DNA of 64,000 nucleotides from Thalassovita gelatinovora (lineage in GTDB: Bacteria; Pseudomonadota; Alphaproteobacteria; Rhodobacterales; Rhodobacteraceae). The stretch spans positions 1 to 64,000 of the forward strand of contig NZ_CYSA01000010.1 of NCBI RefSeq assembly GCF_001458355.1. The letters run 5' to 3'. The first letter of the stretch is position 1, and each line of letters opens with the position of its first letter. A program made the translations under genes and the position numbers. Positions 1 through 64,000 of the stretch are shown in pieces. The notes below the pieces were generated by a model. The model made no database searches. It was given only the letters and a program-made list of their open reading frames with translations, and was not told where the DNA came from.

Positions 1-183
1 CTCCAGCGCAAGCTCGCGATCCTCGGGAGATACCACATCCGTGCCACGGTGCGCGTTCACCCACTTGTTCAGCGTCGAAAGCCCAACGCCCAGATCATCC
101 GCAACTTGTCGCCGTGTCAGCCCGCTGGTCAGCGCAATTCGCACCGCGTCTTTGCGGAATTCATCCGTTCTTCCTGTGCCCAT
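1..183 (-). CDS. IS3-family transposase OrfA (partial, C-terminus outside window)
   Basis: The first 61 codons are visible, starting MGTGRTDEFRKDAV. The helix-turn-helix of the IS3/IS911 OrfA type is clear: a segment around residues 23-42 reads TRRQVADDLGVGLSTLNKWV, which binds the IS ends. In this family OrfA is followed by OrfB (DDE integrase), joined by -1 frameshifting; OrfB would lie left of the window. A purine-rich AGGAGAC stretch precedes the ATG. The gene belongs to the IS that interrupts the HipA-like gene to its right. Whether the copy is intact and active cannot be judged here. Confidence 0.85.
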   Translation of the reverse strand, partial: MGTGRTDEFRKDAVRIALTSGLTRRQVADDLGVGLSTLNKWVNAHRGTDVVSPEDRELALE

Positions 184-246
184 AGTTCGTCTCCTTTGTT
201 GCAGTAAATGCTATCAAAGGAGCGGCATCAAACCGCGACAGGTCCA
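1..246 (-). mobile_element. Terminal part of an IS3-family insertion sequence (continues left of the window)
   Basis: Contains the start of an OrfA transposase gene plus about 60 bases of terminal sequence. The outer end appears to lie near 246, where a sequence starting TGGACCTGTCGCGG (minus strand) abuts host coding sequence of a HipA-like gene; the reading frame of the host protein runs straight into this IS end. The exact terminal inverted repeat and target duplication cannot be defined because the other end lies outside the window. Confidence 0.75.
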
Positions 247-747
247 CTTTCCATGATCGATCAGCCAGATTTCATTTTTACTCCCGAATAGAAGATTCTG
301 GAGGTTTCTGTCCACGTTCGCCACCCAAGTGTCGAAGCCATAGAGGCAACTCTTCTTACTCCAGGCCTTCAAATACTGTTCAATAATCTGCCGTCCCAAA
401 GGGTGGCTTGTTTGAAGTCGCTGAAGGAGGTTTGGTGTCTGAGCGTCGACGCTGGCGAACACAAGAATCCCACCAGAAATTTTGTGCCCTTTATCGAACT
501 GATTTTTGTCATTGAAGGTATCGGGCACAAAAGTAAGGATCGCCGCTGGAATTGGTAAACCCAGTTTTTGACCTATCAGGTTTGCAACAAGCTCATTTAC
601 GATTTCAATGCGGTCAATGTTCTTTAGCAGACATGACTTAACGGACCCATCAGCCAATTCAACTTGACCTCGGTAAAGAGTGTTTTTGCTCTTAACAGCG
701 CTAAAGGGGAGCGGCTCACCAATTAGAGTTCCAACTACCGGATTCAA
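214..747 (-). pseudogene. HipA-like kinase-fold protein, C-terminus cut off by the IS element
   Basis: The 177-codon frame starts MNPVVGTLIGEPL. Near its end it carries a block of the HipA/PI3-4-kinase-like fold: an N-V-D-R-N segment followed by WLIDHG, which resemble the catalytic loop and the metal-binding Asp of HipA-type Ser kinases. Right after this block the last roughly ten codons are IS sequence (stop at 214), so the protein is truncated just past the presumed metal-binding motif. No HipB-like antitoxin gene is seen upstream. A role as toxin or as a non-toxin HipA-like kinase cannot be told apart. The N-terminus looks intact, with no frameshift. Confidence 0.65.
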
Positions 748-1266
748 TTTCTAAGGCTCCATTTGTCACTGCATCCAAAGTGGCAGCATTCAAATCCGTA
801 CTTGGATAGGCTGAAAAGCGGGTTGGATCAACCACCTTTAGAGGAGAGAGAAGGTGTTGACAGGACCTCGCCCCGCGAAGAATGGCGCATGCCTGCTACC
901 GCATTGCGGCGGCGGTCATGAGCCGAAGGCGAAGCGCGGTCGAGATCGTGTCAAAAGGAGGGAAAGGTTCCACGTACCGATCACACCGTGCCGTAGGTGG
1001 AAATGCAGGCAGGTGACTGCATTTCGAGGCCGTGGGAGGGAGCAAATTTTCTGTGGTCCTCAAGCCCAGAAGGAAATCTGGACATGGAATGCCCGGAATG
1101 GACATCTTGTTTCTTCTTCGGTGTGAGTGAGGCGCCATCCAAGATATTATACAAATCTTGTCTCAATTAGTCTGAAACAATCGCAGAACTGTTGGCGGGT
1201 AGGATGGTGGGGTGTGGTCGACTGCATGCAATTTTGTATGCAAAATCAAACTATTATAGGTCATGT
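748..1266. other. Intergenic stretch without a recognisable gene
   Basis: Lies between the broken HipA-like gene and tRNA-Cys. Short overlapping frames exist on both strands, but none has a family motif, plausible composition or ribosome binding site. It may include the promoter of the HipA-like gene and decayed accessory sequence. Confidence 0.5.
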
Positions 1267-1340
1267 TGGAGGCGAGTACCGGAATCGAACCGGTGTTCAC
1301 GGATTTGCAATCCGCTGCGTCACCACTCCGCCAACTCGCC
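1267..1340 (-). tRNA. tRNA-Cys (anticodon GCA)
   Basis: On the minus strand the 74-nt sequence starts GGCGAGT and ends ACTCGCC followed by T and an encoded CCA. The acceptor arm pairs GGCGAGT with ACTCGCC, the T-arm contains GGTTCGATTCC and the anticodon loop reads TTGCAAA, giving GCA for Cys. The encoded CCA end fits a proteobacterial tRNA. The truncated HipA-like gene and IS element lie just beyond its 3' side, as often found for tRNA-adjacent accessory DNA, but no attachment-site repeat was identified. Confidence 0.96.
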
Positions 1341-1486
1341 GCCAAAGTGGGTGAACGTCGCTTAAAGGATATTTCAACCTGCTGCAAGTCCCCAACACGC
1401 GGCGATTTGGTGTTTCTGAGGCGTTGCCGCTGGTTTCAGGATGTGACAAAACATAAGATAGGAATCTGAACGAAAGAGTTTAGCAG

Positions 1487-2140
1487 ATGACAGACTTTGC
1501 CGCACGCCGCACCATGATGGTCGATACTCAGATCCGTCCTTCGGACGTGACCAAGTTTCCCATCATCGAAGCGATGCTGACTGTTCCGCGCGAAGAATTC
1601 GTACCGGACGATAAAATCGAAGCCGCCTATGTTGGCGAAAACCTTGATCTGGGCGGTGGCCGGGTGGTTCTGGAACCGCGCAGCTTGGCCAAGATGCTGG
1701 ATGCGCTGGATATTCAGGATGATGAACTGGTGCTCGATCTGGGCGTCGGTCTGGGCTATTCTGCCGCGGTGATCGCGCGGATGGCCGAAGCGGTTGTGGC
1801 GGTGGAAGAAAACGAAGCCCTGGCCGAAGATGCGCAGGCGGCGCTGGCAAGGGTCGGGGCCGACAATGTCGCGCTGCATGTGGGCCCTTTGGCCGATGGT
1901 GCAGCGCTGCATGGGCCTTATGATGTCATCATGCTGGAAGGGGCGGTCGAAAACGTGCCGGCGGCCCTGCTGGACCAGTTGAAAGAAGGTGGCCGGATCG
2001 GTTGCCTGAAAGCGCGCGGGGCGCTGGGTGTTGCGGAAGTCGGCTATAAGATCGACGGCGAGGTCACTTGGCGCTATGCTTTCAATGCCGGTGCGCCGGT
2101 TTTGCCCGGTTTCGAACGGCATCGGGCTTTCACGCTGTAA
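1487..2140 (+). CDS. pcm: Protein-L-isoaspartate O-methyltransferase-like protein
   Basis: A 217-residue protein, the usual length for PCMT enzymes, which methylate isoaspartyl residues of aged proteins with S-adenosylmethionine in the cytoplasm. The N-terminus ([18 protein letters not shown]) matches the PCMT start region and the SAM-binding motif I is visible as [13 protein letters not shown] near residue 84. Motif I deviates from the classical G-x-G-x-G pattern of E. coli Pcm, as it does in many rhodobacterial homologues, so repair activity is inferred only from family. It lies 63 bases ahead of tolC on the same strand, a common arrangement in Rhodobacteraceae. Confidence 0.85.
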
Positions 2141-2203
2141 ATCTTTCAGCACGCCCTGCCGGGCGCGTTGTCATCGTAGCAGGCAAAGATTACGGAGCGC
2201 AAA

Positions 2204-3625
2204 ATGAGCGGTACAGGTTTCAGACGGAAAGTGATGACAGGCATCACCACGGTGATGTTGGCGGTATCTGGGCCGGTTGCGGCGCAGGCCGATAACTTGG
2301 CCAATGTGTTGGCCGATGCTTACAAGAACAGCGGTTTGTTGGAACAGAACCGCGCCTTGTTGCGCGCCGCGGATGAAGACGTGGCGGTGGCGGTGGCCGC
2401 ATTGCGGCCGATCGTGTCCTGGGCCGCCGACCTGAGCCGCAGTTCTTCGCGTTACGCGACTTCTTCGACTTTCTTCACCCCGCGTGACAGCGCATCGACG
2501 ACGGTGTCGGTGGGGTTGTCGGCGAGTCTGCTGCTGTTTGATGGCGGTGCCAGCAAGGGCCAGATCGAAGCGGCGAAGGAAACCGTGCTGGCAACCCGGC
2601 AGGCGCTGGTCGGAGTCGAACAGAACGTGCTGTTGCAGGCGGTCGATGCCTATACCAGCCTGCGCACCCAATCCGAAACCGTCGCGCTGCGGCAAAACAA
2701 CGTTCGGGTGATCTCCGAAGAGCTGCGCGCCGCCAAGGATCGTTTCGATGTCGGCGAAGTCACCCGTACCGACGTGGCCCAGGCCGAAGCCCGGCTGGCA
2801 GAGGCACAGGCGGCGCTGGCGCAGGCTCAGGGCGATTACCAAGGCGCGCGGGAATATTTCATCGCCGCGGTTGGCCGCAATCCGGGCGCAATGCAGGCAT
2901 CGCCACCGGCCCCCGCCACGGCAACGTCGATCGAAGGCGCCAAGGCGCTGGCGGTCAAGAACCATCCCGACATCCTGCAAGCCCAGCATCAGGTCGCCGC
3001 TGCCGATCTGGCGGTTGTCGTGACGCGCGCCTCGATGGGGCCGCAAGTGTCGCTGACGGGAAGCTACGGGATCGAAGAAACCTTCGACAGCACCGCCTTT
3101 TCCAAGGGCGGATCGGTCGGGATCGAAATGTCTCAGCCGATTTACTATGGTGGTCGGCTGTCAGCGGCAAATCGTCAGGCGATCGCGCGCCGGGATTCCG
3201 CCCGCGCCGCGCTACGGCTCAGCAGCATTTCCGTGGCCCAGAACGCTGCAACCGCCTTTGCCAATCTTCAGGTGGCGCGGGCGGCCCGGGTGTCCAGCGA
3301 ACGGCAGGTCCGGTTCGCAACCGTCGCCTTCCGCGGTGTGCGCGAAGAAGCGACTTTGGGTGCACGCACCACGCTTGACGTGCTCAATGCCGAACAGGAA
3401 CTGCTGAATGCCAATGCCAACCTGATCACATCGCGGGCCAATGAATATCTGGCTTCTTATTCCCTGCTGGCAAACCTTGGATTGCTGACTGCGGACCATT
3501 TGAACCTGAACGTGACCCGCTACGATCCGGCCGCCTATTACAATCAGGTGAAAAACGCACCGGCCCTGTTAAGCGCCCAAGGTCAGAAACTGGACCGGGT
3601 GCTGCGCGGCATCGGCAAAGAGTGA
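2204..3625 (+). CDS. tolC: TolC-family outer membrane efflux channel protein
   Basis: 473 residues, typical for TolC. TolC trimers form an outer membrane channel and periplasmic tunnel for type I secretion and multidrug efflux. The N-terminus carries a signal peptide (hydrophobic run GITTVMLAVSGPVAAQA, cleavage likely after AQA). Two similar long helical halves follow, with coiled-coil stretches rich in Ala, Gln and Arg (for example around residues 180-210 and 370-400), as in the duplicated outer-membrane efflux domain. A GGAG-like site precedes the ATG. It follows pcm and precedes a DUF2497 gene. Confidence 0.92.
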   Translation: MSGTGFRRKVMTGITTVMLAVSGPVAAQADNLANVLADAYKNSGLLEQNRALLRAADEDVAVAVAALRPIVSWAADLSRSSSRYATSSTFFTPRDSASTTVSVGLSASLLLFDGGASKGQIEAAKETVLATRQALVGVEQNVLLQAVDAYTSLRTQSETVALRQNNVRVISEELRAAKDRFDVGEVTRTDVAQAEARLAEAQAALAQAQGDYQGAREYFIAAVGRNPGAMQASPPAPATATSIEGAKALAVKNHPDILQAQHQVAAADLAVVVTRASMGPQVSLTGSYGIEETFDSTAFSKGGSVGIEMSQPIYYGGRLSAANRQAIARRDSARAALRLSSISVAQNAATAFANLQVARAARVSSERQVRFATVAFRGVREEATLGARTTLDVLNAEQELLNANANLITSRANEYLASYSLLANLGLLTADHLNLNVTRYDPAAYYNQVKNAPALLSAQGQKLDRVLRGIGKE

Positions 3626-3694
3626 TCTTTAGGATCGGTTGTTAGAATCTTGCACCGGGGTTACACTGACCCCGAGGCAAGAGTAGGATAATAA

Positions 3695-4477
3695 ATGTCG
3701 GATCCGGTCACCAATGTAGAAATCGAGGATGTACTGGCCTCTATCAAGCGGCTGGTCTCCGAAGAATCACGTGCTGAAACCATGGCCCCCGAACCCCCGG
3801 GCAAGCTTGTCCTGACACCGGCCTTGCGGGTTGCCGAACCAAATGTGACCGATCGCGGCACGCCCGAAAGCGGGCAGGACCACCTGCCAGAAGCGCCGTT
3901 TTCCAGCTCCGAAGATGATCTTTATACCGAAGATACCGAAGAACCGCTTCGGGTCGAAAGCGCCGAACTGGAAGCCTGCTTTGCCGACGTGGTCGATGCC
4001 GAAGACGTCATCGCCGAATTCCGCCATGTTGGGGATGTCGAAGACGCCGAAACGGTACAAACCGAAGAGGATAACGGGGCAGGGGACTGGGACACGGTTC
4101 AACCCGCCCAACAGGCCAAAACGGTTCCGTGGGACGATATCGAAGACGCCGAATATGACGCCGTGGATGACGACACCACAGAAGAGCAGCCAGCGCTGGA
4201 GGCGGTCGAAGCCCCCGTCTATACCACCGAATCCAAGGTCGAAGACGCCACCCCGGACTATGACGCCTATGCCGATGAAGAAGATGATCTGGATGATCTG
4301 GCAGCCGTGTCAGCCGAAGACGAAGCCATTCTCGATGAAGAAACCCTGCGCGAACTGGTCGCCGAAATTGTACGGCAGGAATTGCAGGGCGCTCTGGGCG
4401 AACGGATCACCCGCAACGTGCGCAAACTGGTGCGCCGCGAAATCCACCGCGCCCTGACCAGTCACGAATTGCAATAG
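3695..4477 (+). CDS. popZ: DUF2497 / PopZ-like polar organising protein
   Basis: A 260-residue, very acidic protein with the PopZ layout: a short conserved N-terminal helix ([16 protein letters not shown], residues 10-25), a long disordered Asp/Glu/Pro-rich middle, and a conserved C-terminal helical region (from about residue 210) ending in basic helices rich in Arg and Lys. In Caulobacter PopZ self-assembles at the pole and tethers ParB-bound centromeres. The tolC then DUF2497 order is typical, and valS usually follows; here the neighbour is cobQ in convergent orientation, overlapping the last 16 bases, and valS lies 45 kb away. The gene symbol is by family and position. Confidence 0.75.
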
Positions 4478-5925
4478 CGCGGTCGCTGCGCCAACCGCAG
4501 CAGCAGGTCGAGATCGAAATGCGTCTCGATATGCACGGCCAGCCTGTCCAGAACCGCATCCAATTCATCCGAATAGGCGACCTGAACCTGCGCCCCCAGT
4601 TGTGACAGATAGGCGGCGCGGAACGCATCCGACCCGAACAGCCCATGCAGATAACAGCCGCGCACCTGACCGTTGCGGCTGCTGGCCCCCTCGGCGCGGC
4701 CCGACAGGTCCAGCCAGGCGCGGGCGCAATCGGGGCCGGTGGTTTCCCCCAGATGAATTTCATAGCCCTCCACCGGGGCACCGCTGGGCAGGTAAGTCGC
4801 CCGGCTCAGCGCCAGCCGCTTTTGCGGGGTCATCACCGTCACCACGTCCAGCAATCCCAGACCGGGAACCGTTTCCGGCCCCCCTTCGATGCCATCGGGA
4901 TCGGAAATTTCCCGGCCCAGCATTTGATAGCCGCCACAGATGCCCAACACATGACCGCCGCGGCGGATATGCGCCTTCAGGTCGATATCCCAGCCTTGCG
5001 CACGGAAATCGGCCAGATCGGCGATGGTGGATTTCGACCCCGGGATCAGCACCATATCGGCATCGCCCGGCAGCGCCCGGCCCGGCTCAATGATGTCGAC
5101 ACTGACACCGGGTTCGGCGGCCAGCGGGTCGAGGTCATCAAAATTGGCGATCCGCCCCAGACGCGGCACCGCGATCTTGAACCCGTCGCCCTTGGACGAT
5201 GCGATATCCATCACGTCTTCGGCGGGCAATCGCCAGGCATCGGCGAACCACGGCAACACCCCCAAGGATGGCCAGCCGGTGCGTTGTGTGATCACCGTCA
5301 TCCCGTCGTCGAACAAACGCACATCACCGCGAAACTTGTTGATGGCAAAGCCCTTGATCCGCGCCGCGTCGGCTTCGGGCAGGATCGTTTGGGTGCCGAC
5401 GATCTGGGCAATCACCCCGCCTCGATCAATATCGCCCAGCAGGATCACCGGCACGCCCGCAGCTTCGGCAAACCCCATATTGGCAATGTCGCCACGGCGC
5501 AGGTTGACTTCGGCCGGGCTGCCGGCCCCTTCGACCACGACGATATCCGCGCCATCACATAGGCGCTGAAAGCTTTCCAAGGTGGGGCGCATCAGGTCGG
5601 GTTTTGATTTGGAATAATCGCGGGCGCGCAACGTGGCAAAGAGCTTGCCTTGAACGATCACCTGCGCGCCGGTATCGGTTTCGGGTTTCAACAGCACCGG
5701 ATTCATGTCGGTATGCGGCGCCACCCGCGCCGCCAGCGCCTGCAATGCCTGTGCCCGCCCGATTTCGCCGCCATCTTCGGTGACGGCGGCGTTGTTCGAC
5801 ATGTTCTGCGGCTTGAAGGGACGGACCGAAAGACCGCGATTGGCCAAAGCCCGCGCAATCCCGGCCACCACCATGGATTTACCCACGTTCGATCCCGCGC
5901 CCTGGATCATGATCGCCTTGGCCAT
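4462..5925 (-). CDS. cobQ: Cobyric acid synthase
   Basis: 487 residues. CobQ amidates four side chains of adenosylcobyrinic acid a,c-diamide in the B12 pathway, using glutamine and ATP. The N-terminal dethiobiotin-synthetase-like ATPase domain begins [18 protein letters not shown], with a P-loop variant near residues 8-16. The C-terminal class I glutamine amidotransferase domain has its nucleophile in [11 protein letters not shown] near residue 330 and the family's closing HGLF motif. Its 3' end overlaps popZ convergently. Other B12 genes in the window (cobS, cobT) are 31 kb away, so the pathway is split. Confidence 0.95.
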
Positions 5926-5999
5926 CTGCCGCCCCTTACTGCTTTGGGTCCGGGTCTAATCGCAAAGCGATCGGGGCAAAAGCCGCAAGGCGACGATTT

Positions 6000-6491
6000 T
6001 CAATCGTCTTGCGGTCCGCGGCGGCGAATATCGGGATAGGGGGTGCCGTCCAGATAGTGATAGAAATTCGGCGACCCGGTATCGACCATCAGGTCCAGCC
6101 CGGGATAATAGGCGTGTTCGCCCGGCATCCGCGATCCGAATTCCAGCACGATCACATCCGCGTCGGTCCGGTTTTGCAGGCAATGGCCGATTTCTTCGCC
6201 CGCTTTGAAGCCGACACAATCGCCCGGGGTCAGTTGTTCTTCGCTGTCACCATAGACAAGCGTCGGTGTGCCCGCGATGATATAGACGAATTCGTCTTCC
6301 TTTTCGTGCCAATGCGGCAGCGCCGACCAACACCCCGGCGGCAGCCGGGTCTGATTGACCCCGAATTGGGTCAATCCCGCGGCATCCCCCAATGCACGTT
6401 TTTCCCGTGCCTTGGTCTTTTGGTGAAAGGGGGGCGGGTACAAGGTCCCAACCTTGGCGGGCAGGGCGGCGATATCTATTTTCTTGCGCAT
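6000..6491 (-). CDS. Cupin-domain protein
   Basis: 163 residues with one central cupin barrel. Motif 1 is visible as HWHEKEDEFVYIIAG (around residues 80-95) with the metal-ligand His-x-His and Glu; motif 2 follows as PGDCVGFKAGEEIGHCLQN with the fourth ligand His. Such small cupins bind a metal and often modify or sense sugars or small acids, but no substrate can be named here. A good ribosome site (GGAGG, about 6 bases before the ATG) supports the start. It lies 74 bases upstream of cobQ on the same strand and could be co-transcribed. Confidence 0.85.
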   Translation of the reverse strand: MRKKIDIAALPAKVGTLYPPPFHQKTKAREKRALGDAAGLTQFGVNQTRLPPGCWSALPHWHEKEDEFVYIIAGTPTLVYGDSEEQLTPGDCVGFKAGEEIGHCLQNRTDADVIVLEFGSRMPGEHAYYPGLDLMVDTGSPNFYHYLDGTPYPDIRRRGPQDD

Positions 6492-6589
6492 CGAAACCTC
6501 CGTTTGGTTCGATGGTCAGAGTAGTATTCGGGCCTTGTCTGCGAAAGTTCTGTTTTGTGAATTGTCATGTGACGACATGTGAAGAAAAG

Positions 6590-6623
6590 AAAAACGCGTC
6601 TTCCCCCGGAAGACGCGTTTTTT
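6590..6623. terminator. Rho-independent terminator
   Basis: Twelve-base-pair stem AAACGCGTCTTC / GAAGACGCGTTT with a short CCCCG loop region and flanking A and T runs, so it could work in both directions. It sits directly after the stop of the minus-strand gene at 6648-6968. Confidence 0.85.
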
Positions 6624-6647
6624 CATTTGGCAGACTTTAAGTCTGGA

Positions 6648-6968
6648 TCAGGCCGCTTCGGCCTGCTGCGCCGCGTTGCGACGTTCGCTTTCTTCGCGCG
6701 ACAGGGCGACCGAAGTCCGAACGCCTTTGCCGACGAATTCCATCAGCCCATTGACCACCCGTTCGTTGGGGTCAATACCGGCGCAGGACAATACTTCACG
6801 ACCGTCGCGCGACCTTGCCCAACGGGCGATCTGCTCGGGACCGTTGCCATATTTCTTGTCATCGGCGATGGCATCATCGAGTGCAGCCAACACAACGGCT
6901 GCGAACAGTTTGCGGGCCCGGTTGCCTTGCTCGTTATTGAAGGCCGTGCCGTCAACGAAATCTTTCAT
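6648..6968 (-). CDS. Small conserved protein of unknown function (possibly DUF6280 family)
   Basis: 106 residues, helical, beginning [20 protein letters not shown] and ending in an Arg/Glu/Ala-rich tail. No signal peptide, membrane segment or metal motif is visible. It is soluble by composition and followed by a strong terminator. I recall a rhodobacterial uncharacterised family (DUF6280) of this size beside efp, but the assignment is from memory and unverified. It is transcribed divergently from efp with about 215 bases between, which probably hold both promoters. No function is proposed. Confidence 0.7.
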
Positions 6969-7182
6969 GTTTCGTCCTTTGTTATTGCTCTTGTCTTTCT
7001 GGCGTAGCGCCGCTTATGACCTATTGTTGGTGATTCGGATAGCCTTGTATTGCATGGCTATCATGCGCTGTGTGCATGGCTCATCCAGCTGTCTTTCGAT
7101 ATCTGGTTTCCTTGCCATGGGTCCGAACCCCATATATAGGTGCGTTCAAACTTCCATCAACCTTTTGCCAAGGTTTTGTCAT

Positions 7183-7746
7183 ATGTCGAAAATCAACGGT
7201 AACGAAATTCGTCCGGGAAATACCCTGGAACATGACGGCGGTCTGTGGGTCGCCGTGAAAGTAGATCACGTCAAGCCCGGAAAGGGCGGCGCCTTTGCTC
7301 AGGTCGAAATGAAGAACCTGCGCAACGGGTCCAAACTGAACGAACGCTTCCGCTCTGCCGATAAGGTGGAACGGGTGCGGCTGGAACAGAAAGATCAGCA
7401 ATTTCTCTATGAAAACGATGGGATGCTGGTGTTCATGGACACCGAAACCTTCGATCAGGTCGAACTTCCGGCCGATCTTCTGGGCGACCGCCGCCCGTTC
7501 CTGCAAGACGGCATGACCGTGGTGATCGAATATTACGACACCGAAGCGTTGAACGTGACGGTGCCGCAGAAAGTGGTCTGCAAGATCGTGGAAACCGAAC
7601 CGGTGGTCAAAGGTCAAACGGCAGCAAATTCGTTCAAACCCGCCCTTCTTGATAATGGTGTCCGGGTCATGGTGCCGCCCTTTGTCGGTCAGGACGAAGA
7701 CATCGTGGTGAATACCGAAACCATGGAATACGCCGAACGCGCCTGA
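7183..7746 (+). CDS. efp: Translation elongation factor P
   Basis: 187 residues, exactly the EF-P norm. EF-P binds between the P and E sites and rescues ribosomes stalled at polyproline. The N-terminal KOW-like domain has the tip loop P-G-K-G-G-A-F with Lys34, the residue modified (lysylated) in many bacteria; two OB domains follow. The start is placed at 7183 because the protein must begin [13 protein letters not shown]; the same frame is open much further upstream but that extension has no family match. No epmA/epmB gene is in the window, so the modification state is unknown. Confidence 0.97.
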
Positions 7747-7771
7747 TCGCAGCGTTTATTTACGTGACGTC

Positions 7772-7800
7772 ACAGCCGGGTTTGTTGCCCGGCTGTTTCA
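7772..7800 (+). terminator. Rho-independent terminator of efp
   Basis: Stem ACAGCCGGG / CCCGGCTGT with a 7-base loop, followed by TTTCATTTT, 25 bases after the efp stop. Confidence 0.85.
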
Positions 7801-7847
7801 TTTTGGGCCCGAAGTCCCTCCGGCGCTGGTCCGATCCGGTTTCTTGA

Positions 7848-8579
7848 TCACTCCAGCAGACGCAACCGCGCCGATCCGGCGGTCATTTCGCCGCCCGCGC
7901 GATCGAACCGCAAATAGGCTATCGCCCGGCTGCCCGCGCTGGTGAACAGTGTGCCCGCCTCTTTTTCGCCGGCCATGATCGGGGTGCCCACAGCGGCGCT
8001 GCCGTCAATTTCGACCACCCGCAACCCTTTGCGCAGCTCGGTCTTGTGTTTCATCCGCGCGGTCACTTCCTGCCCGACATAGCAGCCTTTGCGAAAATCG
8101 ACACCGTTCAGCCGGTCGAACCCGGCTTCCAGAATATAACTGTCGGGGGTCAACTCAATCCCGGTTTCGGGGATGCAATGGGCCACCCGGATCGCGTCCC
8201 AATCGCTGCCGTCATCACCGTTTTCCGCCCCGTATAGCCGCCAGCCAAGTGCGGCGTCGCGCGGATCGGCAAACGCCCCTTCGGGCATCGGCCCGGTGCC
8301 GCGGCGCACCTGCACCCCGGTTTCTTCGATACTCACCTTGGCGCGCAATTTATACATGGTCAGCCGTTGCAACAGCATCGGCGCCAGGCTGTCATCAGCA
8401 TCGACAAGAATGGCATCCCCCTCGGGCACCAGGAAAAAATCGGCCATGTATTTGCCCTGCGGCGTCAACAGCGCGGTATAAACCAAACCATGATCCAACC
8501 GATCGACATCATTCGTCACCAGGTTTTGCAGGAAATGGCGGGCCTCTTCCCCGGTGATACGAAAAACATGTCGGTTCAT
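7848..8579 (-). CDS. ygfZ: YgfZ/GcvT-family folate-binding protein
   Basis: 243 residues from the chosen start MNRHVFRITGEEARHF. YgfZ (IBA57 type) proteins bind tetrahydrofolate and support maturation or repair of Fe-S enzymes. The diagnostic motif K-G-C-Y-V-G-Q-E lies near residue 170, including the Cys characteristic of the family. A longer frame to 8660 exists but would run into the divergent gene's start region and add a stretch with no family match. Divergent from the glycosyltransferase gene with 68 bases between. Confidence 0.9.
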   Translation of the reverse strand: MNRHVFRITGEEARHFLQNLVTNDVDRLDHGLVYTALLTPQGKYMADFFLVPEGDAILVDADDSLAPMLLQRLTMYKLRAKVSIEETGVQVRRGTGPMPEGAFADPRDAALGWRLYGAENGDDGSDWDAIRVAHCIPETGIELTPDSYILEAGFDRLNGVDFRKGCYVGQEVTARMKHKTELRKGLRVVEIDGSAAVGTPIMAGEKEAGTLFTSAGSRAIAYLRFDRAGGEMTAGSARLRLLE

Positions 8580-8647
8580 TTTCAACTCTCCCTTTCGGTC
8601 TTTGGCTGTAATATAGCGCGGGGCAGGGACGGCAACAGGGGACAGAC

Positions 8648-9346
8648 ATGCGCGCGGCACTCTCGGTGATTATTCCAACCTTGAATGCGGAACAACAGCT
8701 TCCGGCCTGCCTGTCGGCGCTGATCGAAGGGCTCGAAGCGGGGCTGGTGCGCGAATTGGTGATCAGCGACGGCGGCTCGACCGACGCCACCTTGCGGATC
8801 GCCGATGATGCCGGAGCCGTCGTGGTCAACGGCGCACCATCGCGCGGTGGTCAGTTGCGGCGCGGGGTGCTGGCTTCGGGCGGCGATTGGGTTCTGGCGC
8901 TGCATGCCGACACTGTCTTGCCGTCTGGCTGGTCCGATTGCGTCCAGGATCACATCAATTTCCGCATCGATCAGGCGGGATATTTCCGGCTTGGCTTTGA
9001 CCGTGGCGGCTTTGCCGCCCGGTTCGTCGCCGGTTGGGCCAATTTCCGGTCGCGCCTGTTCGGCTTGCCGTATGGCGATCAGGGATTGCTGCTCTCGCGG
9101 GTATTATACGACGATATCGGCGGCTTTGCCGATCAGCCGCTGATGGAGGATGTCGCGATCTGCCGCCTGTTGCAGGGGCAATTGCGGGAAATCCCGCTTA
9201 CCGCCCGAACCAGCGCCGCGAAATACGTGAAAGAAGGCTGGTGTCGTCGCGGGGCGCGGAACCTTTGGACCCTTTTGCGCTATCTTTCCGGCGCTGACCC
9301 GCATGACCTTGCGCAATCATATCGGCGGTCGGACCCTCGGTCTTGA
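8648..9346 (+). CDS. Family 2 glycosyltransferase (TIGR04283 type)
   Basis: 232 residues with the GT-A fold of family GT2: opening LSVIIPTLNAEQQL, nucleotide-sugar motif ISDGGSTDAT near residue 40, and a metal-binding D-x-D-like site in ALHADTVLP near residue 88. A C-terminal segment (residues 165-185) has the acidic LMEDVAICRLL block of the acceptor side. Small GT2 enzymes of this subgroup occur alone in many proteobacteria and their acceptor is mostly unknown. Its last 149 bases overlap the 3' end of the convergent ABC exporter gene. Confidence 0.82.
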   Translation: MRAALSVIIPTLNAEQQLPACLSALIEGLEAGLVRELVISDGGSTDATLRIADDAGAVVVNGAPSRGGQLRRGVLASGGDWVLALHADTVLPSGWSDCVQDHINFRIDQAGYFRLGFDRGGFAARFVAGWANFRSRLFGLPYGDQGLLLSRVLYDDIGGFADQPLMEDVAICRLLQGQLREIPLTARTSAAKYVKEGWCRRGARNLWTLLRYLSGADPHDLAQSYRRSDPRS

Positions 9347-11084
9347 ATTGCAGCCGGTACAGATCGGCATAAATCCCGCCACGGGCTAACAATTCGTCAT
9401 GGCTGCCTTCGTCGACCACCCGGCCTTTGTCCATCACCACGATCTTGTCGGCATTGCGCACGGTCGACAGCCGGTGCGCGATTACCAATGTGGTGCGCCC
9501 CTTCGACAGCTTGTCCAGCGCGTCCTGCACCACCTTTTCCGATTGCGCGTCCAGCGCGCTGGTGGCTTCGTCCAGCAATAAAACTGGCGTATCGCGCAGC
9601 AACGCGCGGGCAATCGCGATGCGCTGGCGCTGCCCCCCCGACAGGTTCGATCCGCGCGGCCCGGCAGGGCTTTGCAACCCGTCGGCCAGCTTGGGCAGGA
9701 AATCCGACACATGGGCGGCCTGCAACACGGTATTCAACTGGTCGTCGCTGACATCGCCCCGGCCCAGCAGGATATTTTCCTTCAAGGTTTCGTCAAACAG
9801 CGCGGCATCCTGCGATACCACCGAATACAGCCCGCGCAGATCGGCCAATGACATCGCATTGGCCGCAACGCCACCGATTTCCACGGTACCACCCTGCGGG
9901 TCGACCAACCGGGTCAGGATGTTGAAAATAGTCGATTTCCCCGCCCCCGACGCCCCGACCAACGCGGTGGTCTTGCCCGCAGGTGCGGTCAGCGTCGCCC
10001 CGTTCAGAACCTTGGTGTCGCCATAGCTCAGCTCGACCCCGGTCAGCCGGATTTCGGGCATTCCCGCCGGTGCGGGCACCGGACGGGCGGGCGAGGTCAG
10101 CTTGGGTTTCTCATCCAGCAATTCCTTGATCCGCTCGATTGCGGCAGCGGCGTTTTGCCAGATCCCGGTCACCGCGCCCAACCGGCGCAGCGGTTCAAAG
10201 GCAAAGCCGATGGCGGTGAAAAAGCTCATGAACTGTCCGATGGTCTTGTCGCCGGAAATGATTTCCGCGCCGCCGAACACCAGAACCCCCAGAAATCCCA
10301 GCCCGGCCATCACGTCGATCAATCCGGGGATCGCGGCCGCGCCCAGCTTCGCCTTCACATCGGCCCGCACCAATTCTTCGGTCAAGGCGCGATAGCGGTT
10401 CGATTGATAGCTTTCCAACCGGTTCAGTTTCACCGGCACGATGCCATGAAACACCTCATCCAGACGGATTGCCAGTTTTGCACCCAGATCGCGGGCTTCG
10501 CGGGCGCGACTGCGCACGAACCCTTGCACGAATTGCGCCGGCAGCACCAGAATCGGGGTGCCGATACAGGCCACCAATGTCCATTGCCAATCGACCGAAA
10601 TCGCCACCCCCATCAGGATGATCAGCGCGATCAAATCGCGCCCGGCCCCGGTGATGACGGCATTCCACACCTGACCCACCGCTTCGACATCGGCCTGTAC
10701 CCGCTGGATCAGGAACCCCGGCGGATGGCTTTGATGAAAACCGCCATCCAGCCGCATCAGGTGATCCAGCATTTCAATCCGCATATCCGCAGCCGACCGT
10801 TGCGAAATCAGCGCCAACAGCGCCTTTTGGCCAACGCTGGCGACCGCGCGGGTCACGAAAATCGCCATGATCGCCGCGCCGACCCACCACAGGGCGGCGT
10901 GGTCCCCGGCGATGAAGACCTGATCGAACATCGGCCTCATCATCCAGCTGAGCGCGCCAAGCGTCGATCCTTCCAGCGCCATGAACACAAGCGCGGCCAG
11001 CAGCAGCCACAGATGCTTGTGCAGGTATTTCCGCCACAGCCAAGCCAGCAACTGACGGCTTTTGACCCCGGCGGCGGCGGTCAT
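9198..11084 (-). CDS. MsbA-like ABC exporter (fused membrane and ATPase domains)
   Basis: 628 residues. The N-terminal half has six predicted membrane helices of the type IV exporter fold; the C-terminal half is the ATPase with Walker A GASGAGKST, Q-loop VVSQDAALF, signature LSGGQRQR, Walker B VLLLDEATSALD and H-loop IAHRLST. Homodimers of this type flip lipids (lipid A core in MsbA) or export drugs. After the usual family end (about YADLYRLQFKTEG) a 40-residue basic tail follows; this tail is the part that overlaps the convergent glycosyltransferase gene. The start ATG overlaps the stop of the phosphatase gene upstream (ATGA). Confidence 0.88.
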   Translation of the reverse strand: MTAAAGVKSRQLLAWLWRKYLHKHLWLLLAALVFMALEGSTLGALSWMMRPMFDQVFIAGDHAALWWVGAAIMAIFVTRAVASVGQKALLALISQRSAADMRIEMLDHLMRLDGGFHQSHPPGFLIQRVQADVEAVGQVWNAVITGAGRDLIALIILMGVAISVDWQWTLVACIGTPILVLPAQFVQGFVRSRAREARDLGAKLAIRLDEVFHGIVPVKLNRLESYQSNRYRALTEELVRADVKAKLGAAAIPGLIDVMAGLGFLGVLVFGGAEIISGDKTIGQFMSFFTAIGFAFEPLRRLGAVTGIWQNAAAAIERIKELLDEKPKLTSPARPVPAPAGMPEIRLTGVELSYGDTKVLNGATLTAPAGKTTALVGASGAGKSTIFNILTRLVDPQGGTVEIGGVAANAMSLADLRGLYSVVSQDAALFDETLKENILLGRGDVSDDQLNTVLQAAHVSDFLPKLADGLQSPAGPRGSNLSGGQRQRIAIARALLRDTPVLLLDEATSALDAQSEKVVQDALDKLSKGRTTLVIAHRLSTVRNADKIVVMDKGRVVDEGSHDELLARGGIYADLYRLQFKTEGPTADMIAQGHAGQRRKDSAKGSKGSAPRDDTSLLSRISRRWFGR

Positions 11085-11767
11085 TGCGGGATTTTCCGGC
11101 CGTTGCGGAACCCGGCGGTTAGTGCCGCTTCGTCATATTCGTCGCGCAACCAGTCTTCGAAAACAATCGGACCCTGCTTCAATCGGGCCTCGTAAACGTC
11201 CAGGAAATAATCCAAAATCCCGGTCGTATGCGCCTTGATATGCAGGTATTTGAACGACAACATGGTCTTGGCCTCGGCCAAGGGGGCACCTTCGATGACC
11301 AGCTTGTAAACCGCGCTGGCCAATCCGGCACGATCCGCGCCCGATTTGCAATGCATCATGAACGGGCGTTCGATGTCGCGAAAAATCTCGATCAGTTTCA
11401 GCATGTTGTCGCGCGGCGGCGCGGCGCGGGCATGCAGCCCGATATCGATCATCCTGATCCCCAGCGCGGCACAGCTTTCGCGTTCCAGCAGGTAATGCGG
11501 TTTGCTGGGCGAGGTGCCACGCAGGTTGATCACCGTCTTGATCCCCATCGCCGCATAGCGTTCGAACCGGTCATGGGTGGGCTGGTTCGACCGGTACACG
11601 CCCGGCGCAATTTCAAAAAAATTGGTCCAGCGGCGGCGCAGGATGGCGTGATCGGCCCAATTGTAATGGGTCATCGCCATGCGGCGGTGGTCGGGATTCG
11701 TCAGGTCGATATTGGCGGGCAGGGTTCTGCCCTTTTCCCAATCCCGGTATTTCTGCACCAAAGTCAT
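11081..11767 (-). CDS. Dual-specificity/tyrosine phosphatase-like protein
   Basis: 228 residues from the start MTLVQKYRDWEKG. The Cys-based phosphatase loop H-C-x5-R is present (HCKSGADRAG, near residue 128) and an upstream TVINLRG segment matches the DSP fold; the general-acid Asp may be in the MIDIG stretch. In bacteria such proteins often sit with lipid A or polysaccharide genes and can dephosphorylate lipids as well as proteins. Coupled translation with the MsbA-like exporter (ATGA overlap) suggests an envelope role, an inference. Start chosen for a GGA six bases before the ATG; an ATG two codons earlier at 11773 is possible. Confidence 0.8.
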   Translation of the reverse strand: MTLVQKYRDWEKGRTLPANIDLTNPDHRRMAMTHYNWADHAILRRRWTNFFEIAPGVYRSNQPTHDRFERYAAMGIKTVINLRGTSPSKPHYLLERESCAALGIRMIDIGLHARAAPPRDNMLKLIEIFRDIERPFMMHCKSGADRAGLASAVYKLVIEGAPLAEAKTMLSFKYLHIKAHTTGILDYFLDVYEARLKQGPIVFEDWLRDEYDEAALTAGFRNGRKIPQ

Positions 11768-12043
11768 AGGCATTCCGCATCTTTTCAGTCGCGCATCTTG
11801 TAGGCATCCCGCATCACATAGGCAAGGATGATGGTTTCCGCCGCCCATGCGCTGAATTGCAATGCAGCGCACGGGGAGGAATATCCGACATCACCAAAAT
11901 TGATCCTAATCACGATTGACGCCGGTCCGGCTTTGATTAACCTCGCCGCGTCAATTCATTGCTTTGACACCCCGCGACATTTTTCCAACTGCCTGAAGTG
12001 ATGGTGCCTCCCGGGTGCCAGCAGTAACCTACCGGAGCCGCCT

Positions 12044-13240
12044 ATGAACCTGTCCTACGGTCGTCCCTATCTCGCCATCCCCGGCCCATCCGTCATGCCC
12101 GACGAAGTGTTGCGCGCGATGCACCGCGCGTCGCCCAATATCTATGAAGGTGCGCTGATTGACATGGTCGCGGGGATGATGCCCGACCTCAAGCGGGTGG
12201 CGGGAACCGTCCATGACGCCGCGATCTATATCAGCAACGGTCATGGCGCATGGGAAGCGGCGCTGTCGAACGTGCTGGCGCCGGGCGACCGGATTCTGGT
12301 GCCCGCGACCGGCCGGTTCGGTCATGGCTGGGCCGAAATGGCCGACGGGTTGGGTGCCGATACGCAACTGATCGATTTCGGCCGCAACCGCCCGTTCGAC
12401 CTGAACCGGATCGAAGAGGCCCTGCGCGCCGACAAGGACCACCGGATCAAGGCGGTTCTGGCCAGCCATGTCGATACGTCCAGCGGTGTGCGCAACGATA
12501 TCGCCGGGCTGCGCAAACTGCTCGATCAAATCGGTCACCCGGCGCTGCTGATGGCCGATTGCATCGCCTCGCTGGCCTGTGACCGGTTCGAAATGGATGC
12601 CTGGGGCGTCGATGTGACGGTCGCGGCCAGCCAGAAAGGCCTGATGACCCCGCCGGGGCTCGGCTTCGTCTTCTTCGGGCCCCGCGCCGCCGAAGCCCGC
12701 GCCGGATTGGACCGGGTCAGCCGCTACTGGGACTGGACCCCGCGCGCCAACCCCGAAATGTTCTACCAGTATTTCGGTGGCACCGCGCCGACCCATCACC
12801 TGTTCGGCCTGCGCGCGGCTTTGGACATGATCCATGCCGAAGGGATCGACCATGTCTGGCGCCGCCATGACGTGCTGGCCCGCGCGATCTGGGCCGCCGC
12901 CGATACCTGGGCCAGCGACGGACCGCTTCGCCTGAACGTCGCCGATCCCGATCACCGCGCCCGTTCGGTCACCTCGCTGCGGCTGGGGCTGCCCTATGGT
13001 GCCCAGCTGCGCGACTGGGTCGAAACCAATGCCGGTGTCACCCTCGGCATCGGGCTTGGCATGTCAGAAGACGGCGATCCGCAGGGGCGCGGCTTCTTCC
13101 GCATCGGTCATATGGGGCATCTGAATGCCCATATGGTGCTGGGCATGCTGGGCAGCATCGACACCGCGTTCAAGGCGCTGAACGTGCCGCATGGTCGCGG
13201 CGCGCTCGACGCCGCCGCAACCGTGATGGCCCAGGACTAG
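12044..13240 (+). CDS. Class V PLP aminotransferase (serine- or alanine-glyoxylate aminotransferase type)
   Basis: 398 residues. The N-terminal segment LAIPGPSVMPDEVLRAMH is typical of the AGXT/serine-glyoxylate aminotransferase group, and the PLP lysine sits in AASQKGLMTPPG (around residue 200). A substrate-binding Arg and the C-terminal R-I-G-H-M-G-H motif are present. These cytoplasmic enzymes transfer amino groups to glyoxylate or pyruvate; the amino donor cannot be fixed from sequence. It stands alone between divergent or convergent neighbours, with a GGAG ribosome site before the ATG. Confidence 0.88.
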   Translation: MNLSYGRPYLAIPGPSVMPDEVLRAMHRASPNIYEGALIDMVAGMMPDLKRVAGTVHDAAIYISNGHGAWEAALSNVLAPGDRILVPATGRFGHGWAEMADGLGADTQLIDFGRNRPFDLNRIEEALRADKDHRIKAVLASHVDTSSGVRNDIAGLRKLLDQIGHPALLMADCIASLACDRFEMDAWGVDVTVAASQKGLMTPPGLGFVFFGPRAAEARAGLDRVSRYWDWTPRANPEMFYQYFGGTAPTHHLFGLRAALDMIHAEGIDHVWRRHDVLARAIWAAADTWASDGPLRLNVADPDHRARSVTSLRLGLPYGAQLRDWVETNAGVTLGIGLGMSEDGDPQGRGFFRIGHMGHLNAHMVLGMLGSIDTAFKALNVPHGRGALDAAATVMAQD

Positions 13241-13272
13241 GTCCCGGGCGCATCGCGACCCATCCCGCGGGA

Positions 13273-13668
13273 TCAGCCCGGCTTGTCGGCCAGCGCCTTG
13301 CACCAGCTTTCCATTTCCGTGGTCGCCACTTCCATCGGCGGTTCCATGAACCCGACATGGAAATGATCGCCCATATCGGCCACCCCGATCGAGCGCGGCC
13401 TGACCGCCAGCACATGCGGGTTGGGCAGCGCTACGCCGAAACAGAACACGATGTTCTTGGCCGCCTTGACGCTGTCGGCAATCGTGCCGTCGATCGATTG
13501 GGTGTGGGCATAATGATCGAACACCGCGATATCGGCGACCTTGGGATGGGCGTCGATCTTGGTCTTCAGCACCGCGATAATGTCATCGACGCTGGCGCAA
13601 CTGGTTTCGGATTTCGCGATCTGGAGTTCGAAGATCGGGTATTTTTCCATTAAAAGAGACTGTTTCAT
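13273..13668 (-). CDS. Small conserved protein (DUF6858-like)
   Basis: 131 residues starting MKQSLLMEKYPIFELQI. It has a compact alpha/beta look, with a central hydrophobic strand pattern (NIVFCFGVALPNP) and conserved-looking PRSIGVADMGD. No signal peptide or membrane helix. The N-terminal pattern resembles an uncharacterised family I know as DUF6858, from memory only. It ends 33 bases from the end of the convergent aminotransferase gene. No function is proposed. Confidence 0.68.
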   Translation of the reverse strand: MKQSLLMEKYPIFELQIAKSETSCASVDDIIAVLKTKIDAHPKVADIAVFDHYAHTQSIDGTIADSVKAAKNIVFCFGVALPNPHVLAVRPRSIGVADMGDHFHVGFMEPPMEVATTEMESWCKALADKPG

Positions 13669-14009
13669 CGGGGGATATCCTTATCATCTATCGGGAACCG
13701 GACCAAAGGGGCCAGCGTACCGAGATAACATGTATCCATGATGCGAGATTATGTGATGTGGCAGCTTGCCTCACCCCGAGAGGGGGGAGGGGGGTGAGGG
13801 AAGCGGAAGTTCGCTGCGATCGCGAATAGCTGAGTAGTCGGGCCGAAACTTGACCTTCGTTGCAGTAGCAAGAGGACCAAGGCACATTTCTAGTGTTCCC
13901 CACCTGACGTAAGATTCCCGGTGTGTCTTTGGTGCGCCCTCGGTTGCTCCGACGAAGGTCAGGGGGCCGCTATGCGGTACAAAGCTACAAGTGACACTTT
14001 GAGGTCAAA
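13669..14009. other. Intergenic region with a hairpin; left border of an accessory patch
   Basis: No convincing gene. A 9-bp stem CCTCACCCC (13769-13777) / GGGGTGAGG (13791-13799) encloses a G-rich loop. Two copies of a short CGAAGGTCA-like word in opposite orientation flank the middle of the region. Gene composition changes to the right of here. Confidence 0.5.
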
Positions 14010-14483
14010 TCAGATTTCCAACCGGGTACGTGCCCCACTCCGGTTTCCCGTTGCGGGAAGCAACTCAGAAGCTTTGCCCAAGCCGAAAGGCGGCATCCCT
14101 GAATAGACAGTTTCGTATTGCCCAGCTTCCACCAGATAAGTTTCATGCCAAATTCCAACTTCCGCTCGGTTGGTTTTCATGCGCTTATTGAATGCCACCC
14201 ATGCCGGAAAATGCGCATGATCTTTTGAGCGGGCATATCGCTCAAGATGTTCGAAACTCCTCCAATACTGGACGATTGCGCCAAAGCCGATACTCGTCGC
14301 GCCCAGAAACCCAGTCTCTTCGGAGGGCAATGCGTTCAGTTCCTTCAACATCTTTGGCATAGCCATGACAGCCGGAAACCACTTGTGGGGCTTTAGCGGC
14401 TTGTTCATTCTCAGGCCAATTAGAAAGACAACAAAGTCCCCCTCTATATGGGCGGTCATTCTTTTTTCGTTCACTTCAGACAT
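14010..14483 (-). CDS. DUF4188-family protein (antibiotic-biosynthesis-monooxygenase-like fold)
   Basis: 157 residues. The order of conserved blocks matches DUF4188: RMTAHIEGDFVVFLIGLRMN, then KWFPAVMAMPKM, then a W-R-S-F-E-H-L-E-x-Y-A block with the following H-x-x-F-P-A-W and a C-terminal GIWHETY. The family resembles dimeric alpha/beta-barrel monooxygenases or haem-degrading proteins, but its biochemical role is not established. A GGAG site precedes the ATG. Codon use is less GAA-biased than in the core genes, consistent with lateral acquisition. Confidence 0.8.
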   Translation of the reverse strand: MSEVNEKRMTAHIEGDFVVFLIGLRMNKPLKPHKWFPAVMAMPKMLKELNALPSEETGFLGATSIGFGAIVQYWRSFEHLERYARSKDHAHFPAWVAFNKRMKTNRAEVGIWHETYLVEAGQYETVYSGMPPFGLGKASELLPATGNRSGARTRLEI

Positions 14484-14605
14484 TACTGGGCTCCAGCTGT
14501 TTTGCTACAAGTCTGGCGGCAGTGAACTCAAAGCGCACAACAATACCACCAAGATTCTTTGGGCGCCGATTTAGTTCGGGCTCGTAGATAGGTTCGCCCA
14601 GATTG

Positions 14606-15241
14606 TTAACTGACCATGAAGACTGTCATGACCGGGATCAGTATCAAGCCAAAACCGACCGTTAAAACGATTGCGCGCTTCAGCGATCCGACAAGCCCTG
14701 ACAGCGCCAGTGGTCCAAGAATCCAGTAGACCTGTGCGGTATAGAAGCCGGGGAAGTATTCGCCCAACCAAATTACCCACCAGGTATGTGCGATTGCATT
14801 GCCCAATGCGCCGTAGACAACAAAGAACAGCATCGGCGCAATAAGGAACCGGATGCCCTTGGTCAGAAACGCAATACACGCGAGCGTGAACCCCGCATAC
14901 GAGAGCATGTTGATCGCGACAAAGAGGTTAGCGCCGTAGGCATCAGCACCGTAGAGCGCAGGAAACTGCTCGCGAAACCCTGTCATGAATTCCTCGATGA
15001 AGTGAATGAACTGCCAGGCGAGCGTGGCGAAATAGATCGGGTAGTAGGCTTGAGCCTCGGGAAATGCAGTCCCGCTGGAATGGTTCAGTACGACGATTGT
15101 CGCGACGCCAAGCAGGCCAACATCGAAGGTGACGATCAGGGGGAGCCCGCCGACTAAGGTGAAAGTCAGCGCCATCACTGCGGTTACCGCCAGGGCAAGC
15201 CACATCTGGGTGCGGGTGAGGGTTTTACCGAAGGTTTGCAT
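14606..15241 (-). CDS. HXXEE-domain integral membrane protein
   Basis: 211 residues from the start MQTFGKTLTRTQ, with about six predicted membrane helices. The defining motif H-F-I-E-E (H-x-x-E-E) falls at about residue 79, and a second His (AHTWW) and acidic residues lie in later helices, as in this family, whose activity is unknown but may be metal-dependent. The 15241 start is preferred because GGAG lies nine bases upstream; ATGs at 15259/15256 would add six residues. Divergent from a TetR gene with twin operator-like repeats between, so probably controlled by it. Confidence 0.8.
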   Translation of the reverse strand: MQTFGKTLTRTQMWLALAVTAVMALTFTLVGGLPLIVTFDVGLLGVATIVVLNHSSGTAFPEAQAYYPIYFATLAWQFIHFIEEFMTGFREQFPALYGADAYGANLFVAINMLSYAGFTLACIAFLTKGIRFLIAPMLFFVVYGALGNAIAHTWWVIWLGEYFPGFYTAQVYWILGPLALSGLVGSLKRAIVLTVGFGLILIPVMTVFMVS

Positions 15242-15264
15242 GATTTGATTCTCCATCATATTGC

Positions 15265-15315
15265 CAACGCGTGTTGACTTTTACTTTTGCGCCTTGTAAA
15301 TATCAACGGGTGTTG
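15265..15315. promoter_or_regulatory. Twin operator-like dyads between HXXEE and TetR genes
   Basis: Two copies of CAAC-N4-GTTG: CAACGCGTGTTG at 15265-15276 and CAACGGGTGTTG at 15304-15315, each a dyad, 39 bases centre to centre. The outer flanks (TTGC before the first and GCAA after the second) extend the whole into a large inverted repeat. They lie in the divergent promoter region, as expected for TetR binding sites. Confidence 0.65.
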
Positions 15316-15328
15316 GCAAAATGACGGA

Positions 15329-15979
15329 ATGGCAAATACACAGATGAAGACCCGCAAATCCGATCGCACAAAAACCAGAATCCTTGACGCGTCTCGAACG
15401 CTGTTCGCGCAGCTTGGGTACGAAGCCACCACGGTCAGGGGCATCGCCGAGATGGCCGGCATCGATCCGTCGATGGTGATCCGGTATTTCGGCAGCAAAG
15501 ATGCTCTTTTTGCGCTGACCGTTGATTTCGAGATGGGCAATGTCGCCGCCCCCTTGTCTCGGGATCGCACCCCAGGCCAGCGCGGCGTCAGGCACTTCCT
15601 AAGGCTTTGGGAAGGCGAGGAGGCAAATGCGGCACTGCCAATTCTGCTGAGGACGGCGTCCTCCTCTACGTTGGCCGCGGAAAAGCTTCGCATGTTGTTC
15701 GAGACGCAGATACGGCGCCTGATCGAACATCTGGCCGGACGGCCGGTGGACCCCGAGCGTGCCGGGCTGATTGCCAGCCAAATGCTTGGCTTTGCCTATT
15801 GCCGATACATTTTACAGATCGAGTCCGTGGCCAACATGGCTCCGGACAGGGTGGTCGCGTTGCTGGGTGAATGCGTCGATCATCACCTGCAGTGCGAAGG
15901 TTCGCTGCCCCACGGACCGGATGCTCACGGTGACCAAAGCAACCCACCGTCAGACCCAGTGAAGGAAGAAAGATCATGA
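15329..15979 (+). CDS. TetR-family transcriptional regulator
   Basis: 216 residues from MANTQMKTRKSD. The N-terminal helix-turn-helix is typical: ILDASRTLFAQLGYEATTVRGIAEMAGIDPSMVIRYF-like blocks spanning residues 17-55. The C-terminal ligand domain is of the TetR_C_17/33-like helical type, with no identifiable ligand. Its stop codon overlaps the ATG of the SRPBCC gene (ATGA), so the two are one operon. The dyads just upstream suggest autoregulation and repression of the divergent HXXEE gene. A start at 15344 (MKTRKS) is also possible. Confidence 0.9.
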   Translation: MANTQMKTRKSDRTKTRILDASRTLFAQLGYEATTVRGIAEMAGIDPSMVIRYFGSKDALFALTVDFEMGNVAAPLSRDRTPGQRGVRHFLRLWEGEEANAALPILLRTASSSTLAAEKLRMLFETQIRRLIEHLAGRPVDPERAGLIASQMLGFAYCRYILQIESVANMAPDRVVALLGECVDHHLQCEGSLPHGPDAHGDQSNPPSDPVKEERS

Positions 15980-16434
15980 GACTGTTGGCAAAAAACACAA
16001 CTGCAATTGCCAGATCGTCCGACCTCGTATGGCAGGTGATCATTGAAGTCGAGGATTGGCCCAAATGGACGCCAACGGTAACGAAAGCCGTTCGACTTGA
16101 CACAGGCCCCTTTGGCGCGGGAAGCGCTGTGAACCTGAAACAGCCTGCGCAGCTCGAAACCACTTGGCGGGTTACCAGCTTCAATGACGGTCATGCATTC
16201 ACTTGGAAGGCGAAAACCTATGGCATTCCAATGGTTGCTGGCCACGAGATTATTGAGACGCCACTTGGCAGCGACAGCATCATGACTATCCATGTGTCAG
16301 GCTTCGCCGCATTCGCTTTGTGGCCCCTTCTCAAAGTCATTGTCGGCAGGGCAATCGCTCTTGAAAACAGAAGCTTGAAGGCTTGGTGCGAGACCCTTGA
16401 CGATCGATCCCATGCGGCGCCTCCAAATGACTAG
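15976..16434 (+). CDS. SRPBCC (START/Bet v1-like) family protein
   Basis: 152 residues. The opening pattern (IARSSDLVWQVIIEVEDWPKWTP) is the classic SRPBCC start: a strand followed by the helix and the W-x-x-W segment that closes a hydrophobic cavity for lipids or polyketide-like ligands. The C-terminal long helix (residues 110-142) fits too. Translationally coupled with the TetR gene. No enzymatic residue can be identified. Confidence 0.85.
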   Translation: MRLLAKNTTAIARSSDLVWQVIIEVEDWPKWTPTVTKAVRLDTGPFGAGSAVNLKQPAQLETTWRVTSFNDGHAFTWKAKTYGIPMVAGHEIIETPLGSDSIMTIHVSGFAAFALWPLLKVIVGRAIALENRSLKAWCETLDDRSHAAPPND

Positions 16435-16893
16435 GCTCAAAGTGCAGAGCCCGTTGAGGGCCTCTATCAACGCCAAGCGTCACCCTTCACATGGGCGGTT
16501 TGCGGTCATTCTCCACAAGAGCGAAATCTCATGGAGCGATCAGGTGAAGCTAACATTCAGGCGACCATCAAAGCTCGATTTTCTCTGCACCGACACAGAG
16601 CAGACCAAGCCCTTGTTCCTTTACACTGCATCGCGCACGATTGTTCGCCTGTCGCAATCTGTAAAACTCAAAGTCTTGCAAAAATCAGCGCACTGATTTA
16701 CGCCACTAGCACATTCATGGAGATTTTATGACCCGATAATGCGGGGAGGCAGAGCGCCCTCCCGATGCAAAGCTAAACAAAATCCAACGCCGTCGCGTAA
16801 TTGCTGCGAGCGATTATTTTTGTTTTGTCTGGTCAATTTTTAATTTTTGTGGGGCGGGCTTGGCCCGTACTCCGAACATGAAAGATCCCAAAA
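16435..16893. other. Intergenic region without a recognisable gene
   Basis: Some 460 bases, AT-richer towards the right (a TTTTTGTTTTGTC...TTTTTAATTTTTGTGG segment around 16815-16855). Small frames present have no family match. It probably contains the rsgA promoter; nothing else can be supported. Confidence 0.5.
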
Positions 16894-17970
16894 ATGATAC
16901 GGGACTATTCCAAATTCTTGCCACCTTCGGGTTCGCGCAAGATCCCTAAACGCGAGCCTTCGTCTTTAGAAAAGTTTGGCTGGAAGCCCTTCTTTAGCCA
17001 ACAAATCGACGTTGACGCGGCCGCTGATGCACCGCCTGTTCGTGTGGTTGAAGTTCACAGAACCGGCCTGCGGGTGCTGGGCGAAAGTCTTGATACCCTC
17101 ATCCCACCGGTGCCAAATGCGACAGTCGGTGACTGGTTGCTCTATGATCCGCAAAAGCCATCCAATAGTCAGGTCTTGGAACGCAGGAGCGTCTTTGCGC
17201 GTCGTGCGCCGGGCTCAGACCGCAAACGGCAACTGATTGCGGCCAACGTGGACACGGTCTTTATCGTGTCGTCCTGCAACAAGGACTTCAACATCGCGCG
17301 GCTTGAGCGCTATGTCGCGTTGGCGTTCGAGGCACAGGTTACGCCTGTGATCGTACTCACCAAGGCAGACCTTTGCGACAATCCAGAAGCCTACGTAAAA
17401 GCGGCAAACACCATTTCAAACCGCGTTCTGGTCGAAGCGCTCAATGCCTTGAGTGAAGAGCCAAATGCCCGGTTGGCTCCATGGTGCAAGCCGGGCCAAA
17501 CAATTGCCTTTCTGGGGTCGTCTGGTGTCGGAAAGTCCACACTGGTCAATGCTCTCTTTCGAGAGGGTATCGTTGATACGGCTGCCATTCGCGAAGATGA
17601 CAGCAAGGGGCGCCACACCACGACGCGGCGGCAATTGCACTTTACGGCCGAGGGCTGCGCGGTGCTGGACACGCCCGGCATGCGAGAGCTTCAACTTACG
17701 GATGTTGAGGCCGGCATTGCAGATGTGTTCGCCGACATCGTTGCCTTGGCGCGCCAATGTCGTTTCAGAGATTGCAGACATGACAGCGAACCCGGTTGCG
17801 CCATTCAAGGTGCGTTGGAGCGCGACGAGATTGATCCTGACCGCCTTGCGCGATGGAACAAACTGACCGCGGAGGAACGCTTTAACGCGTCTTCGTTGGC
17901 CGAACGCAAAACCGCCGATAAAGCGCTTCATAAAATGATCAATGCGATCCAGCAGAAAAACAGGAAATAA
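16894..17970 (+). CDS. rsgA: Small ribosomal subunit biogenesis GTPase RsgA
   Basis: 358 residues. RsgA is a circularly permuted GTPase that acts late in 30S maturation. The G-motif order is permuted as expected: G4 LTKADLCDN near residue 156, then G1 GSSGVGKST near residue 208, then G3 DTPGMREL near residue 260. An N-terminal OB domain and a C-terminal zinc-binding region (C-x5-C-x-H-x5-C, in QCRFRDCRHDSEPGC) complete the family layout. It lies in a patch of accessory genes; many Rhodobacteraceae lack or vary in this gene, so it may be acquired. A GNAT gene follows 4 bases after its stop. Confidence 0.93.
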   Translation: MIRDYSKFLPPSGSRKIPKREPSSLEKFGWKPFFSQQIDVDAAADAPPVRVVEVHRTGLRVLGESLDTLIPPVPNATVGDWLLYDPQKPSNSQVLERRSVFARRAPGSDRKRQLIAANVDTVFIVSSCNKDFNIARLERYVALAFEAQVTPVIVLTKADLCDNPEAYVKAANTISNRVLVEALNALSEEPNARLAPWCKPGQTIAFLGSSGVGKSTLVNALFREGIVDTAAIREDDSKGRHTTTRRQLHFTAEGCAVLDTPGMRELQLTDVEAGIADVFADIVALARQCRFRDCRHDSEPGCAIQGALERDEIDPDRLARWNKLTAEERFNASSLAERKTADKALHKMINAIQQKNRK

Positions 17971-17974
17971 GACG

Positions 17975-18403
17975 ATGATACGTGAATATAAAACTGAAGA
18001 TACGGATGCGTTGATCGCAATCTGGGATAACGCAGAACCGCTTGCGCACCCCTTCTTGTCCGATGACGTCAGAAATCAGGTGCGCAGAGATACAGCCAAT
18101 ATCTATCTGCCAAATGCCGAAACATGGGTCTTGGAAAACGAGGGCGCGCCGGTGGGATTTATCGCCATGATCGGCACGGAAATTGGAGGCTTGTTCCTTG
18201 CCCCCTCTGAACAAGGCAAAGGCATGGGGCGCAAAATGGTAGACCATATCGTTGCTATCAAAGGACCGCTGACAGTCGAGGTTTTCAAAGACAACAAGAT
18301 TGGTTTGCCGTTCTACGAGCGATATGGCTTTGTTATAATTGGCGAAGGCGTGTTTGACGCCAGCGGCGACGAAACCTTCAAGATGGCTATGCCCGCTTCG
18401 TAA
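17975..18403 (+). CDS. GNAT-family N-acetyltransferase
   Basis: 142 residues. The acetyl-CoA-binding motif A is evident as LFLAPSEQGKGMGRKMVDHI (Q/R-x-x-G-x-G/A, near residue 75-90), and the motif B end GLPFYERYGF is typical of GNAT enzymes that acetylate amino groups. The start 17975 lies four bases after the rsgA stop, so the two genes are likely one transcript. The substrate is unknown; small GNATs of this kind include the YjaB/PhnO-like group. Confidence 0.9.
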   Translation: MIREYKTEDTDALIAIWDNAEPLAHPFLSDDVRNQVRRDTANIYLPNAETWVLENEGAPVGFIAMIGTEIGGLFLAPSEQGKGMGRKMVDHIVAIKGPLTVEVFKDNKIGLPFYERYGFVIIGEGVFDASGDETFKMAMPAS

Positions 18404-18550
18404 GAATTACTGGGAGGCGCTGATCATCAGTGCCTCCCGTCATCGGTGCTCGCCGCAAGGAGACCTGAACTGTTGTTGACCCGACGTGATTAGTCGAAAA
18501 AGCCGCGGTATAGCGACGACCATGTTATTGTTTGGCCAGAAGGAAGACCA

Positions 18551-19573
18551 ATGATCACTCTGCCCCTCGTTTGGCTCGTAAGTGTTCTGACGACAATCGC
18601 AGCGTTTGCATTGGCGCAAGATACCCGCATGCCCTTTCAAGCGCGCCTTTTCCTGTGCATTTTTCTTCTGACCTTGGCGAGCATCGGCCTGCTGCTCGGG
18701 TTCCGGCTTTCGTTTGACGTGCCCTGGGCCGCTTGGCTCCAGCCGTTGGTGGCCGTGATGGTCGCACCTTCGGCCTATCTCGGCTTCTCGGCTCTGACCC
18801 AGGACCTGGGGTTGAACTGGCGCAGGACGCTCCTTTTGAGATGGGCGCCGGTCGCCGTCGCGCAATTGGCAATACTGGCAAACGTCCCGGTCTCGGCAGA
18901 TGTGTTTGTCCTTGGGATCAACAGCATCTACCTAGTTTTGATTGCCCGCCTTCTGCGCCGCCAACCAGATGACTTCGTCCATGTCGCGCCGCACGCCTTG
19001 ATAATCGTGCGCTCCGCGATCAAAGCTACCGTTGTCCTTCTTGGCATGATGGTTGCGACGGATCTTTCGATTGTGGCCGCCAGCCTGTTCGCAGGCGATG
19101 CCTATATCCTGACATTTTTGACCGGGGTGTCAGGCCTTTTCACGGCATTCGTCTTTGTCGTCGCTCTCATCGGTGCACCGATGTTGCTTCAGGTCACAAA
19201 GGGCGAAGCAACCAAAGTCGAAGGGCCGACTGAAAACGATCACGCGACACGGGCTGCGCTTGATGCGCTTATGAACGACACACACCTCTACACGGACAGC
19301 AATCTGACACTGGCGCGGGTCGCACGGCGGTTATCCATACCTGTGCGGGATGTCTCCAACGCCATAAACAGAACGACTGGTGAGAATTTCTCTCGCTATA
19401 TCAACGGCTTTCGCATCCGCCACGCCCAAGAGGCCCTGCGCAAGACCGAGTTGTCCGTCACCGAGGTGATGTTTGAAGCGGGCTTTGTCAGCAAATCGAG
19501 TTTCAACACGGAATTTCGCCGGGTGACTGGGAAGACTCCTTCACAATTTCGCGCCGAAACGGCGACGACCTGA
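18551..19573 (+). CDS. Membrane-bound AraC-family transcriptional regulator
   Basis: 340 residues. The N-terminal two-thirds holds about seven hydrophobic helices (residues 1-215); the C-terminal hundred residues form an AraC/XylS DNA-binding domain with two helix-turn-helix units, including SVTEVMFEAGFVSKSSFNTEFRRVTGKTPSQF. The arrangement of a membrane sensor fused to AraC DNA binding is known from several proteobacterial regulators and implies control from the membrane. AGAAGGAAGACC precedes the ATG. Neighbour on the other side is a convergent CPBP protease gene, which may or may not be a target. Confidence 0.88.
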   Translation: MITLPLVWLVSVLTTIAAFALAQDTRMPFQARLFLCIFLLTLASIGLLLGFRLSFDVPWAAWLQPLVAVMVAPSAYLGFSALTQDLGLNWRRTLLLRWAPVAVAQLAILANVPVSADVFVLGINSIYLVLIARLLRRQPDDFVHVAPHALIIVRSAIKATVVLLGMMVATDLSIVAASLFAGDAYILTFLTGVSGLFTAFVFVVALIGAPMLLQVTKGEATKVEGPTENDHATRAALDALMNDTHLYTDSNLTLARVARRLSIPVRDVSNAINRTTGENFSRYINGFRIRHAQEALRKTELSVTEVMFEAGFVSKSSFNTEFRRVTGKTPSQFRAETATT

Positions 19574-19664
19574 CGGCAACTTTCAGAATCCCGGGACCGC
19601 GCACCTTATCTGCAGGCTTGTTGCGGAAGAATCGGGCGCAACGATGGAAATGGTCGTGGCGAGC

Positions 19665-20417
19665 CTACAGTGCGAAGGCAAGCGCCCAAAATGCAACGTG
19701 GGTGGCAATATGGGCAACCATCGCGTGTTCGAGGCCACGCCGCCAGAACAGCCAGCCAAAAGCCAAGCCAAGCAGGGCATTGAGCCCGACAGTGCGCAAA
19801 ATCACAACCGGTGTCAGTGGGATGAGCGCCGCCATCGCTGGCAGATGACCCGCTCCGAAAAGGACCGCAGAAACGAGCAAGGCGCCGAAGTAGAGCCCCG
19901 GCGGGAGCGTCGTCCATACTCTTGCACCGACCCAGACGAGCAACGTCATCAGGCCATATCGAAGCATGAGTTCTTCGGTGATCCCGCCATAGCTGATCGC
20001 CATGAGTGCCGTGCCTATGTCCGGAAGGCTTGCGACCGAGGGCAGCCCGATCCAGGGCGCAAACACTCTGTCGAGCACGACGACAACCGCACCTGTGCCG
20101 AAGCCGACAAGCGCTGCGAGGGCCAGTCCCGACAATTGCATCAAAGGCGGCGGGTCGCCCCGCAAACGCGCGGTTACCCACGATCGAAGCTCAACACGGT
20201 CGCCAAAGGCCACCCCGGCTCCGATCCCGGCGACCAGGAGGATAAATGGTTGCACCACGATCAGCAGCCGCACCACGTTGTCCGGCATGTCTGGAAGAAC
20301 ACCCAGTGCCCGCAACGCGTTGACGTCTTGGTTGAAGGCGAGCGCTATCAGGCCGAGACTTCCAAGACACAACCAAACGAAAAATGGGACAAAGAAGCGG
20401 GCAGATTGAGCGCACAT
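19665..20417 (-). CDS. CPBP-family intramembrane metalloprotease (CAAX protease/Abi type)
   Basis: 250 residues with about eight membrane helices. Three family motifs are visible: EELMLRYG (E-E-x-x-x-R, near residue 148), FGAGHLP (F-x-x-x-H, near residue 192) and HIATH near the C-terminus. These form the glutamate/zinc-like active site of Rce1/CPBP proteases. In bacteria they can act in bacteriocin immunity, prenyl-protein processing or regulated proteolysis; no partner gene is adjacent. Codon use suggests an accessory gene. Confidence 0.88.
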   Translation of the reverse strand: MCAQSARFFVPFFVWLCLGSLGLIALAFNQDVNALRALGVLPDMPDNVVRLLIVVQPFILLVAGIGAGVAFGDRVELRSWVTARLRGDPPPLMQLSGLALAALVGFGTGAVVVVLDRVFAPWIGLPSVASLPDIGTALMAISYGGITEELMLRYGLMTLLVWVGARVWTTLPPGLYFGALLVSAVLFGAGHLPAMAALIPLTPVVILRTVGLNALLGLAFGWLFWRRGLEHAMVAHIATHVAFWALAFAL

Positions 20418-20492
20418 AGTGGGTCCTTTTCACTTCGTTAAACGATCATCCCTTCCTCGCCCAAGGGCGGTTCAGCGACGAAGCCGGAAAGC

Positions 20493-20761
20493 AGCATGAT
20501 GATGATCGCGGACCGAGGTCATGTTCGCCCCGCGTTCCGCGAAGCACTGAACGGTCTCGGCATCAAAGCCTCGATCGGCGGGCGCAAAGACCGCAACATA
20601 CCAGTCGAGGACGGGACGAAATGGCACAAGCCGCGCAAAAAGGTCGAGCGCATGTTCGACCGCCTCAAGGACTGGCGATGTATCGCCACCAGCTTCGACC
20701 GATGCACACACGCTTTCATAAGCACATGTGCATCGCCGGGGCTGTCATCTTCTGGTCATGA
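20493..20761 (+). pseudogene. Remnant of an IS5-family transposase (C-terminal part)
   Basis: The translated segment has the C-terminal pattern of IS5-group transposases: ADRGHVRPAFREALNGLGI, then a basic GGRKDRN stretch, then KVERMFDRLKDWRCIAT containing the catalytic-region E (Y/K-x-x-R-x-x-x-E-x-x-F type) and finally DRCTHAF. Near 20720 a one-base shift is needed to reach the usual ending (C-I-A-G-A-V-I-F-W), so the copy is frameshifted as well as truncated at its 5' side. It overlaps the very 3' end of the convergent secreted-protein gene. Confidence 0.8.
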
Positions 20762-21337
20762 GCCCTGAGCCCGAAGCTCAGAACACGCGGTCCGGCCTGT
20801 CGTTGCGCCGAAGATGTCGGCTACGATGGAGCTTCCCGGATTGAGAACGAACCCATGACTTTCACTCAATCCTGTCTGAATGATGATGTCCGCCTCAGAG
20901 TCATCCAGCTGGGCGCTGATGCGGTACATATCGCTGACCACGTCATCGCCTGCGGCCAGCGCTCTGGCGACCCGCGCGGATTGGAGGATCAGACGAATTG
21001 GATGTGTTTCGTTGGTGGAGATGCCTTCGCCTCCGAAATCGCCCGCCACGAAACGTATGGGGACGGTCAGGCAATCGTGGCTGTCATCGCTCTTCAAGAC
21101 TGCGGTGCCGCGTCCCGTGACCCCCCGCAGCTGTAGCAGCGTCGCCACGCGAGGGGCATCAATGTAGGCAACCCCATAGGCCCCGGCGGGTATTTGTTGC
21201 CCCGCCTCCGACTGGACAGCAGCGCTCACGGGCCAGCGGGTTTGCTGATCTGCCTCTTGGGCGCTCGCTCCGAGCGATGTGAGAAGCAGCGCGACCGGGG
21301 CGGTCAGAAGAAGAGTGAAAGTATGGTGGATCGACAT
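20756..21337 (-). CDS. Secreted protein of unknown function
   Basis: 193 residues from the start MSIHHTFTLLLTAP. A clear Sec signal peptide (hydrophobic run LLLTAPVALLLTSLGASA, cleavage after SAQ or ASA) precedes a soluble domain with beta-strand-rich pattern and one Cys near residue 95 and another near the C-terminus, which could form a disulphide. No known family is recognised. The longer frame reaching 21418 is unlikely because the signal peptide would then be internal. Its C-terminus may have been altered by the adjacent IS5 remnant, whose last bases it overlaps. Confidence 0.6.
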   Translation of the reverse strand: MSIHHTFTLLLTAPVALLLTSLGASAQEADQQTRWPVSAAVQSEAGQQIPAGAYGVAYIDAPRVATLLQLRGVTGRGTAVLKSDDSHDCLTVPIRFVAGDFGGEGISTNETHPIRLILQSARVARALAAGDDVVSDMYRISAQLDDSEADIIIQTGLSESHGFVLNPGSSIVADIFGATTGRTACSELRAQGS

Positions 21338-21782
21338 GTCTGGTGTTCCTTGGTGCATGGCTGGTTGAGTTGCGCACGTGGCAGCAACGCCTTGCACATG
21401 AAGGATGGCGCCGAGCAAATAGCCCGAATACGCGATCCAGAACGTTCGGAATCGCGATTTCGGACATATTCATACAATCATCGCTTTCCGCTTTGTTCCA
21501 CACTGCGGCATTCCAGCCAGTGAATTTTCTGCGCGGGCGCACCAAAGGCAGCGATGTGAAAGCTGCGCCGCAGCGTCAGGTCAATTGACCAATGTCCGTA
21601 ATGGGCCGGAAGCGCGATCAAGGCGGGATCGCGTACCGCGACTTTGCAAATGGTGCTTCCTGCGCTTTGCTGCCCTTCATGCCTAATGCAGCATTTGTCA
21701 CAATCGGGCTCAATTCAGACGTCGCGGTCATTGCCCAGGCATCGGGCGTTTCGCAATTTGCCCTTGGCGGAGGGGCTAATCC
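21338..21782. other. Intergenic region, probable right border of the accessory patch
   Basis: No supported gene. Short frames on both strands lack family signals. The sequence around 21590-21620 (TGTCCGTAATGGGCC...) looks like decayed non-coding sequence. Core-type genes with strong GAA use resume at 21783. Confidence 0.5.
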
Positions 21783-22082
21783 TCACTCCGCCGTGATCTC
21801 GATATCCTGCACCAGCTTGCCGGTCTCGCGGCTGAACACCAGAATATGATCTTCCCCCGTCACCACCGCATACCACCGCTTGGTCTGGGTAAAGGCCTGC
21901 GCCTGCGTGCCGTCGGGCAGGGTGATCGCATCGGGAAAATCTGTGCTTTTATCGCGGAAGCGGATGACAATCAGCGTGATGATCACTAGAAGGCCCACAA
22001 TCATCGTTCCGGTCAGCACCGTCACCAGCAGGCGCAGGAATTTCAGATTTGCCGGCAATTCCGGTTCAGGGGTTTCATCCAT
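21783..22082 (-). CDS. DUF6476-type small membrane protein
   Basis: 99 residues from MDETPEPELPANLKFLRLLV. One membrane helix (about residues 18-42) is followed by a short soluble C-terminal domain (W-Y-A-V-V-T-G-E-D-H...), so it is an inner-membrane protein with a small periplasmic or cytoplasmic domain. The layout fits an uncharacterised rhodobacterial family I know as DUF6476 (memory, unverified). Its ATG shares bases with the ATG of the divergent RluD-like gene (CATG at 22080-22083), so each promoter must lie within the other gene unless a start is wrong. Confidence 0.75.
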   Translation of the reverse strand: MDETPEPELPANLKFLRLLVTVLTGTMIVGLLVIITLIVIRFRDKSTDFPDAITLPDGTQAQAFTQTKRWYAVVTGEDHILVFSRETGKLVQDIEITAE

Positions 22083-23136
22083 GTCCACCACGCGCCTCAC
22101 TGTCACAATTCAGGCCGATCCGCCCGCCCGTCTTGATAAGGCGCTTTCGCGCGATGTGCCAGAAGAAGCCTCGCTGTCACGCACCCGGCTGTCCCGGCTG
22201 ATTTCCAATGGTCAGGTCAGCCGCGATGGCACCGTGCTGACCGATCCCAAGGCCAAGGTGGCCGAAGGTGACGTGATCGACATCACCGTGCCCGTGGCCC
22301 AAGACAGCCATATCGGCCCCGAGGACATCGCGCTTGACGTGATCTATGAAGACGACGACCTGATCGTGGTCAACAAACCGGTGGGCATGGTGGTGCACCC
22401 CGCCCCCGGCACGCCGGGCGGCACGCTGGTCAACGCGCTTTTGCATCATTGTGGCGATACCCTGTCGGGGGTGGGCGGTGCCAAACGCCCCGGCATCGTG
22501 CACCGGATCGACAAGGATACCAGCGGTTTGCTGGTGGTGGCGAAATCCGACCGTGCCCATCACGGGCTGGCGGCGCAATTCGAAAAACATGACGTCGAAC
22601 GCTACTACATGGCGGTTTGCTATGGCGTGCCGGATGCCTATGATCCCCGGCTGCGCGGCGTGCGCGGGATCAATTTCGAAACCGGCAATATCATGAAAAT
22701 CACCACGCAACTGGCCCGGCACAAACATGATCGCCAACGTCAGGCGGTCCTGTTCCAAGGCGGCCGCCACGCGGTCACAAGGGTGCGCATCGTCGAAGCC
22801 TTCGGCAATCCCGGTGTCGCCGCCTTGGTCGAATGCTGGTTGGAAACCGGACGCACCCACCAGATCCGCGTTCACATGGCCCATGCCGGTCATTCGCTGA
22901 TCGGTGATCAAACCTATGGTGGGCGGCGCAAATTGTCGGAAAAAGCGGTCGGCGTGGCAGGCGCTACCGCCGCACGCGCCTTCCCACGTCAGGCATTGCA
23001 TGCGGCGGTGCTTGGCTTCACCCATCCCGTAAGCGGCGAGGTGATGCGTTTCGAAGCCCCGATGCCCGACGACATGCAGACCCTGATCGCGGCGCTGTCA
23101 TCCCAGCCCAAGGCGTCGCCCGACCCCGAATCCTGA
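22081..23136 (+). CDS. rluD: RluA/RluD-family 23S rRNA pseudouridine synthase
   Basis: 351 residues from MSTTRLTVTIQAD. An N-terminal S4 RNA-binding domain (residues 15-75, with SRTRLSRLISNGQV) leads into the pseudouridine synthase domain with the catalytic motif HRIDKDTSGLLVVAK (Asp near residue 143) and the later W-L-E-T-G-R-T-H-Q-I-R-V-H motif. The S4 domain points to RluD (pseudouridines 1911/1915/1917 in helix 69) rather than RluA, though RluC is not excluded. The upstream open frame is not family-like. In Rhodobacteraceae this gene is commonly just upstream of rpoH, as here with one gene between. Confidence 0.9.
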   Translation: MSTTRLTVTIQADPPARLDKALSRDVPEEASLSRTRLSRLISNGQVSRDGTVLTDPKAKVAEGDVIDITVPVAQDSHIGPEDIALDVIYEDDDLIVVNKPVGMVVHPAPGTPGGTLVNALLHHCGDTLSGVGGAKRPGIVHRIDKDTSGLLVVAKSDRAHHGLAAQFEKHDVERYYMAVCYGVPDAYDPRLRGVRGINFETGNIMKITTQLARHKHDRQRQAVLFQGGRHAVTRVRIVEAFGNPGVAALVECWLETGRTHQIRVHMAHAGHSLIGDQTYGGRRKLSEKAVGVAGATAARAFPRQALHAAVLGFTHPVSGEVMRFEAPMPDDMQTLIAALSSQPKASPDPES

Positions 23137-23140
23137 GGCC

Positions 23141-23815
23141 CTAGGCCTGCTGAACCTGCGCTTCGGGGGGACGTGCCGCGAAAAGCAACCAAAGGCAGAA
23201 CCCGGTTTCGGCAATCAACGGCAGCAGATACGCGATTTGCATCGACGCGTTGAAATCGGGCGCAACAAAGCGGCTCAGGCTACCAGTCAGATACACCACG
23301 CCCGCCGCGCCAAGCGCCGCCGCCAACCAGACCGGTGCGCGGTCCGACCGGCACAGCAAAACCGCAGTGATCAGCGTATTCGCCCCGAAAAACAACAGCC
23401 CCAGATCATACCCCGCCGCATGCAGGCGCAGCGGATCCAAAACATCGCCCCCCGTTGCCACGGCCAGTTCGGCCTCGACTAGGTACAGCATGCTGCCCAT
23501 GACAATGGCCATCTGCACCAGCCGCAACACCATCGCCAACAACGCCAGAGCCTCATTCACCGGGCGCAGTATGCGATACAGCAGCACCGCCAGAACCACA
23601 TCACACAGCGCCATGATCATGTCTGCGCCAAGCGACAGCCGGAACAGACTGGCATGTTCGCGCAGTGCCCGCGCCGTCGTCTCCGCACTGCTCCAGTCGA
23701 TCAACGGGCCGCGCAACAGCAGTTCGGCGCTGATGCCAAACAGGATGATGATAAGATAACTCAGCCCCGCCGGACGGGCATAGGACCGGAAATTGTTGTC
23801 GAATTGAACGCTCAT
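23141..23815 (-). CDS. DUF4386-family integral membrane protein
   Basis: 224 residues with about six membrane helices and the family opening ARPAGLSYLIIILFG, followed by the periodic pattern (E-x-x-L-R...A-x-x-L-R-H) seen in DUF4386 proteins, including FRLSLGADMIMALCDVVLA. No catalytic residues are known for the family. It is convergent with the RluD-like gene, four bases apart, and divergent from rpoH. Confidence 0.85.
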   Translation of the reverse strand: MSVQFDNNFRSYARPAGLSYLIIILFGISAELLLRGPLIDWSSAETTARALREHASLFRLSLGADMIMALCDVVLAVLLYRILRPVNEALALLAMVLRLVQMAIVMGSMLYLVEAELAVATGGDVLDPLRLHAAGYDLGLLFFGANTLITAVLLCRSDRAPVWLAAALGAAGVVYLTGSLSRFVAPDFNASMQIAYLLPLIAETGFCLWLLFAARPPEAQVQQA

Positions 23816-23948
23816 AGCGGAACATCCTTGGCATGAAATACGATTTGTCCCGGATTTAGATCCCCGGCAAAATGTATGAAATCGACGAAAATTGGCTTAC
23901 ACTTATACAAATATGAATGAACTTCCGGCTTGTGCGCTACAAACCGCC

Positions 23949-23990
23949 CTGTCACAAACCCGCCTGTCACAAACCCGCCTGTCACAAACC
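23949..23990. repeat. Short tandem repeat upstream of rpoH
   Basis: Three direct copies of the 15-base unit CTGTCACAAACCCGC, starting at 23949, 23964 and 23979; the last lacks its final three bases. They lie in the divergent region between the DUF4386 gene and rpoH, about 150 bases before the rpoH ATG, and have no spacer structure, so they are not CRISPR. Confidence 0.9.
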
Positions 23991-24073
23991 GCACAACGCC
24001 GTGAAACGACTGACACAAACATTCATTCGCGACAGAAACACTCCGATATAGCGTATCATAACATGAACGACCC

Positions 24074-24102
24074 CTTGAAAGAGCTTTTACGCCTGCCTAT
24101 GT
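24074..24102 (+). promoter_or_regulatory. Candidate heat-shock (sigma-32 type) promoter of rpoH
   Basis: CTTGAA at 24074-24079, a 16-base spacer and CCTATGT at 24096-24102, resembling the RpoH consensus CTTGAA / CYTATNT. It ends about 40 bases before the rpoH ATG, a suitable distance for a leader with the ribosome site. This would make rpoH autoregulated. Confidence 0.55.
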
Positions 24103-24143
24103 GGATGTTAAGCTTGTAAACATTAAGAGTTGGAACAGGGAAA

Positions 24144-25043
24144 ATGGGTAACTACGCAAATCTGCCGGCCCCGACGCCAGAAGGTGGCCTGAACCGTTAC
24201 ATGCAGGAAATCCGCAAATTTCCGATGCTGGAACCAGAAGAAGAATATATGCTGGCGAAACGCTGGGTCGAAGAACAGGATACTGAATCCGCCCACAAGA
24301 TGGTGACATCGCATCTGCGTCTGGCCGCCAAGATTGCCATGGGCTATCGCGGCTATGGTTTGCCGCAGGCGGAAGTAATTTCCGAAGCCAATGTCGGCCT
24401 GATGCAGGCGGTCAAACGATTTGACCCCGAAAAGGGCTTTCGCTTGGCGACCTATGCGATGTGGTGGATTCGTGCCTCGATTCAGGAATATATCCTGCGC
24501 TCTTGGAGCTTGGTAAAGCTTGGCACCACCTCGGCGCAAAAGAAGCTGTTCTTCAATCTGCGCAAGGCCAAGGCCCGTATCGGCGCACTGGAAGATGGCG
24601 ATATGCGACCCGAAAACGTGGCCCGCATCGCCCATGACCTTGGCGTGACCGAAACCGAGGTGATCAGCATGAACCGCCGTTTGTCGGGCGGGGATGCATC
24701 GCTGAACGCCACCGTCGGCAGCGAAGGCGAAGGCACGATGCAATGGCAGGATTGGCTGGAAGACGAAAGCGCCGATCAAGCCGGGGATTATGCCGAACGT
24801 GACGAACTGGAAGCCCGCCGCGAAATGCTGGCCGAAGCGATGGATGTGCTGAATGACCGCGAACGCGACATTCTGGTGCAACGCCGCCTGAGCGACGAAA
24901 CCGTGACGTTGGAAGATCTCAGCGGTCAATACGATGTCAGCCGCGAACGGATCCGCCAGATCGAAGTGCGGGCCTTTGAAAAGCTGCAAAAACGGATGCG
25001 CGATCTGGCCGCCGAAAAAGGCATGGCACCCGCCGCCGCCTGA
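24144..25043 (+). CDS. rpoH: RNA polymerase sigma factor RpoH
   Basis: 299 residues, matching alphaproteobacterial sigma-32. Region 1.2 starts LNRYMQEIRKFPML; region 2.4 shows the R-L-A-T-Y-A-M-W-W-I-R-A core; the RpoH box that separates it from housekeeping sigma factors is present as QKKLFFNLRK (about residues 132-141); region 4.2 ends YDVSRERIRQIEVRAFEKLQ. It drives heat-shock genes such as groESL and dnaKJ. Many Rhodobacteraceae carry two rpoH genes; no second copy is in the window. A CTTGAA/CCTATGT promoter lies upstream. Confidence 0.96.
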   Translation: MGNYANLPAPTPEGGLNRYMQEIRKFPMLEPEEEYMLAKRWVEEQDTESAHKMVTSHLRLAAKIAMGYRGYGLPQAEVISEANVGLMQAVKRFDPEKGFRLATYAMWWIRASIQEYILRSWSLVKLGTTSAQKKLFFNLRKAKARIGALEDGDMRPENVARIAHDLGVTETEVISMNRRLSGGDASLNATVGSEGEGTMQWQDWLEDESADQAGDYAERDELEARREMLAEAMDVLNDRERDILVQRRLSDETVTLEDLSGQYDVSRERIRQIEVRAFEKLQKRMRDLAAEKGMAPAAA

Positions 25044-25079
25044 TCGCCGTCCGTCGCCTCTGACTTTATCAATGATTAG

Positions 25080-25117
25080 GCGCTGTCCCCGAACCGTATT
25101 TGGTTCGAGGGCAGCGC
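25080..25117. terminator. Long hairpin after rpoH, possible terminator
   Basis: A 16-bp stem GCGCTGTCCCCGAACC / GGTTCGAGGGCAGCGC with a 6-base loop, perfect except for two wobble positions. It lies 37 bases after the rpoH stop and 34 before the next gene. No T-run follows, so it may be a weak terminator or a processing/regulatory structure. Confidence 0.6.
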
Positions 25118-25150
25118 AGACATGCTTCATTTCAACTCAAAGAGATTACC

Positions 25151-25474
25151 ATGACCAATGATCCAACCCTCCCCGAAGATGACGGCCCGGTCACGCTGGA
25201 TGAACCGGGAACCGGCGCGGATGCCGCCGAGCACGACAAGAACGCGATCTGGATGCGACTGCTTTACATGATCATTTTCGCGGTGCTGTTCGGCGTCAGC
25301 GAAACCATCCTGGCTTTGGGCGCAATCTTGCAATTCGGGTTCTTGCTGTTCACCCGCAAACGGAACGAAAAGATTGCCGAATTCGGTGCCACCCTGTCCG
25401 ACTGGATGCGTGACGTGGCCCGGTTCCAGACCGCCGTGACCGAAGATAAACCTTTCCCGTGGTCGGAAACCTGA
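25151..25474 (+). CDS. DUF4389-family membrane protein
   Basis: 107 residues. The family core is clear: W-M-R-L-L-Y-M-I-I-F, two membrane helices, then LLFTRKRNEKIAEFGATLSDW, matching DUF4389, whose members are small inner membrane proteins of unknown role that share this R-x-N-E turn. The upstream 50 bases that are also open are not part of it, as AGAGATTACC precedes the ATG. The gene follows rpoH after a hairpin and could be partly read through from it. Confidence 0.85.
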   Translation: MTNDPTLPEDDGPVTLDEPGTGADAAEHDKNAIWMRLLYMIIFAVLFGVSETILALGAILQFGFLLFTRKRNEKIAEFGATLSDWMRDVARFQTAVTEDKPFPWSET

Positions 25475-25712
25475 CCCCGCGCGGATTGATTTAACACAAC
25501 GGGAACAGGGCGAAATCCACAACGGATTCCGCCCTGTTTGCGTCTCGTCAACTGTCGCCTGTCTTCGCACCCGCGCTCAGCTTTAGCAGCATGATACACC
25601 CTCCCATTTTTCCGCAGGCGAAGCGGAACCGGGGGCTTCACCCAAGGGTGACATGGGGGGATTGCGCTTTGTCGCGGCGGCGCTAAATTTATCTGATCAA
25701 AGGAGGCACGTC

Positions 25713-25982
25713 ATGGCCGGAGGATGGGCGCGCGACGGCGCGGTAAGCGAACAGATCGAAGCCTCGATCAGCGATGAATTGAAACGGATGCAGGCGCGGC
25801 AGAAACCGGTCGGTGACAGCCTGACCCATTGCGCCGATTGCGAAGAAGAAATTCCCCAAGCCCGGCGCGAAGCGATCCCGGGTGTGAAGCTGTGCATCGA
25901 CTGTCAGCAGGACCGCGATCAGGCCTTCAAACCGCGCGGCGGGGTCAATCGCCGGGGATCGAAAGACAGTCAGTTGAAATAG
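25713..25982 (+). CDS. DksA/TraR C4-type zinc finger protein (short, YbiI-like)
   Basis: 89 residues starting MAGGWARDGAVSEQIEAS, after a strong AGGAGG site. The four-Cys zinc finger C-A-D-C...C-I-D-C (about residues 45-67) is the DksA/TraR signature, with the intervening P-x-A-R-x-E-A-I-P-G pattern. It lacks the long coiled-coil of full DksA, so it resembles TraR and YbiI, which lie in the RNA polymerase secondary channel or have no known target. It ends 83 bases before the cspA gene on the other strand. Confidence 0.85.
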   Translation: MAGGWARDGAVSEQIEASISDELKRMQARQKPVGDSLTHCADCEEEIPQARREAIPGVKLCIDCQQDRDQAFKPRGGVNRRGSKDSQLK

Positions 25983-26015
25983 AACCGGCCAATTGCAAAA
26001 CGGGGCCGAAACGCA

Positions 26016-26043
26016 AAACGCGGCCCCCGAAGGGACCGCGTTT
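26016..26043 (-). terminator. Terminator of the cold-shock gene
   Basis: Stem AAACGCGG / CCGCGTTT with an inner CCC/GGG around a short loop, lying 22 bases beyond the cold-shock gene stop. On the minus strand it is followed by TTTTGCGTTT. It may also terminate the convergent DksA-like gene. Confidence 0.75.
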
Positions 26044-26065
26044 CAAATCGCGATATGCGAAAGCC

Positions 26066-26272
26066 TTAGGCCAGCGCGATATTCACTGCCGATTCACGAC
26101 CGTCACGGCCTGCTTCGACGTCGAAAGTCACTTTCTGGTCATCGGCCAGGCCGGTCAGACCCGAGCGTTCAACGGCCGAGATGTGCACGAACACATCTTT
26201 GCTGCCGCCATCGGGTGCAATGAAACCAAAACCTTTAGTAGTGTTGAACCATTTTACGGTGCCAGTAGCCAT
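26066..26272 (-). CDS. cspA: Cold-shock domain protein (CspA family)
   Basis: 68 residues, one cold-shock domain: [22 protein letters not shown]-like opening with RNP1 KGFGFI and RNP2 VFVHIS. Such proteins bind single-stranded RNA and melt its structures at low temperature. A roughly 300-base upstream region without genes is compatible with the long 5' leader usual for cold-inducible csp mRNAs. Which paralogue it is cannot be told. Confidence 0.95.
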
Positions 26273-26575
26273 ATCCGTAGTCTCCTATTAAATGCGATCC
26301 GCGTAAGTGCGATCGCCCGGCGTAGTTGTCTGGATCGAAAAGACTGAACGCCGTTGGACGGGAGACAGTTGGTCGACAAGAAAAACGTATGCCGGACCCA
26401 TATGGGCACATGCGCCGAATATTACAAGTAAATAATGCGCAATCGATAAAACTTGATCGGAAATTTTCGGGGCCGGGGGGAAATACCCCCAAGCCGGTAA
26501 CGGGCCTTGTGCCGGGGGGGATTTCTCAATGGCGAAGGGCGGCCCGAACGCGGATCTCCCCAAGGTTTGAAAGGT
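26273..26575. other. Gene-free region upstream of the cold-shock gene
   Basis: About 300 bases between cspA and pepF. It probably contains the cspA promoter and a long 5' leader (minus strand) and, at its right end, the 3' flank of the pepF gene. A G-run (CCGGGGGGAAATACCCCC at about 26472-26489) can form a short stem. No cold-box could be confirmed. Confidence 0.5.
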
Positions 26576-28396
26576 TTAGCCTTCCATCGCTTCCAATTCG
26601 TCGATCATGCCGGAAATCATGCTCAAACCCTTGTCCCAGAACTTGGGATCGCTGGCATCCAATCCGAACGGTGCCAACAATTCCTTATGGTGCTTCGATC
26701 CGCCTGCCTTCAGCATGTCGAAATACTTTTCCTGGAACCCGTCGGGGTTTTCTTCGTAAACGGCATAAAGCGCATTCACCAAGCCGTCGCCGAAGGCATA
26801 GGCATAGACGTAGAACGGCGAATGCACGAAATGCGGGATATAGGCCCAGAAACATTCATAGCCGTCCATGAAGTCGAACGCTTCGCCCAGCGATTCGGCT
26901 TGTACCGACATCCACAGTGCGTTGATATCGTCCGGGGTCAATTCGCCGTCACGCCGCGCCGCGTGCAGTTTGCATTCGAAATCGTAAAACGCGATCTGGC
27001 GCACCACGGTGTTGATCATGTCCTCGACCTTGCCCGCCAGAAGCACCTTGCGTTCTTCCTGCGTGGCGGCCTTTTCCAGCATCTTGCGGAAGGTCAGCAT
27101 TTCACCGAAAACGCTGGCAGTTTCGGCCAGCGTCAGCGGCGTCGATGACAGCATTTCACCCTGATCCGCAGCCAGAACCTGATGTACGCCATGGCCCAAT
27201 TCATGTGCCAAGGTCATCACGTCGCGCGGTTTGCCCAGATAATTCAGCATCACATAAGGATGCACCTCGGTCACGGTGGGATGGGCAAAGGCCCCCGGCG
27301 CCTTGCCCGGTTTCACGCCGGCATCGATCCAACCCTTGTCGAAAAACGGCTGCGCGATGTCGCCCATGCGCGGATCGAAGGCGCTATAGGCCTCCATCAC
27401 GATATCGCGGGCGGCGTCCCAACCGACCGTCTTGGTCGATTCCATCGGCAATGGCGCATTCCGGTCCCAGACCTGCATCCGGTCCAGCCCCAGCCATTTG
27501 CGTTTCAATTCGTAATAACGGTGCGACAGCTTGGGATAGGCGTCGACCACCGCGTTGCGCAGCGCCTCGACCACTTCGGGTTCGACGTCGTTCGACAAGT
27601 GCCGCCCGGTCTGTGCCGTCGGCATCTTGCGCCAGCGATCGACGATTTCCTTTTCCTTGGCTTGCGTGTTGTGGACGCGGGCGAAGGTCTTGATGTTATC
27701 GCTGAATACCCGCGCCAATTCATGCGCCGCCGCTTCGCGCTTCCCACGGTCCTGTTCGGTCAGCAGGTTCAACGTGCCCTCGATGGTCAAGTCTTCGCCA
27801 TCGACCTCGAATTCCAGCCCGGCGATGGTTTCATCGAACAGCTTTTCCCACGCATCGCCGACAACCCCCAGATCGTGCAGGAACTTTTCCAACTCATCGC
27901 TGAGCTGATAAGGCTTCATCGCGCGGATACGGTCGAACACGGCCTGGTAGCGTGCCAGATCGGCGTTTTCCGCCAGCATCGCGATCAGCTTGTCATCCTC
28001 GATCCGGTTCAGTTCCAGCGTGAAAAACACCAGGGGTGTGGTGTAATTGGTGATCTTTTCCTGACAATCGGACATGAACTTGGCCCGGTCAGCATCGATG
28101 GTCAGCTGGTAATAGCGCAGCCCGGCATAGGACATCACCCGACCGGCCTTGGTCGAAATCGCCTCGTTGCGCTGCACGCATTTCAACAATCCGTCGGCAT
28201 TCAAACCGGCCAGCTTGCCTTCGTAATCGGCGGCAAAGGCGGCGCATTCGGCTTCCAGCCAATTCAGATCGGCCTGCAATTCGGGCGCTTCTTGCGACGT
28301 ATAAAGATCGCTCAGATCCCATTCGGGCAGATCGCCCAGATCCTTGGTGCCGGACCCGGCATTGATATCGCGAAGGGGGAAGGGAAGCTGGAACAT
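26576..28396 (-). CDS. pepF: Oligoendopeptidase F-type M3 metallopeptidase
   Basis: 606 residues from MFQLPFPLRDINA. M3 peptidases degrade cytoplasmic peptides. The zinc motif HELGH is at residues 398-402 and the third ligand lies in the following E-T-A-S-V-F-G-E block around residue 425. The length and the D-L-S-D-L-Y opening fit PepF rather than thimet oligopeptidase. Start chosen for AAGAGGTG seven bases upstream of the ATG; an ATG seven codons earlier is possible. Stands alone; convergent with nothing on the left and divergent from the FAH gene. Confidence 0.93.
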   Translation of the reverse strand: MFQLPFPLRDINAGSGTKDLGDLPEWDLSDLYTSQEAPELQADLNWLEAECAAFAADYEGKLAGLNADGLLKCVQRNEAISTKAGRVMSYAGLRYYQLTIDADRAKFMSDCQEKITNYTTPLVFFTLELNRIEDDKLIAMLAENADLARYQAVFDRIRAMKPYQLSDELEKFLHDLGVVGDAWEKLFDETIAGLEFEVDGEDLTIEGTLNLLTEQDRGKREAAAHELARVFSDNIKTFARVHNTQAKEKEIVDRWRKMPTAQTGRHLSNDVEPEVVEALRNAVVDAYPKLSHRYYELKRKWLGLDRMQVWDRNAPLPMESTKTVGWDAARDIVMEAYSAFDPRMGDIAQPFFDKGWIDAGVKPGKAPGAFAHPTVTEVHPYVMLNYLGKPRDVMTLAHELGHGVHQVLAADQGEMLSSTPLTLAETASVFGEMLTFRKMLEKAATQEERKVLLAGKVEDMINTVVRQIAFYDFECKLHAARRDGELTPDDINALWMSVQAESLGEAFDFMDGYECFWAYIPHFVHSPFYVYAYAFGDGLVNALYAVYEENPDGFQEKYFDMLKAGGSKHHKELLAPFGLDASDPKFWDKGLSMISGMIDELEAMEG

Positions 28397-28518
28397 ATCG
28401 GGGCACCTCTTGATCATGTTGTCTCAACACATATGCCGCACAGGCCCGCGCCTCAAGGGGCGCTTGTCCCTGCGCCGCAGCACGCTAAAGTGGCGCCGAC
28501 AATTCAGGAGGAATATCA

Positions 28519-29349
28519 ATGCGTTTTGTTCGCTATGGCGAAGTCGGGGCGGAAAAGCCCGGGGTGCTGGATCGCGAGGGCCGCATCCGCGACCTGTCCG
28601 GCGTGGTGGATGACCTGTCGGGGGCAACCCTTGGCGCTTTGCCGCAACTCGACCCCGAAACCTTGCCGCTGGTTGCGGGCGATCCGCGTCTGGGTGTGCC
28701 GGTGGACGGGATCGGCAAGTTCCTGTGCATCGGGTTGAACTATTCCGATCATGCCGCCGAAGCGGGGATGGACGAACCGGCAATGCCGATCCTGTTCCTG
28801 AAGGCCACCAGCGCCCTCAGCGGTCCCAACGACCCGGTGTCCTTGCCGCGCGGATCGGTGAAGTCGGATTGGGAAGTCGAACTGGGTGTGGTGATCGGAA
28901 AACCCGCGAAATACGTCTCCGAAGCCGACGCGCTGGATTACGTGGCGGGCTATTGCGTGGTCAATGACGTGTCGGAACGCGAATATCAGATCGAACGCGT
29001 CGGCCAGTGGACCAAGGGCAAAAGCTGCGACACATTCGGCCCGGTCGGCCCGTGGCTTGTCACCCCGGACGAAGCCGGCGATCCGCAGAACCTGGCATTG
29101 ACGCTGGATGTGAATGGCGACCGCAAACAGGTCGGCAATACCGCGTCGATGATTTTCACCGTGGCACAGATCATTTCGCATCTCAGTGAAATGATGACAT
29201 TGCATCCCGGCGACATCATCGCCACTGGCACCCCGCCCGGTGTCGGCATGGGGCAAAAACCGCCGGTTTACCTGAACGAAGGCGATGTGATGGAGCTGGA
29301 AATCGCCGGATTGGGTCGGCAACGGCAAGAGGTGCGCCGCGATCCCTGA
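28519..29349 (+). CDS. Fumarylacetoacetate hydrolase (FAH) family enzyme
   Basis: 276 residues. FAH-fold enzymes split C-C bonds of beta-diketo acids or decarboxylate oxaloacetate using a divalent metal. The pattern FLCIGLNYSDHAAEAGMDEP, then F-L-K, then DWEVELGVVIGK, gives the metal ligands (E...E...D), and the C-terminal GDIIATGTPPGVGMG block is the family signature. Close relatives are often labelled ureidoglycolate lyase or 2-hydroxyhepta-diene-dioate isomerase; the exact substrate cannot be set. Tyrosine catabolism would need FAH, and the HPPD gene is 11 kb away, but they are not linked. Confidence 0.87.
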   Translation: MRFVRYGEVGAEKPGVLDREGRIRDLSGVVDDLSGATLGALPQLDPETLPLVAGDPRLGVPVDGIGKFLCIGLNYSDHAAEAGMDEPAMPILFLKATSALSGPNDPVSLPRGSVKSDWEVELGVVIGKPAKYVSEADALDYVAGYCVVNDVSEREYQIERVGQWTKGKSCDTFGPVGPWLVTPDEAGDPQNLALTLDVNGDRKQVGNTASMIFTVAQIISHLSEMMTLHPGDIIATGTPPGVGMGQKPPVYLNEGDVMELEIAGLGRQRQEVRRDP

Positions 29350-29379
29350 TCCGGGTCGGGTTTGTAATGAAAAGACGTG

Positions 29380-29418
29380 TTTGCCCCGCGTGTCCAGATA
29401 CGGACCGCGCGGGGCAAA
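29380..29418. terminator. Hairpin between convergent genes, probable bidirectional terminator
   Basis: Stem TTTGCCCCGCG (29380-29390) / CGCGGGGCAAA (29408-29418) with a 17-base loop, centred in the 93-base gap between the convergent FAH and hydrolase genes. Confidence 0.55.
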
Positions 29419-29442
29419 ACGCCCCGCTTTCCGGCCTGCCGG

Positions 29443-30429
29443 TCAGGCCGACAGCAACATCCCGTCGCCATCCCCGCCAAACGGTGATTTGCCTTCGGCG
29501 ACAGCAGTGCAGAACGCGATGATGTCCTGCGTTACCTGCAACCGGGTTTCGGGCACTTCCATCAGCACTTCATGTTCGGCCCGCGGAACCACCTGCAACC
29601 GGCCACCGGGCCAGGTCGCCATCCGGTTCCGGATTCGCTGCGCGTCGACGATCCGTTCATCGCCGCCCAAATAGGTCAGGCAGGGCAGTGCCGGGGCTGG
29701 CAGCCGCGACAGCGCCAAGGTTTCGCGCAGCGCCGAATACAGCCAATTCAGGCTGGGACCACCCAGCGATAATTCCGGATGCGCGGTCAGTTGATCTTGC
29801 ATCAATTTATACATGCCCGGATCTTTGGTCAGCGTATTGTCCGCGAATGGTTCAACACTGACATAGGCGTCATTGCGGGTGCCCGGCGACAGCTTGTCGG
29901 CCAGACCCAGCCGCCGGCTGGTCCAACTCAACGCCCAGGCCGCGGGTCGCGCACGGGGCTCCATCTTGATGCCCCACATCGGGCCGGTAAACACCGATGC
30001 CGCCACCGGCAGATCGTTCACCAAGGCCCGCAACCCGATACAGCCGCCCATCGAATGGGCCAGCAAAAACCAAGGTTTCGGCAGCTGCAATTCTTCGGCC
30101 GCAGCGACCGCCGCCTGAACGTCCAGCTGATAATCGGCAAAATCGCCGACATGTCCGATCATCGGGTCGTCGATCAGCCGGTCGGCCAATCCCTGACCGC
30201 GCCAGTCGATCGCCAAGGTGGCAAAGCCCGCCTCGGCCATGTCCTGCGCGGTATGGGCGTATTTTTCGATATATTCGGTGCGGCCCGGGAACAGCAGAAC
30301 CGTGCCCTTCTCACCGCTTTCATTCCAGACCCCGATGCGAATACGCACCGTGTCCGCCGTGGTCAGCCAACAGGCCCGACCGGGCAAGGCATTCTGGATA
30401 CAATCGGAAAAGAAAGGCGCGGTTTGCAT
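29443..30429 (-). CDS. Alpha/beta hydrolase (lysophospholipase/S33-like)
   Basis: 328 residues from the ATG at 30429 (a GTG precedes it by one codon). The nucleophile elbow is AHSMGGCIG (Ser near residue 127), the oxyanion strand is TVLLFPGRTEYIEKYA and the catalytic His sits in RAEHEVLME near residue 285. It resembles monoglyceride lipase/PldB-type lysophospholipases. The SCP2-domain gene lies 9 bases upstream, suggesting an operon acting on lipids, an inference only. Confidence 0.88.
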   Translation of the reverse strand: MQTAPFFSDCIQNALPGRACWLTTADTVRIRIGVWNESGEKGTVLLFPGRTEYIEKYAHTAQDMAEAGFATLAIDWRGQGLADRLIDDPMIGHVGDFADYQLDVQAAVAAAEELQLPKPWFLLAHSMGGCIGLRALVNDLPVAASVFTGPMWGIKMEPRARPAAWALSWTSRRLGLADKLSPGTRNDAYVSVEPFADNTLTKDPGMYKLMQDQLTAHPELSLGGPSLNWLYSALRETLALSRLPAPALPCLTYLGGDERIVDAQRIRNRMATWPGGRLQVVPRAEHEVLMEVPETRLQVTQDIIAFCTAVAEGKSPFGGDGDGMLLSA

Positions 30430-30438
30430 CACGTGGTC

Positions 30439-30729
30439 TCAGCTAATGACCGAACCGAGCTTCATCGCCATTCCCATGTCCCCGTCCAGCGCCAGCTTGC
30501 CGCTCATGAAGGCCGAGGTCGGGTTCAGATCGCCGCTCATCATCGCTTCGAAGGTTTCGACATCGGCGGTCAGGGTCACTTCGGTTTCTTCGTCGCTCGC
30601 GCGGGCACCATTGGCATCGACCACGATCGCGCCTTCGCCTTCGATCACGAATTTTGCCGAACCGTCGAAATCCGCGCCGTCCAGTTTTGCGTTCAACGCA
30701 TCCACGGCTGCTGCAATCTTGTCGCTCAT
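30439..30729 (-). CDS. SCP2 sterol-binding domain protein
   Basis: 96 residues from MSDKIAAAVDALNAKL. The SCP2 fold pattern is present: GSAKFVIEGEGAIVVDANG, then D-V-T-L-T-like strand, then the L-x-P-T-S-A-F-M-S-G-K-L helix-strand end that lines a lipid pocket. Such small proteins carry lipids or fatty acyl groups. It precedes the alpha/beta hydrolase gene by 9 bases. No export signal, so it is cytoplasmic. Confidence 0.9.
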   Translation of the reverse strand: MSDKIAAAVDALNAKLDGADFDGSAKFVIEGEGAIVVDANGARASDEETEVTLTADVETFEAMMSGDLNPTSAFMSGKLALDGDMGMAMKLGSVIS

Positions 30730-30800
30730 GATAGACCTTTCCAAGTTGTGATCTGCGGGGACTGTTCTTTCCCCGGTGATGGACTAAACTGAGTCTCATT

Positions 30801-31370
30801 ATGAGCGCTGTTTCAACAAATCCGAAGCTTATCGTCGCGGCAATTGCCGCCATAGTCACGTTTTCCTTACCTCTGCGGGCGCAGGAAACCCCCTCCAGCC
30901 CCGTATCGGACCTGCTGCAACAACTTGAACAGGCCGATCCGACCGATGCCAAGCGGATCGACCGCGAAATCAAGCTGGAATGGGACAAATCCGGGTCTGC
31001 GGCGATGGATCTGCTGCTCAAACGGGGCCGCGAAGCGATGGAACGGGGCGATTTGCAAATTGCCGCGGATCACCTGACGGCGTTGACCGATCACGCGCCC
31101 GGATTCGCCGAAGGCTGGCACCAGCGCGCCAGCGCCTGGTTCCGGCTTGGCCGCTACGGGCTGGCACTGTCGGATCTGGAACAGGTTCTGACGCTGAACC
31201 CGAATCATTACGAAGCACTGTTCGGCATGGCGGTGATTCTCGAACAACTGGACCGGCCCGAACTGGCTTATCGCGCCTATACGCTTGTACAGCAGATATA
31301 CCCGCATTACGTGGAAGCCGAGACAGCGTTGAAACGCCTCGAAACCCGGGTGCAGGGGCAGACACTCTAA
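30801..31370 (+). CDS. TPR-repeat periplasmic protein
   Basis: 189 residues. A signal peptide (hydrophobic IVAAIAAIVTFSLPLRA, cleavage near AQE) is followed by two or three tetratricopeptide repeats: DLQIAADHLTALTDHAPGFAEGWHQRAS, RYGLALSDLEQVLTLNPNHYEALF and the following helix pair. TPR repeats bind partner proteins. It stands 17 bases ahead of the helicase gene on the same strand, a frequent pairing in Rhodobacteraceae, but a functional link is not known. Confidence 0.85.
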   Translation: MSAVSTNPKLIVAAIAAIVTFSLPLRAQETPSSPVSDLLQQLEQADPTDAKRIDREIKLEWDKSGSAAMDLLLKRGREAMERGDLQIAADHLTALTDHAPGFAEGWHQRASAWFRLGRYGLALSDLEQVLTLNPNHYEALFGMAVILEQLDRPELAYRAYTLVQQIYPHYVEAETALKRLETRVQGQTL

Positions 31371-31387
31371 GTCAGGAAACACGGCCA

Positions 31388-34288
31388 ATGGCCCAGTACG
31401 CCCGGATCGCGGCGGTTCTCGGACCGACCAATACCGGAAAAACCACCTACGCGATCGAACGTATGCTGGCCCACCGCACCGGGGTGATCGGCCTGCCGCT
31501 GCGGCTATTGGCGCGCGAAGTCTATGACAAGATCGTCGAACTGCGCGGTCCGTCGGTGGTGGCGCTGATCACCGGCGAAGAACGTATCGTGCCCAAACGG
31601 GCGCAATACTGGGTCTGCACGGTCGAAGCGATGCCCGATGGCATGGGCTGTGATTTCCTGGCCATCGATGAAATTCAGCTTTGCGCCGATCCCGATCGCG
31701 GCCATGTCTTCACCGACAGGTTGCTGCGGGCGCGGGGCCTGCACGAAACCTTGTTTCTGGGGTCGGATTCGATGCGCAGCCCCATCGCACAGCTGGTGCC
31801 CGGCGTCGATTTCATCCGCCGGGACCGGATGTCACAACTGACCTATACCGGGTCGAAAAAAATCAGCCGGATGAAACCACGCAGCGCCATCGTCGGGTTT
31901 TCGGTCGAAGACGTCTATGCCATCGCCGAACTGTTGCGGCGGCAAAAGGGCGGCGCGGCGGTGGTGATGGGGGCGCTTTCCCCGCGCACCCGCAATGCGC
32001 AAGTGGCGCTCTATCAAAACGGCGATGTCGATTACCTGGTGGCGACCGATGCCATCGGCATGGGGCTGAACCTTGATATTTCCCATGTCGCCTTTTCTTC
32101 GCTGGCCAAATTCGATGGCCGCCGGATGCGGTTCTTGATGCCGAACGAACTGGCCCAGATCGCCGGACGGGCCGGGCGCGGTATGGAAGACGGTACTTTC
32201 GGCGTCACCGGCGAAGCCGCGCCGCTGGATGACGAAGTCGCCCGCGCGATCATGGACCACCGCTTTGCCCCGGTGCGCAAATTGAACTGGCGCAACGCGG
32301 CGCTGCAATTCGGCACCACCGACGCGCTGATCCGGTCGTTGGAAAAATCCCCCGACGATCCGTTGTTGATGAAATCGCGCGATGCCGATGACCTGATGGC
32401 GCTCAAGGCGCTGGCCCAGGTGGCCGAAATCAGCGCCCGCGCCTCTGACGGCCCGTCGGTCAAATTGCTTTGGGATGTGTGCCGCATTCCCGATTTTCGT
32501 GGCATCAGCCATGCCGAACATGCCACCCTGCTGGAAGACATCTTTGTCTTCTTGCACCAAAACGGGCGGGTTCCGAACGATTGGCTGGCACAAAGGATAC
32601 AGCGGATCGATAGAACCGATGGGGACATTGACACATTATCGAAACGTCTCGCATTTATTAGGACGTGGACATATGTCGCGCAAAGATCGGGCTGGGTGGA
32701 TGACGAAAGCCATTGGCGCGGCGAAACCCGCGCTGTAGAAGACAGATTGTCGGATGCTCTTCATGAACGTCTGACTCAGAGATTTGTGGACCGGCGCACA
32801 TCCGTGTTGCTGCGCCGGCTCAAACAGAAGGAGGCCCTTTTGGCCGAAGTGAATGATCAAGGTGAAGTGACCGTCGAAGGCGAATTCGTCGGTCGTCTGG
32901 AAGGGTTCCGTTTCCGTCAGGACAAGGACGCGTCAGGGCAAGAGGCCAAGACATTGCGTCAGGCCAGCGTTCAGGCGCTGGTGCCGCATTTCAATCTGCG
33001 CGCCGACCGGTTCTACAACGCCCCTGATACCGAAATCGACTTCACCGAACAGGGCGGGTTGATGTGGGGCACCGAAGCGGTGGGCAAACTGACCGCCGGG
33101 GCCGATCCGCTGAAACCGCAGATCGACGCTTTCGTCGATGACGAAGCGGGGGCCGACGTGACCCAGAAGGTGCAGCGCCGCCTGCAACACTTCATCGACC
33201 GAAAAATCGCCGCCTTGTTCGAACCGCTGCTGGCGCTGGGCCGGGATGAAACCCTGACCGGGCTGGCCCGCGGCTTTGCCTTCCAGATGGTTGAAAATAT
33301 TGGGGTTATTCCGCGCGCTCAGATCGCGGACGACGTCAAGGCGTTGGATCAGGATGCCCGGTCTGCCCTGCGCAAACACGGGATTCGCTTTGGACAGTTC
33401 ACTATTTTCATGCCGGTGTTGCTGAAACCGGCACCGACCCGGTTGCGTCTGGTGCTGTGGTCGCTGGCCAAGGGGTTGGATATCTTCCCCGAAGCACCAC
33501 CACCGGGCCTTGTCACCGTGCCGACCGATCCGCAATCCCCCGAAGGTTACGATTCGATGGCGGGTTACCGCGCTGCGGGCACCCGTTCGATCCGCATCGA
33601 CATGCTGGAACGTCTCGCCGATATGCTGCGCGCCGAAGACAGCCGTGGTGGCTTCGAAGCCAAACCCGACATGCTGTCGATTACCGGCATGACGCTGGAA
33701 CAATTCGCCGACCTGATGCAGGGGCTTGGCTATAACGCCGAAAAGGGTGAACGGGCCAAGGTGAAACCGGTGGCGGTCGAAACCCCGGCAACCCCGACCC
33801 CCGATGAGGGCGTGTCAGAAACTGCGGATGCAGCCGCAGAATCAGCGGCAGAACCGGCTGATCCTGCCGCCGAGGCAACCGGGTCGGACCCGCAGCCGGA
33901 ACCTGCCTCCGAAGCCGACGCGCAAGCGGCGGAAGTGGTCGCACCGGACACCGCCGCTCAGGCCCCGGCCGACGAAGCTGCCGATTCGCCTTCCGATGCC
34001 ACCCCCGAGACCGAAGTTTTCTATACCTTCACCTGGGGCCGACGGTCGCAGGGCAACCGGGCCCGTGGTGGCCGTGGACGCCCGCAGCAGGACCGCGATC
34101 AGGCCAAGGGCGGCGGCAAACCGCGCGGCAAGGGCAAGCCGCGGGATGCCAAATCGCGCGACGGCAAACCCGGTGGCGGCCCGAAAGGCGGCAAATCCTA
34201 CCAGGCACGACCGCCGAAAAAGGAAAAGCCGATCGATCCCGACAACCCCTTCGCCGCCGCGCTGATGGGGCTGAAAACCAAAGACTGA
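31388..34288 (+). CDS. SUV3-like RNA/DNA helicase
   Basis: 966 residues. The N-terminal half is a superfamily 2 helicase: motif I GPTNTGKTT (residues 12-20), motif II DEIQ (94-97), and a C-terminal RecA domain with QIAGRAGRGMEDG. It is closest in pattern to mitochondrial SUV3 helicases, which unwind RNA for decay. The C-terminal quarter is low-complexity: an Ala/Glu/Pro/Asp-rich linker (about residues 795-880) and then a Gly/Arg/Lys-rich tail, likely disordered and RNA-binding. The open frame upstream of 31388 is not family-like. Confidence 0.88.
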   Translation: MAQYARIAAVLGPTNTGKTTYAIERMLAHRTGVIGLPLRLLAREVYDKIVELRGPSVVALITGEERIVPKRAQYWVCTVEAMPDGMGCDFLAIDEIQLCADPDRGHVFTDRLLRARGLHETLFLGSDSMRSPIAQLVPGVDFIRRDRMSQLTYTGSKKISRMKPRSAIVGFSVEDVYAIAELLRRQKGGAAVVMGALSPRTRNAQVALYQNGDVDYLVATDAIGMGLNLDISHVAFSSLAKFDGRRMRFLMPNELAQIAGRAGRGMEDGTFGVTGEAAPLDDEVARAIMDHRFAPVRKLNWRNAALQFGTTDALIRSLEKSPDDPLLMKSRDADDLMALKALAQVAEISARASDGPSVKLLWDVCRIPDFRGISHAEHATLLEDIFVFLHQNGRVPNDWLAQRIQRIDRTDGDIDTLSKRLAFIRTWTYVAQRSGWVDDESHWRGETRAVEDRLSDALHERLTQRFVDRRTSVLLRRLKQKEALLAEVNDQGEVTVEGEFVGRLEGFRFRQDKDASGQEAKTLRQASVQALVPHFNLRADRFYNAPDTEIDFTEQGGLMWGTEAVGKLTAGADPLKPQIDAFVDDEAGADVTQKVQRRLQHFIDRKIAALFEPLLALGRDETLTGLARGFAFQMVENIGVIPRAQIADDVKALDQDARSALRKHGIRFGQFTIFMPVLLKPAPTRLRLVLWSLAKGLDIFPEAPPPGLVTVPTDPQSPEGYDSMAGYRAAGTRSIRIDMLERLADMLRAEDSRGGFEAKPDMLSITGMTLEQFADLMQGLGYNAEKGERAKVKPVAVETPATPTPDEGVSETADAAAESAAEPADPAAEATGSDPQPEPASEADAQAAEVVAPDTAAQAPADEAADSPSDATPETEVFYTFTWGRRSQGNRARGGRGRPQQDRDQAKGGGKPRGKGKPRDAKSRDGKPGGGPKGGKSYQARPPKKEKPIDPDNPFAAALMGLKTKD

Positions 34289-34308
34289 ATCACCGGCAAG
34301 GGGGCTGA

Positions 34309-34683
34309 GTGAGCGCACCAAAGCCAAAGCTGAGACTGGATAAATGGTTGTGGCACGCGCGTTTTTTCAAAACGCGCGGGCTGGCGGCCAAAACGGTTTC
34401 GGCCGGTCATGTCCGGGTCAACAGCACCAAGGTTTCGAAGCCAGCCCAAAGCGTCGGGGCAGGGGATGTGCTGACCTTCCCACAAGGCCGCCAGATTCGC
34501 GTGGTGCAGGTCGAAGCGCTGGGCGAACGTCGCGGCCCGGCGCCCGAGGCGCAAATGCTATACACCGATTTGACCCCGCCAGAGGATAACATCCCGCCCG
34601 CGCCGCGCTTTGAAGGCAAAGGGCGCCCCAGCAAGCGCGATCGGCGAATGTTCGACCTGGATCGCGCACGAGAGCTTGAATGA
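34309..34683 (+). CDS. S4-domain RNA-binding protein (Hsp15/HslR-like)
   Basis: 124 residues, GTG start preceded by AAGGGGGC. The S4 domain spans residues 7-60 (LRLDKWLWHARFFKTRGLAAKTV... VRVNSTKVSKPAQSVGAGDVL), the Hsp15 pattern. Hsp15 binds free 50S subunits carrying nascent chains after heat shock. A basic tail follows. It is 21 bases from the helicase stop and followed by fdxA, forming a small group with carD next, seen across Rhodobacteraceae. Confidence 0.88.
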   Translation: MSAPKPKLRLDKWLWHARFFKTRGLAAKTVSAGHVRVNSTKVSKPAQSVGAGDVLTFPQGRQIRVVQVEALGERRGPAPEAQMLYTDLTPPEDNIPPAPRFEGKGRPSKRDRRMFDLDRARELE

Positions 34684-34735
34684 TGCCGGGCGCTGATTTA
34701 GCTAAGGCACCAAGTTATTAAGATGAGAGACTGAT

Positions 34736-35074
34736 ATGACTTATGTCGTGATCGATAACTGCATTGCCTGCAAATATACCGACTGCGTCGAGGTATGTCC
34801 GGTGGACTGCTTCTATGAAGGCGAAAACATGCTGGTGATCCACCCGGATGAATGTATCGATTGCGGCGTATGCGAACCCGAATGTCCCGCCGACGCGATC
34901 CGCCCCGATACCGAACCGGAAATGGAAAAATGGGTCGAATTCAATCGCAAATATTCCGAACTCTGGCCGGTCATCATCGAAAAGAAAGACCCGCTGCCGG
35001 GCTATGAAGACCGCGATGGCGAAACTGACAAGGTGACCAAATATTTCTCGGAAAACCCGGGCGAGGGCAGCTGA
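34736..35074 (+). CDS. fdxA: Seven-iron ferredoxin FdxA
   Basis: 112 residues. Nine cysteines (residues 9, 12, 17, 21, 25, 40, 43, 46 and 50) match the alphaproteobacterial 7Fe pattern: the C-x7-C segment binds the [3Fe-4S] cluster (with Cys50), while the C-x2-C-x2-C-x3-C block binds [4Fe-4S]. It is a low-potential electron carrier of the cytoplasm; its partner is unknown, although a ferredoxin-reductase-like flavoprotein is encoded at 60.8 kb. The C-terminal extension (residues 75-112) is typical of this family. Confidence 0.95.
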
Positions 35075-35365
35075 TCAGGGTGATTCGCCCGATTCGCCGC
35101 AAATTTGCGTCCATTTGGTAAAAAACGTCGAATCTTGGCCGAATCTGGTCGAGATTCCCGTTTGGCAGTCTGTCAGACGCTTCCGAAATGCCCATTTTTG
35201 TGGTATATGAAATTTACATGACGAAGACTGCCTGATCTCCATCGCACTGCGCTGTCGCCAGCGGGTGGATTACTTTGCGCCAATTTTCCATTTGACGAGC
35301 GTATGTTGATACCTCGCCAAAATTTTTGTCGCTCTGGTTCAGGGGTCCTTGCGAGGAAGGATTGC

Positions 35366-35875
35366 ATGAGCAAAACGAAGAAGTCTGAATTCAGCCCGAA
35401 CGAATACGTGGTTTACCCGGCGCATGGCGTCGGTCAGATCGTATCGATCGAGGAACAGGAAATCGCCGGCATTTCGATGGAGCTCTTCGTGATCTCCTTT
35501 GAAAAGGACAAGATGACCCTGCGGGTGCCAACCAACAAGGCCACCGAAATCGGGATGCGGTCGCTATCCACCCCCGACGTGGTCAGCCAGGCGATGAAAA
35601 CGCTGCGCGGCAAGGCGAAGGTGAAACGTGCCATGTGGTCGCGCCGGGCGCAGGAATACGAACAGAAAATCAACTCGGGCGATCTGATCGCCATCGCCGA
35701 AGTGGTGCGTGACCTGCACCGCACCGACGATCAGCGCGAACAAAGCTATTCCGAACGTCAGCTTTATGAAGCGGCGCTGGAACGGCTGACCCGCGAAGTT
35801 GCCGCCGTTGCCGGGGGCGACGAAGTCGCCGCCGCCAAGAAGGTGGACGAAGTGCTGGTGTCGCGCGCCGCCTAA
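35366..35875 (+). CDS. carD: CarD-family transcriptional regulator
   Basis: 169 residues from MSKTKKSEFSPNEYVVYPAHGVG. The N-terminal Tudor-like RNA-polymerase-interacting domain is visible in YPAHGVGQIVSIEEQEI...VISFEKDKMTLRVP and a helical DNA-binding domain follows. CarD/CdnL binds the beta subunit and stabilises open promoter complexes. An in-frame extension to 35303 has no family match. A strong terminator ends it. Confidence 0.93.
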   Translation: MSKTKKSEFSPNEYVVYPAHGVGQIVSIEEQEIAGISMELFVISFEKDKMTLRVPTNKATEIGMRSLSTPDVVSQAMKTLRGKAKVKRAMWSRRAQEYEQKINSGDLIAIAEVVRDLHRTDDQREQSYSERQLYEAALERLTREVAAVAGGDEVAAAKKVDEVLVSRAA

Positions 35876-35900
35876 GCGCCAGACATCGGAGACAATAAAG

Positions 35901-35928
35901 ACCGCGTTCCTTCGGGGGCGCGGTTTTT
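35901..35928 (+). terminator. Terminator of carD
   Basis: Stem ACCGCG / CGCGGT with a 12-base loop, followed by TTTTC, 25 bases after the carD stop. Confidence 0.85.
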
Positions 35929-36046
35929 CTTTGGCGGCCGCGAAATCGCGGCGCTCCGGGTATGCTTCGTGGCCGTGTTTGCGCAGTCCGTAGGCCGGGC
36001 TTCAGCCCGGCACCTCCCCGGCACCCTCCCCGGCACGCACTTCCCT

Positions 36047-36808
36047 TCACGCAGCACTCAACGCCAGCAGCAGCACGATTTCGCACATCTGCTGCGACGC
36101 GCCCAGAATGTCGCCGGTCTGACCGCCGATCTTGGCCCGCGCCATCAATCCCACGGCCGCCGCTACGATCAGCGCCAACAGCGTCAGCCCAAACGCCGCC
36201 ATTCCCAGACAAAGCAGCGCCAGCCCCAAGGCCACTGCGACCCCGATCCCGGCCACGCGCCAGTCCGGCCGCCCTTGCGCCCGCGACAACCCACCGTCGC
36301 GCGCATTGGGCAGCCAAGCCATCAGCACCGGCATCCCCGACCGTGACAGCGCCGCCACCGCCACCAGCGCCCACAGCCCGCCGTCCTGCCCCAGCAGCAC
36401 CGACAAGCCCCCCCAACGCGCGGCGAGGCTCAGCACCAAGGCGATCACGCCGTAACTGCCGATATGGCTGTCTTTCATGATGTCCAACCGCCGGGCCCGG
36501 TTCCAACCGCCCCACAGCCCGTCGGCACTGTCGGCCAAGCCGTCTTCGTGCATCGCACCGGTCAGCATCACCAACGCCAGCAGCACCAGCAAAGCCACCG
36601 CCTGCGGCCCCAACCCGACCCATTGCGACAGCGCCGCCAAAATCGCCCCCAGCACCGCAACCACGGCCCCCGCCAGCGGATAAGCCCAAGCCGCCCGCGC
36701 CCCGCGCTCATAGGCCGCGTCCGGCAACGATACCGGCAACCGGGTCAGCAATCCGACCGCCACCGCGACATCGCGCCATTGCATTCCGAAAGTGTCGTTT
36801 TCGCGCAT
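36047..36808 (-). CDS. cobS: Adenosylcobinamide-GDP ribazoletransferase
   Basis: 253 residues, standard length, with about six membrane helices. CobS (CobV) joins adenosylcobinamide-GDP with alpha-ribazole to make B12. The diagnostic acidic motif GAMHEDGLADSADGLWGG (near residue 90) carries the metal-binding Asp residues. Start chosen at MRENDTFGMQWRD; a longer frame exists but lacks match. It is divergent from cobT, with 77 bases between, so both could share regulation; no cobalamin riboswitch could be recognised there. Confidence 0.92.
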   Translation of the reverse strand: MRENDTFGMQWRDVAVAVGLLTRLPVSLPDAAYERGARAAWAYPLAGAVVAVLGAILAALSQWVGLGPQAVALLVLLALVMLTGAMHEDGLADSADGLWGGWNRARRLDIMKDSHIGSYGVIALVLSLAARWGGLSVLLGQDGGLWALVAVAALSRSGMPVLMAWLPNARDGGLSRAQGRPDWRVAGIGVAVALGLALLCLGMAAFGLTLLALIVAAAVGLMARAKIGGQTGDILGASQQMCEIVLLLALSAA

Positions 36809-36885
36809 CGCCCCGGCCCATTCTGTTGCTTGCCCCCCGATAACATTGGGGTAAACAGGCGACAAAGCAAAAAAGGACCCCGGCC

Positions 36886-37899
36886 ATGTCGCAGCCTTTC
36901 CATACTCTGGATGATTTTCGCACCCTGTTGGCGCAGGCCCCAAGCCCCGATAGCAGCGCCCGCGCACAGGCCGAGGCCCGCAACGGCCAGTTGACCAAGC
37001 CGCCGGGCGCATTGGGACGGCTGGAAGATCTGGCGATCTGGTATGCTGGCTGGCGCGGCACTGACCGTCCCGCAATCACTGCGCCGCAGGTGGTGATCTT
37101 TGCCGGCAATCACGGGATCACCGCACAGGGCGTTTCGGCCTTTCCGGCCGAAGTCACCGAACAGATGGTGCTGAATTTCCGCACCGGTGGGGCCGCGATC
37201 AACCAATTGTCGAAAACCTTTGGTGCTACGATGACCGTCCATGCGCTATCACTGGACCGGCCCACCGCCGATTTCACCCAAAGAGCCGCGATGACCGAAG
37301 CAGACCTGCTGGAGGCGTTGCAAACCGGCTGGAACGAGGTGAATGCCGATACGGACCTGTTGGTCACCGGCGAAATGGGAATCGGCAACACCACCTCTGC
37401 CGCCGCGATTGCCCATGCGCTCTATGGTGGTGCCGCTGCCGACTGGACCGGGCGCGGTACCGGCGTCGACGATGCGGGGCTCGCCAATAAAACCCGCGTG
37501 GTGGCCGAAGCTGTCGCGCTGCATGGCGCTCAGGGCGATGGGCTCGCGGCGCTGCGCCGTCTGGGCGGGCGCGAATTGGCGGCGATGGCCGGGGCCATCG
37601 CGCGGGCGCGGGCTTTGCGCATCCCGGTGATCCTCGACGGGTTCATCTGTTGCGCCGCTGCCGCTTGTCTCGACGCCACCGTGCCGGGCGCATTGGATCA
37701 TTGCGTCGCCGGTCATGTCAGCGCCGAAGCGGGTCATGACGCCTTGCTGGCCAAGCTGGACAAGACACCTCTGCTCTCGCTCGGCCTGCGCCTTGGGGAA
37801 GGATCGGGCGCGGCGCTCGCCATCGGTGTGCTGCAAGCAGCCATCGCCTGCCATTCCGGCATGTCAACCTTTGCCGAAGCCGGGGTCGCGGATGGCTGA
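36886..37899 (+). CDS. cobT: Nicotinate-nucleotide-dimethylbenzimidazole phosphoribosyltransferase
   Basis: 337 residues. CobT makes alpha-ribazole phosphate from dimethylbenzimidazole and nicotinate mononucleotide. The N-terminal [13 protein letters not shown] and [20 protein letters not shown] motifs are characteristic, and the catalytic region [15 protein letters not shown] and C-terminal [12 protein letters not shown] block are present. A proteobacterial CobT of this length is complete. Divergent cobS makes a two-gene B12-lower-ligand unit. Confidence 0.95.
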
Positions 37900-37916
37900 C
37901 CGGCTTTCATCTTGGT

Positions 37917-37981
37917 GAAAATACTCCGGGGGAGTCGGTGCAAACCCGCAAGGGTTTCAACGGCGGGGGCAGCGCCCCCAA
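37917..37981 (+). repeat. Intergenic repeat with hairpins, possible terminator
   Basis: Contains GAAAATACTCCGGGGG (an identical 14-base core, AAATACTCCGGGGG, recurs at 62165-62178), an AAACCC/GGGTTT hairpin and GGGGGCAGCGCCCCC. The region lies between the convergent cobT and antiporter genes. Such CUUGGUGAAAAUACUCC-like intergenic elements are common after genes in Rhodobacteraceae, in my recollection. Confidence 0.6.
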
Positions 37982-38014
37982 TCCGCGCCTGGTCCTGTTC
38001 GCACTGGTCCCGCC

Positions 38015-39889
38015 TCAGTCATCTTCCGACTGGCGTTTCTCCAACTGAGCCAGCAACGCGGTTTCCAGATCCTTTTCCAACTCGCGCGCCCGTTTCACAT
38101 AGGCCGGGTTCTGCGCCGAAGGCACATTCGGATCCCAGACCTGCGCCAATTCGCGGATCGCTTCGCGGTCGTGGTGATAAAACACCTTCTCGGCCTCCGC
38201 CGCTTCGAAATTGGTCAGCCCGATATTTTCCAGCACATAGCGCCCGGCGCGCAGGGAACTGTCGAAGGTTTCGCGCACGATGTCATTGGCTCCGGCCTGA
38301 TACAGCTTGAACACATCGGTCCGGTCACGGGCGCGCGCAATGATATGCAGGTCGGGCCGTTCGCGCCGGGCAAAGGCGACCAGCCGCGCCGCCGCGCTTG
38401 GATCGTCCAACGCCACCACCAGAACGCGCGCGTCCTTCAACCCCGCCGCATGCAACAGTTCGGGCCGGGTCGGATCACCGAAAAACCCCTTGAACCCGAA
38501 TTGCCGCATCAGCCGGATGGTTTCCATATCGTGATCCAACACCACGGTCTTGAACCCGCTCGACTGTACCAACCGGTTGACGATCTGCCCGAACCGGCCG
38601 ATCCCGGCGATGATCACCGGGCCTTGTTCGTCAATCATATCGGGTTCGTGGGGGTCGCTTTCGCCCATCTTGCGCGACAGCAGGTCATACAGGATGAACA
38701 ACAAGGGCGTGGCCAGCATCGACAGGGCCACCACCAGTGACAGACGGTCGGCCAGCCCTGCGGGCAACACATTCTGTTGCCGCGAAAATGACAACAGCAC
38801 AAATCCGAATTCCCCCGCCTGGGCCAACGACAGCGTGAACAGCCACTTGCCGCGCCCCTTCAACCCGAACAGCACCGCCAGCAGATACAGGATCACCCCC
38901 TTGATCAGCAACACCGTCAAGGTCAGCCCGATCAGGTCCAGCGGTTCGCGCAGGAAAACATCGAAATCGATACCGGCGCCGACGGTGATGAAAAACAATC
39001 CCAGCAGCAGCCCCTTGAACGGTTCGATATCGCTTTCAAGCTCGTGGCGGAATTCACTGTTGGCCAGAACCACGCCGGCCAGAAAGGTGCCAAGCGCGGG
39101 CGACAGCCCGACCAGCGTCATCAACAGCGCGATGCCCAGCACGATCAGCAGCGCCAGCGCGGTATACATCTCGCGCAGCCTTGCGTGATGGATGAAGGCA
39201 AACAGCGGCCGGGTCAGAAAAATTCCCGCCAGGATGATCACCGCCACCGCCGCCAAAGTGACCAATGTCACCCCCCAGCCCGGCAATCCCTCGACCAGCG
39301 ACATCGTGCTATGCACCGCTTCGCCGTGATCGCTGGCGCGGCTGATCGATCCGTCGTCTTTCAGGCTGGCGGTGGGCATCAGCGCCAGCAACGGCAACAG
39401 AGCCAGCATCGGGATCACCGCGATATCCTGCGTCAGCAGCACCGAAAACGCCGACCGTCCGCCGCCGGTCTGCATCAGCCCCTTTTCCGACAGGGTCTGC
39501 AAAACGATCGCGGTGGAAGACAGCGCGAAAATCATCCCCACCGCCAGCGCCGGGCGCCATTCCAACCCCAAAGCCATCGACAATGCCATCATCGCCGCCG
39601 TGCTCAGCCCGACCTGCAAACCGCCCAACCCGATCAGCTTGTGGCGCATGTCCCACAGCGTGCGCGGGGTCAATTCCAGCCCGATCAGGAACAGCATCAT
39701 CACCACGCCGAATTCGGCAAAATGCTGCAAATCCTGAGTTTCTGCACCGACCAGCCCAAACACGGGACCGATCACGATCCCGGCGGTCAGATATCCAAGA
39801 ACGGATCCCAGCCCAAGCCGCGCGGCCAGCGGCACCGCGATCACCGCGGCGAGAAGATAGATTGTGGCGGCAAACAGAAACTCGTGCAT
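38015..39889 (-). CDS. CPA2-family K+/H+ antiporter with RCK (TrkA-N) domain, KefB/KefC-like
   Basis: 624 residues. About twelve membrane helices (residues 1-400) of the Na+/H+ exchanger fold are followed by a NAD-binding TrkA-N/RCK domain with IAGIGRFGQIVNRLVQ (G-x-G-x-x-G, near residue 435). KefB/C extrude K+ in exchange for H+ in detoxification of electrophiles, gated by glutathione adducts; in the absence of an adjacent KefF/G flavoprotein gene, the exact role is open. The last 50 residues are acidic and basic helical. An Lrp gene follows on its 5' side, 17 bases away. Confidence 0.9.
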   Translation of the reverse strand: MHEFLFAATIYLLAAVIAVPLAARLGLGSVLGYLTAGIVIGPVFGLVGAETQDLQHFAEFGVVMMLFLIGLELTPRTLWDMRHKLIGLGGLQVGLSTAAMMALSMALGLEWRPALAVGMIFALSSTAIVLQTLSEKGLMQTGGGRSAFSVLLTQDIAVIPMLALLPLLALMPTASLKDDGSISRASDHGEAVHSTMSLVEGLPGWGVTLVTLAAVAVIILAGIFLTRPLFAFIHHARLREMYTALALLIVLGIALLMTLVGLSPALGTFLAGVVLANSEFRHELESDIEPFKGLLLGLFFITVGAGIDFDVFLREPLDLIGLTLTVLLIKGVILYLLAVLFGLKGRGKWLFTLSLAQAGEFGFVLLSFSRQQNVLPAGLADRLSLVVALSMLATPLLFILYDLLSRKMGESDPHEPDMIDEQGPVIIAGIGRFGQIVNRLVQSSGFKTVVLDHDMETIRLMRQFGFKGFFGDPTRPELLHAAGLKDARVLVVALDDPSAAARLVAFARRERPDLHIIARARDRTDVFKLYQAGANDIVRETFDSSLRAGRYVLENIGLTNFEAAEAEKVFYHHDREAIRELAQVWDPNVPSAQNPAYVKRARELEKDLETALLAQLEKRQSEDD

Positions 39890-39906
39890 GATCTTGGATC
39901 GGCCTT

Positions 39907-40362
39907 TCAGGTTGGCAATGGGGCGTCTTGTTTAAATTGGTCCATCACGATCTGGCTTTGAACGCGGGACACGGCGGGGTGGGGCAGCAATATGTCGTGG
40001 ATCAGGGCATTGAGCGCGGTCAGGTCGGTACAATACACCCGAAGCAGGTAATCGGCATCACCGGTCAGGGTCCAGGCGCTGATGATCTCGGGGCGCAACC
40101 CGATCAGCCGGGCAAAGCCGCGGGCCTGATCCGGTCCGTGGGTGCCCAATTGCACCTGCACGAAGGCCTGCACGCTCAGCCCCAACCGTTTCGGATCAAG
40201 CCGGGCGGCATAATTCACGATATAGCCCTCGGCTTCCAACCGTTGCCGCCGCCGCCCGGCCTGGCTTGGCGACAGGTTCAGCAGTTCCGACAATTCCTGT
40301 GCGGTCAAATGGGCATTTTTTTGCAGCACGGCCAGCAGCCGCTTATCGATGTCATCCAGCAT
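39907..40362 (-). CDS. Lrp/AsnC-family transcriptional regulator
   Basis: 151 residues from MLDDIDKRLLAVLQKNAHLT. A winged-helix domain with SELLNLSPSQAGRRRQRLEAEGYI and the C-terminal RAM ligand domain with GDADYLLRVYCTDL are clear. It is divergent from the 4-hydroxyphenylpyruvate dioxygenase gene (140 bases between), a conserved arrangement in which the Lrp protein usually controls aromatic amino acid catabolism. Ligand probably an aromatic amino acid, by context. Confidence 0.92.
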   Translation of the reverse strand: MLDDIDKRLLAVLQKNAHLTAQELSELLNLSPSQAGRRRQRLEAEGYIVNYAARLDPKRLGLSVQAFVQVQLGTHGPDQARGFARLIGLRPEIISAWTLTGDADYLLRVYCTDLTALNALIHDILLPHPAVSRVQSQIVMDQFKQDAPLPT

Positions 40363-40502
40363 ATGCGTAATTTCGTCATTTTTTCTAAATGTAATGCGAC
40401 AAACCCGCATGACAACCGTTGATTGCTACAAAAAATGCGCAAATTTCCGGTGTAATTGCCTGTATTTATAGCACAGAAACGCAGCGAACAGGAGAAACGC
40501 GC

Positions 40503-41600
40503 ATGGGACCCTTCCCGCATGACGCCCCACAGGCCAAGATCAGCCCCGAAAACCCCGCCGGTACCGACGGGTTCGAATTCGTCGAATTTGCCCATCCCGA
40601 CCCCGAAGAACTGCGCGCGCTGTTCACCCGCATGGGCTATGCGCGCGTCGCCAAGCACAAGACAAAGAATGTCGAACTATGGCAGCAGGGTGATATCACC
40701 TATATCCTGAACGACGAACCGAACAGCTTTGCCAGCAACTTCGTCACGGAACATGGCCCCTGCGCCCCTGCGATGGGATGGCGCGTGGTCGATGCGCAGC
40801 ACGCCTATGATCATGCCGTGGCGCAGGGTGCGGAACCTTATGATGGCGACGATAAAACGCTGGACTGGCCCGCGATCAAGGGTATCGGCGGGTCGCTGAT
40901 CTATTTCACCGACCAATATCACGATACCTCGCCCTATAACGAAGAATTCGACTGGCTGTGCCCGTCGAAACCCGAAGGCGTCGGGTTCTACTACCTCGAT
41001 CACCTGACCCATAACGTGTTCAAGGGCAACATGGACAAGTGGTTCCAATTCTACGGTAAACTGTTCAATTTCCACGAAATCCGCTTTTTCGATATCGAAG
41101 GCAAATTCACCGGGTTGTTTTCCCGCGCCCTGACCTCGCCCTGCGGCCGTATCCGCATCCCGATCAACGAAGATCGCGGCGAAACCGGCCAGATCGTCAG
41201 CTATCTGAAGAAATACAAGGGCGAAGGCATTCAACATATCGCAGTCGGGTCCAACGATATCTATGGATCGACCGATGCGATTGCCGCAAATGGCGTCCAA
41301 TTCATGCCCGGCCCGAACGAAGCCTATTACGAATTGTCGAAAACCCGTGTCGTCGATCATGACGAACCGATCGACCGGATGATGAAACACGGCATCCTGA
41401 TCGACGGCGAAGGCGTGGTTGATGGCGGCGAAACCCGGATCCTATTGCAGATCTTCTCGAAAACCGTGATCGGGCCGATCTTCTTTGAATTCATTCAACG
41501 CAAGGGCGATGACGGCTTCGGCGAAGGTAATTTCAAGGCCTTGTTCGAATCCATCGAACGCGAACAGATCGAAAACGGCGAAATCGAAGCCGCCGAATAA
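40503..41600 (+). CDS. hppD: 4-Hydroxyphenylpyruvate dioxygenase
   Basis: 365 residues from MGPFPHDAPQAK. HPPD turns 4-hydroxyphenylpyruvate into homogentisate, using Fe(II) and O2. The iron ligands are visible: His167 (in YLDHLTH), His245 (in GIQHIAVG) and Glu329 (in FFEFIQRKG); the last includes the C-terminal GFGEGNFKALFESIE signature. No homogentisate dioxygenase (hmgA) gene is adjacent. Divergent Lrp gene suggests tyrosine-responsive control. The upstream extension to 40419 has no family match. Confidence 0.96.
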   Translation: MGPFPHDAPQAKISPENPAGTDGFEFVEFAHPDPEELRALFTRMGYARVAKHKTKNVELWQQGDITYILNDEPNSFASNFVTEHGPCAPAMGWRVVDAQHAYDHAVAQGAEPYDGDDKTLDWPAIKGIGGSLIYFTDQYHDTSPYNEEFDWLCPSKPEGVGFYYLDHLTHNVFKGNMDKWFQFYGKLFNFHEIRFFDIEGKFTGLFSRALTSPCGRIRIPINEDRGETGQIVSYLKKYKGEGIQHIAVGSNDIYGSTDAIAANGVQFMPGPNEAYYELSKTRVVDHDEPIDRMMKHGILIDGEGVVDGGETRILLQIFSKTVIGPIFFEFIQRKGDDGFGEGNFKALFESIEREQIENGEIEAAE

Positions 41601-41618
41601 TCGGTTGCCGGATCGTGC

Positions 41619-41645
41619 AAAGCCCTGCTTCGGCAGGGCTTTTTC
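41619..41645 (+). terminator. Terminator of hppD
   Basis: Stem AAAGCCCTGC / GCAGGGCTTT with a TTCG tetraloop and a T-run, about 20 bases after the stop. Confidence 0.93.
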
Positions 41646-41703
41646 GCGGTCGGGCTAAGGTGTGCCGTGCCCGACCGTTCATTTCTTGCTGGTTTCCGAT
41701 GCC

Positions 41704-42504
41704 CTACTTCTCTGGCAACGTGATCAGATAGGCGAGCACATCCGCCGCTATATCGCCGCCGAAGGCCCGCAGGTTCGCCATCTCGACACCCGGGTGTGCG
41801 CTCAGTATCTTGTGAAGCACTTCGTCGGGGGCTGCTGCGGCTTCGGTTCCGACATAGGCGTGGTCGTCCCCTTCGCCCCAGTCAAGCCGTTTGCCGTCAA
41901 ACCCGTGGCACGCCGCACAAACCGTCTGAAATACACCACGTCCGACCGTCGCGTCACCTGCAATCACAGCCCGGTTCGACAGGTCGATATACTTTGACAC
42001 GTCGACCTGTCCACGGGTCACAAACGCGGTGATCCGTGGCATCTCGTCGTCGCTGATCATGTCCGGGGTGTAGCCATGCACGGACGACCGCAGCAGCGCG
42101 GCAATGGCCGGTTCGGGCATGCCGATGGCCCCTTCGATGCCCTTGATCCCGGTGAAATGGCTGCCATCGCGGTAGATGCCAGCGGCGCCGCGATAGTCCC
42201 AGCCGTGGCATTCCTTGCAGCGCCATGTGGTGCTGCCCGATTGTTTGGAACTGGCGGGATAGGCCGGATGGGTGCTTTCGGGCAGTTCGCGATCCAGAGC
42301 ATCGGCCCAGTTGTCATAAATCCGGCCACCCGCAGCCAGCAACCAAGGTTCCGAGATCGTTTCAGGCGACCCATGGACAAATTCCTGAGCATCCTCACCA
42401 TGAGAATAATCACGATCTTCGTCGTCAGCGAATACCATCGAGGCAGAAAGACTTACTACCAAGCCGATTAAAAAAAATAGATTTCCATTCCGTGAATGCG
42501 TCAT
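41704..42504 (-). CDS. Periplasmic di-haem cytochrome c
   Basis: 266 residues from MTHSRNGNLFFLIG. A signal peptide (hydrophobic FFLIGLVVSLSASMVFA) is followed by two haem c sites: C96-K-E-C-H100 and C196-A-A-C-H200. The second is followed by a Met-containing MANL...segment that may give the axial ligand. No partner enzyme is next to it. The ribosome site GGGAGGAAAAG before the ATG at 42504 supports the start. Electron-transfer partner unknown. Confidence 0.87.
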   Translation of the reverse strand: MTHSRNGNLFFLIGLVVSLSASMVFADDEDRDYSHGEDAQEFVHGSPETISEPWLLAAGGRIYDNWADALDRELPESTHPAYPASSKQSGSTTWRCKECHGWDYRGAAGIYRDGSHFTGIKGIEGAIGMPEPAIAALLRSSVHGYTPDMISDDEMPRITAFVTRGQVDVSKYIDLSNRAVIAGDATVGRGVFQTVCAACHGFDGKRLDWGEGDDHAYVGTEAAAAPDEVLHKILSAHPGVEMANLRAFGGDIAADVLAYLITLPEK

Positions 42505-42852
42505 CTTTTCCTCCCAAAAAAGCTGCATAGGAATGTTCGCGCGGTTTAGTTCGAAAAGCGTAGCACAGTTGGAACCGATCAAGGGAAATAATCTATCAGC
42601 GGGTTGGGGGCGTGCGGGGTATTGACGCCAGCGCAGGCACCGTAACAGCGGCAAGAACGCTCCCTCGCGTTCCCAAATGACATAGGCGCAGTGCTGCGGC
42701 TGCAGTTCATCTCGGCCTGTGCGCCATCATGAAGCGCGCTCAAGCTCTATACCGGCGACAACCGCCGCGAAAAACAACCGCCAAGGCTTTGATAGCAGAA
42801 TGCTTGGGCGCCCATCGCGCCCAAGCTTGTCGAAGTGGCTGAATGCCCCGTT
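42505..42852. other. Intergenic region with a strong hairpin
   Basis: No supported gene. A ten-base-pair hairpin GCTTGGGCGC / GCGCCCAAGC (42802-42826, five-base loop) lies about 30 bases beyond the stop of the minus-strand gene at 42853 and could act as its terminator, though no T-run follows. Remaining sequence contains the cytochrome promoter. Confidence 0.55.
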
Positions 42853-43179
42853 TCAATCGATGGTGAACGTTCCAATGCTACATACATCAAAGTTCTTTTC
42901 CGTAAGCTGATCCCCATCGTCGAAGGTCACAAGGAAATCGAATTTGCAGTAACCGGTGCCGTCATCAAAGTTGATGTCGACCTTCTGGCCATGTTCCAGA
43001 ACGTCGTTGCCAAGAATATCTTCTTCCCAGGAATTGGCGCCTACATTCGACCCCTGGAATTCAACGATCGTATACCCGGAATTGTTGACAATGGTGACTT
43101 TGCGGTTGGCGGCTTGGCTCGATGTCGCGCCCATTTGCGCAACGACAAGTGCGATAGCTGCGATAAGTTTGGTCTTCAT
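42853..43179 (-). CDS. Small secreted protein of unknown function
   Basis: 108 residues from MKTKLIAAIALVVAQMG. A signal peptide ends at SQAA, leaving a domain of about 85 residues. The mature region holds an I-V-N-N-S-G-Y-T-I-V-E-F strand then the motif NSWEEDILG and the later DDGTGYCKFDF with two Cys that can pair. I recognise this pattern from small secreted proteobacterial proteins of unknown function. No effector or immunity gene is nearby. Confidence 0.72.
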   Translation of the reverse strand: MKTKLIAAIALVVAQMGATSSQAANRKVTIVNNSGYTIVEFQGSNVGANSWEEDILGNDVLEHGQKVDINFDDGTGYCKFDFLVTFDDGDQLTEKNFDVCSIGTFTID

Positions 43180-43365
43180 AAGCGTCTTCTCTCCTGGAGC
43201 CCGCCGACGCCCCAAAGACGCCAGTCAAAATGGCTGCATGCCGGCAAATTACAGGCGATCATGGATTTGCATAGAGGAAATAGAAGTTAAGCCCAAAAAT
43301 GAGATGACGACGGCGAAACGACAGCGCTAAATGCTGGTAAAATACTGATTCGAAAGACAATAGCC

Positions 43366-44319
43366 GTGTCGCATCACCGAGACGTCCCGCCAAGCCATGA
43401 TGCTGCCCGTTTGGTTGCGGACCCGTTGTTTTGGCGGGCTCTGTCAAAGCAGACCCAAGACCTTTTGACGGTGCATTCCACGATTCCAGCCGAGGTGCAT
43501 TACCTCGCTGATATTCGCCGTTGGATGATGATCCAGGTGGCAATTGGACTACATCTCGAACACCGGCGCGACCCGACATGCCCACAGCTGACACCCAAAT
43601 CCCTGTTTGCCGCGCTTGACGGTACCGGCGTCGCAAGCCGCAACACCGTGCAGGCGTTTTTGCGCGAATTGACACGTGTACAGCTTGTTGATTCCGTAGC
43701 GCCCAAGACCATCCGGCAACGCGCGCCAAAGGTATCTGAGAAAAGCGAAAAGTTGATGCAGGTCTATATCGACATCCACCTGCACGCGCTTGATACGATT
43801 GACGGGGCGGATCGCAGGGCCTTCTTACAGCGAAACCCTTCGTTTCTGTTCTTCGTGCAGCCGGAATTCGCCAAACGCATATGCCGATCCGCAGCATGGT
43901 ATGATCCGCCGGAAACCATCCGATGCTTTACCAATAGCACCTCAGGCAGCAGCATTTTGCATGATCTGGTGCTTGCGACGCAGGCGCTCCGTGTCGATGT
44001 CGATGACAGGGTCTGGGTCGGCACGGTTTCGGCCGCAGGTTTGGCGCAACGCTATCAGGTTTCTCCAGCGCATGTCGCAAGGATGCTGAGTCGCGCCAGT
44101 GAACTTGGCGCAATCGGCTGGTCCCACGCCGGTCGGCGCGGAGATTGCTGGCTCTCGGCGCCGCTTTGCAAATCTTATCTGCTTTGGCAGGCTGAAAAGC
44201 TTTCCATCCTGTCCTATGCCTTCAAAGACGCGGTCCGGTCCTTTGTTGACAATGCCGCCCCCCGCGCAATGGCGCGAGAGACACAAGGCACAGCCAAAAT
44301 CGCCACAGATGTCAGTTAG
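43366..44319 (+). CDS. Protein with two helix-turn-helix domains, unknown function
   Basis: 317 residues, GTG start (MSHHRDVPPSHD). Two winged-helix-like segments are apparent: LTPKSLFAALDGTGVASRNTV (about residues 75-95) and LAQRYQVSPAHVARMLSRASELGAIGW (about residues 225-251). The middle is helical without obvious metal or catalytic motifs. A DNA-binding regulator or a replication-initiator-like protein are both possible; no family is recognised. It stands alone in an accessory stretch, and composition differs from the core genes. Confidence 0.65.
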   Translation: MSHHRDVPPSHDAARLVADPLFWRALSKQTQDLLTVHSTIPAEVHYLADIRRWMMIQVAIGLHLEHRRDPTCPQLTPKSLFAALDGTGVASRNTVQAFLRELTRVQLVDSVAPKTIRQRAPKVSEKSEKLMQVYIDIHLHALDTIDGADRRAFLQRNPSFLFFVQPEFAKRICRSAAWYDPPETIRCFTNSTSGSSILHDLVLATQALRVDVDDRVWVGTVSAAGLAQRYQVSPAHVARMLSRASELGAIGWSHAGRRGDCWLSAPLCKSYLLWQAEKLSILSYAFKDAVRSFVDNAAPRAMARETQGTAKIATDVS

Positions 44320-44481
44320 GGTTTAACGCCTACGAATGACGGCGACGGGCGGGGCGGGGGATCGCCAATCTCGTGCCCGATATCCGCAGACGAAAACGGA
44401 AGGCCGTGTGCACCCCCAACAAACCCGAACAGATCGAAAAAACCAGCCTCGAAACCATCGCATAGATGGTCCCTGAAACGA

Positions 44482-44509
44482 ACAAAGCCCCGCTTCGGCG
44501 GGGCTTTGT
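44482..44509. terminator. Bidirectional terminator
   Basis: Stem ACAAAGCCCCGC / GCGGGGCTTTGT with a TTCG loop, between the convergent wHTH gene and CMD gene. The flanking region 44320-44470 has no supported gene. Confidence 0.9.
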
Positions 44510-44532
44510 CTTTCGGGTAGGCAAATTCGCGA

Positions 44533-45102
44533 TCAGACCTTCAAAGGGGTGTCGCTCCGCTGCCATTCAAGGGGTTTGAACACGGCATCAACCGGTGTTT
44601 CCGCAACATGATTGATGTAGTTCGACATGGTTTTCTGAGCCAGCCCCAAGATCACATCAAGCACGGCCCGGTGGCCATAGCCGGCATCAAAGAACGCCTG
44701 CATCTGGGCCTCTGAAACATTGCCGCGTTCGCGCACCATCTGAACGGTGAATGTCCGCAGCGCTTCAAGCTTAGCAGTGGGCAGCGGCGCTTCGTTGCGC
44801 AGCGCCTCGGTCAGCGCGTCAGAGACTTTCATCATTTTTGCGATGCCGGTATGGGCCGGAACGCAGTAATGGCAGCCGTGTTCCACATTGATCGCCTGCC
44901 AGACAACGGTCAGCTCCTCCGCATCAAAATCCGTTTCCGTGAACAGCTTGTGAAGGGTTTGGTAGCCCTCATATGCCTGCGGGCTTTCGGCCAGAACTTT
45001 GTGCAGGCCGGGAAGGCGGCCAAAGGCCTTTTGTGATTTTTCCAACAGGGGTTTCGACGCTTCCGGGGATGTGTCCAGATCGTGTGAGGGGAAGTTCAGC
45101 AT
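44533..45102 (-). CDS. Carboxymuconolactone decarboxylase (CMD)-family / AhpD-like protein
   Basis: 189 residues. The AhpD-type active site is present: Glu74 ... Cys77-H-Y-Cys80 ... His84 (EHGCHYCVPAH), as in peroxidase-like CMD proteins. Two helical repeats around it match the fold. It may reduce peroxides or act as a thiol-disulphide partner. It is divergent from a TetR gene with twin operator-like dyads in between, so it is probably the regulated gene. Confidence 0.87.
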   Translation of the reverse strand: MLNFPSHDLDTSPEASKPLLEKSQKAFGRLPGLHKVLAESPQAYEGYQTLHKLFTETDFDAEELTVVWQAINVEHGCHYCVPAHTGIAKMMKVSDALTEALRNEAPLPTAKLEALRTFTVQMVRERGNVSEAQMQAFFDAGYGHRAVLDVILGLAQKTMSNYINHVAETPVDAVFKPLEWQRSDTPLKV

Positions 45103-45147
45103 TTTGGGTGTCTTTCATAAACTGCGTATATTCACTCTTTAGGCTTT

Positions 45148-45189
45148 CTTGAGCGATCACTCAAGTATATAGTTGAGCAATCACTCAAG
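45148..45189. promoter_or_regulatory. Twin operator-like dyads between CMD and TetR genes
   Basis: CTTGAGCGATCACTCAAG at 45148-45165 and GTTGAGCAATCACTCAAG at 45172-45189, two near-identical palindromes TTGAG-YRATCA-CTCAA with a 24-base offset. They occupy the divergent promoter region and are expected TetR binding sites. Confidence 0.82.
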
Positions 45190-45204
45190 AAAGATGGTGA
45201 CCCA

Positions 45205-45777
45205 ATGTCCCGCAAGCCGAACTATGACCGTAATGAATTGATTGACCGCTCGCGCGACCTGTTTTGGCGGCAGGGTTGGGCGGGTACGTCTTTGAAAGAC
45301 CTCGAATCCGTTTTGCAGATGAAACCGGGCAGCTTCTACGCGGCCTTTGGATCAAAGGATGCCTTGTTCGAACTCGCGATGGAAAAATATGCCATCGATG
45401 GCCTTGAACGGCTCGGCAAACTGGCGCGCGACCATGGCCCGATCAAGGCGCTGCAACGCTTTCCCCGGATGGCGATCGAAAACGAAGACGCCCCGGCCAA
45501 GGCGTGCATGCTCTCCAAGACCCTGCTCGAACTTCAGGCGCACAACCACCCGTTGGCGCAAAAAGCAAACCTGCATCTTCTGAAAATGGAAAGCCGTTTT
45601 GCAGACTTGTTTGAACAGGCGCAATCCAGCGGCGACATTGACAGCGCCCACGACCCCAAGCGGCTTGCCCGCCGGTATCAATCCGACCTTTTGGGGCTGC
45701 GCGTCTCTGCGGAACGCGAAGGCGTCGACGCAATGGCAATCGCCGCAGAGCTCGCGGAGGGTTTGACCAGACTTTGA
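45205..45777 (+). CDS. TetR-family transcriptional regulator
   Basis: 190 residues. The helix-turn-helix (residues 12-50) reads LIDRSRDLFWRQGWAGTSLKDLESVLQMKPGSFYAAFGSKDALF-like blocks, and a TetR_C_16-type C-terminal part with many helices follows. The start follows GGTGACCCA. The twin dyads upstream indicate autorepression and control of the divergent CMD gene. Ligand unknown; such pairs often answer electrophiles or aldehydes. Confidence 0.92.
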   Translation: MSRKPNYDRNELIDRSRDLFWRQGWAGTSLKDLESVLQMKPGSFYAAFGSKDALFELAMEKYAIDGLERLGKLARDHGPIKALQRFPRMAIENEDAPAKACMLSKTLLELQAHNHPLAQKANLHLLKMESRFADLFEQAQSSGDIDSAHDPKRLARRYQSDLLGLRVSAEREGVDAMAIAAELAEGLTRL

Positions 45778-45943
45778 CCCCCCATGCGCTCGGGCGACCG
45801 GGCAGGGGAGGACCGGGGCGCTGCCGCCCATACGTGCCCTGGCGCGGTTCAGATCATGGTGGCGCGATCTGGACATTGGCGGTGGTCTGTTCTGACGGCG
45901 GCTTTGCGCAGGGAGTGAACTTTGCAAAGTCGTGTCATCTACC

Positions 45944-46067
45944 GAAAGCGGTCGTTCATTCCGATGTCTTCGACTGCATCGAACGCTTCTATATCCCGAA
46001 GCGTCGACATTCGAAGCTGGGCTATCTAAGCCCGGTGGCACTCGAGGCCCGAGCTACCGAAACCTAA
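45944..46067 (+). pseudogene. Remnant of an IS3-family transposase OrfB (C-terminus)
   Basis: Translates to VVHSDVFDCIERFYIPKRRHSKLGYLSPVA-like blocks, the C-terminal signature of IS3-type integrases (V-F-D-Y-I-E-R-F-Y-N-x-K-R-R-H-S). Only about 40 codons remain; the catalytic domain is absent, so it is a decayed fragment. It separates the TetR/CMD genes from the KAP gene. Confidence 0.8.
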
Positions 46068-46171
46068 TCTAGTATCCGCGGAACCGCCAGCAGGACAAGC
46101 GCCGGAGACATTCATTTCGGTAGATCAAATCCGACCCCGCATTGGCATCTAATCTGGATCACTCGCCGGGG

Positions 46172-47587
46172 TCAGCTCAAGTCTTCCGAAACAAGCACAG
46201 AAGCTACTCCGTCTAGAACGCTCCGATGGGAGGGGATGTAGTGGGGCGCCAAGGCAATGAAGGCCAAAGCCCAAGGTTTGTAGTTGTTGCCTTCAGGGTT
46301 GAAGTAGCGATCCGCGGGCAGATCCAATAGCTCAGGCGCCTTCTCCCGCACCACCGAGTTCTTGCGGCCGTCGGCTAGTCTCTCATCTTCAAAGCGGGAA
46401 ATGTCATTTTCCTTCTGCCCTGATTGCGCTTCACCTTCCTCTGGCGTGAGAAAACTGCGTGGCAGGTGGGCTTGTTTTACTTTTGAGGGGCTTTCATCTT
46501 TGAATGCCATGAATACGAGCAAAGGCGCATCCAGCGGGCGGTCCGCGTAGCAGCGCAGAGCGACCTCGACCTTCAGCAGTATTCGCTTCGTCTTGCGCAT
46601 AGATAAGCCACACTCGACCGCGAGTATGCTCGCCAATTCCGCGGCACGATCCACCGAAAACGCTTCATTCTCGCCGTACGGAATCTTCAAGGGTAAATCA
46701 CAGGCCAACTCGTAAACAGCCGTCTTGAACGCCTCAGGTTCTGGATCAAGTTTCAGTCGGATGTCGACGAACTTGTCGAGGTATTTTTCGTCTTCCTTCG
46801 CAACCCCGAACCGGTGCCTCGCAAGGCTCTCCAAGTAGTCCGCATTCACCATCAAGCAGAAGACGAAGCCGGACTGGCCGAAGATGAGTTTCGTCGCTTC
46901 CAAGAAGGAAATCGCATATTCAGGGTGGCAGCGATCAAGCTCGTCGATGATCACCACAACGCGCTCATTCTCGGCGCCTTCGACGAGCGCTGCCCGTAGA
47001 ACTTCAAGCTGTTCGGGAAGTTCAGTTTTTCGAACTCTTTCAGCGGCCATCTGCGAAGCGATGAGTTGCCCCGCTACTTTCGACATCTCGCTGCCAACGT
47101 CCTTGATGACACCATCTAGCGCGTCAAAATCTTCTAGCTGGTCGATGGCGCTGTCGGTTATCGCTTCAAAGACTTCGTCTGCGCCAGACTTAAGCATGGC
47201 GCGGGTGAGTGCCCGTGCGCCGATGGCTCCAACTTTCCTAGCGGATTCCAGCGCTTTCTTACCCTTGCCTTTTTCGCCTTTCGGCAGCGCGTCCACGAGC
47301 GCGCCGAGCAGCGTAATGACAGGGTCGCCGGAGTGATCAGACTGCTGCACGTCGACTTCAACGACAACTTCGCCCGCGCTCTTGAGCTGTTTTGCCCAAG
47401 CTTTGCGGAAGAAGGTCTTGCCACGACCGAACCCGGCTTCGATCGAAATCACCTTTTCCGTGTCAATCGACTGAACGAGATTCGTGAAGGCATGGCCTAT
47501 CTCTTCATAACCTAGTCGGTCGTTTTCCCAAGCGTCTTCCGCAGATGTGTCCTTCAAAACAAGACCCCTCAATAATCCGTCAAGCAC
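46172..47587 (-). CDS. KAP-family P-loop NTPase
   Basis: 471 residues. Walker A GFGRGKT at residues 52-58 and Walker B VVVIIDELDRC with Asp215/Glu216 fit the KAP (Kidins220/ARMS-PifA) family of STAND-related NTPases. No transmembrane insert between the Walker motifs is evident: residues 100-200 form amphipathic helices instead. Some KAP NTPases, such as PifA of F, exclude phages, so a defence role is conceivable. It is flanked by an IS3 remnant, and composition is unlike the core genes, so it is probably acquired. No partner gene is next to it. Confidence 0.85.
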   Translation of the reverse strand: MLDGLLRGLVLKDTSAEDAWENDRLGYEEIGHAFTNLVQSIDTEKVISIEAGFGRGKTFFRKAWAKQLKSAGEVVVEVDVQQSDHSGDPVITLLGALVDALPKGEKGKGKKALESARKVGAIGARALTRAMLKSGADEVFEAITDSAIDQLEDFDALDGVIKDVGSEMSKVAGQLIASQMAAERVRKTELPEQLEVLRAALVEGAENERVVVIIDELDRCHPEYAISFLEATKLIFGQSGFVFCLMVNADYLESLARHRFGVAKEDEKYLDKFVDIRLKLDPEPEAFKTAVYELACDLPLKIPYGENEAFSVDRAAELASILAVECGLSMRKTKRILLKVEVALRCYADRPLDAPLLVFMAFKDESPSKVKQAHLPRSFLTPEEGEAQSGQKENDISRFEDERLADGRKNSVVREKAPELLDLPADRYFNPEGNNYKPWALAFIALAPHYIPSHRSVLDGVASVLVSEDLS

Positions 47588-47835
47588 AGTAGCAACTACG
47601 AGAGAATCATGAAAGGGTGACTAGTGGAAGAGAAGCAAGCCATCAATTAGCTGAAGGTCTGCTGTTACCTCGATGATAGTTCGCATTGAATGGCTAGTTT
47701 GGGGCTGACAGCAGTCATTCGCGGCTTGCCCTATAAGCAGCAGCTTTAAGTCCCCAAGTCCCCGTTCTCCCCCAACGGGGCAATCTGTACTCTTTCCCGC
47801 TGCAAATTGTACAAATGCCCTCAAACTTCTATGCG
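47588..47835. other. Intergenic region without a recognisable gene
   Basis: About 250 bases, with the KAP promoter on the left (minus strand) and the 3' flank of the HisC-like gene on the right. No convincing gene; codon-like frames are short. Confidence 0.5.
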
Positions 47836-48951
47836 TCAGGCCGGTTGGGATCGGGCCTCTGTCAGCGCCTCGGGCAGCGCGGCGGCGAACCGTTTCAGGT
47901 CTTCGGGACGTCCGGCGCTGACCCGGATACAGCGGTTTTGCGGGGCCACGAACGGCATCCGCACGAACACCCCCCGCGTCACCAGCCCGTCCAGCACCGC
48001 CTTGGCAAACGCCCCGTCAGCGCCGCAATCCACCGCCACGAAATTGGTCGCCGAAGACAGCGCAACCAATCCGTTTTGCGCCGCGATCCGGGCGATTTCC
48101 GTCCGTCCGGCCGCCACGTTGGCACAGGTCTGCGCCAACCAATCGGGGTCGTTCAACGCCGCCAAAGCGCCGATCTGGGCGCTGCGATTCATCCCGAAAT
48201 GATTGCGGATCTTGTTGAAGCTGGTGATCAGGTCCGCCGCCCCCAAAGCATAGCCGACACGCGCCCCGGCCAGCCCGTAAGCCTTTGAAAAGGTGCGCAT
48301 CCTGATCAGGCGCGGGTCTTCTATATCCAGCTCGACAGCGGTGCCTTCGGGGGCGAATTCGACATAGGCCTCGTCCAGCACCAACAGGCACCCTGCGGGC
48401 AATTTGTCCATCGCCTTGACGATGTCCGCGCCTTTGTGCCAGCTGCCCATCGGGTTGTCGGGATTGGCCAGGTAAACGATCTTGGCCCCGACCTCCGCCG
48501 CCTTGGCAAACAGGGCGTCGGGGTCTTCGTTGTCGCCTTTGTAAGCCACCTTGTGCAGCACCCCGCCAAAGCCCGCGACATGGTAATTGAAGGTCGGATA
48601 GGCACCGTCCGACGTCACCACCGTGTCGCCGACCTCCACCAGCATCCGCGCCAGATACCCCAGCAACCCATCGATGCCTTCACCCACGACGATGTTTTCC
48701 ACCCCAATCCCACGCCCCGCCGCCAACGCCCCGCGCAGATCATGACTTTCCGGATCGCCATACATCCACAAATCCGCCGCAGCGGATCGGATCGCCTCGA
48801 CCGCCTTGGGCGAAGGACCAAAGACGTTTTCATTCGCCCCCAGCCGTGCCAGAAAAGGCCGCCCCATCGCGCGTTCCTGCGCTTCGGGGCCGACAAAGGG
48901 AACGGTTGCGGGCAGACTGTTCGTCAGTTTGGTGTAGCATGGTTTTGTCAT
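47836..48951 (-). CDS. Class I/II PLP aminotransferase (HisC-like)
   Basis: 371 residues from MTKPCYTKLTNSLPATVPF. PLP lysine is in RTFSKAYGLAGARVGYALG (around residue 225); the Asn of LANPDNPMG (around residue 160) and an acidic D-E-A-Y-V-E-F block are typical of histidinol-phosphate aminotransferases. Such HisC-like genes may act in histidine or aromatic amino acid synthesis; here it is not in a his operon. It is divergent from the enoyl-CoA hydratase gene, 118 bases apart. Confidence 0.85.
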   Translation of the reverse strand: MTKPCYTKLTNSLPATVPFVGPEAQERAMGRPFLARLGANENVFGPSPKAVEAIRSAAADLWMYGDPESHDLRGALAAGRGIGVENIVVGEGIDGLLGYLARMLVEVGDTVVTSDGAYPTFNYHVAGFGGVLHKVAYKGDNEDPDALFAKAAEVGAKIVYLANPDNPMGSWHKGADIVKAMDKLPAGCLLVLDEAYVEFAPEGTAVELDIEDPRLIRMRTFSKAYGLAGARVGYALGAADLITSFNKIRNHFGMNRSAQIGALAALNDPDWLAQTCANVAAGRTEIARIAAQNGLVALSSATNFVAVDCGADGAFAKAVLDGLVTRGVFVRMPFVAPQNRCIRVSAGRPEDLKRFAAALPEALTEARSQPA

Positions 48952-49069
48952 GCTGCCAGATAAACCAAAGCATCCCGGCGGGGCAAGCACGCCGTGCGTG
49001 CCCCAACGTCTTTGTGGATTTCAGCGCCGGAACCCCGATACTGGCCACAAAGCCAGAGGAGACCTTCAG

Positions 49070-49858
49070 ATGAGCCGCGTCAGCGTTGAAATCGAAAACC
49101 ACATTGCCCGGGTGACCCTGACCCGTGGTGACAAGATGAATGCCCTTGATCCCGCCATGGTCGAAGCGCTGATCGCCGCGGGCGAGGCACTGATCGGCAA
49201 TGACGACATCCGCGCTGTGGTGCTGTCGGGCGAAGGGGCCGCGTTCTGCGCCGGGCTTGATGTGGCCAGCTTCGGAGCGCTTGCAGGTGGCGACGTGGAA
49301 GAACGGGTGATGACCCGCACCCATGGGCTTGCCAATCAATATCAGCGGGTTTCTCTGGTCTGGCGCGACGTGCCTGTGCCGGTGATTGCGGCGTTGCATG
49401 GCGTCACCTTCGGTGGCGGTATGCAGATTGCGCTGGGGGCGGATATCCGCATTGCCCATCCCGACACCCGGTTGTCGATCATGGAAATGAAATGGGGGCT
49501 GGTGCCCGATATGGGCGGTATGGTGCTGTTGCCACAGTTGATGCGTTCAGACGTGCTGCGTCGGCTGACTTATACAAACGATCAGGTCCCGGCCGCCGAA
49601 GCGCAAATGCTGGGGCTGGTGACGGAATTGAACGCGGATCCCAAAGCCGCTGCTCTTGCTTTGGCCGAACAGATCGCTGGCAAAAGCCCCTCTGCCATCC
49701 GCGCAGCCAAACGGTTGATCGCAGTGGCCGAAAGCGGGACCTCCGAGGCCGAAATCCTGCTGGCCGAAAGCCGCGAACAAACCGATCTGATTGGCAAGCC
49801 GCATCAGATGGAAGTGATCGCTGCCAATATGCAAAAACGCGCCCCGGTTTTCGACTAA
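49070..49858 (+). CDS. Enoyl-CoA hydratase/isomerase (crotonase) family protein
   Basis: 262 residues from MSRVSVEIENHIARVTL. The crotonase core is visible: oxyanion region GAAFCAGLDVASF (around residue 60) and HGVTFGGGMQIALGADIRIA (around residue 107). An acidic residue near 128-133 (SIMEMKWGLVPDMGG) may be catalytic. Substrate cannot be set; family includes hydratases, isomerases and dehalogenases. AGAGGAG precedes the ATG with good spacing. Confidence 0.88.
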   Translation: MSRVSVEIENHIARVTLTRGDKMNALDPAMVEALIAAGEALIGNDDIRAVVLSGEGAAFCAGLDVASFGALAGGDVEERVMTRTHGLANQYQRVSLVWRDVPVPVIAALHGVTFGGGMQIALGADIRIAHPDTRLSIMEMKWGLVPDMGGMVLLPQLMRSDVLRRLTYTNDQVPAAEAQMLGLVTELNADPKAAALALAEQIAGKSPSAIRAAKRLIAVAESGTSEAEILLAESREQTDLIGKPHQMEVIAANMQKRAPVFD

Positions 49859-49955
49859 CCTCAGGCGGATTGATGTCAGCCGCTCCGTGTCGGTCAAATG
49901 GTGGCGTATCGTAGGATGGGGCTGTGGCCTGCAAGTTGGCGATGCTCATAACATA

Positions 49956-49985
49956 AAAAAGAAGGCACGTTTTAAACGTGCCTTC
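49956..49985 (-). terminator. Terminator of valS
   Basis: Palindromic stem GAAGGCACGTTT / AAACGTGCCTTC. On the minus strand it is followed by TTTTTT. It lies 30 bases past the valS stop. Confidence 0.92.
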
Positions 49986-50013
49986 CTGATACCTGACAGA
50001 GGGTCGGTTGCGA

Positions 50014-53000
50014 TCAGCCCAGTTCGGCCAGCCGTGCCAAAGCCGCCTTCAGCTTGGCTTCTTCCTCTTCCCGCGCAGCCAGGTTGGCGCGGGTTTCTTC
50101 GACCACATCTTCCGGTGCGCTTGCGGCAAAATTCGGGTTGTTCAGCCGTCCGCGCAGCCCGCCCAATTCCTTGCCCAGCTTGCCCAGCGTCTTTTCCAAC
50201 CGCGCCTTTTCCTCACCGATATCGATGATGTCGGCCAATGGCAGCCCAAAGGAACCGCCTTCGACTGCCACGGTGATGCAACCTTTGGGGAACTCCGCCA
50301 CTTCGGTCAGGCTGTCGATCCGCGCCAACCGCTTGATCAGAACCTCGTTGCGCGCCCATGCCGCCTTGCCTGCGTCGTCAAGCGCCGACACCAGCATCGG
50401 AACATGCAGACCGGCTGGCACATGCATCTGGGCCCGGGCTGATCGGACTTCCTCGATCAGCGAAATCACCCAGTTCATTTCCCGGTCGGCCGCCGCGTCG
50501 ACCAGATCGGCGGATTTGTAGCCCGGCCAATCAGCATGGACCAGCATCTTAGCCCGATCCCCGGTGGCGCCCCATAGTTCCTCGGTGATGAAGGGCATGA
50601 TCGGGTGCAGCAGGATCAGGCACTGATCTAGCACCCAGCCCATCACCTTTTGCGTTTCGGCTTTGTCGGCATTTTCTTCGCCCTGCAACAGCGGTTTGGA
50701 AAATTCCACATACCAGTCACAGACCTTGCCCCAGACAAAGGCGTAAAGCGCCTGTGCGGCGTCGTTGAAACGGTAAGCCTCCAGCGCCGCATCGACCTCT
50801 TCGCGGACCTTGGCAACTTCGCCGATGATCCATTTGTTCACCGTGGCCGTTGCGGCTGGCACCTCTGCTACCGGGGCGCCGGCCTCGTAAACGCCGTTCA
50901 TTTCTGCGAACCGGGTGGCGTTCCAGATCTTAGTGCCGAAATTTCGGTAACCCGCGATCCGCTGCATATCGAGCTTCAGCACACCGCCCAAGGACGCCAT
51001 CGTGGCATTGGTAAACCGCAGCGCGTCAGCACCGTACTCATCGATGATGTCCAACGGATCGACCACGTTGCCGGTCGATTTCGACATCTTCTTGCCCTTG
51101 GCGTCGCGTACCAGCCCGTGCAGATACACGGTATCGAACGGGATCTCATCGACCACCGCCAACTGCATCATCATCATTCGGGCGACCCAGAAAAACAGGA
51201 TGTCCTGCCCGGTGATCAACACATTGGTAGGGAAATAGCGCTGCAACGCTTCGGTCTGTTCCGGCCAACCCAGCGTGCCAATCGGCCACAGGCCGGAACT
51301 GAACCAAGTGTCCAGAACGTCCGGGTCGCGCCAGACCGGATAGACCAGCTTGGTCGGGTCCTGATCTACCGCATACTGCGCCAGGCTTTCGGCCAGCGCG
51401 TGAACGGCGGCATTCTTGTCTGCGACCTCGATCACGGAGGCATGGTTCAGCGGGGCCGGAATATCGGCATTGTCGTCGTTGAACTTCTCCACCACACCGG
51501 CGAAATCTGCGGCGCAGTGATGCACGTCGCCCGCATGCAGCATCCCCCCCGCGTTCAGCAGACGGCCCATTTCGACCAGGTCCAGATCGCCATCACCTTC
51601 ATCGTCTTTGAAATCCGGCGCGCTCAGGTCCAGCCCGTACCAGACCGGGATCTGGTGGCCCCACCACAATTGCCGCGAAATGCACCAAGGTTCGATGTTT
51701 TCCAACCAGTGATAATAGGTCTTTTCACCGCTTTCGGGCAGGATCTTGACGCTGCCATCGCGCACCTTGTCCAGCGCCGGTCCGACGATCTTGTCGGTCT
51801 CCACGAACCACTGATCGGTCAGCATTGGTTCGATCACAACCTTGGACCTATCGCCAAAGGGCTGCATGATCGGCTTGCTTTCGACAAAGGGCACTTCCTG
51901 ACCTTCCTCGTCCAGCACTGTCACGGCAAGATCCGCGTCGTTGATATCCTCGATCACCGCCTTGCGGGCGTCAAAGCGATCCATGCCTCGGTATTTTTCC
52001 GGCACCAGGTTTAGCGTATCCACTTCGATTTCGCTGGTCTCCGACCCGGCCGCGATCTCGCGGGCTCGCTTGACGGCTTCCTCATAGGGCAGGCCATCAT
52101 CGCGCATCGCGCCCTTGGTATCCATCAGTCGGTACATCGGCAGCTTGCCGCGCTTGGCGACCTGATAGTCGTTGAAATCATGCGCGCCGGTGATCTTCAC
52201 CGCACCGGATCCGAAATCGGGATCGGGATAGCTATCGGTGATGATCGGGATCAACCGGTCACACAGCGGCAGATGCACCATCTTGCCGACGATCGGGGCA
52301 TAGCGTTCGTCATCGGGGTGTACCGCGACGGCACCGTCGCCCAACATGGTTTCAGGCCGGGTGGTGGCGATCGAGATGTAATCGCGGGTTTCGCGCAGCA
52401 CCACTTTGCCGTCTTCGTCCTTTTCGACATAGTCATAGGTTTCACCATCGGCCAGACGGTATTTGAAATGCCACATATGGCCGTTCACTTCGACATTTTC
52501 GACTTCCAGATCGGAAATCGCGGTTTCGAAATGCGGGTCCCAGTTGACCAGACGCTTGCCGCGATAGATCAACCCCTTGCGGTACATTTCGACGAAGACC
52601 TTGATCACGGCGTCGTGGAAATTGCCATCTTCCCCTGCCGGTGCGCCTTCGGCACCGGACATGGTGAAAGCGTTGCGCGACCAATCACAAGACGCGCCAA
52701 GGCGCTTCAATTGCTCGACGATTGTGCCGCCCGATTGCGCTTTCCATTCCCAGACTTTTTCGAGGAAGGCGTCGCGCCCAAGTTCGGCACGCGACGGCAG
52801 TTGTGCCTTGGCCAGTTCGCGTTCGACAACCATCTGGGTGGCGATGCCGGCATGGTCCTGACCCGGTTGCCACAGCGTATCGTACCCCTGCATCCGCTTC
52901 CATCGGATCAAAATGTCCTGCAGCGTGTTATTGAAGGCATGCCCCATATGCAAAACGCCGGTGACATTGGGTGGCGGGATCATGATGCAGAAGCTCGACG

Positions 53001-53106
53001 CCCCCGGTTTTGCATTGGCCCCGGCGCTAAAGCAGCCCGCCTTTTCCCAAGCCGCGTAAAGGCGGCTTTCTGCTTCGGCCGCATTGAAGGTTTTTTCCAT
53101 CGCCAT
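50014..53106 (-). CDS. valS: Valyl-tRNA synthetase
   Basis: 1030 residues. Class Ia synthetase charging tRNA-Val. The HIGH-type motif is [11 protein letters not shown] (residues 46-56), the KMSKS loop is at residues 673-677, and the editing domain between them is complete (around residues 210-420). The C-terminal coiled-coil arm (residues 960-1030) typical of ValRS is present. In related genomes valS follows tolC and the PopZ gene; here it is 45 kb from them. A strong terminator follows. Confidence 0.97.
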
Positions 53107-53411
53107 GATCCCAGAACTCGCGTAAAATATCGTTCTCTCCCGTCTACCGAACTGGACCGGAAAGGAAAAGCCGTTATCAGACAGGGCGCATTTGCGGTGT
53201 GGGCGGGTTTGTCTCGTCTCCGGCCTTTGCCTGCGCCAATTGTCTTCTTGCCGTCATTCTTGAGATGTCATCCGCGCGCCAGCCCGCAGCAGGGGCAAGG
53301 GGATGAAACAGCCCTTGAGCAGGCTAACACAATCCGTTTGCCAACATTGCCAAGGGGCCTGTGCAAACAGATTGTCCTTAATATGCCCTCAAGACGGTTC
53401 CGGCCTCTTTA
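53107..53411. other. Intergenic region upstream of valS
   Basis: About 300 bases between valS and the TetR gene. It carries the valS promoter; no gene, T-box or other riboswitch was recognised. Confidence 0.5.
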
Positions 53412-54068
53412 CTACCGCTGCCCATCTCTGCTGTCCCCCGTCTTGCCATGTACCGAAGCCAGATGGCATTCGGCCAATCGTCTGGCGGTTCTGGCAAAGC
53501 TGGGGTCCCGCGAATGCTGGGCGGCAACGATGGCACCGTCAACAAGGACGGCAAGACTGCGCGCGGTTTCAGTAACATCGGGTATCTTCATTTCCATGGC
53601 TTGTGCCTTGAGCCAGGTAAGAAGGTATTCCTTGTGCAGATCGGCCGCGCGGCGGACCGCGTCATTGCCGGTATCGAATTCGGCGACGGCATTGATGAAC
53701 GGGCAGCCATAGAATCCCGGATCGGAAAACCATTCTTCCAGCACGTCAAACACCGCCAACAGGCGGGTTTGCGCCGGACCGTCGATTTCGGCCAGTCGGC
53801 CGAAGAACCAACTGCGCCAAGTTTCCCCTTCAGCTTCGAGGACAGCCGAGATCAAGTCTTCTTTCGAACGAAAGTGATTATAAAGCGTCGCCTTTGCAGT
53901 GCCCGCCCGCGACAGGATGGAATCGATCCCAGTGGCGGCAAAGCCGTGATTGCAGAACAGGTGGGACGCCGCGCTCATGATCTTGTCGCGCGCGGATGTC
54001 GCTGGCAGGGCGGCAAAGCTCCAGCCGGAAGTGTCCCGCAGGCAAATGTCGTTCAGTCCATCATCCAT
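53412..54068 (-). CDS. TetR-family transcriptional regulator, likely controller of the adjacent cyanase operon
   Basis: 218 residues from MDDGLNDICLRDTSG. After a 20-residue leader, the helix-turn-helix is IMSAASHLFCNHGFAATGIDSILSRAGTAKATLYNHF (residues 29-65). The C-terminal domain resembles the TetR_C_33/LmrA-like group that often responds to small hydrophobic or electrophilic ligands. It is divergent from the ABC transporter operon with a 416-base gap, so it is a good candidate to regulate it. The start chosen has an ATG near the conserved region; an upstream in-frame ATG at 54098 is possible. Confidence 0.88.
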   Translation of the reverse strand: MDDGLNDICLRDTSGWSFAALPATSARDKIMSAASHLFCNHGFAATGIDSILSRAGTAKATLYNHFRSKEDLISAVLEAEGETWRSWFFGRLAEIDGPAQTRLLAVFDVLEEWFSDPGFYGCPFINAVAEFDTGNDAVRRAADLHKEYLLTWLKAQAMEMKIPDVTETARSLAVLVDGAIVAAQHSRDPSFARTARRLAECHLASVHGKTGDSRDGQR

Positions 54069-54484
54069 TTCGGCGGCCCTTCGTGAAACACCACGCAAAT
54101 CTCAAAAGGCACCCGGAAAACTAACAGCCTGCGCTGTAACAAGGCGCCTCTTGTAAAATGTTTTCCATATATAAGGCGATAAATCAAGACAGATTGGTCT
54201 TCTTCTTGAAGGTCCTTTTTAGGAATCGGGCTGCTGGTGAATCTACCGACTCTCCCTTGTGTCTTCCGGGAATTTTCGGTCGGGTGAGAGGTGGAAACGC
54301 GAAAATGAGTCATTTTACGCCCGAATACGGGCGGTCTAGCTCAATTTTCGCCAAAATATTACTCAAACCAAGTTTGTCGCCCATTTGGCAGGTCGAAAGA
54401 TTGACGGGGGCAAATGGATTCGCCGTAATTAGACAGAACGGTATGTTCAGTGCTGCTTGATTGACGTGAGTGAAAGGGGACGAA
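54069..54484. promoter_or_regulatory. Divergent promoter region of the cyanase-type operon
   Basis: A 416-base AT-richer region between the TetR gene and the ABC ATPase gene. A short dyad AGACAGATTGGTCT lies at 54187-54200 (AGAC/GTCT ends), a weak operator candidate. No gene, and no riboswitch was recognised. Confidence 0.45.
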
Positions 54485-55351
54485 ATGATCGTGACGCGAT
54501 TAAACGAGACGGCCGCAGATCCTGCGGCAATTGCCCCCGCAGAGCGCATCGTGAAACCCATCCGGGGCTCGCATGTCGCCATTCGTGCGCTTTCACATGC
54601 TTACCGGCGTTCAGATGGGCTTGTCCTGAAAGACATGGATTTCGAAATCCAACAAGGCGAGGTTGTCGCACTTCTCGGCCGATCAGGATGTGGCAAGTCA
54701 ACGCTGTTGCACATGATGGCGGGGCTGACCTTGCCCAGTCAGGGCGAGGTCGTGATCAATGGTAACACCTTGCGGGCCCCGTCGCCGAAATGGGTCATGA
54801 TGTTTCAGGCCCCGTCGCTTTATCCTTGGATGACGGTGGCCCAGAACGCGGCACTTGGCCTGCGATTTTCGCGGCGCAGCGATGAAATCGCTCAGCGCGT
54901 CCCAGAAGTGCTTGGACTGGTCGATCTTGCCAGTTTTGCAGATCGTAATGCGCAGGAATTGTCCGGTGGCCAGCAACAGCGCGTAGCCCTGGCCCGATCG
55001 CTCGCCCCGAGCCCGGAAATGCTGCTTCTGGATGAACCGTTTTCGGCGCTTGATGCCTTCACGCGCCGCGCTTTGCAAAAAGACGTGCGTAAGATTGCCA
55101 AGACCCTCGGCCTTACCTTGGTCATCGTGACCCATGATGTGGGCGAAGCGGTGCGTATGGCCGACCGTGTTCTGGTGCTCGAAGCCAATCCAGGACGCAT
55201 CGCCGAAGACACCCAGATCGCCCTGACCGAGGACGAGCGCAGCGGCGGGTCCGAGCCATTCCAGAACGAACATTCCCGCCTTATGGGCATTTATTCCGAT
55301 GTCGCCGACATGAGCGATGTCCCCACCGAAAACGATTTCGCGCAGCTTTAA
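54485..55351 (+). CDS. ABC transporter ATP-binding protein (nitrate/sulfonate/taurine-type)
   Basis: 288 residues from MIVTRLNETAADPA, with RBS AAAGGGGAC. Walker A LGRSGCGKSTLL (near residue 67), Q-loop VMMFQAPSLYPW, signature LSGGQQQR, Walker B MLLLDEPFSALD and H-loop VIVTHDVGEAV form a complete importer ATPase. The best family match is the SsuB/TauB/NrtD-like group, which handles small N or S organic or inorganic anions. It precedes the binding protein and permease genes, so the three form one importer. Weak GTG start at 54470 also possible. Confidence 0.93.
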   Translation: MIVTRLNETAADPAAIAPAERIVKPIRGSHVAIRALSHAYRRSDGLVLKDMDFEIQQGEVVALLGRSGCGKSTLLHMMAGLTLPSQGEVVINGNTLRAPSPKWVMMFQAPSLYPWMTVAQNAALGLRFSRRSDEIAQRVPEVLGLVDLASFADRNAQELSGGQQQRVALARSLAPSPEMLLLDEPFSALDAFTRRALQKDVRKIAKTLGLTLVIVTHDVGEAVRMADRVLVLEANPGRIAEDTQIALTEDERSGGSEPFQNEHSRLMGIYSDVADMSDVPTENDFAQL

Positions 55352-55367
55352 GAGGACCGAAAGACCT

Positions 55368-56663
55368 ATGACCGATCCCCATCACAAGAAGACCTGTTCG
55401 CACCAGCATGAACACGGGCATGAACTCGACCTCCACGGTGCCTGCTGCGGCGGCGAAACCGACTTCGATCCTGGCCGTCGTTCGGCGCTGGATCTTCTGG
55501 CCAAGGGCGGCATGGCTGCGATGCTGGCCGGTATGACCGGGGCGCTGCCGCAGATGGCACAAGCCCAAGATGATGACGTGCTGCGCATCGGATATCTGCC
55601 GATTACCGACGCGACTCCGCTATTGGTGGCCCATGCCAAAGGGTATTTCGAAGAAGAAGGTGTCAAGGCCGAAAAACCGACGCTGATCCGCGGCTGGTCG
55701 CCGCTGATCGAAGGCTTCGCGGCGGGCAAGTTCAACCTGGTGCACTTCCTCAAACCGATCCCGGTCTGGATGCGCTACAACAACAACTTCCCGGTCAAGG
55801 TGATGGCCTGGGCTCATACCAACGGGTCGGCCTTGGTGGTGGGGCGTCATACCGATATTGCCGATTTCGCCGGTCTAGGCGGTAAACAGGTGGCGGTTCC
55901 GTTCTGGTATTCGATGCACAATATCGTGCTGCAATACGCGCTGCGCGCCGCCGGGATCAAGCCGGTGATCAAGGCGCAGGGTGAAGCGATTGCCCCCGAC
56001 GAATGCAACCTGCAGGTCCTGCCTCCGCCCGAAATGCCGCCCGCTTTGGCCGCCAAGAAGATCGACGCCTATATCGTGGCCGAACCGTTCAACGCCTTGG
56101 GCGAATTGAAGGCCGGGGCCCGGATGCTGCGGTTTACCGGCGATATCTGGAAAAATCATCCCTGCTGTGTGGTCTGCATGAACGAAGAGACCACCAAGGC
56201 GAAACCGGAATGGACCCAAGGCGTGATGAACGCGGTGGTCAAGGCGTCGATCTATGCGTCGCAAAACAAGGAAGAAGTGGCAGAACTGCTTTCCAAGGAC
56301 GGGGCAGGATACCTGCCAGCCCCCGCTGCGGTGGTGAAGCGTGCGATGACGCTTTACGCCGACAATCCCGACTATATCGAATCCGGCGCGATCAAGAACG
56401 AAGGCGAATTCCTCAACGGCCGGATCGATTTCCAGCCTTGGCCCTATCCTTCGGCGACCAAGCTGATCGTCGGGGCAATGAACAAGACAGTGGTGTCGGG
56501 CGATACGACTTTCTTAGACGGGCTGGACCCTGAATTCGTGGCCAATGACTTGGTCGATTACAACTTCGTCAAGAACGCGCTGGAAAAATACCCCGAGTGG
56601 AAAAGCGATCCTTCGGTCAGCGGTGGCGATCCCTATACCCGTACCGAGATCCTGAAACTATGA
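55368..56663 (+). CDS. ABC transporter substrate-binding protein with His/Cys-rich leader
   Basis: 431 residues from MTDPHHKKTCSHQ, length as in NrtA/CynA-type binding proteins. The mature fold starts LRIGYLPITDATPLLVAHAKGYF, typical of the NMT1/NrtA/SsuA group of type II binding proteins. The N-terminus is odd: residues 5-27 contain seven His and three Cys before an RRSALDLL motif (37-44) and a hydrophobic stretch ending AQA (about residue 66), like a twin-arginine signal. Tat export would imply folding, perhaps with a bound cofactor or metal, in the cytoplasm. Ligand not predictable; NrtA-type members bind nitrate, cyanate and bicarbonate. Confidence 0.88.
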   Translation: MTDPHHKKTCSHQHEHGHELDLHGACCGGETDFDPGRRSALDLLAKGGMAAMLAGMTGALPQMAQAQDDDVLRIGYLPITDATPLLVAHAKGYFEEEGVKAEKPTLIRGWSPLIEGFAAGKFNLVHFLKPIPVWMRYNNNFPVKVMAWAHTNGSALVVGRHTDIADFAGLGGKQVAVPFWYSMHNIVLQYALRAAGIKPVIKAQGEAIAPDECNLQVLPPPEMPPALAAKKIDAYIVAEPFNALGELKAGARMLRFTGDIWKNHPCCVVCMNEETTKAKPEWTQGVMNAVVKASIYASQNKEEVAELLSKDGAGYLPAPAAVVKRAMTLYADNPDYIESGAIKNEGEFLNGRIDFQPWPYPSATKLIVGAMNKTVVSGDTTFLDGLDPEFVANDLVDYNFVKNALEKYPEWKSDPSVSGGDPYTRTEILKL

Positions 56664-57475
56664 GCACGCTGGCCGATATTCCCATGCGGTTCAGCCTACC
56701 CGGGCTGGGCCGTGCCCGGGGGGTGGTGAATGCCGCTCTCGGCATCGGTATTCTGCTGGCCCTTTGGTGGGGCGGCGGCTGGGTCGTCGCCAACAACGAT
56801 GATCTGTTCGCTTTCGCCGATTTTGCCCCGGCACCGACACTGACGCGGCTGTGGGAAATGATCGTGACCGGCGAGGTGGTGAGCATGTCTGGCCCGTCGC
56901 TGATGCGGGTTGGGTTGGGTCTGCTCTATGCGGCGGCAATCGGGGTGCCGGTGGGGATCACCATCGGGCGGATGAAGCGGGTGAATGAAGTGGCCAACAT
57001 GCCGTTTCAATTCCTGCGGATGATTTCACCGCTCGCCTGGATGCCGATCGCTGTAATGGCGTTCAAGACCTGGGATGGTGCGATCATCTTCCTGATCACT
57101 ATGGCCGCCGTCTGGCCGATTCTGTTTTCCACCGCCGGTGGGGTGCGCCGGATCGACCCGGCTTGGCTCAAGGTGGCGCGGAACTTGGGCGCTAATCCGA
57201 TCCACATGCTCTTCGTGGTGATCCTGCCGGCGATCGCGGTCGATGTCCTGTCAGGGATCCGGCTGGCGCTTGGTGTGGCTTGGGTGGTGTTGGTGCCGGC
57301 CGAATATCTCGGGGTGACCTCGGGCCTTGGCTACGCGATCAACGATGCCCGCGACACGCTCGACTATGCCCAGCTTGGGGCCGTGGTGGTGGTGATCGGT
57401 GTCATTGGCTTCATGCTCGACTGGCTTTGCATGATGGCAATCAAGAAATTCAACTGGCTGCGCGAAGATCACTGA
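56660..57475 (+). CDS. ABC transporter permease (nitrate/sulfonate/taurine-type)
   Basis: 271 residues from MSTLADIPMRFSLPG, starting inside the stop of the binding-protein gene (ATGA). Six hydrophobic helices; the EAA-type loop appears as VARNLGANPIHMLFVVILPAI (near residue 190). It matches the SsuC/NrtB-like permease group. Start at 56660 is supported by overlap; an upstream in-frame start is possible but overlaps more. Couples with the preceding ATPase. Confidence 0.93.
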   Translation: MSTLADIPMRFSLPGLGRARGVVNAALGIGILLALWWGGGWVVANNDDLFAFADFAPAPTLTRLWEMIVTGEVVSMSGPSLMRVGLGLLYAAAIGVPVGITIGRMKRVNEVANMPFQFLRMISPLAWMPIAVMAFKTWDGAIIFLITMAAVWPILFSTAGGVRRIDPAWLKVARNLGANPIHMLFVVILPAIAVDVLSGIRLALGVAWVVLVPAEYLGVTSGLGYAINDARDTLDYAQLGAVVVVIGVIGFMLDWLCMMAIKKFNWLREDH

Positions 57476-57526
57476 CGCGCCTCCAAAAGACGAGACCAAA
57501 TATCTGACTACCAAAGGAGAATTCAG

Positions 57527-58081
57527 ATGTCCGAACCTGCAACCGCACTCACTGGCTGCCTTGCTCCCGACGCGGGTCTCGACCCGATCGACAAATCCGG
57601 GTTGGAAGGGTTGATCGCAAAGGGCAAGGAAAATCCCCAGGCGATCAAAACGCTGAAATGTAAAACCGTTGCCGAGGGCCGTTTCCGCCACGCCAACTAT
57701 ATCCGAAACCTTGAACCCTATATCGTCGACGAACCGCCAGCGTTGCTGGGCGACGACACTGCGCCGAACCCGTCCGAGGCTTCTCTGGCCGCTCTGGGGT
57801 CCTGTGTTGCGGTTGGTCTGCACGCCAACGCTGTTGCCCGCGGTATCACCGTGCAATCGCTGGAACTGGAATTGGAAGGTGATCTGAACATCACTGCCGT
57901 CTGGGGCACCGGCGATGTATCGGCAAAGCCGGTTGGTTTCACCGATGTGCGCATCAAAGTCGACATGAAAGCCGACTGCCCGCAGGAAGAAATCGACGCT
58001 TTGGTCAACCACGTGATCCAGTGGTCGCCAGTGTTCAACACCTTCTCGCGGCCGGTGAACATGATCGCCGAAACCGTCTGA
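57527..58081 (+). CDS. OsmC-family protein lacking the second catalytic cysteine
   Basis: 184 residues, start after AAAGGAGA. The OsmC/Ohr fold is evident: PNPSEASLAALGSCVAVGLHANAVARGI with Cys93, the peroxidatic-type Cys. The position of the second (resolving) Cys, normally in a C-P-V motif, reads WSPVFNT with Ser167. So thiol peroxidase chemistry of OsmC is doubtful; a carrier or ligand-binding role is possible. It is the fourth gene of the operon. Confidence 0.85.
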   Translation: MSEPATALTGCLAPDAGLDPIDKSGLEGLIAKGKENPQAIKTLKCKTVAEGRFRHANYIRNLEPYIVDEPPALLGDDTAPNPSEASLAALGSCVAVGLHANAVARGITVQSLELELEGDLNITAVWGTGDVSAKPVGFTDVRIKVDMKADCPQEEIDALVNHVIQWSPVFNTFSRPVNMIAETV

Positions 58082-58170
58082 CCCAAACCTTGTCCCTCGG
58101 TCGCGCGAAGCCGGGGGGCAGGGCCACCACCTCCACCTCTCTTTTCCGATGCCTGCCCAGGAGCTCTGCC

Positions 58171-59274
58171 ATGAATATCGCGACACCCTTAAACGCAATC
58201 CAGATGGACGAAATCGAACGGATTTCGTGTCAAACCCTCGCCCCGATGGCGCGCAAAATCGACGAAGAACGCATTTATCCCGAAGAGATCATGCGCGCCA
58301 TGGGCGCTGCCGGGGCCTATGGCACCCATATTGGCGGGACTGAAGCGGGTACGGACCTGTCCGATGCCATCTTGTCGATGGCCAAGGCGTCCGAAACCTG
58401 TCTGTCCACCGGTTTTTGCATGTGGTGTCAGGATACGCTGGCCTGGTACATCGCGAGTTCAGACAATGATTGGCTCAAGTCCAACATTCTGCCCAAGGTT
58501 GCCACCGGCGAAGTGTTGGGCGGGACCGGCATGTCCAACCCAATGAAATCCATCGCCGAAATCGAACCGCTGCGCCTCAAAGGCAAGCGCGTCGAGGGCG
58601 GCTATTCGGTGAAAGGGCTGCTGCCTTGGGTGTCAAACCTGTCCGAAGACGGCTGGTTCGGCATCATGTTCTCGGTCGAGGACGGCGATCAGCTCAAGAC
58701 CGTGATGGCCATTGCCCACGCGGACGAATCCAAGGGCGTCAGGCTCAAACTTGACCACGAATTCGTTGCGATGGGTGGGACGGCCACTGCCAACATCCAG
58801 TTCCGCGATGTCTTCATTCCCGACGAACAGGTGGTCGGCGACCCGGCCCCGGCTTTCATTCAGCGCATCCGTGGCGGCTTCGTTCTGCTGCAATGCGGTA
58901 TGGCCGCTGGCATGATCAAAAGTGCGATCGACCAGATGGAGCAGGTCAAAGGCCCGCTTGGACATGTGAACAAGTTTCTCGACAAGCAGCCGGAGGATTT
59001 CCAGGCCGAATATGACGCCCTTGTCGCCGACGTGCTGGAAATGTCGAAGACGCCTTATGACCTAAGCCCGGAATTCTGGAAGCGCGTGCTCGAAGCGCGC
59101 CTCAAGGGCGGCGAATTGGCTATGGAGGCGGCCCATTACGCTATGCTGCATTGCGGCGCGCGCGGCTATGTCAGCCACGGCGCAGCGCAACGCCGCATGC
59201 GCGAAGCCTATTTTGTCGGCATCGTGACCCCGGCGACTAAGCACCTGCGCAAGATGCTGGCCGAACTGGGCTGA
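58171..59274 (+). CDS. Acyl-CoA dehydrogenase-like flavoprotein
   Basis: 367 residues from MNIATPLNAIQMDEIE after GGAGCTCTGCC. It has the acyl-CoA dehydrogenase three-domain layout; the FAD-contact region GGTGMSNPMKSIAEIEPL sits near residue 115. The usual catalytic Glu of true dehydrogenases is not clear. Members of this superfamily that work as flavin-dependent monooxygenases (DszC/SfnB-like) desulphurise or oxidise small molecules, which is more in keeping with neighbours such as rhodanese and cyanase. Substrate unknown. Confidence 0.86.
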   Translation: MNIATPLNAIQMDEIERISCQTLAPMARKIDEERIYPEEIMRAMGAAGAYGTHIGGTEAGTDLSDAILSMAKASETCLSTGFCMWCQDTLAWYIASSDNDWLKSNILPKVATGEVLGGTGMSNPMKSIAEIEPLRLKGKRVEGGYSVKGLLPWVSNLSEDGWFGIMFSVEDGDQLKTVMAIAHADESKGVRLKLDHEFVAMGGTATANIQFRDVFIPDEQVVGDPAPAFIQRIRGGFVLLQCGMAAGMIKSAIDQMEQVKGPLGHVNKFLDKQPEDFQAEYDALVADVLEMSKTPYDLSPEFWKRVLEARLKGGELAMEAAHYAMLHCGARGYVSHGAAQRRMREAYFVGIVTPATKHLRKMLAELG

Positions 59275-59390
59275 GACGAATTTTCGAGGGAGGAGAGCGA
59301 ATTGTCCGTGGCGCACCTGCCGTGCCACGGGGCCTGAGAACGATTGTCAGTATTTTTCTCCAACAGGGACCAAGAAAAGGAAACAAGCCT

Positions 59391-60248
59391 ATGACTACAG
59401 CACTCGTCTCCCCCGAAGACCTCAAGCTCATGATTGATGGCGACGTTGCCGTCGTGATCGACACCCGTGACCCCGAAAGCTATGCCGCTGGCCACATCCC
59501 CGGCGCGGTGAACATGCACGACATCTTCACCTTCCTGGCCACCTCCGATGCTTCGGGCATGGCCGCACTGAAAGAAAAATTCGCCGCTGAATTCGGTGCG
59601 GCGGGGCTCGACGGCGAAAAGACCGCCGTGATCTACGAAGCCTCGATGGACACCGGCTTTGGTCAATCGTGCCGCGGGTTCTATCTGCTCAGCTTCCTTG
59701 GTTATCCCAAGGTGAAGGTCCTGCATGGCGGTTTCGCGGCCTGGGCTGCCGATGGCATGCCGGTGTCGACCGAAACAGTGGCTCCTGCATCCGCCGGGTT
59801 CGACATCGACGAAGCGGCCGCGTCGATCATGATGGATGTCGAAGACATGAAAGCGGCCATCGAAGACGACAGCGCCGTCATCCTTGATGTGCGTGACATC
59901 GACGAGTGGATCGCCACCTCCTCGTCACCCTACGGCGTTGACTTCTGTCCGCGCAAGGGGCGCATTCCCGGTGCCGTCTGGATCGAATGGTACCGGATGA
60001 TGAAGCCCACCGCGCATGGGTCGATGTTGAAATCGAAAGACGAAGTGCTGGCCGAATGCGCCACCGTGGGCATCACCCCCGACACGCCGGTGAAAATCTA
60101 CTGTTTCAAGGGTGCGCGGGCATCGAACACCTTTCTCGCGCTGAAAGAAGCCGGGGTGAAGGACGTGTCGATCTATTTCGGATCATGGAACGAATGGTCG
60201 CGCGATCCGTCCCTGCCGATCGAGGAAGGTCTGCCGTTCGGCGCCTGA
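59391..60248 (+). CDS. Two-domain rhodanese (sulfurtransferase)
   Basis: 285 residues, two rhodanese domains (about 1-125 and 140-285). The active Cys is Cys238 in C-F-K-G-A-R-A, replacing the typical C-R-x-G-x-x; the N-terminal domain has no Cys at that place (E83), as in other tandem rhodaneses. The family opening VAVVIDTRDPESYAAGHIPGAVN is clear. It could transfer sulfane sulfur to cyanide to give thiocyanate or handle thiosulfate; the wider acceptor range is possible. Upstream 5' extension is not family-like. Confidence 0.88.
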   Translation: MTTALVSPEDLKLMIDGDVAVVIDTRDPESYAAGHIPGAVNMHDIFTFLATSDASGMAALKEKFAAEFGAAGLDGEKTAVIYEASMDTGFGQSCRGFYLLSFLGYPKVKVLHGGFAAWAADGMPVSTETVAPASAGFDIDEAAASIMMDVEDMKAAIEDDSAVILDVRDIDEWIATSSSPYGVDFCPRKGRIPGAVWIEWYRMMKPTAHGSMLKSKDEVLAECATVGITPDTPVKIYCFKGARASNTFLALKEAGVKDVSIYFGSWNEWSRDPSLPIEEGLPFGA

Positions 60249-60287
60249 TTCACCAAGATTTCTAACTCACTAAATGGAGAATACCCG

Positions 60288-60740
60288 ATGACTACCCGCG
60301 CAGAGCTGACCGAGAAAATCGTCGCGCACAAGACCTTCAACGATATCAAATGGGCCGATGTCGCAACTGCTGTTGGCCAGTCCAAGGAATGGGTGACGGC
60401 GGCGCTGATGGGCCAGATTTCCCTGAGCAAGGACCAGATCGAAAAGGCGGGCAACGCCTTGGGTCTGAATTTTTCGGACGAGGAAACCGCCCTGTTGATG
60501 ACGGTGCCCTATCGTGGATCTTTGCCCTCGGCGGTGCCGACCGATCCGTTGATCTATCGTCTTTATGAAGTGATCAGCGTCTATGGCACCACCATGAAAA
60601 CCCTGATCGAGGAAGAATTCGGCGACGGCATCATGTCGGCCATCGATTTCACCATGGACATCTCGCGCGAAGAAAATCCCGCTGGCGACCGGGTGAAAAT
60701 CGTGCTCGACGGCAAATTCCTGCCTTACAAGATGTATTGA
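60288..60740 (+). CDS. cynS: Cyanase (cyanate hydratase)
   Basis: 150 residues, complete. Cyanase converts cyanate and bicarbonate to carbamate and CO2, then ammonia. The N-terminal helix-turn-helix-like domain (residues 1-75) and the C-terminal catalytic domain are recognisable; the active-site residues are Arg91, Glu94 and Ser117 in PTDPLIYRLYE and GIMSAIDF. Decameric in known members. Ribosome site ATGGAGAA is present. It lies between the rhodanese and FAD reductase genes. Confidence 0.96.
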   Translation: MTTRAELTEKIVAHKTFNDIKWADVATAVGQSKEWVTAALMGQISLSKDQIEKAGNALGLNFSDEETALLMTVPYRGSLPSAVPTDPLIYRLYEVISVYGTTMKTLIEEEFGDGIMSAIDFTMDISREENPAGDRVKIVLDGKFLPYKMY

Positions 60741-60796
60741 TCCCTGCAACGGGCGCGCAATTCATCGCGCGCCCGTGACCTGAAAGAGTTTCCGAC

Positions 60797-62029
60797 ATGA
60801 CACATATCGCCGTGATAGGGGCCGGTCAGGCAGGATCTGCCTTGGCCGCAAAGCTTCGTAATCTGGGTTTCGACGGCCGGCTTTCTTTGATTGGTGCCGA
60901 ACCGGTGCCACCTTACCAACGCCCGCCGCTGTCGAAGAAATACATGCTGGGCGCTTTGGACAAAGAACGGCTCTTTCTTCGCCCCGAAACCTTTTATGCC
61001 GAACAGGGCATCGACTTGATCACCGGGGCACGGGTGGCTGCGCTTGATCCGCAGACCATGTCGCTGCGCATAGACGACGGCACCCAGATTGCTGCTGACA
61101 TGATTGCCTTGACCACCGGGGCCGATCCGATCCGTTTGCCCGACGCCGTCGGCGGGCAGTTGGACAACGTTTATACCATGCGGTCCCTGGCCGATGCCGA
61201 CGCGGCAGCGCATGAGTTTCGCCCTGGGCGCCGGGTTCTGATCGTTGGCGGTGGCTATATCGGTCTTGAAGCCGCCGCGGTGGCGGCACAACAGGGGGTC
61301 GCTGTGACCTTGGTGGAAATGGCGCCCCGTATCCTTGCCCGCGTCGCTTGCGCGGAAACGGCGGACTGGGTCAAGGCGATGCACGCGTCGCATGGCGTGG
61401 ACATCCGAGAAAACTGCGGGCTGGAAATACTGTCCCGGTCGCCGGACGGGCAGCTGTCGGCACGATTGACCACCGGGGCAGAGATCGACATCGATTTCGT
61501 CATCTGCGGTATCGGCGTGCGCCCGTCCACCGCCCTGGCCGGAGCGGCCGGAATCGAGGTCGATAACGGTATCAAGGTTGATGATTACGGACGCACCAGC
61601 TGTGAAAACATCTTTTCTGCCGGTGATTGCGCCTCTTTCCCATGGAAAGGCGCGCGCATCCGTCTTGAAAGCGTGCCCAATGCGATCGATCAGGCCGAAG
61701 CGACGGCGGCCACGATGCTGGGACAGGGCTCGGCCTATGTGGCGCGGCCATGGTTCTGGTCCGACCAATACGATACCAAGCTGCAAATCGCCGGTCTCAA
61801 TACCGGGTTCGACCATGTCGTTACCCGCCCCGGAGACAAGCTCGGTAGCCAGAGTCACTGGTATTTCCGCGGCACCAAATTGCTGGCGGTGGACGCGGTG
61901 AACGACCCGCGTGCCTATATGACCGGCAAGCGTCTGATCGAGGCAGGGCAATCGCCAGTGGCTGACGCTGTGTCCGATCCGGCCACACCGCTCAAGGCGC
62001 TGCCCCTGATCTCCGATTGCGCGGCCTGA
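60797..62029 (+). CDS. FAD/NAD(P)H-dependent ferredoxin reductase-like flavoprotein
   Basis: 410 residues. Two nucleotide-binding folds: FAD motif VIGAGQAGSALA (residues 5-16) and NAD(P) motif VLIVGGGYIGLEAA near residue 150; the second FAD contact SAGDCASFP sits near residue 276. Length and the C-terminal domain match putidaredoxin/rubredoxin reductase types that feed electrons to monooxygenases via small iron proteins. No ferredoxin or rubredoxin gene is in this operon. Might serve the acyl-CoA-dehydrogenase-like protein. Confidence 0.9.
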   Translation: MTHIAVIGAGQAGSALAAKLRNLGFDGRLSLIGAEPVPPYQRPPLSKKYMLGALDKERLFLRPETFYAEQGIDLITGARVAALDPQTMSLRIDDGTQIAADMIALTTGADPIRLPDAVGGQLDNVYTMRSLADADAAAHEFRPGRRVLIVGGGYIGLEAAAVAAQQGVAVTLVEMAPRILARVACAETADWVKAMHASHGVDIRENCGLEILSRSPDGQLSARLTTGAEIDIDFVICGIGVRPSTALAGAAGIEVDNGIKVDDYGRTSCENIFSAGDCASFPWKGARIRLESVPNAIDQAEATAATMLGQGSAYVARPWFWSDQYDTKLQIAGLNTGFDHVVTRPGDKLGSQSHWYFRGTKLLAVDAVNDPRAYMTGKRLIEAGQSPVADAVSDPATPLKALPLISDCAA

Positions 62030-62226
62030 CCGGGGCAATCTAATTGGCGCTGGCTCATCCATCGGGGCAGCGCCATGCGAAGCCTTACCTTTTGGGACCA
62101 CGTCAGCTTAAAAAGTGTCAAAAGTCTCTGACAGTGCTGAGACGGAAAACCTAGCCTTGGGCTGAAATACTCCGGGGGTTTGAGGGCTGGTCCCCAATGC
62201 GCGTGCCGCGCAGACCCGCCTCTATG

Positions 62227-62658
62227 TCAGCTGCGGTCGATCTTGGTGCTGAGCTGTATCAGGCTTTCTGAGCTTTTCACCCCCTTGGCGTCGCCGATCC
62301 GGTCCAGGGTGTCATCCAGTTCTTCGGTGCTGCGCGCGCAAAGCTCTACGATCATGTCGAACCGTCCGCTGGTTGTATGGACCCGGACCACGTTGGGCAG
62401 CGATTTCAGCCGCGCCAGTACTGCCGGACCTGAGCGCGGCTCGATAGACAATAGCGCCGTTGCCTTCAGCCGGGGGGCGGATTTCCGCCCCAGCCGCAGC
62501 GTATACCCGGCGATGGTCCCATTGGTTTCCAACCGGTCGATCCGGGCCTGCACCGTGGTGCGGGCAAGCCCCAGCTTGCGGGCCAAGGCCGTGACCGACA
62601 GGCGGGCATTTTCGGTCAGCAGGGTCAGCAGGGCGGTATCTGTTTCGTCATTTTGCAT
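62227..62658 (-). CDS. Lrp/AsnC-family transcriptional regulator
   Basis: 143 residues from the ATG at 62658 (a TTG lies one codon upstream). Winged helix with LARKLGLARTTVQARIDRLETNGTI and a C-terminal RAM domain with GRFDMIVELCARSTEEL. It is divergent from the ornithine-decarboxylase-like gene (104 bases between), so probably its regulator, responding to an amino acid. Confidence 0.92.
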   Translation of the reverse strand: MQNDETDTALLTLLTENARLSVTALARKLGLARTTVQARIDRLETNGTIAGYTLRLGRKSAPRLKATALLSIEPRSGPAVLARLKSLPNVVRVHTTSGRFDMIVELCARSTEELDDTLDRIGDAKGVKSSESLIQLSTKIDRS

Positions 62659-62762
62659 CAAATGATTATGAAACTGACGAAAGAAAGAGTCAATTTGGGC
62701 AACTTTACCAGCAATTCTGACGTCTCTTCAGGCGATAGTGAAAAAAAACAGCGAGGTATTTC

Positions 62763-63893
62763 ATGCGGCCCGAACCCCATTGGCTGTCGCCAAGGCAGCA
62801 TTTGCAGCGTATTCAACCGGACGCGGCGGTGATGTATTTCAGTCCCGTCACCCTGCAGCAGCAGGCTTGTCGGTTTCTCGACGGGTTTCCCGGATTGGTC
62901 AGCTACGCGGTCAAGGCCAACCCGGACGAGGCGGTTCTGGTCAATCTGGTGGCCGCCGGGATCACCGTGTTCGATGTTGCTTCTCCGGTGGAAATGGCGG
63001 CGGTGCGGGCGGTGTGCCCCGATGCAGTCCTGCATTATAACAACCCGGTCCGATCACCTGCCGAAGTGGCGGCGGCGGCAAAGTTCGGGATCGCTTCGGC
63101 ATCGGTCGATTGCCCGCGCGAGTTGGACAAGCTTGCGGTGCTGGGCAGAGATCTGGAAATCAGCGTCCGGCTGGCACTGCCGGTGAAGGGCGCGGCCTAT
63201 GATTTTGGGGCGAAATTCGGGGTCGGGCCGGACCTCGCGGTGGCGTTGTTGCGACAGGTGGCCGCGCGGGGCTATCGTCCGGCACTGACCTTTCATCCGG
63301 GCACGCAATGCGACGCGCCTGAAGCGTGGGAAGCCTATATCTCGGCGGCCGCCGATGTGGCAAGCCGCGCCGGGGTGACCCTTGATCGGCTGAATGTCGG
63401 CGGCGGTTTTGCCGCGCACCGGGCCGGTCCCGCACCCGATCTGAATCGTATTTTCGGCCGCATTGGGCAAGCCGCGGCGGCGGCTTTCGATCGGGTGCCG
63501 CACTTGGTTTGCGAACCGGGCCGGGCGATGGTGGCCGAAGCGTTCAGCCTTGCCACCCGGGTCAAGGCGGTGCGGGCGGATGGTTCGGTGTTTCTCAATG
63601 ACGGCATCTATGGCGCACTGTCGGAACTGCGCGATATGGGCGGGCTGGACCGGTTGCGCTGCGTTGCACCCAATGGCGAAGCCCGCACAGGTCGCCCGGT
63701 GTCGCGCATACTATTCGGGCCGACCTGCGACAGTCTGGACCGGCTGCCCGATCCGATCGCTTTGCCTGACGATTTGCAAGAGGGCGATTATGTCCTGTTC
63801 GACGGGATGGGGGCTTATTCTTTGGCGCTGGCCACCCGGTTCAATGGCTATGGGCCGACACACTCCGTCACCGTTGCGTCACTCTGCGGTTGA
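62763..63893 (+). CDS. Ornithine decarboxylase-like fold III PLP enzyme
   Basis: 376 residues. The PLP Lys51 is in LVSYAVKANPD, GGGF near residue 217 and EPGR near residue 256 contact the phosphate, and the catalytic Cys322 is in FGPTCDSLDRL; DGMGAYS ends the active site. The set fits eukaryotic-type ornithine/lysine decarboxylases, cytoplasmic enzymes that make putrescine or cadaverine. The Asp of the D-x-L substrate-specificity pattern and the exact specificity are not resolvable. It follows GCGAGGTATTTC. Regulated probably by the divergent Lrp gene. Confidence 0.9.
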   Translation: MRPEPHWLSPRQHLQRIQPDAAVMYFSPVTLQQQACRFLDGFPGLVSYAVKANPDEAVLVNLVAAGITVFDVASPVEMAAVRAVCPDAVLHYNNPVRSPAEVAAAAKFGIASASVDCPRELDKLAVLGRDLEISVRLALPVKGAAYDFGAKFGVGPDLAVALLRQVAARGYRPALTFHPGTQCDAPEAWEAYISAAADVASRAGVTLDRLNVGGGFAAHRAGPAPDLNRIFGRIGQAAAAAFDRVPHLVCEPGRAMVAEAFSLATRVKAVRADGSVFLNDGIYGALSELRDMGGLDRLRCVAPNGEARTGRPVSRILFGPTCDSLDRLPDPIALPDDLQEGDYVLFDGMGAYSLALATRFNGYGPTHSVTVASLCG

Positions 63894-63920
63894 GGGCTGG
63901 ACACTCGGCTGCGTCAGGTT

Positions 63921-63950
63921 ACTCTCTCGACAAAAGGCCATAAAGAGAGT
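63921..63950 (+). promoter_or_regulatory. Hairpin covering the ribosome site of the last gene
   Basis: ACTCTCT (63921-63927) pairs with AGAGAGT (63944-63950), 16-base loop. The AAAGAGAG purine stretch that could act as the ribosome site of the gene starting at 63956 lies in the 3' arm. It may be a weak terminator of the decarboxylase gene or a translation-affecting structure. Confidence 0.45.
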
Positions 63951-63955
63951 GCGGA

Positions 63956-64000
63956 ATGGAAAAGTTCGGGAAAAGCCAGCCGATCAAACGGGTAGAGGAT
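63956..64000 (+). CDS. Start of a CoxL/xanthine-dehydrogenase-type molybdenum subunit (partial)
   Basis: Only 15 codons: MEKFGKSQPIKRVED. This matches the conserved N-terminus of large molybdopterin-binding subunits (K-F-G-x-x-x-x-R-x-E-D, followed in family members by R-x-L-x-G-x-G). The rest lies outside. A small-subunit or FAD-subunit gene might follow. Identity rests on a short match. Confidence 0.6.
   Translation, partial: MEKFGKSQPIKRVED

What the first reader, a model, noticed from the sequence alone, without database searches (positions are those of the whole stretch)
53412..62029. Possible undescribed N/S-compound catabolic operon: ABC importer + OsmC-like + ACAD-like flavoprotein + rhodanese + cyanase + ferredoxin reductase
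Eight consecutive same-strand genes with short gaps (one ATGA overlap), next to a divergent TetR gene. Cyanase (catalytic Arg91, Glu94 and Ser117 in place) beside a rhodanese suggests cyanate plus cyanide or thiocyanate chemistry; the importer is of the nitrate/sulfonate/cyanate class; the ACAD-like protein and reductase could form an oxidative enzyme pair. Ordinary cyanate clusters have an importer and cyanase only, so the four extra genes point to an organic substrate (for example a nitrile, isothiocyanate or thiocyanate-containing compound) converted to cyanate. Known: family activities. Inferred: the pathway and its substrate.
Basis: partly seen in the sequence, partly recalled or inferred. 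Interest (0 to 1): 0.85.

Follow-up and report, generated by a model that had tools for sequence, protein, structure and literature searches.

The report
Candidate new thiocyanate-to-ammonia gene cluster
A bacterial gene cluster that probably imports the pollutant thiocyanate and splits it, by an undescribed flavoprotein route, into sulfur and cyanate and then ammonia; it may explain how some bacteria feed on thiocyanate without the two known enzymes.

Summary
The eight-gene operon with a divergent TetR gene is real. Its exact order recurs in 13 of 80 named loci. In 60 loci with enough flank, OsmC directly precedes ACAD in 60 and rhodanese follows in 54. All 11 family genomes with the ACAD gene carry cyanase, against 40 of 295 overall. 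A TetR operator at 54432-54446 is conserved (52 of 70 regions) and has one perfect match in the genome. The importer gives the best clue to the substrate. Its binding protein is 52-55% identical to those of four thiocyanate hydrolase operons and groups with them in a tree, apart from cyanate-type importers. None of the 11 genomes has a thiocyanate hydrolase above cut-off. The ACAD protein has Thr-Pro where the catalytic Glu should be. I infer a third thiocyanate route: import; flavoprotein and OsmC conversion to cyanate plus sulfane sulfur; rhodanese for the sulfur; cyanase for the cyanate. The substrate rests on association, the chemistry is inferred, and nothing has been tested at the bench. 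Against it: 17 of 60 loci lack this importer class nearby. Ten literature searches listed no report of this module.

The parts
53412..54098 (-). TetR-family regulator, divergent, predicted local repressor
   Evidence: PF00440 and PF16925; on the opposite strand upstream of ACAD in 57 of 60 well-flanked named loci
54432..54446 (+). Predicted TetR operator GACAGAACGGTATGT
   Evidence: Site within 2 mismatches of ACAGAACGGTCTGT in 52 of 70 intergenic regions, 0 of 70 shuffled; the consensus was drawn from the same regions. Only perfect match in the own genome
54485..55351 (+). ABC importer ATPase
   Evidence: PF00005; 52-54% identical to the ATPase of four thiocyanate hydrolase operons
55368..56663 (+). 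Binding protein SBP1, likely thiocyanate-binding; His/Cys-rich N-terminus then Arg-Arg leader; Cys266-Cys267 motif
   Evidence: PF13379; Cys-Cys in 73 of 73 distinct sequences; groups with thiocyanate hydrolase operon binding proteins; leader read
56660..57475 (+). ABC importer permease
   Evidence: PF00528; 51-57% identical to permeases of the hydrolase operons
57527..58081 (+). OsmC-like protein with Cys93 and Ser167; proposed sulfur acceptor
   Evidence: PF02566; Cys93 and Ser167 in 86 of 86 distinct sequences; directly before ACAD in 60 of 60 loci
58171..59274 (+). ACAD-like flavoprotein without the catalytic Glu; proposed thiocyanate-oxidising enzyme
   Evidence: PF02771; Thr353-Pro354 at the place of the Glu-Gly of acyl-CoA dehydrogenases; Thr 106 of 108, Pro 108 of 108 distinct sequences
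59391..60248 (+). Two-domain rhodanese (sulfurtransferase), Cys94 and Cys238
   Evidence: PF00581; both Cys in 72 of 72 distinct sequences of at least 60% identity; absent in 6 of 60 loci
60288..60740 (+). Cyanase, cyanate to ammonia and CO2
   Evidence: NF002773 and TIGR00673 above cut-off; Arg91, Glu94, Ser117
60797..62029 (+). FAD-dependent ferredoxin/rubredoxin-type reductase
   Evidence: PF07992 and PF14759; present in 34 of 60 loci

Best explanation
An inducible thiocyanate-assimilation operon that runs through cyanate. (1) SBP1 and its ABC transporter import thiocyanate (supported by association). (2) The ACAD-fold flavoprotein, exchanging electrons with the FAD reductase, oxidises thiocyanate at sulfur (inferred). 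(3) The OsmC protein, through Cys93, takes the sulfur; one possible path is hypothiocyanite reacting with Cys93 to Cys-S-S-CN, whose hydrolysis frees cyanate and leaves a persulfide (speculative). (4) Rhodanese passes the sulfane sulfur on (inferred). (5) Cyanase turns cyanate plus bicarbonate into ammonia and CO2 (established family activity). TetR represses the operon from one nearby operator (predicted). In relatives without cyanase the importer-ACAD core may serve to obtain sulfur (inferred). My odds: importer carries thiocyanate about 0.8; the operon converts it to cyanate about 0.68; the Cys-S-S-CN chemistry about 0.3.
For: Importer kinship: in four loci (L227-L230) thiocyanate hydrolase genes are followed by an importer 51-58% identical to the window's. 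L227 gamma and alpha match the solved hydrolase 2dd4 at 2.1e-160 and 6.8e-72, L230 gamma at 8.5e-146; L227 gamma passes TIGR03887 (398.8 against 291.45 bits). Tree: the four rows join the ACAD-type SBP1 rows with support 98/97, apart from CynA-type rows. The layout agrees with the Thiobacillus thioparus locus in PMC5328954 (passages). No thiocyanate hydrolase above cut-off in the 11 ACAD genomes. Cyanase in 11 of 11 ACAD genomes against 40 of 295; second cyanase copies in G016, G231 and G254. OsmC-ACAD adjacent in 60 of 60 loci. SBP1 lies next to an ACAD gene in 15 of 17 loci of a phylum-wide sample. Dedicated redox partners: reductase, rubredoxin-headed reductases in three plasmid loci and a ferredoxin-like gene in 10 loci. 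Homologous genes on pANL, a plasmid with a sulfur-metabolism region.
Against: That the hydrolase operon's transporter carries thiocyanate is itself inferred from gene order. The Cys-Cys motif is shared with cyanate-type importers (15 of 15 stand-alone ones), so it does not separate thiocyanate from cyanate. 17 of 60 loci lack an SBP1-class gene nearby: 12 have only a CynA-type importer, 5 neither. 15 of 60 lack cyanase nearby and 6 lack rhodanese. 8 of the 16 other SBP1 genomes have no cyanase at all. Two SBP1 genes have no ACAD neighbour (L124, L125). Two hydrolase-like loci have no such importer in the fetched stretch (L231, L232). No enzyme of the ACAD or OsmC families is known to me to act on thiocyanate; no structure could be computed.
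Confidence: 0.68

Rival explanations
1. A cyanate scavenging and protection operon: SBP1 imports cyanate, cyanase consumes it, and OsmC, ACAD and rhodanese repair or detoxify side products.
For: Cyanase is in the operon; SBP1 shares the Cys-Cys motif with CynA-type importers.
Against: Several loci hold both importers side by side, for example L018, L020, L021, L022 and 7 of 60 loci in the count; SBP1 is next to ACAD in genomes that lack cyanase; SBP1 groups with hydrolase-operon binding proteins and not with the CynA type; stand-alone cyanate loci do without OsmC and ACAD.
Confidence: 0.12
2. The substrate is an organic S/N compound (isothiocyanate, organic thiocyanate, thioamide or similar) that is imported and oxidised, giving cyanate or thiocyanate as an intermediate.
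For: The ACAD fold is known for organic substrates; the Pseudonocardia plasmid cluster also holds an LLM flavin oxidoreductase and a hydroxyethylthiazole kinase.
Against: The same importer clade serves thiocyanate hydrolase operons; no hydrolase, amidase or acyl-CoA enzyme recurs among the cluster genes mapped (a full family scan of all neighbours was not made).
Confidence: 0.12
3. A cyanide-handling operon: cyanide is made into thiocyanate or cyanate by rhodanese and the flavoprotein.
For: Rhodanese and cyanase are neighbours; rhodanese activity on cyanide is textbook knowledge (recalled).
Against: Hydrogen cyanide is largely uncharged at neutral pH and should not need a binding-protein importer (general knowledge); rhodanese is missing in 6 of 60 loci that keep OsmC-ACAD.
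Confidence: 0.05

Closest known systems
Thiocyanate hydrolase (COS pathway) operon of Thiobacillus thioparus (PMC5328954 passages) and loci L227-L230
   Same: Same importer clade (51-58% identity); cyanase nearby in L227-L229; sulfur-handling genes downstream
   Different: Cobalt hydrolase subunits there; OsmC, ACAD-like flavoprotein and rhodanese here; 0 of 11 ACAD genomes have the hydrolase above cut-off
Thiocyanate dehydrogenase (cyanate pathway) of Thioalkalivibrio (PMC5328954, PMC5744179 passages)
   Same: Proposed products the same: cyanate plus sulfur at the sulfane level
   Different: There a thiocyanate:cytochrome c oxidoreductase in a cluster with copper genes and two permease/ATPase pairs; here a flavoprotein, OsmC and cyanase
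cyn operons (CynA-type importer plus cyanase)
   Same: Cyanase and a Cys-Cys binding protein
   Different: No OsmC, ACAD or rhodanese was mapped in 28 cyanase loci of ACAD-negative genomes; the binding protein is of another clade
Gene group on plasmid pANL of Synechococcus elongatus PCC 7942
   Same: SBP 45%, permease 46%, ACAD 32% identical to the window; the plasmid has a sulfur-metabolism region (PMC9239245 passages), and cysteine synthase, catalase and a chromate transporter lie beside the group
   Different: DUF4242 protein in place of OsmC; no rhodanese or cyanase in the fetched stretch

Membership tests
Cyanase | Family model above cut-off; Arg91, Glu94, Ser117 (window numbering) | tested here: met
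Thiocyanate hydrolase (COS) pathway | Hydrolase gamma subunit (TIGR03887) in the genome | tested here: not met
   0 of 11 ACAD genomes above cut-off; 6 of 11 have sub-cut-off, nitrile-hydratase-type matches
Thiocyanate dehydrogenase (copper) pathway | Thiocyanate dehydrogenase gene in the genome | not tested
   No model or sequence of it was searched; the eight operon genes belong to other families
Acyl-CoA dehydrogenase (as an active dehydrogenase of acyl-CoA) | Catalytic Glu at the end of the C-terminal domain (role recalled) | tested here: not met
   Glu aligns with Thr353; Thr in 106, Ser in 1, Ala in 1 of 108 distinct sequences. The IVD-type base position was not formally tested
Acyl-CoA dehydrogenase fold | Full-length sequence match to solved members | tested here: met
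   55 PDB sequences at E 0.01 or better, best 1ws9 at 1.6e-17
OsmC/Ohr two-cysteine peroxidase | Peroxidatic and resolving cysteines (recalled) | tested here: not met
   Cys93 kept, Ser167 at the expected second place, 86 of 86 distinct sequences. The nearest solved chain 2opl also reads Ser there, so this is not unique to the pathway
Thiocyanate hydrolase operon importer clade | Binding protein groups with those rows and carries Cys-Cys | tested here: met
   Support 98/97; Cys-Cys present
CynA-type cyanate importer | Binding protein within the CynA-type clade | tested here: not met
   On the other side of a fully supported long branch

The most novel reading that the evidence does not exclude
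An ACAD-fold flavoprotein that lost its catalytic Glu is a thiocyanate-oxidising enzyme, working with a single-cysteine OsmC protein (elsewhere an AhpD-like or DUF4242 protein) that carries the released sulfur as a persulfide while cyanate goes to cyanase. It would be a third biochemical route of thiocyanate breakdown, present in Proteobacteria, a cyanobacterium, a Deinococcus and Actinomycetota, with versions for nitrogen (with cyanase) and for sulfur (without).
Probability: 0.5. Interest if true: 0.88.

Novelty: new variant of a known kind. Interest (0 to 1): 0.8.

Why it matters
Thiocyanate is a toxic C-N-S compound of natural and industrial origin. Two enzymatic pathways are described, yet heterotrophs of several genera use it as a nitrogen source (PMC5328954 passages), and I saw no gene assignment for them in the passages and listings I read. 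If right, this cluster supplies candidate genes, a new flavoenzyme activity, a sulfur-transfer use for OsmC-like and AhpD-like proteins, and a sequence mark for cyanate/thiocyanate-class importers. It makes an open question directly testable by knock-outs and enzyme assays in ordinary laboratory strains.

Tried and rejected
Rejected: a true acyl-CoA dehydrogenase (catalytic Glu replaced). The Cys-Cys motif as unique to this pathway: a control on cyanase loci of 28 of the 29 cyanase-positive, ACAD-negative family genomes showed it in all 15 CynA-type binding proteins found there; two further binding proteins (L146, L158) read Asn-Pro-Glu-Lys and 11 loci had no binding-protein hit. I kept it only as a cyanate/thiocyanate-class mark. 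A wider TetR regulon: one perfect site in the genome, none with one mismatch, 27 with two mismatches against 23 for the reversed control pattern. A thiocyanate hydrolase in the own genome: a nitrile-hydratase-type gene exists on another contig but is below the hydrolase cut-off.

Three old cyanobacterial papers are not held; of one only the title was seen in a reference list. My memory that a cysR mutant of Synechococcus PCC 7942 fails on thiocyanate as sulfur source could not be checked and is given no weight.

Dropped or doubled rows: tblastn segments with stops or short coverage were left out. About ten genomes entered twice (as G handles and as named loci); one search recounts distinct sequences, and those numbers are used here. 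In one search my regular expression missed some rows, with a wider expression, finds Cys-Cys in 73 of 73 distinct SBP1-class and 55 of 58 distinct CynA/NrtA-like sequences (without it: L146, L158, L175). Of 80 named loci, 20 with short flanks were dropped from the presence counts. Of the genomes with a nitrile-hydratase-type match (87 of 399) I fetched ten loci, chosen among the weaker full-length matches: four are hydrolase operons with the importer, two (L231, L232) look alike but without importer, four look like nitrile hydratase. PDB checks were done on L227 and L230 only; L228 and L229 were judged by layout, and my simple gene caller did not report the small alpha gene in L228.
Full report
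WHAT IS THERE. The window lies on contig 10 of a 3.9 Mb genome. At 54485-62029 on the plus strand it holds an ABC ATPase, a binding protein (SBP1), a permease, an OsmC-like protein, an ACAD-like flavoprotein, a two-domain rhodanese, a cyanase and an FAD reductase, with a divergent TetR gene at 53412-54098. Gaps are 116 bp or less and one pair overlaps by ATGA.

CONSERVATION. In 295 genomes of the same family, 11 including the own genome carry the ACAD gene at E 1e-30 or better, against 2 of 289, own genome included, in a class-wide sample. The one same-genus genome listed lacks it. The ten relatives all keep TetR, importer, OsmC, ACAD and rhodanese in one order. A genome-contig scan found 368 stretches encoding relatives; the best 80 were kept. 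By their titles these are alphaproteobacteria as far as I know, except three titled only Proteobacteria bacterium (L068, L078, L093). The exact window order occurs in 13 of the 80. In the 60 with enough flank: OsmC directly before ACAD 60, TetR 57, rhodanese 54, cyanase 45, SBP1-class importer 43, CynA-type importer 19, reductase 34; 12 have only the CynA-type importer and 5 neither. The fixed pair is OsmC-ACAD; rhodanese is nearly constant; cyanase, importer type and reductase vary.

CYANASE LINK. Cyanase (PF02560) occurs in 40 of 295 family genomes and in all 11 with the ACAD gene (hypergeometric p = 7.6e-11, which treats genomes as independent although they share ancestry). In G153 and G181 the cyanase lies on another contig. 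G016, G231 and G254 have two cyanase matches, one in the ACAD locus and one outside it, about 10 kb away in G231.

REGULATION. The TetR/ATPase intergenic region holds GACAGAACGGTATGT at 54432-54446. A site within two mismatches of ACAGAACGGTCTGT occurs in 52 of 70 homologous regions and in 0 of 70 shuffled ones (the consensus was drawn from these same regions). In the own genome it is the only perfect match, with none at one mismatch and two-mismatch hits near background. TetR is therefore predicted to be a local regulator.

THE IMPORTER. SBP1 is related by sequence to NrtA/CmpA-type proteins. All 73 distinct SBP1-class sequences carry the Cys266-Cys267 pair. At the aligned place NrtA (2g29) reads HPEK, NrtC (8w9m) QPKK and chain 9uai_E HPGK. 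CynA-type binding proteins beside cyanase also have Cys-Cys, including 15 of 15 in ACAD-negative genomes, whereas two NrtA-like ones read NPEK. The motif thus marks a cyanate/thiocyanate class but does not choose between the two.

THE DECIDING LINK. I searched 399 genomes of the order of G484 for nitrile-hydratase-type subunits (87 with matches) and fetched ten loci. Four (L227-L230) hold thiocyanate-hydrolase-type subunit genes followed by an importer whose ATPase, binding protein and permeases are 51-58% identical to the window's, then DsrE-, TusA- and sulfide:quinone-reductase-like genes; a cyanase lies near in L227-L229. L227 gamma and alpha match the solved thiocyanate hydrolase 2dd4 at 2.1e-160 and 6.8e-72, L230 gamma at 8.5e-146, and L227 gamma passes the TIGR03887 cut-off. 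The layout agrees with the Thiobacillus thioparus locus described in PMC5328954 (passages). In a tree of 56 binding proteins the four rows group with the ACAD-type SBP1 rows (98/97), next to the CMD, pANL and Pseudonocardia rows, while the CynA-type rows lie across a fully supported long branch (rooted at the midpoint only). So one importer clade serves either thiocyanate hydrolase or the ACAD module. None of the 11 ACAD genomes has a thiocyanate hydrolase above cut-off. The simplest reading is that OsmC-ACAD(-rhodanese) takes the place of the hydrolase.

THE ENZYMES. The ACAD-like protein aligns over most of its length with solved acyl-CoA dehydrogenases. The catalytic Glu of the E-G-T motif (role recalled) aligns with Thr353: Thr in 106 and Pro354 in 108 of 108 distinct sequences, with Gln241 in 108. 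OsmC keeps Cys93 and has Ser167 at the expected second cysteine in 86 of 86 distinct sequences; the nearest solved OsmC-type chain, 2opl, also has Ser there. Outside this group the gene before ACAD is a CMD/AhpD-like protein with an invariant G-C-x-F-C-V-A-G-H (11 of 11 aligned, from six unnamed-genome loci plus Deinococcus, Agrobacterium, Roseomonas, Variovorax and Moraxella plasmids) or a DUF4242 protein with K-C-L-C-F-Y-D (2 of 2, pANL and Pseudonocardia). Each partner type thus has conserved cysteine. In Marinobacter, Acetobacter and Moraxella the reductase next to ACAD begins with a rubredoxin-like domain (one scored, just under its cut-off), and a ferredoxin-like gene was found in 10 of the 80 loci (in L045 it directly follows the reductase). 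This suggests redox chemistry at the flavoprotein, in either direction.

MODEL. Thiocyanate enters by SBP1 and its transporter; the flavoprotein oxidises it; OsmC Cys93 receives the sulfur; cyanate leaves to cyanase and becomes ammonia; rhodanese moves the sulfur on. Shown: gene content, conservation, operator, importer kinship, missing Glu, no hydrolase above cut-off. Inferred: substrate, reaction, order of steps. Speculative: hypothiocyanite and Cys-S-S-CN. Versions without cyanase (8 of the 16 other SBP1 genomes have none) and the homologous genes on pANL beside cysteine synthase, a plasmid with a sulfur-metabolism region (PMC9239245 passages), suggest that the core can serve sulfur supply alone.

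LIMITS. Thiocyanate import by the hydrolase operon's transporter is itself an inference. Where only a CynA-type importer is present, it would have to carry thiocyanate too, or the loci differ in substrate. Thiocyanate dehydrogenase was not searched for. No structure could be computed. The literature searched is openly licensed papers only: passages were read of PMC5328954, PMC5744179, PMC8049743, PMC9361551 and PMC9239245; all others were seen as listings.

Noticed in passing
L124 8580-9890 and L125 8512-9744 (genomes G331, G355): SBP1-class binding proteins (55-58% identical, Cys-Cys kept) with no ACAD nearby, among very large ORFs that look like signalling proteins (families not tested): perhaps thiocyanate sensing.
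   Followed up: no
L138 8845-12868 (pANL, Synechococcus elongatus PCC 7942): DUF4242-ACAD-importer group next to cysteine synthase, catalase and a chromate transporter on a plasmid with a known sulfur-metabolism region; a candidate sulfur-supply version of the module.
   Followed up: partly
L179 3616-10863 (Pseudonocardia plasmid): DUF4242-ACAD-importer group followed by hydroxyethylthiazole kinase, an LLM flavin oxidoreductase and a rhodanese-like gene.
   Followed up: no
H27 and H28 (two chromosome-sized Neisseria gonorrhoeae records in the plasmid collection): ACAD homologue of about 38% identity without a listed gene; the collection's gene table is incomplete. Seen in the listing only.
   Followed up: no
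L231 and L232: Hydrolase-like loci with a cyanase nearby but without the importer in the fetched stretch.
   Followed up: no
window 54187-54203: A second, weaker operator-like sequence (AGACAGATTGGTCTTC) nearer the TetR gene; similar sites in L042 and L045.
   Followed up: no
window 62227-62661 (-) and 62763-63893 (+): An Lrp/AsnC regulator and a diaminopimelate/ornithine-decarboxylase-like gene (below family cut-offs) just downstream; no sign that they belong to the operon.
   Followed up: no
G000 contig 26, 261178-261723 (-): The own genome has a nitrile-hydratase-type alpha subunit on another contig, below the thiocyanate hydrolase cut-off.
   Followed up: partly
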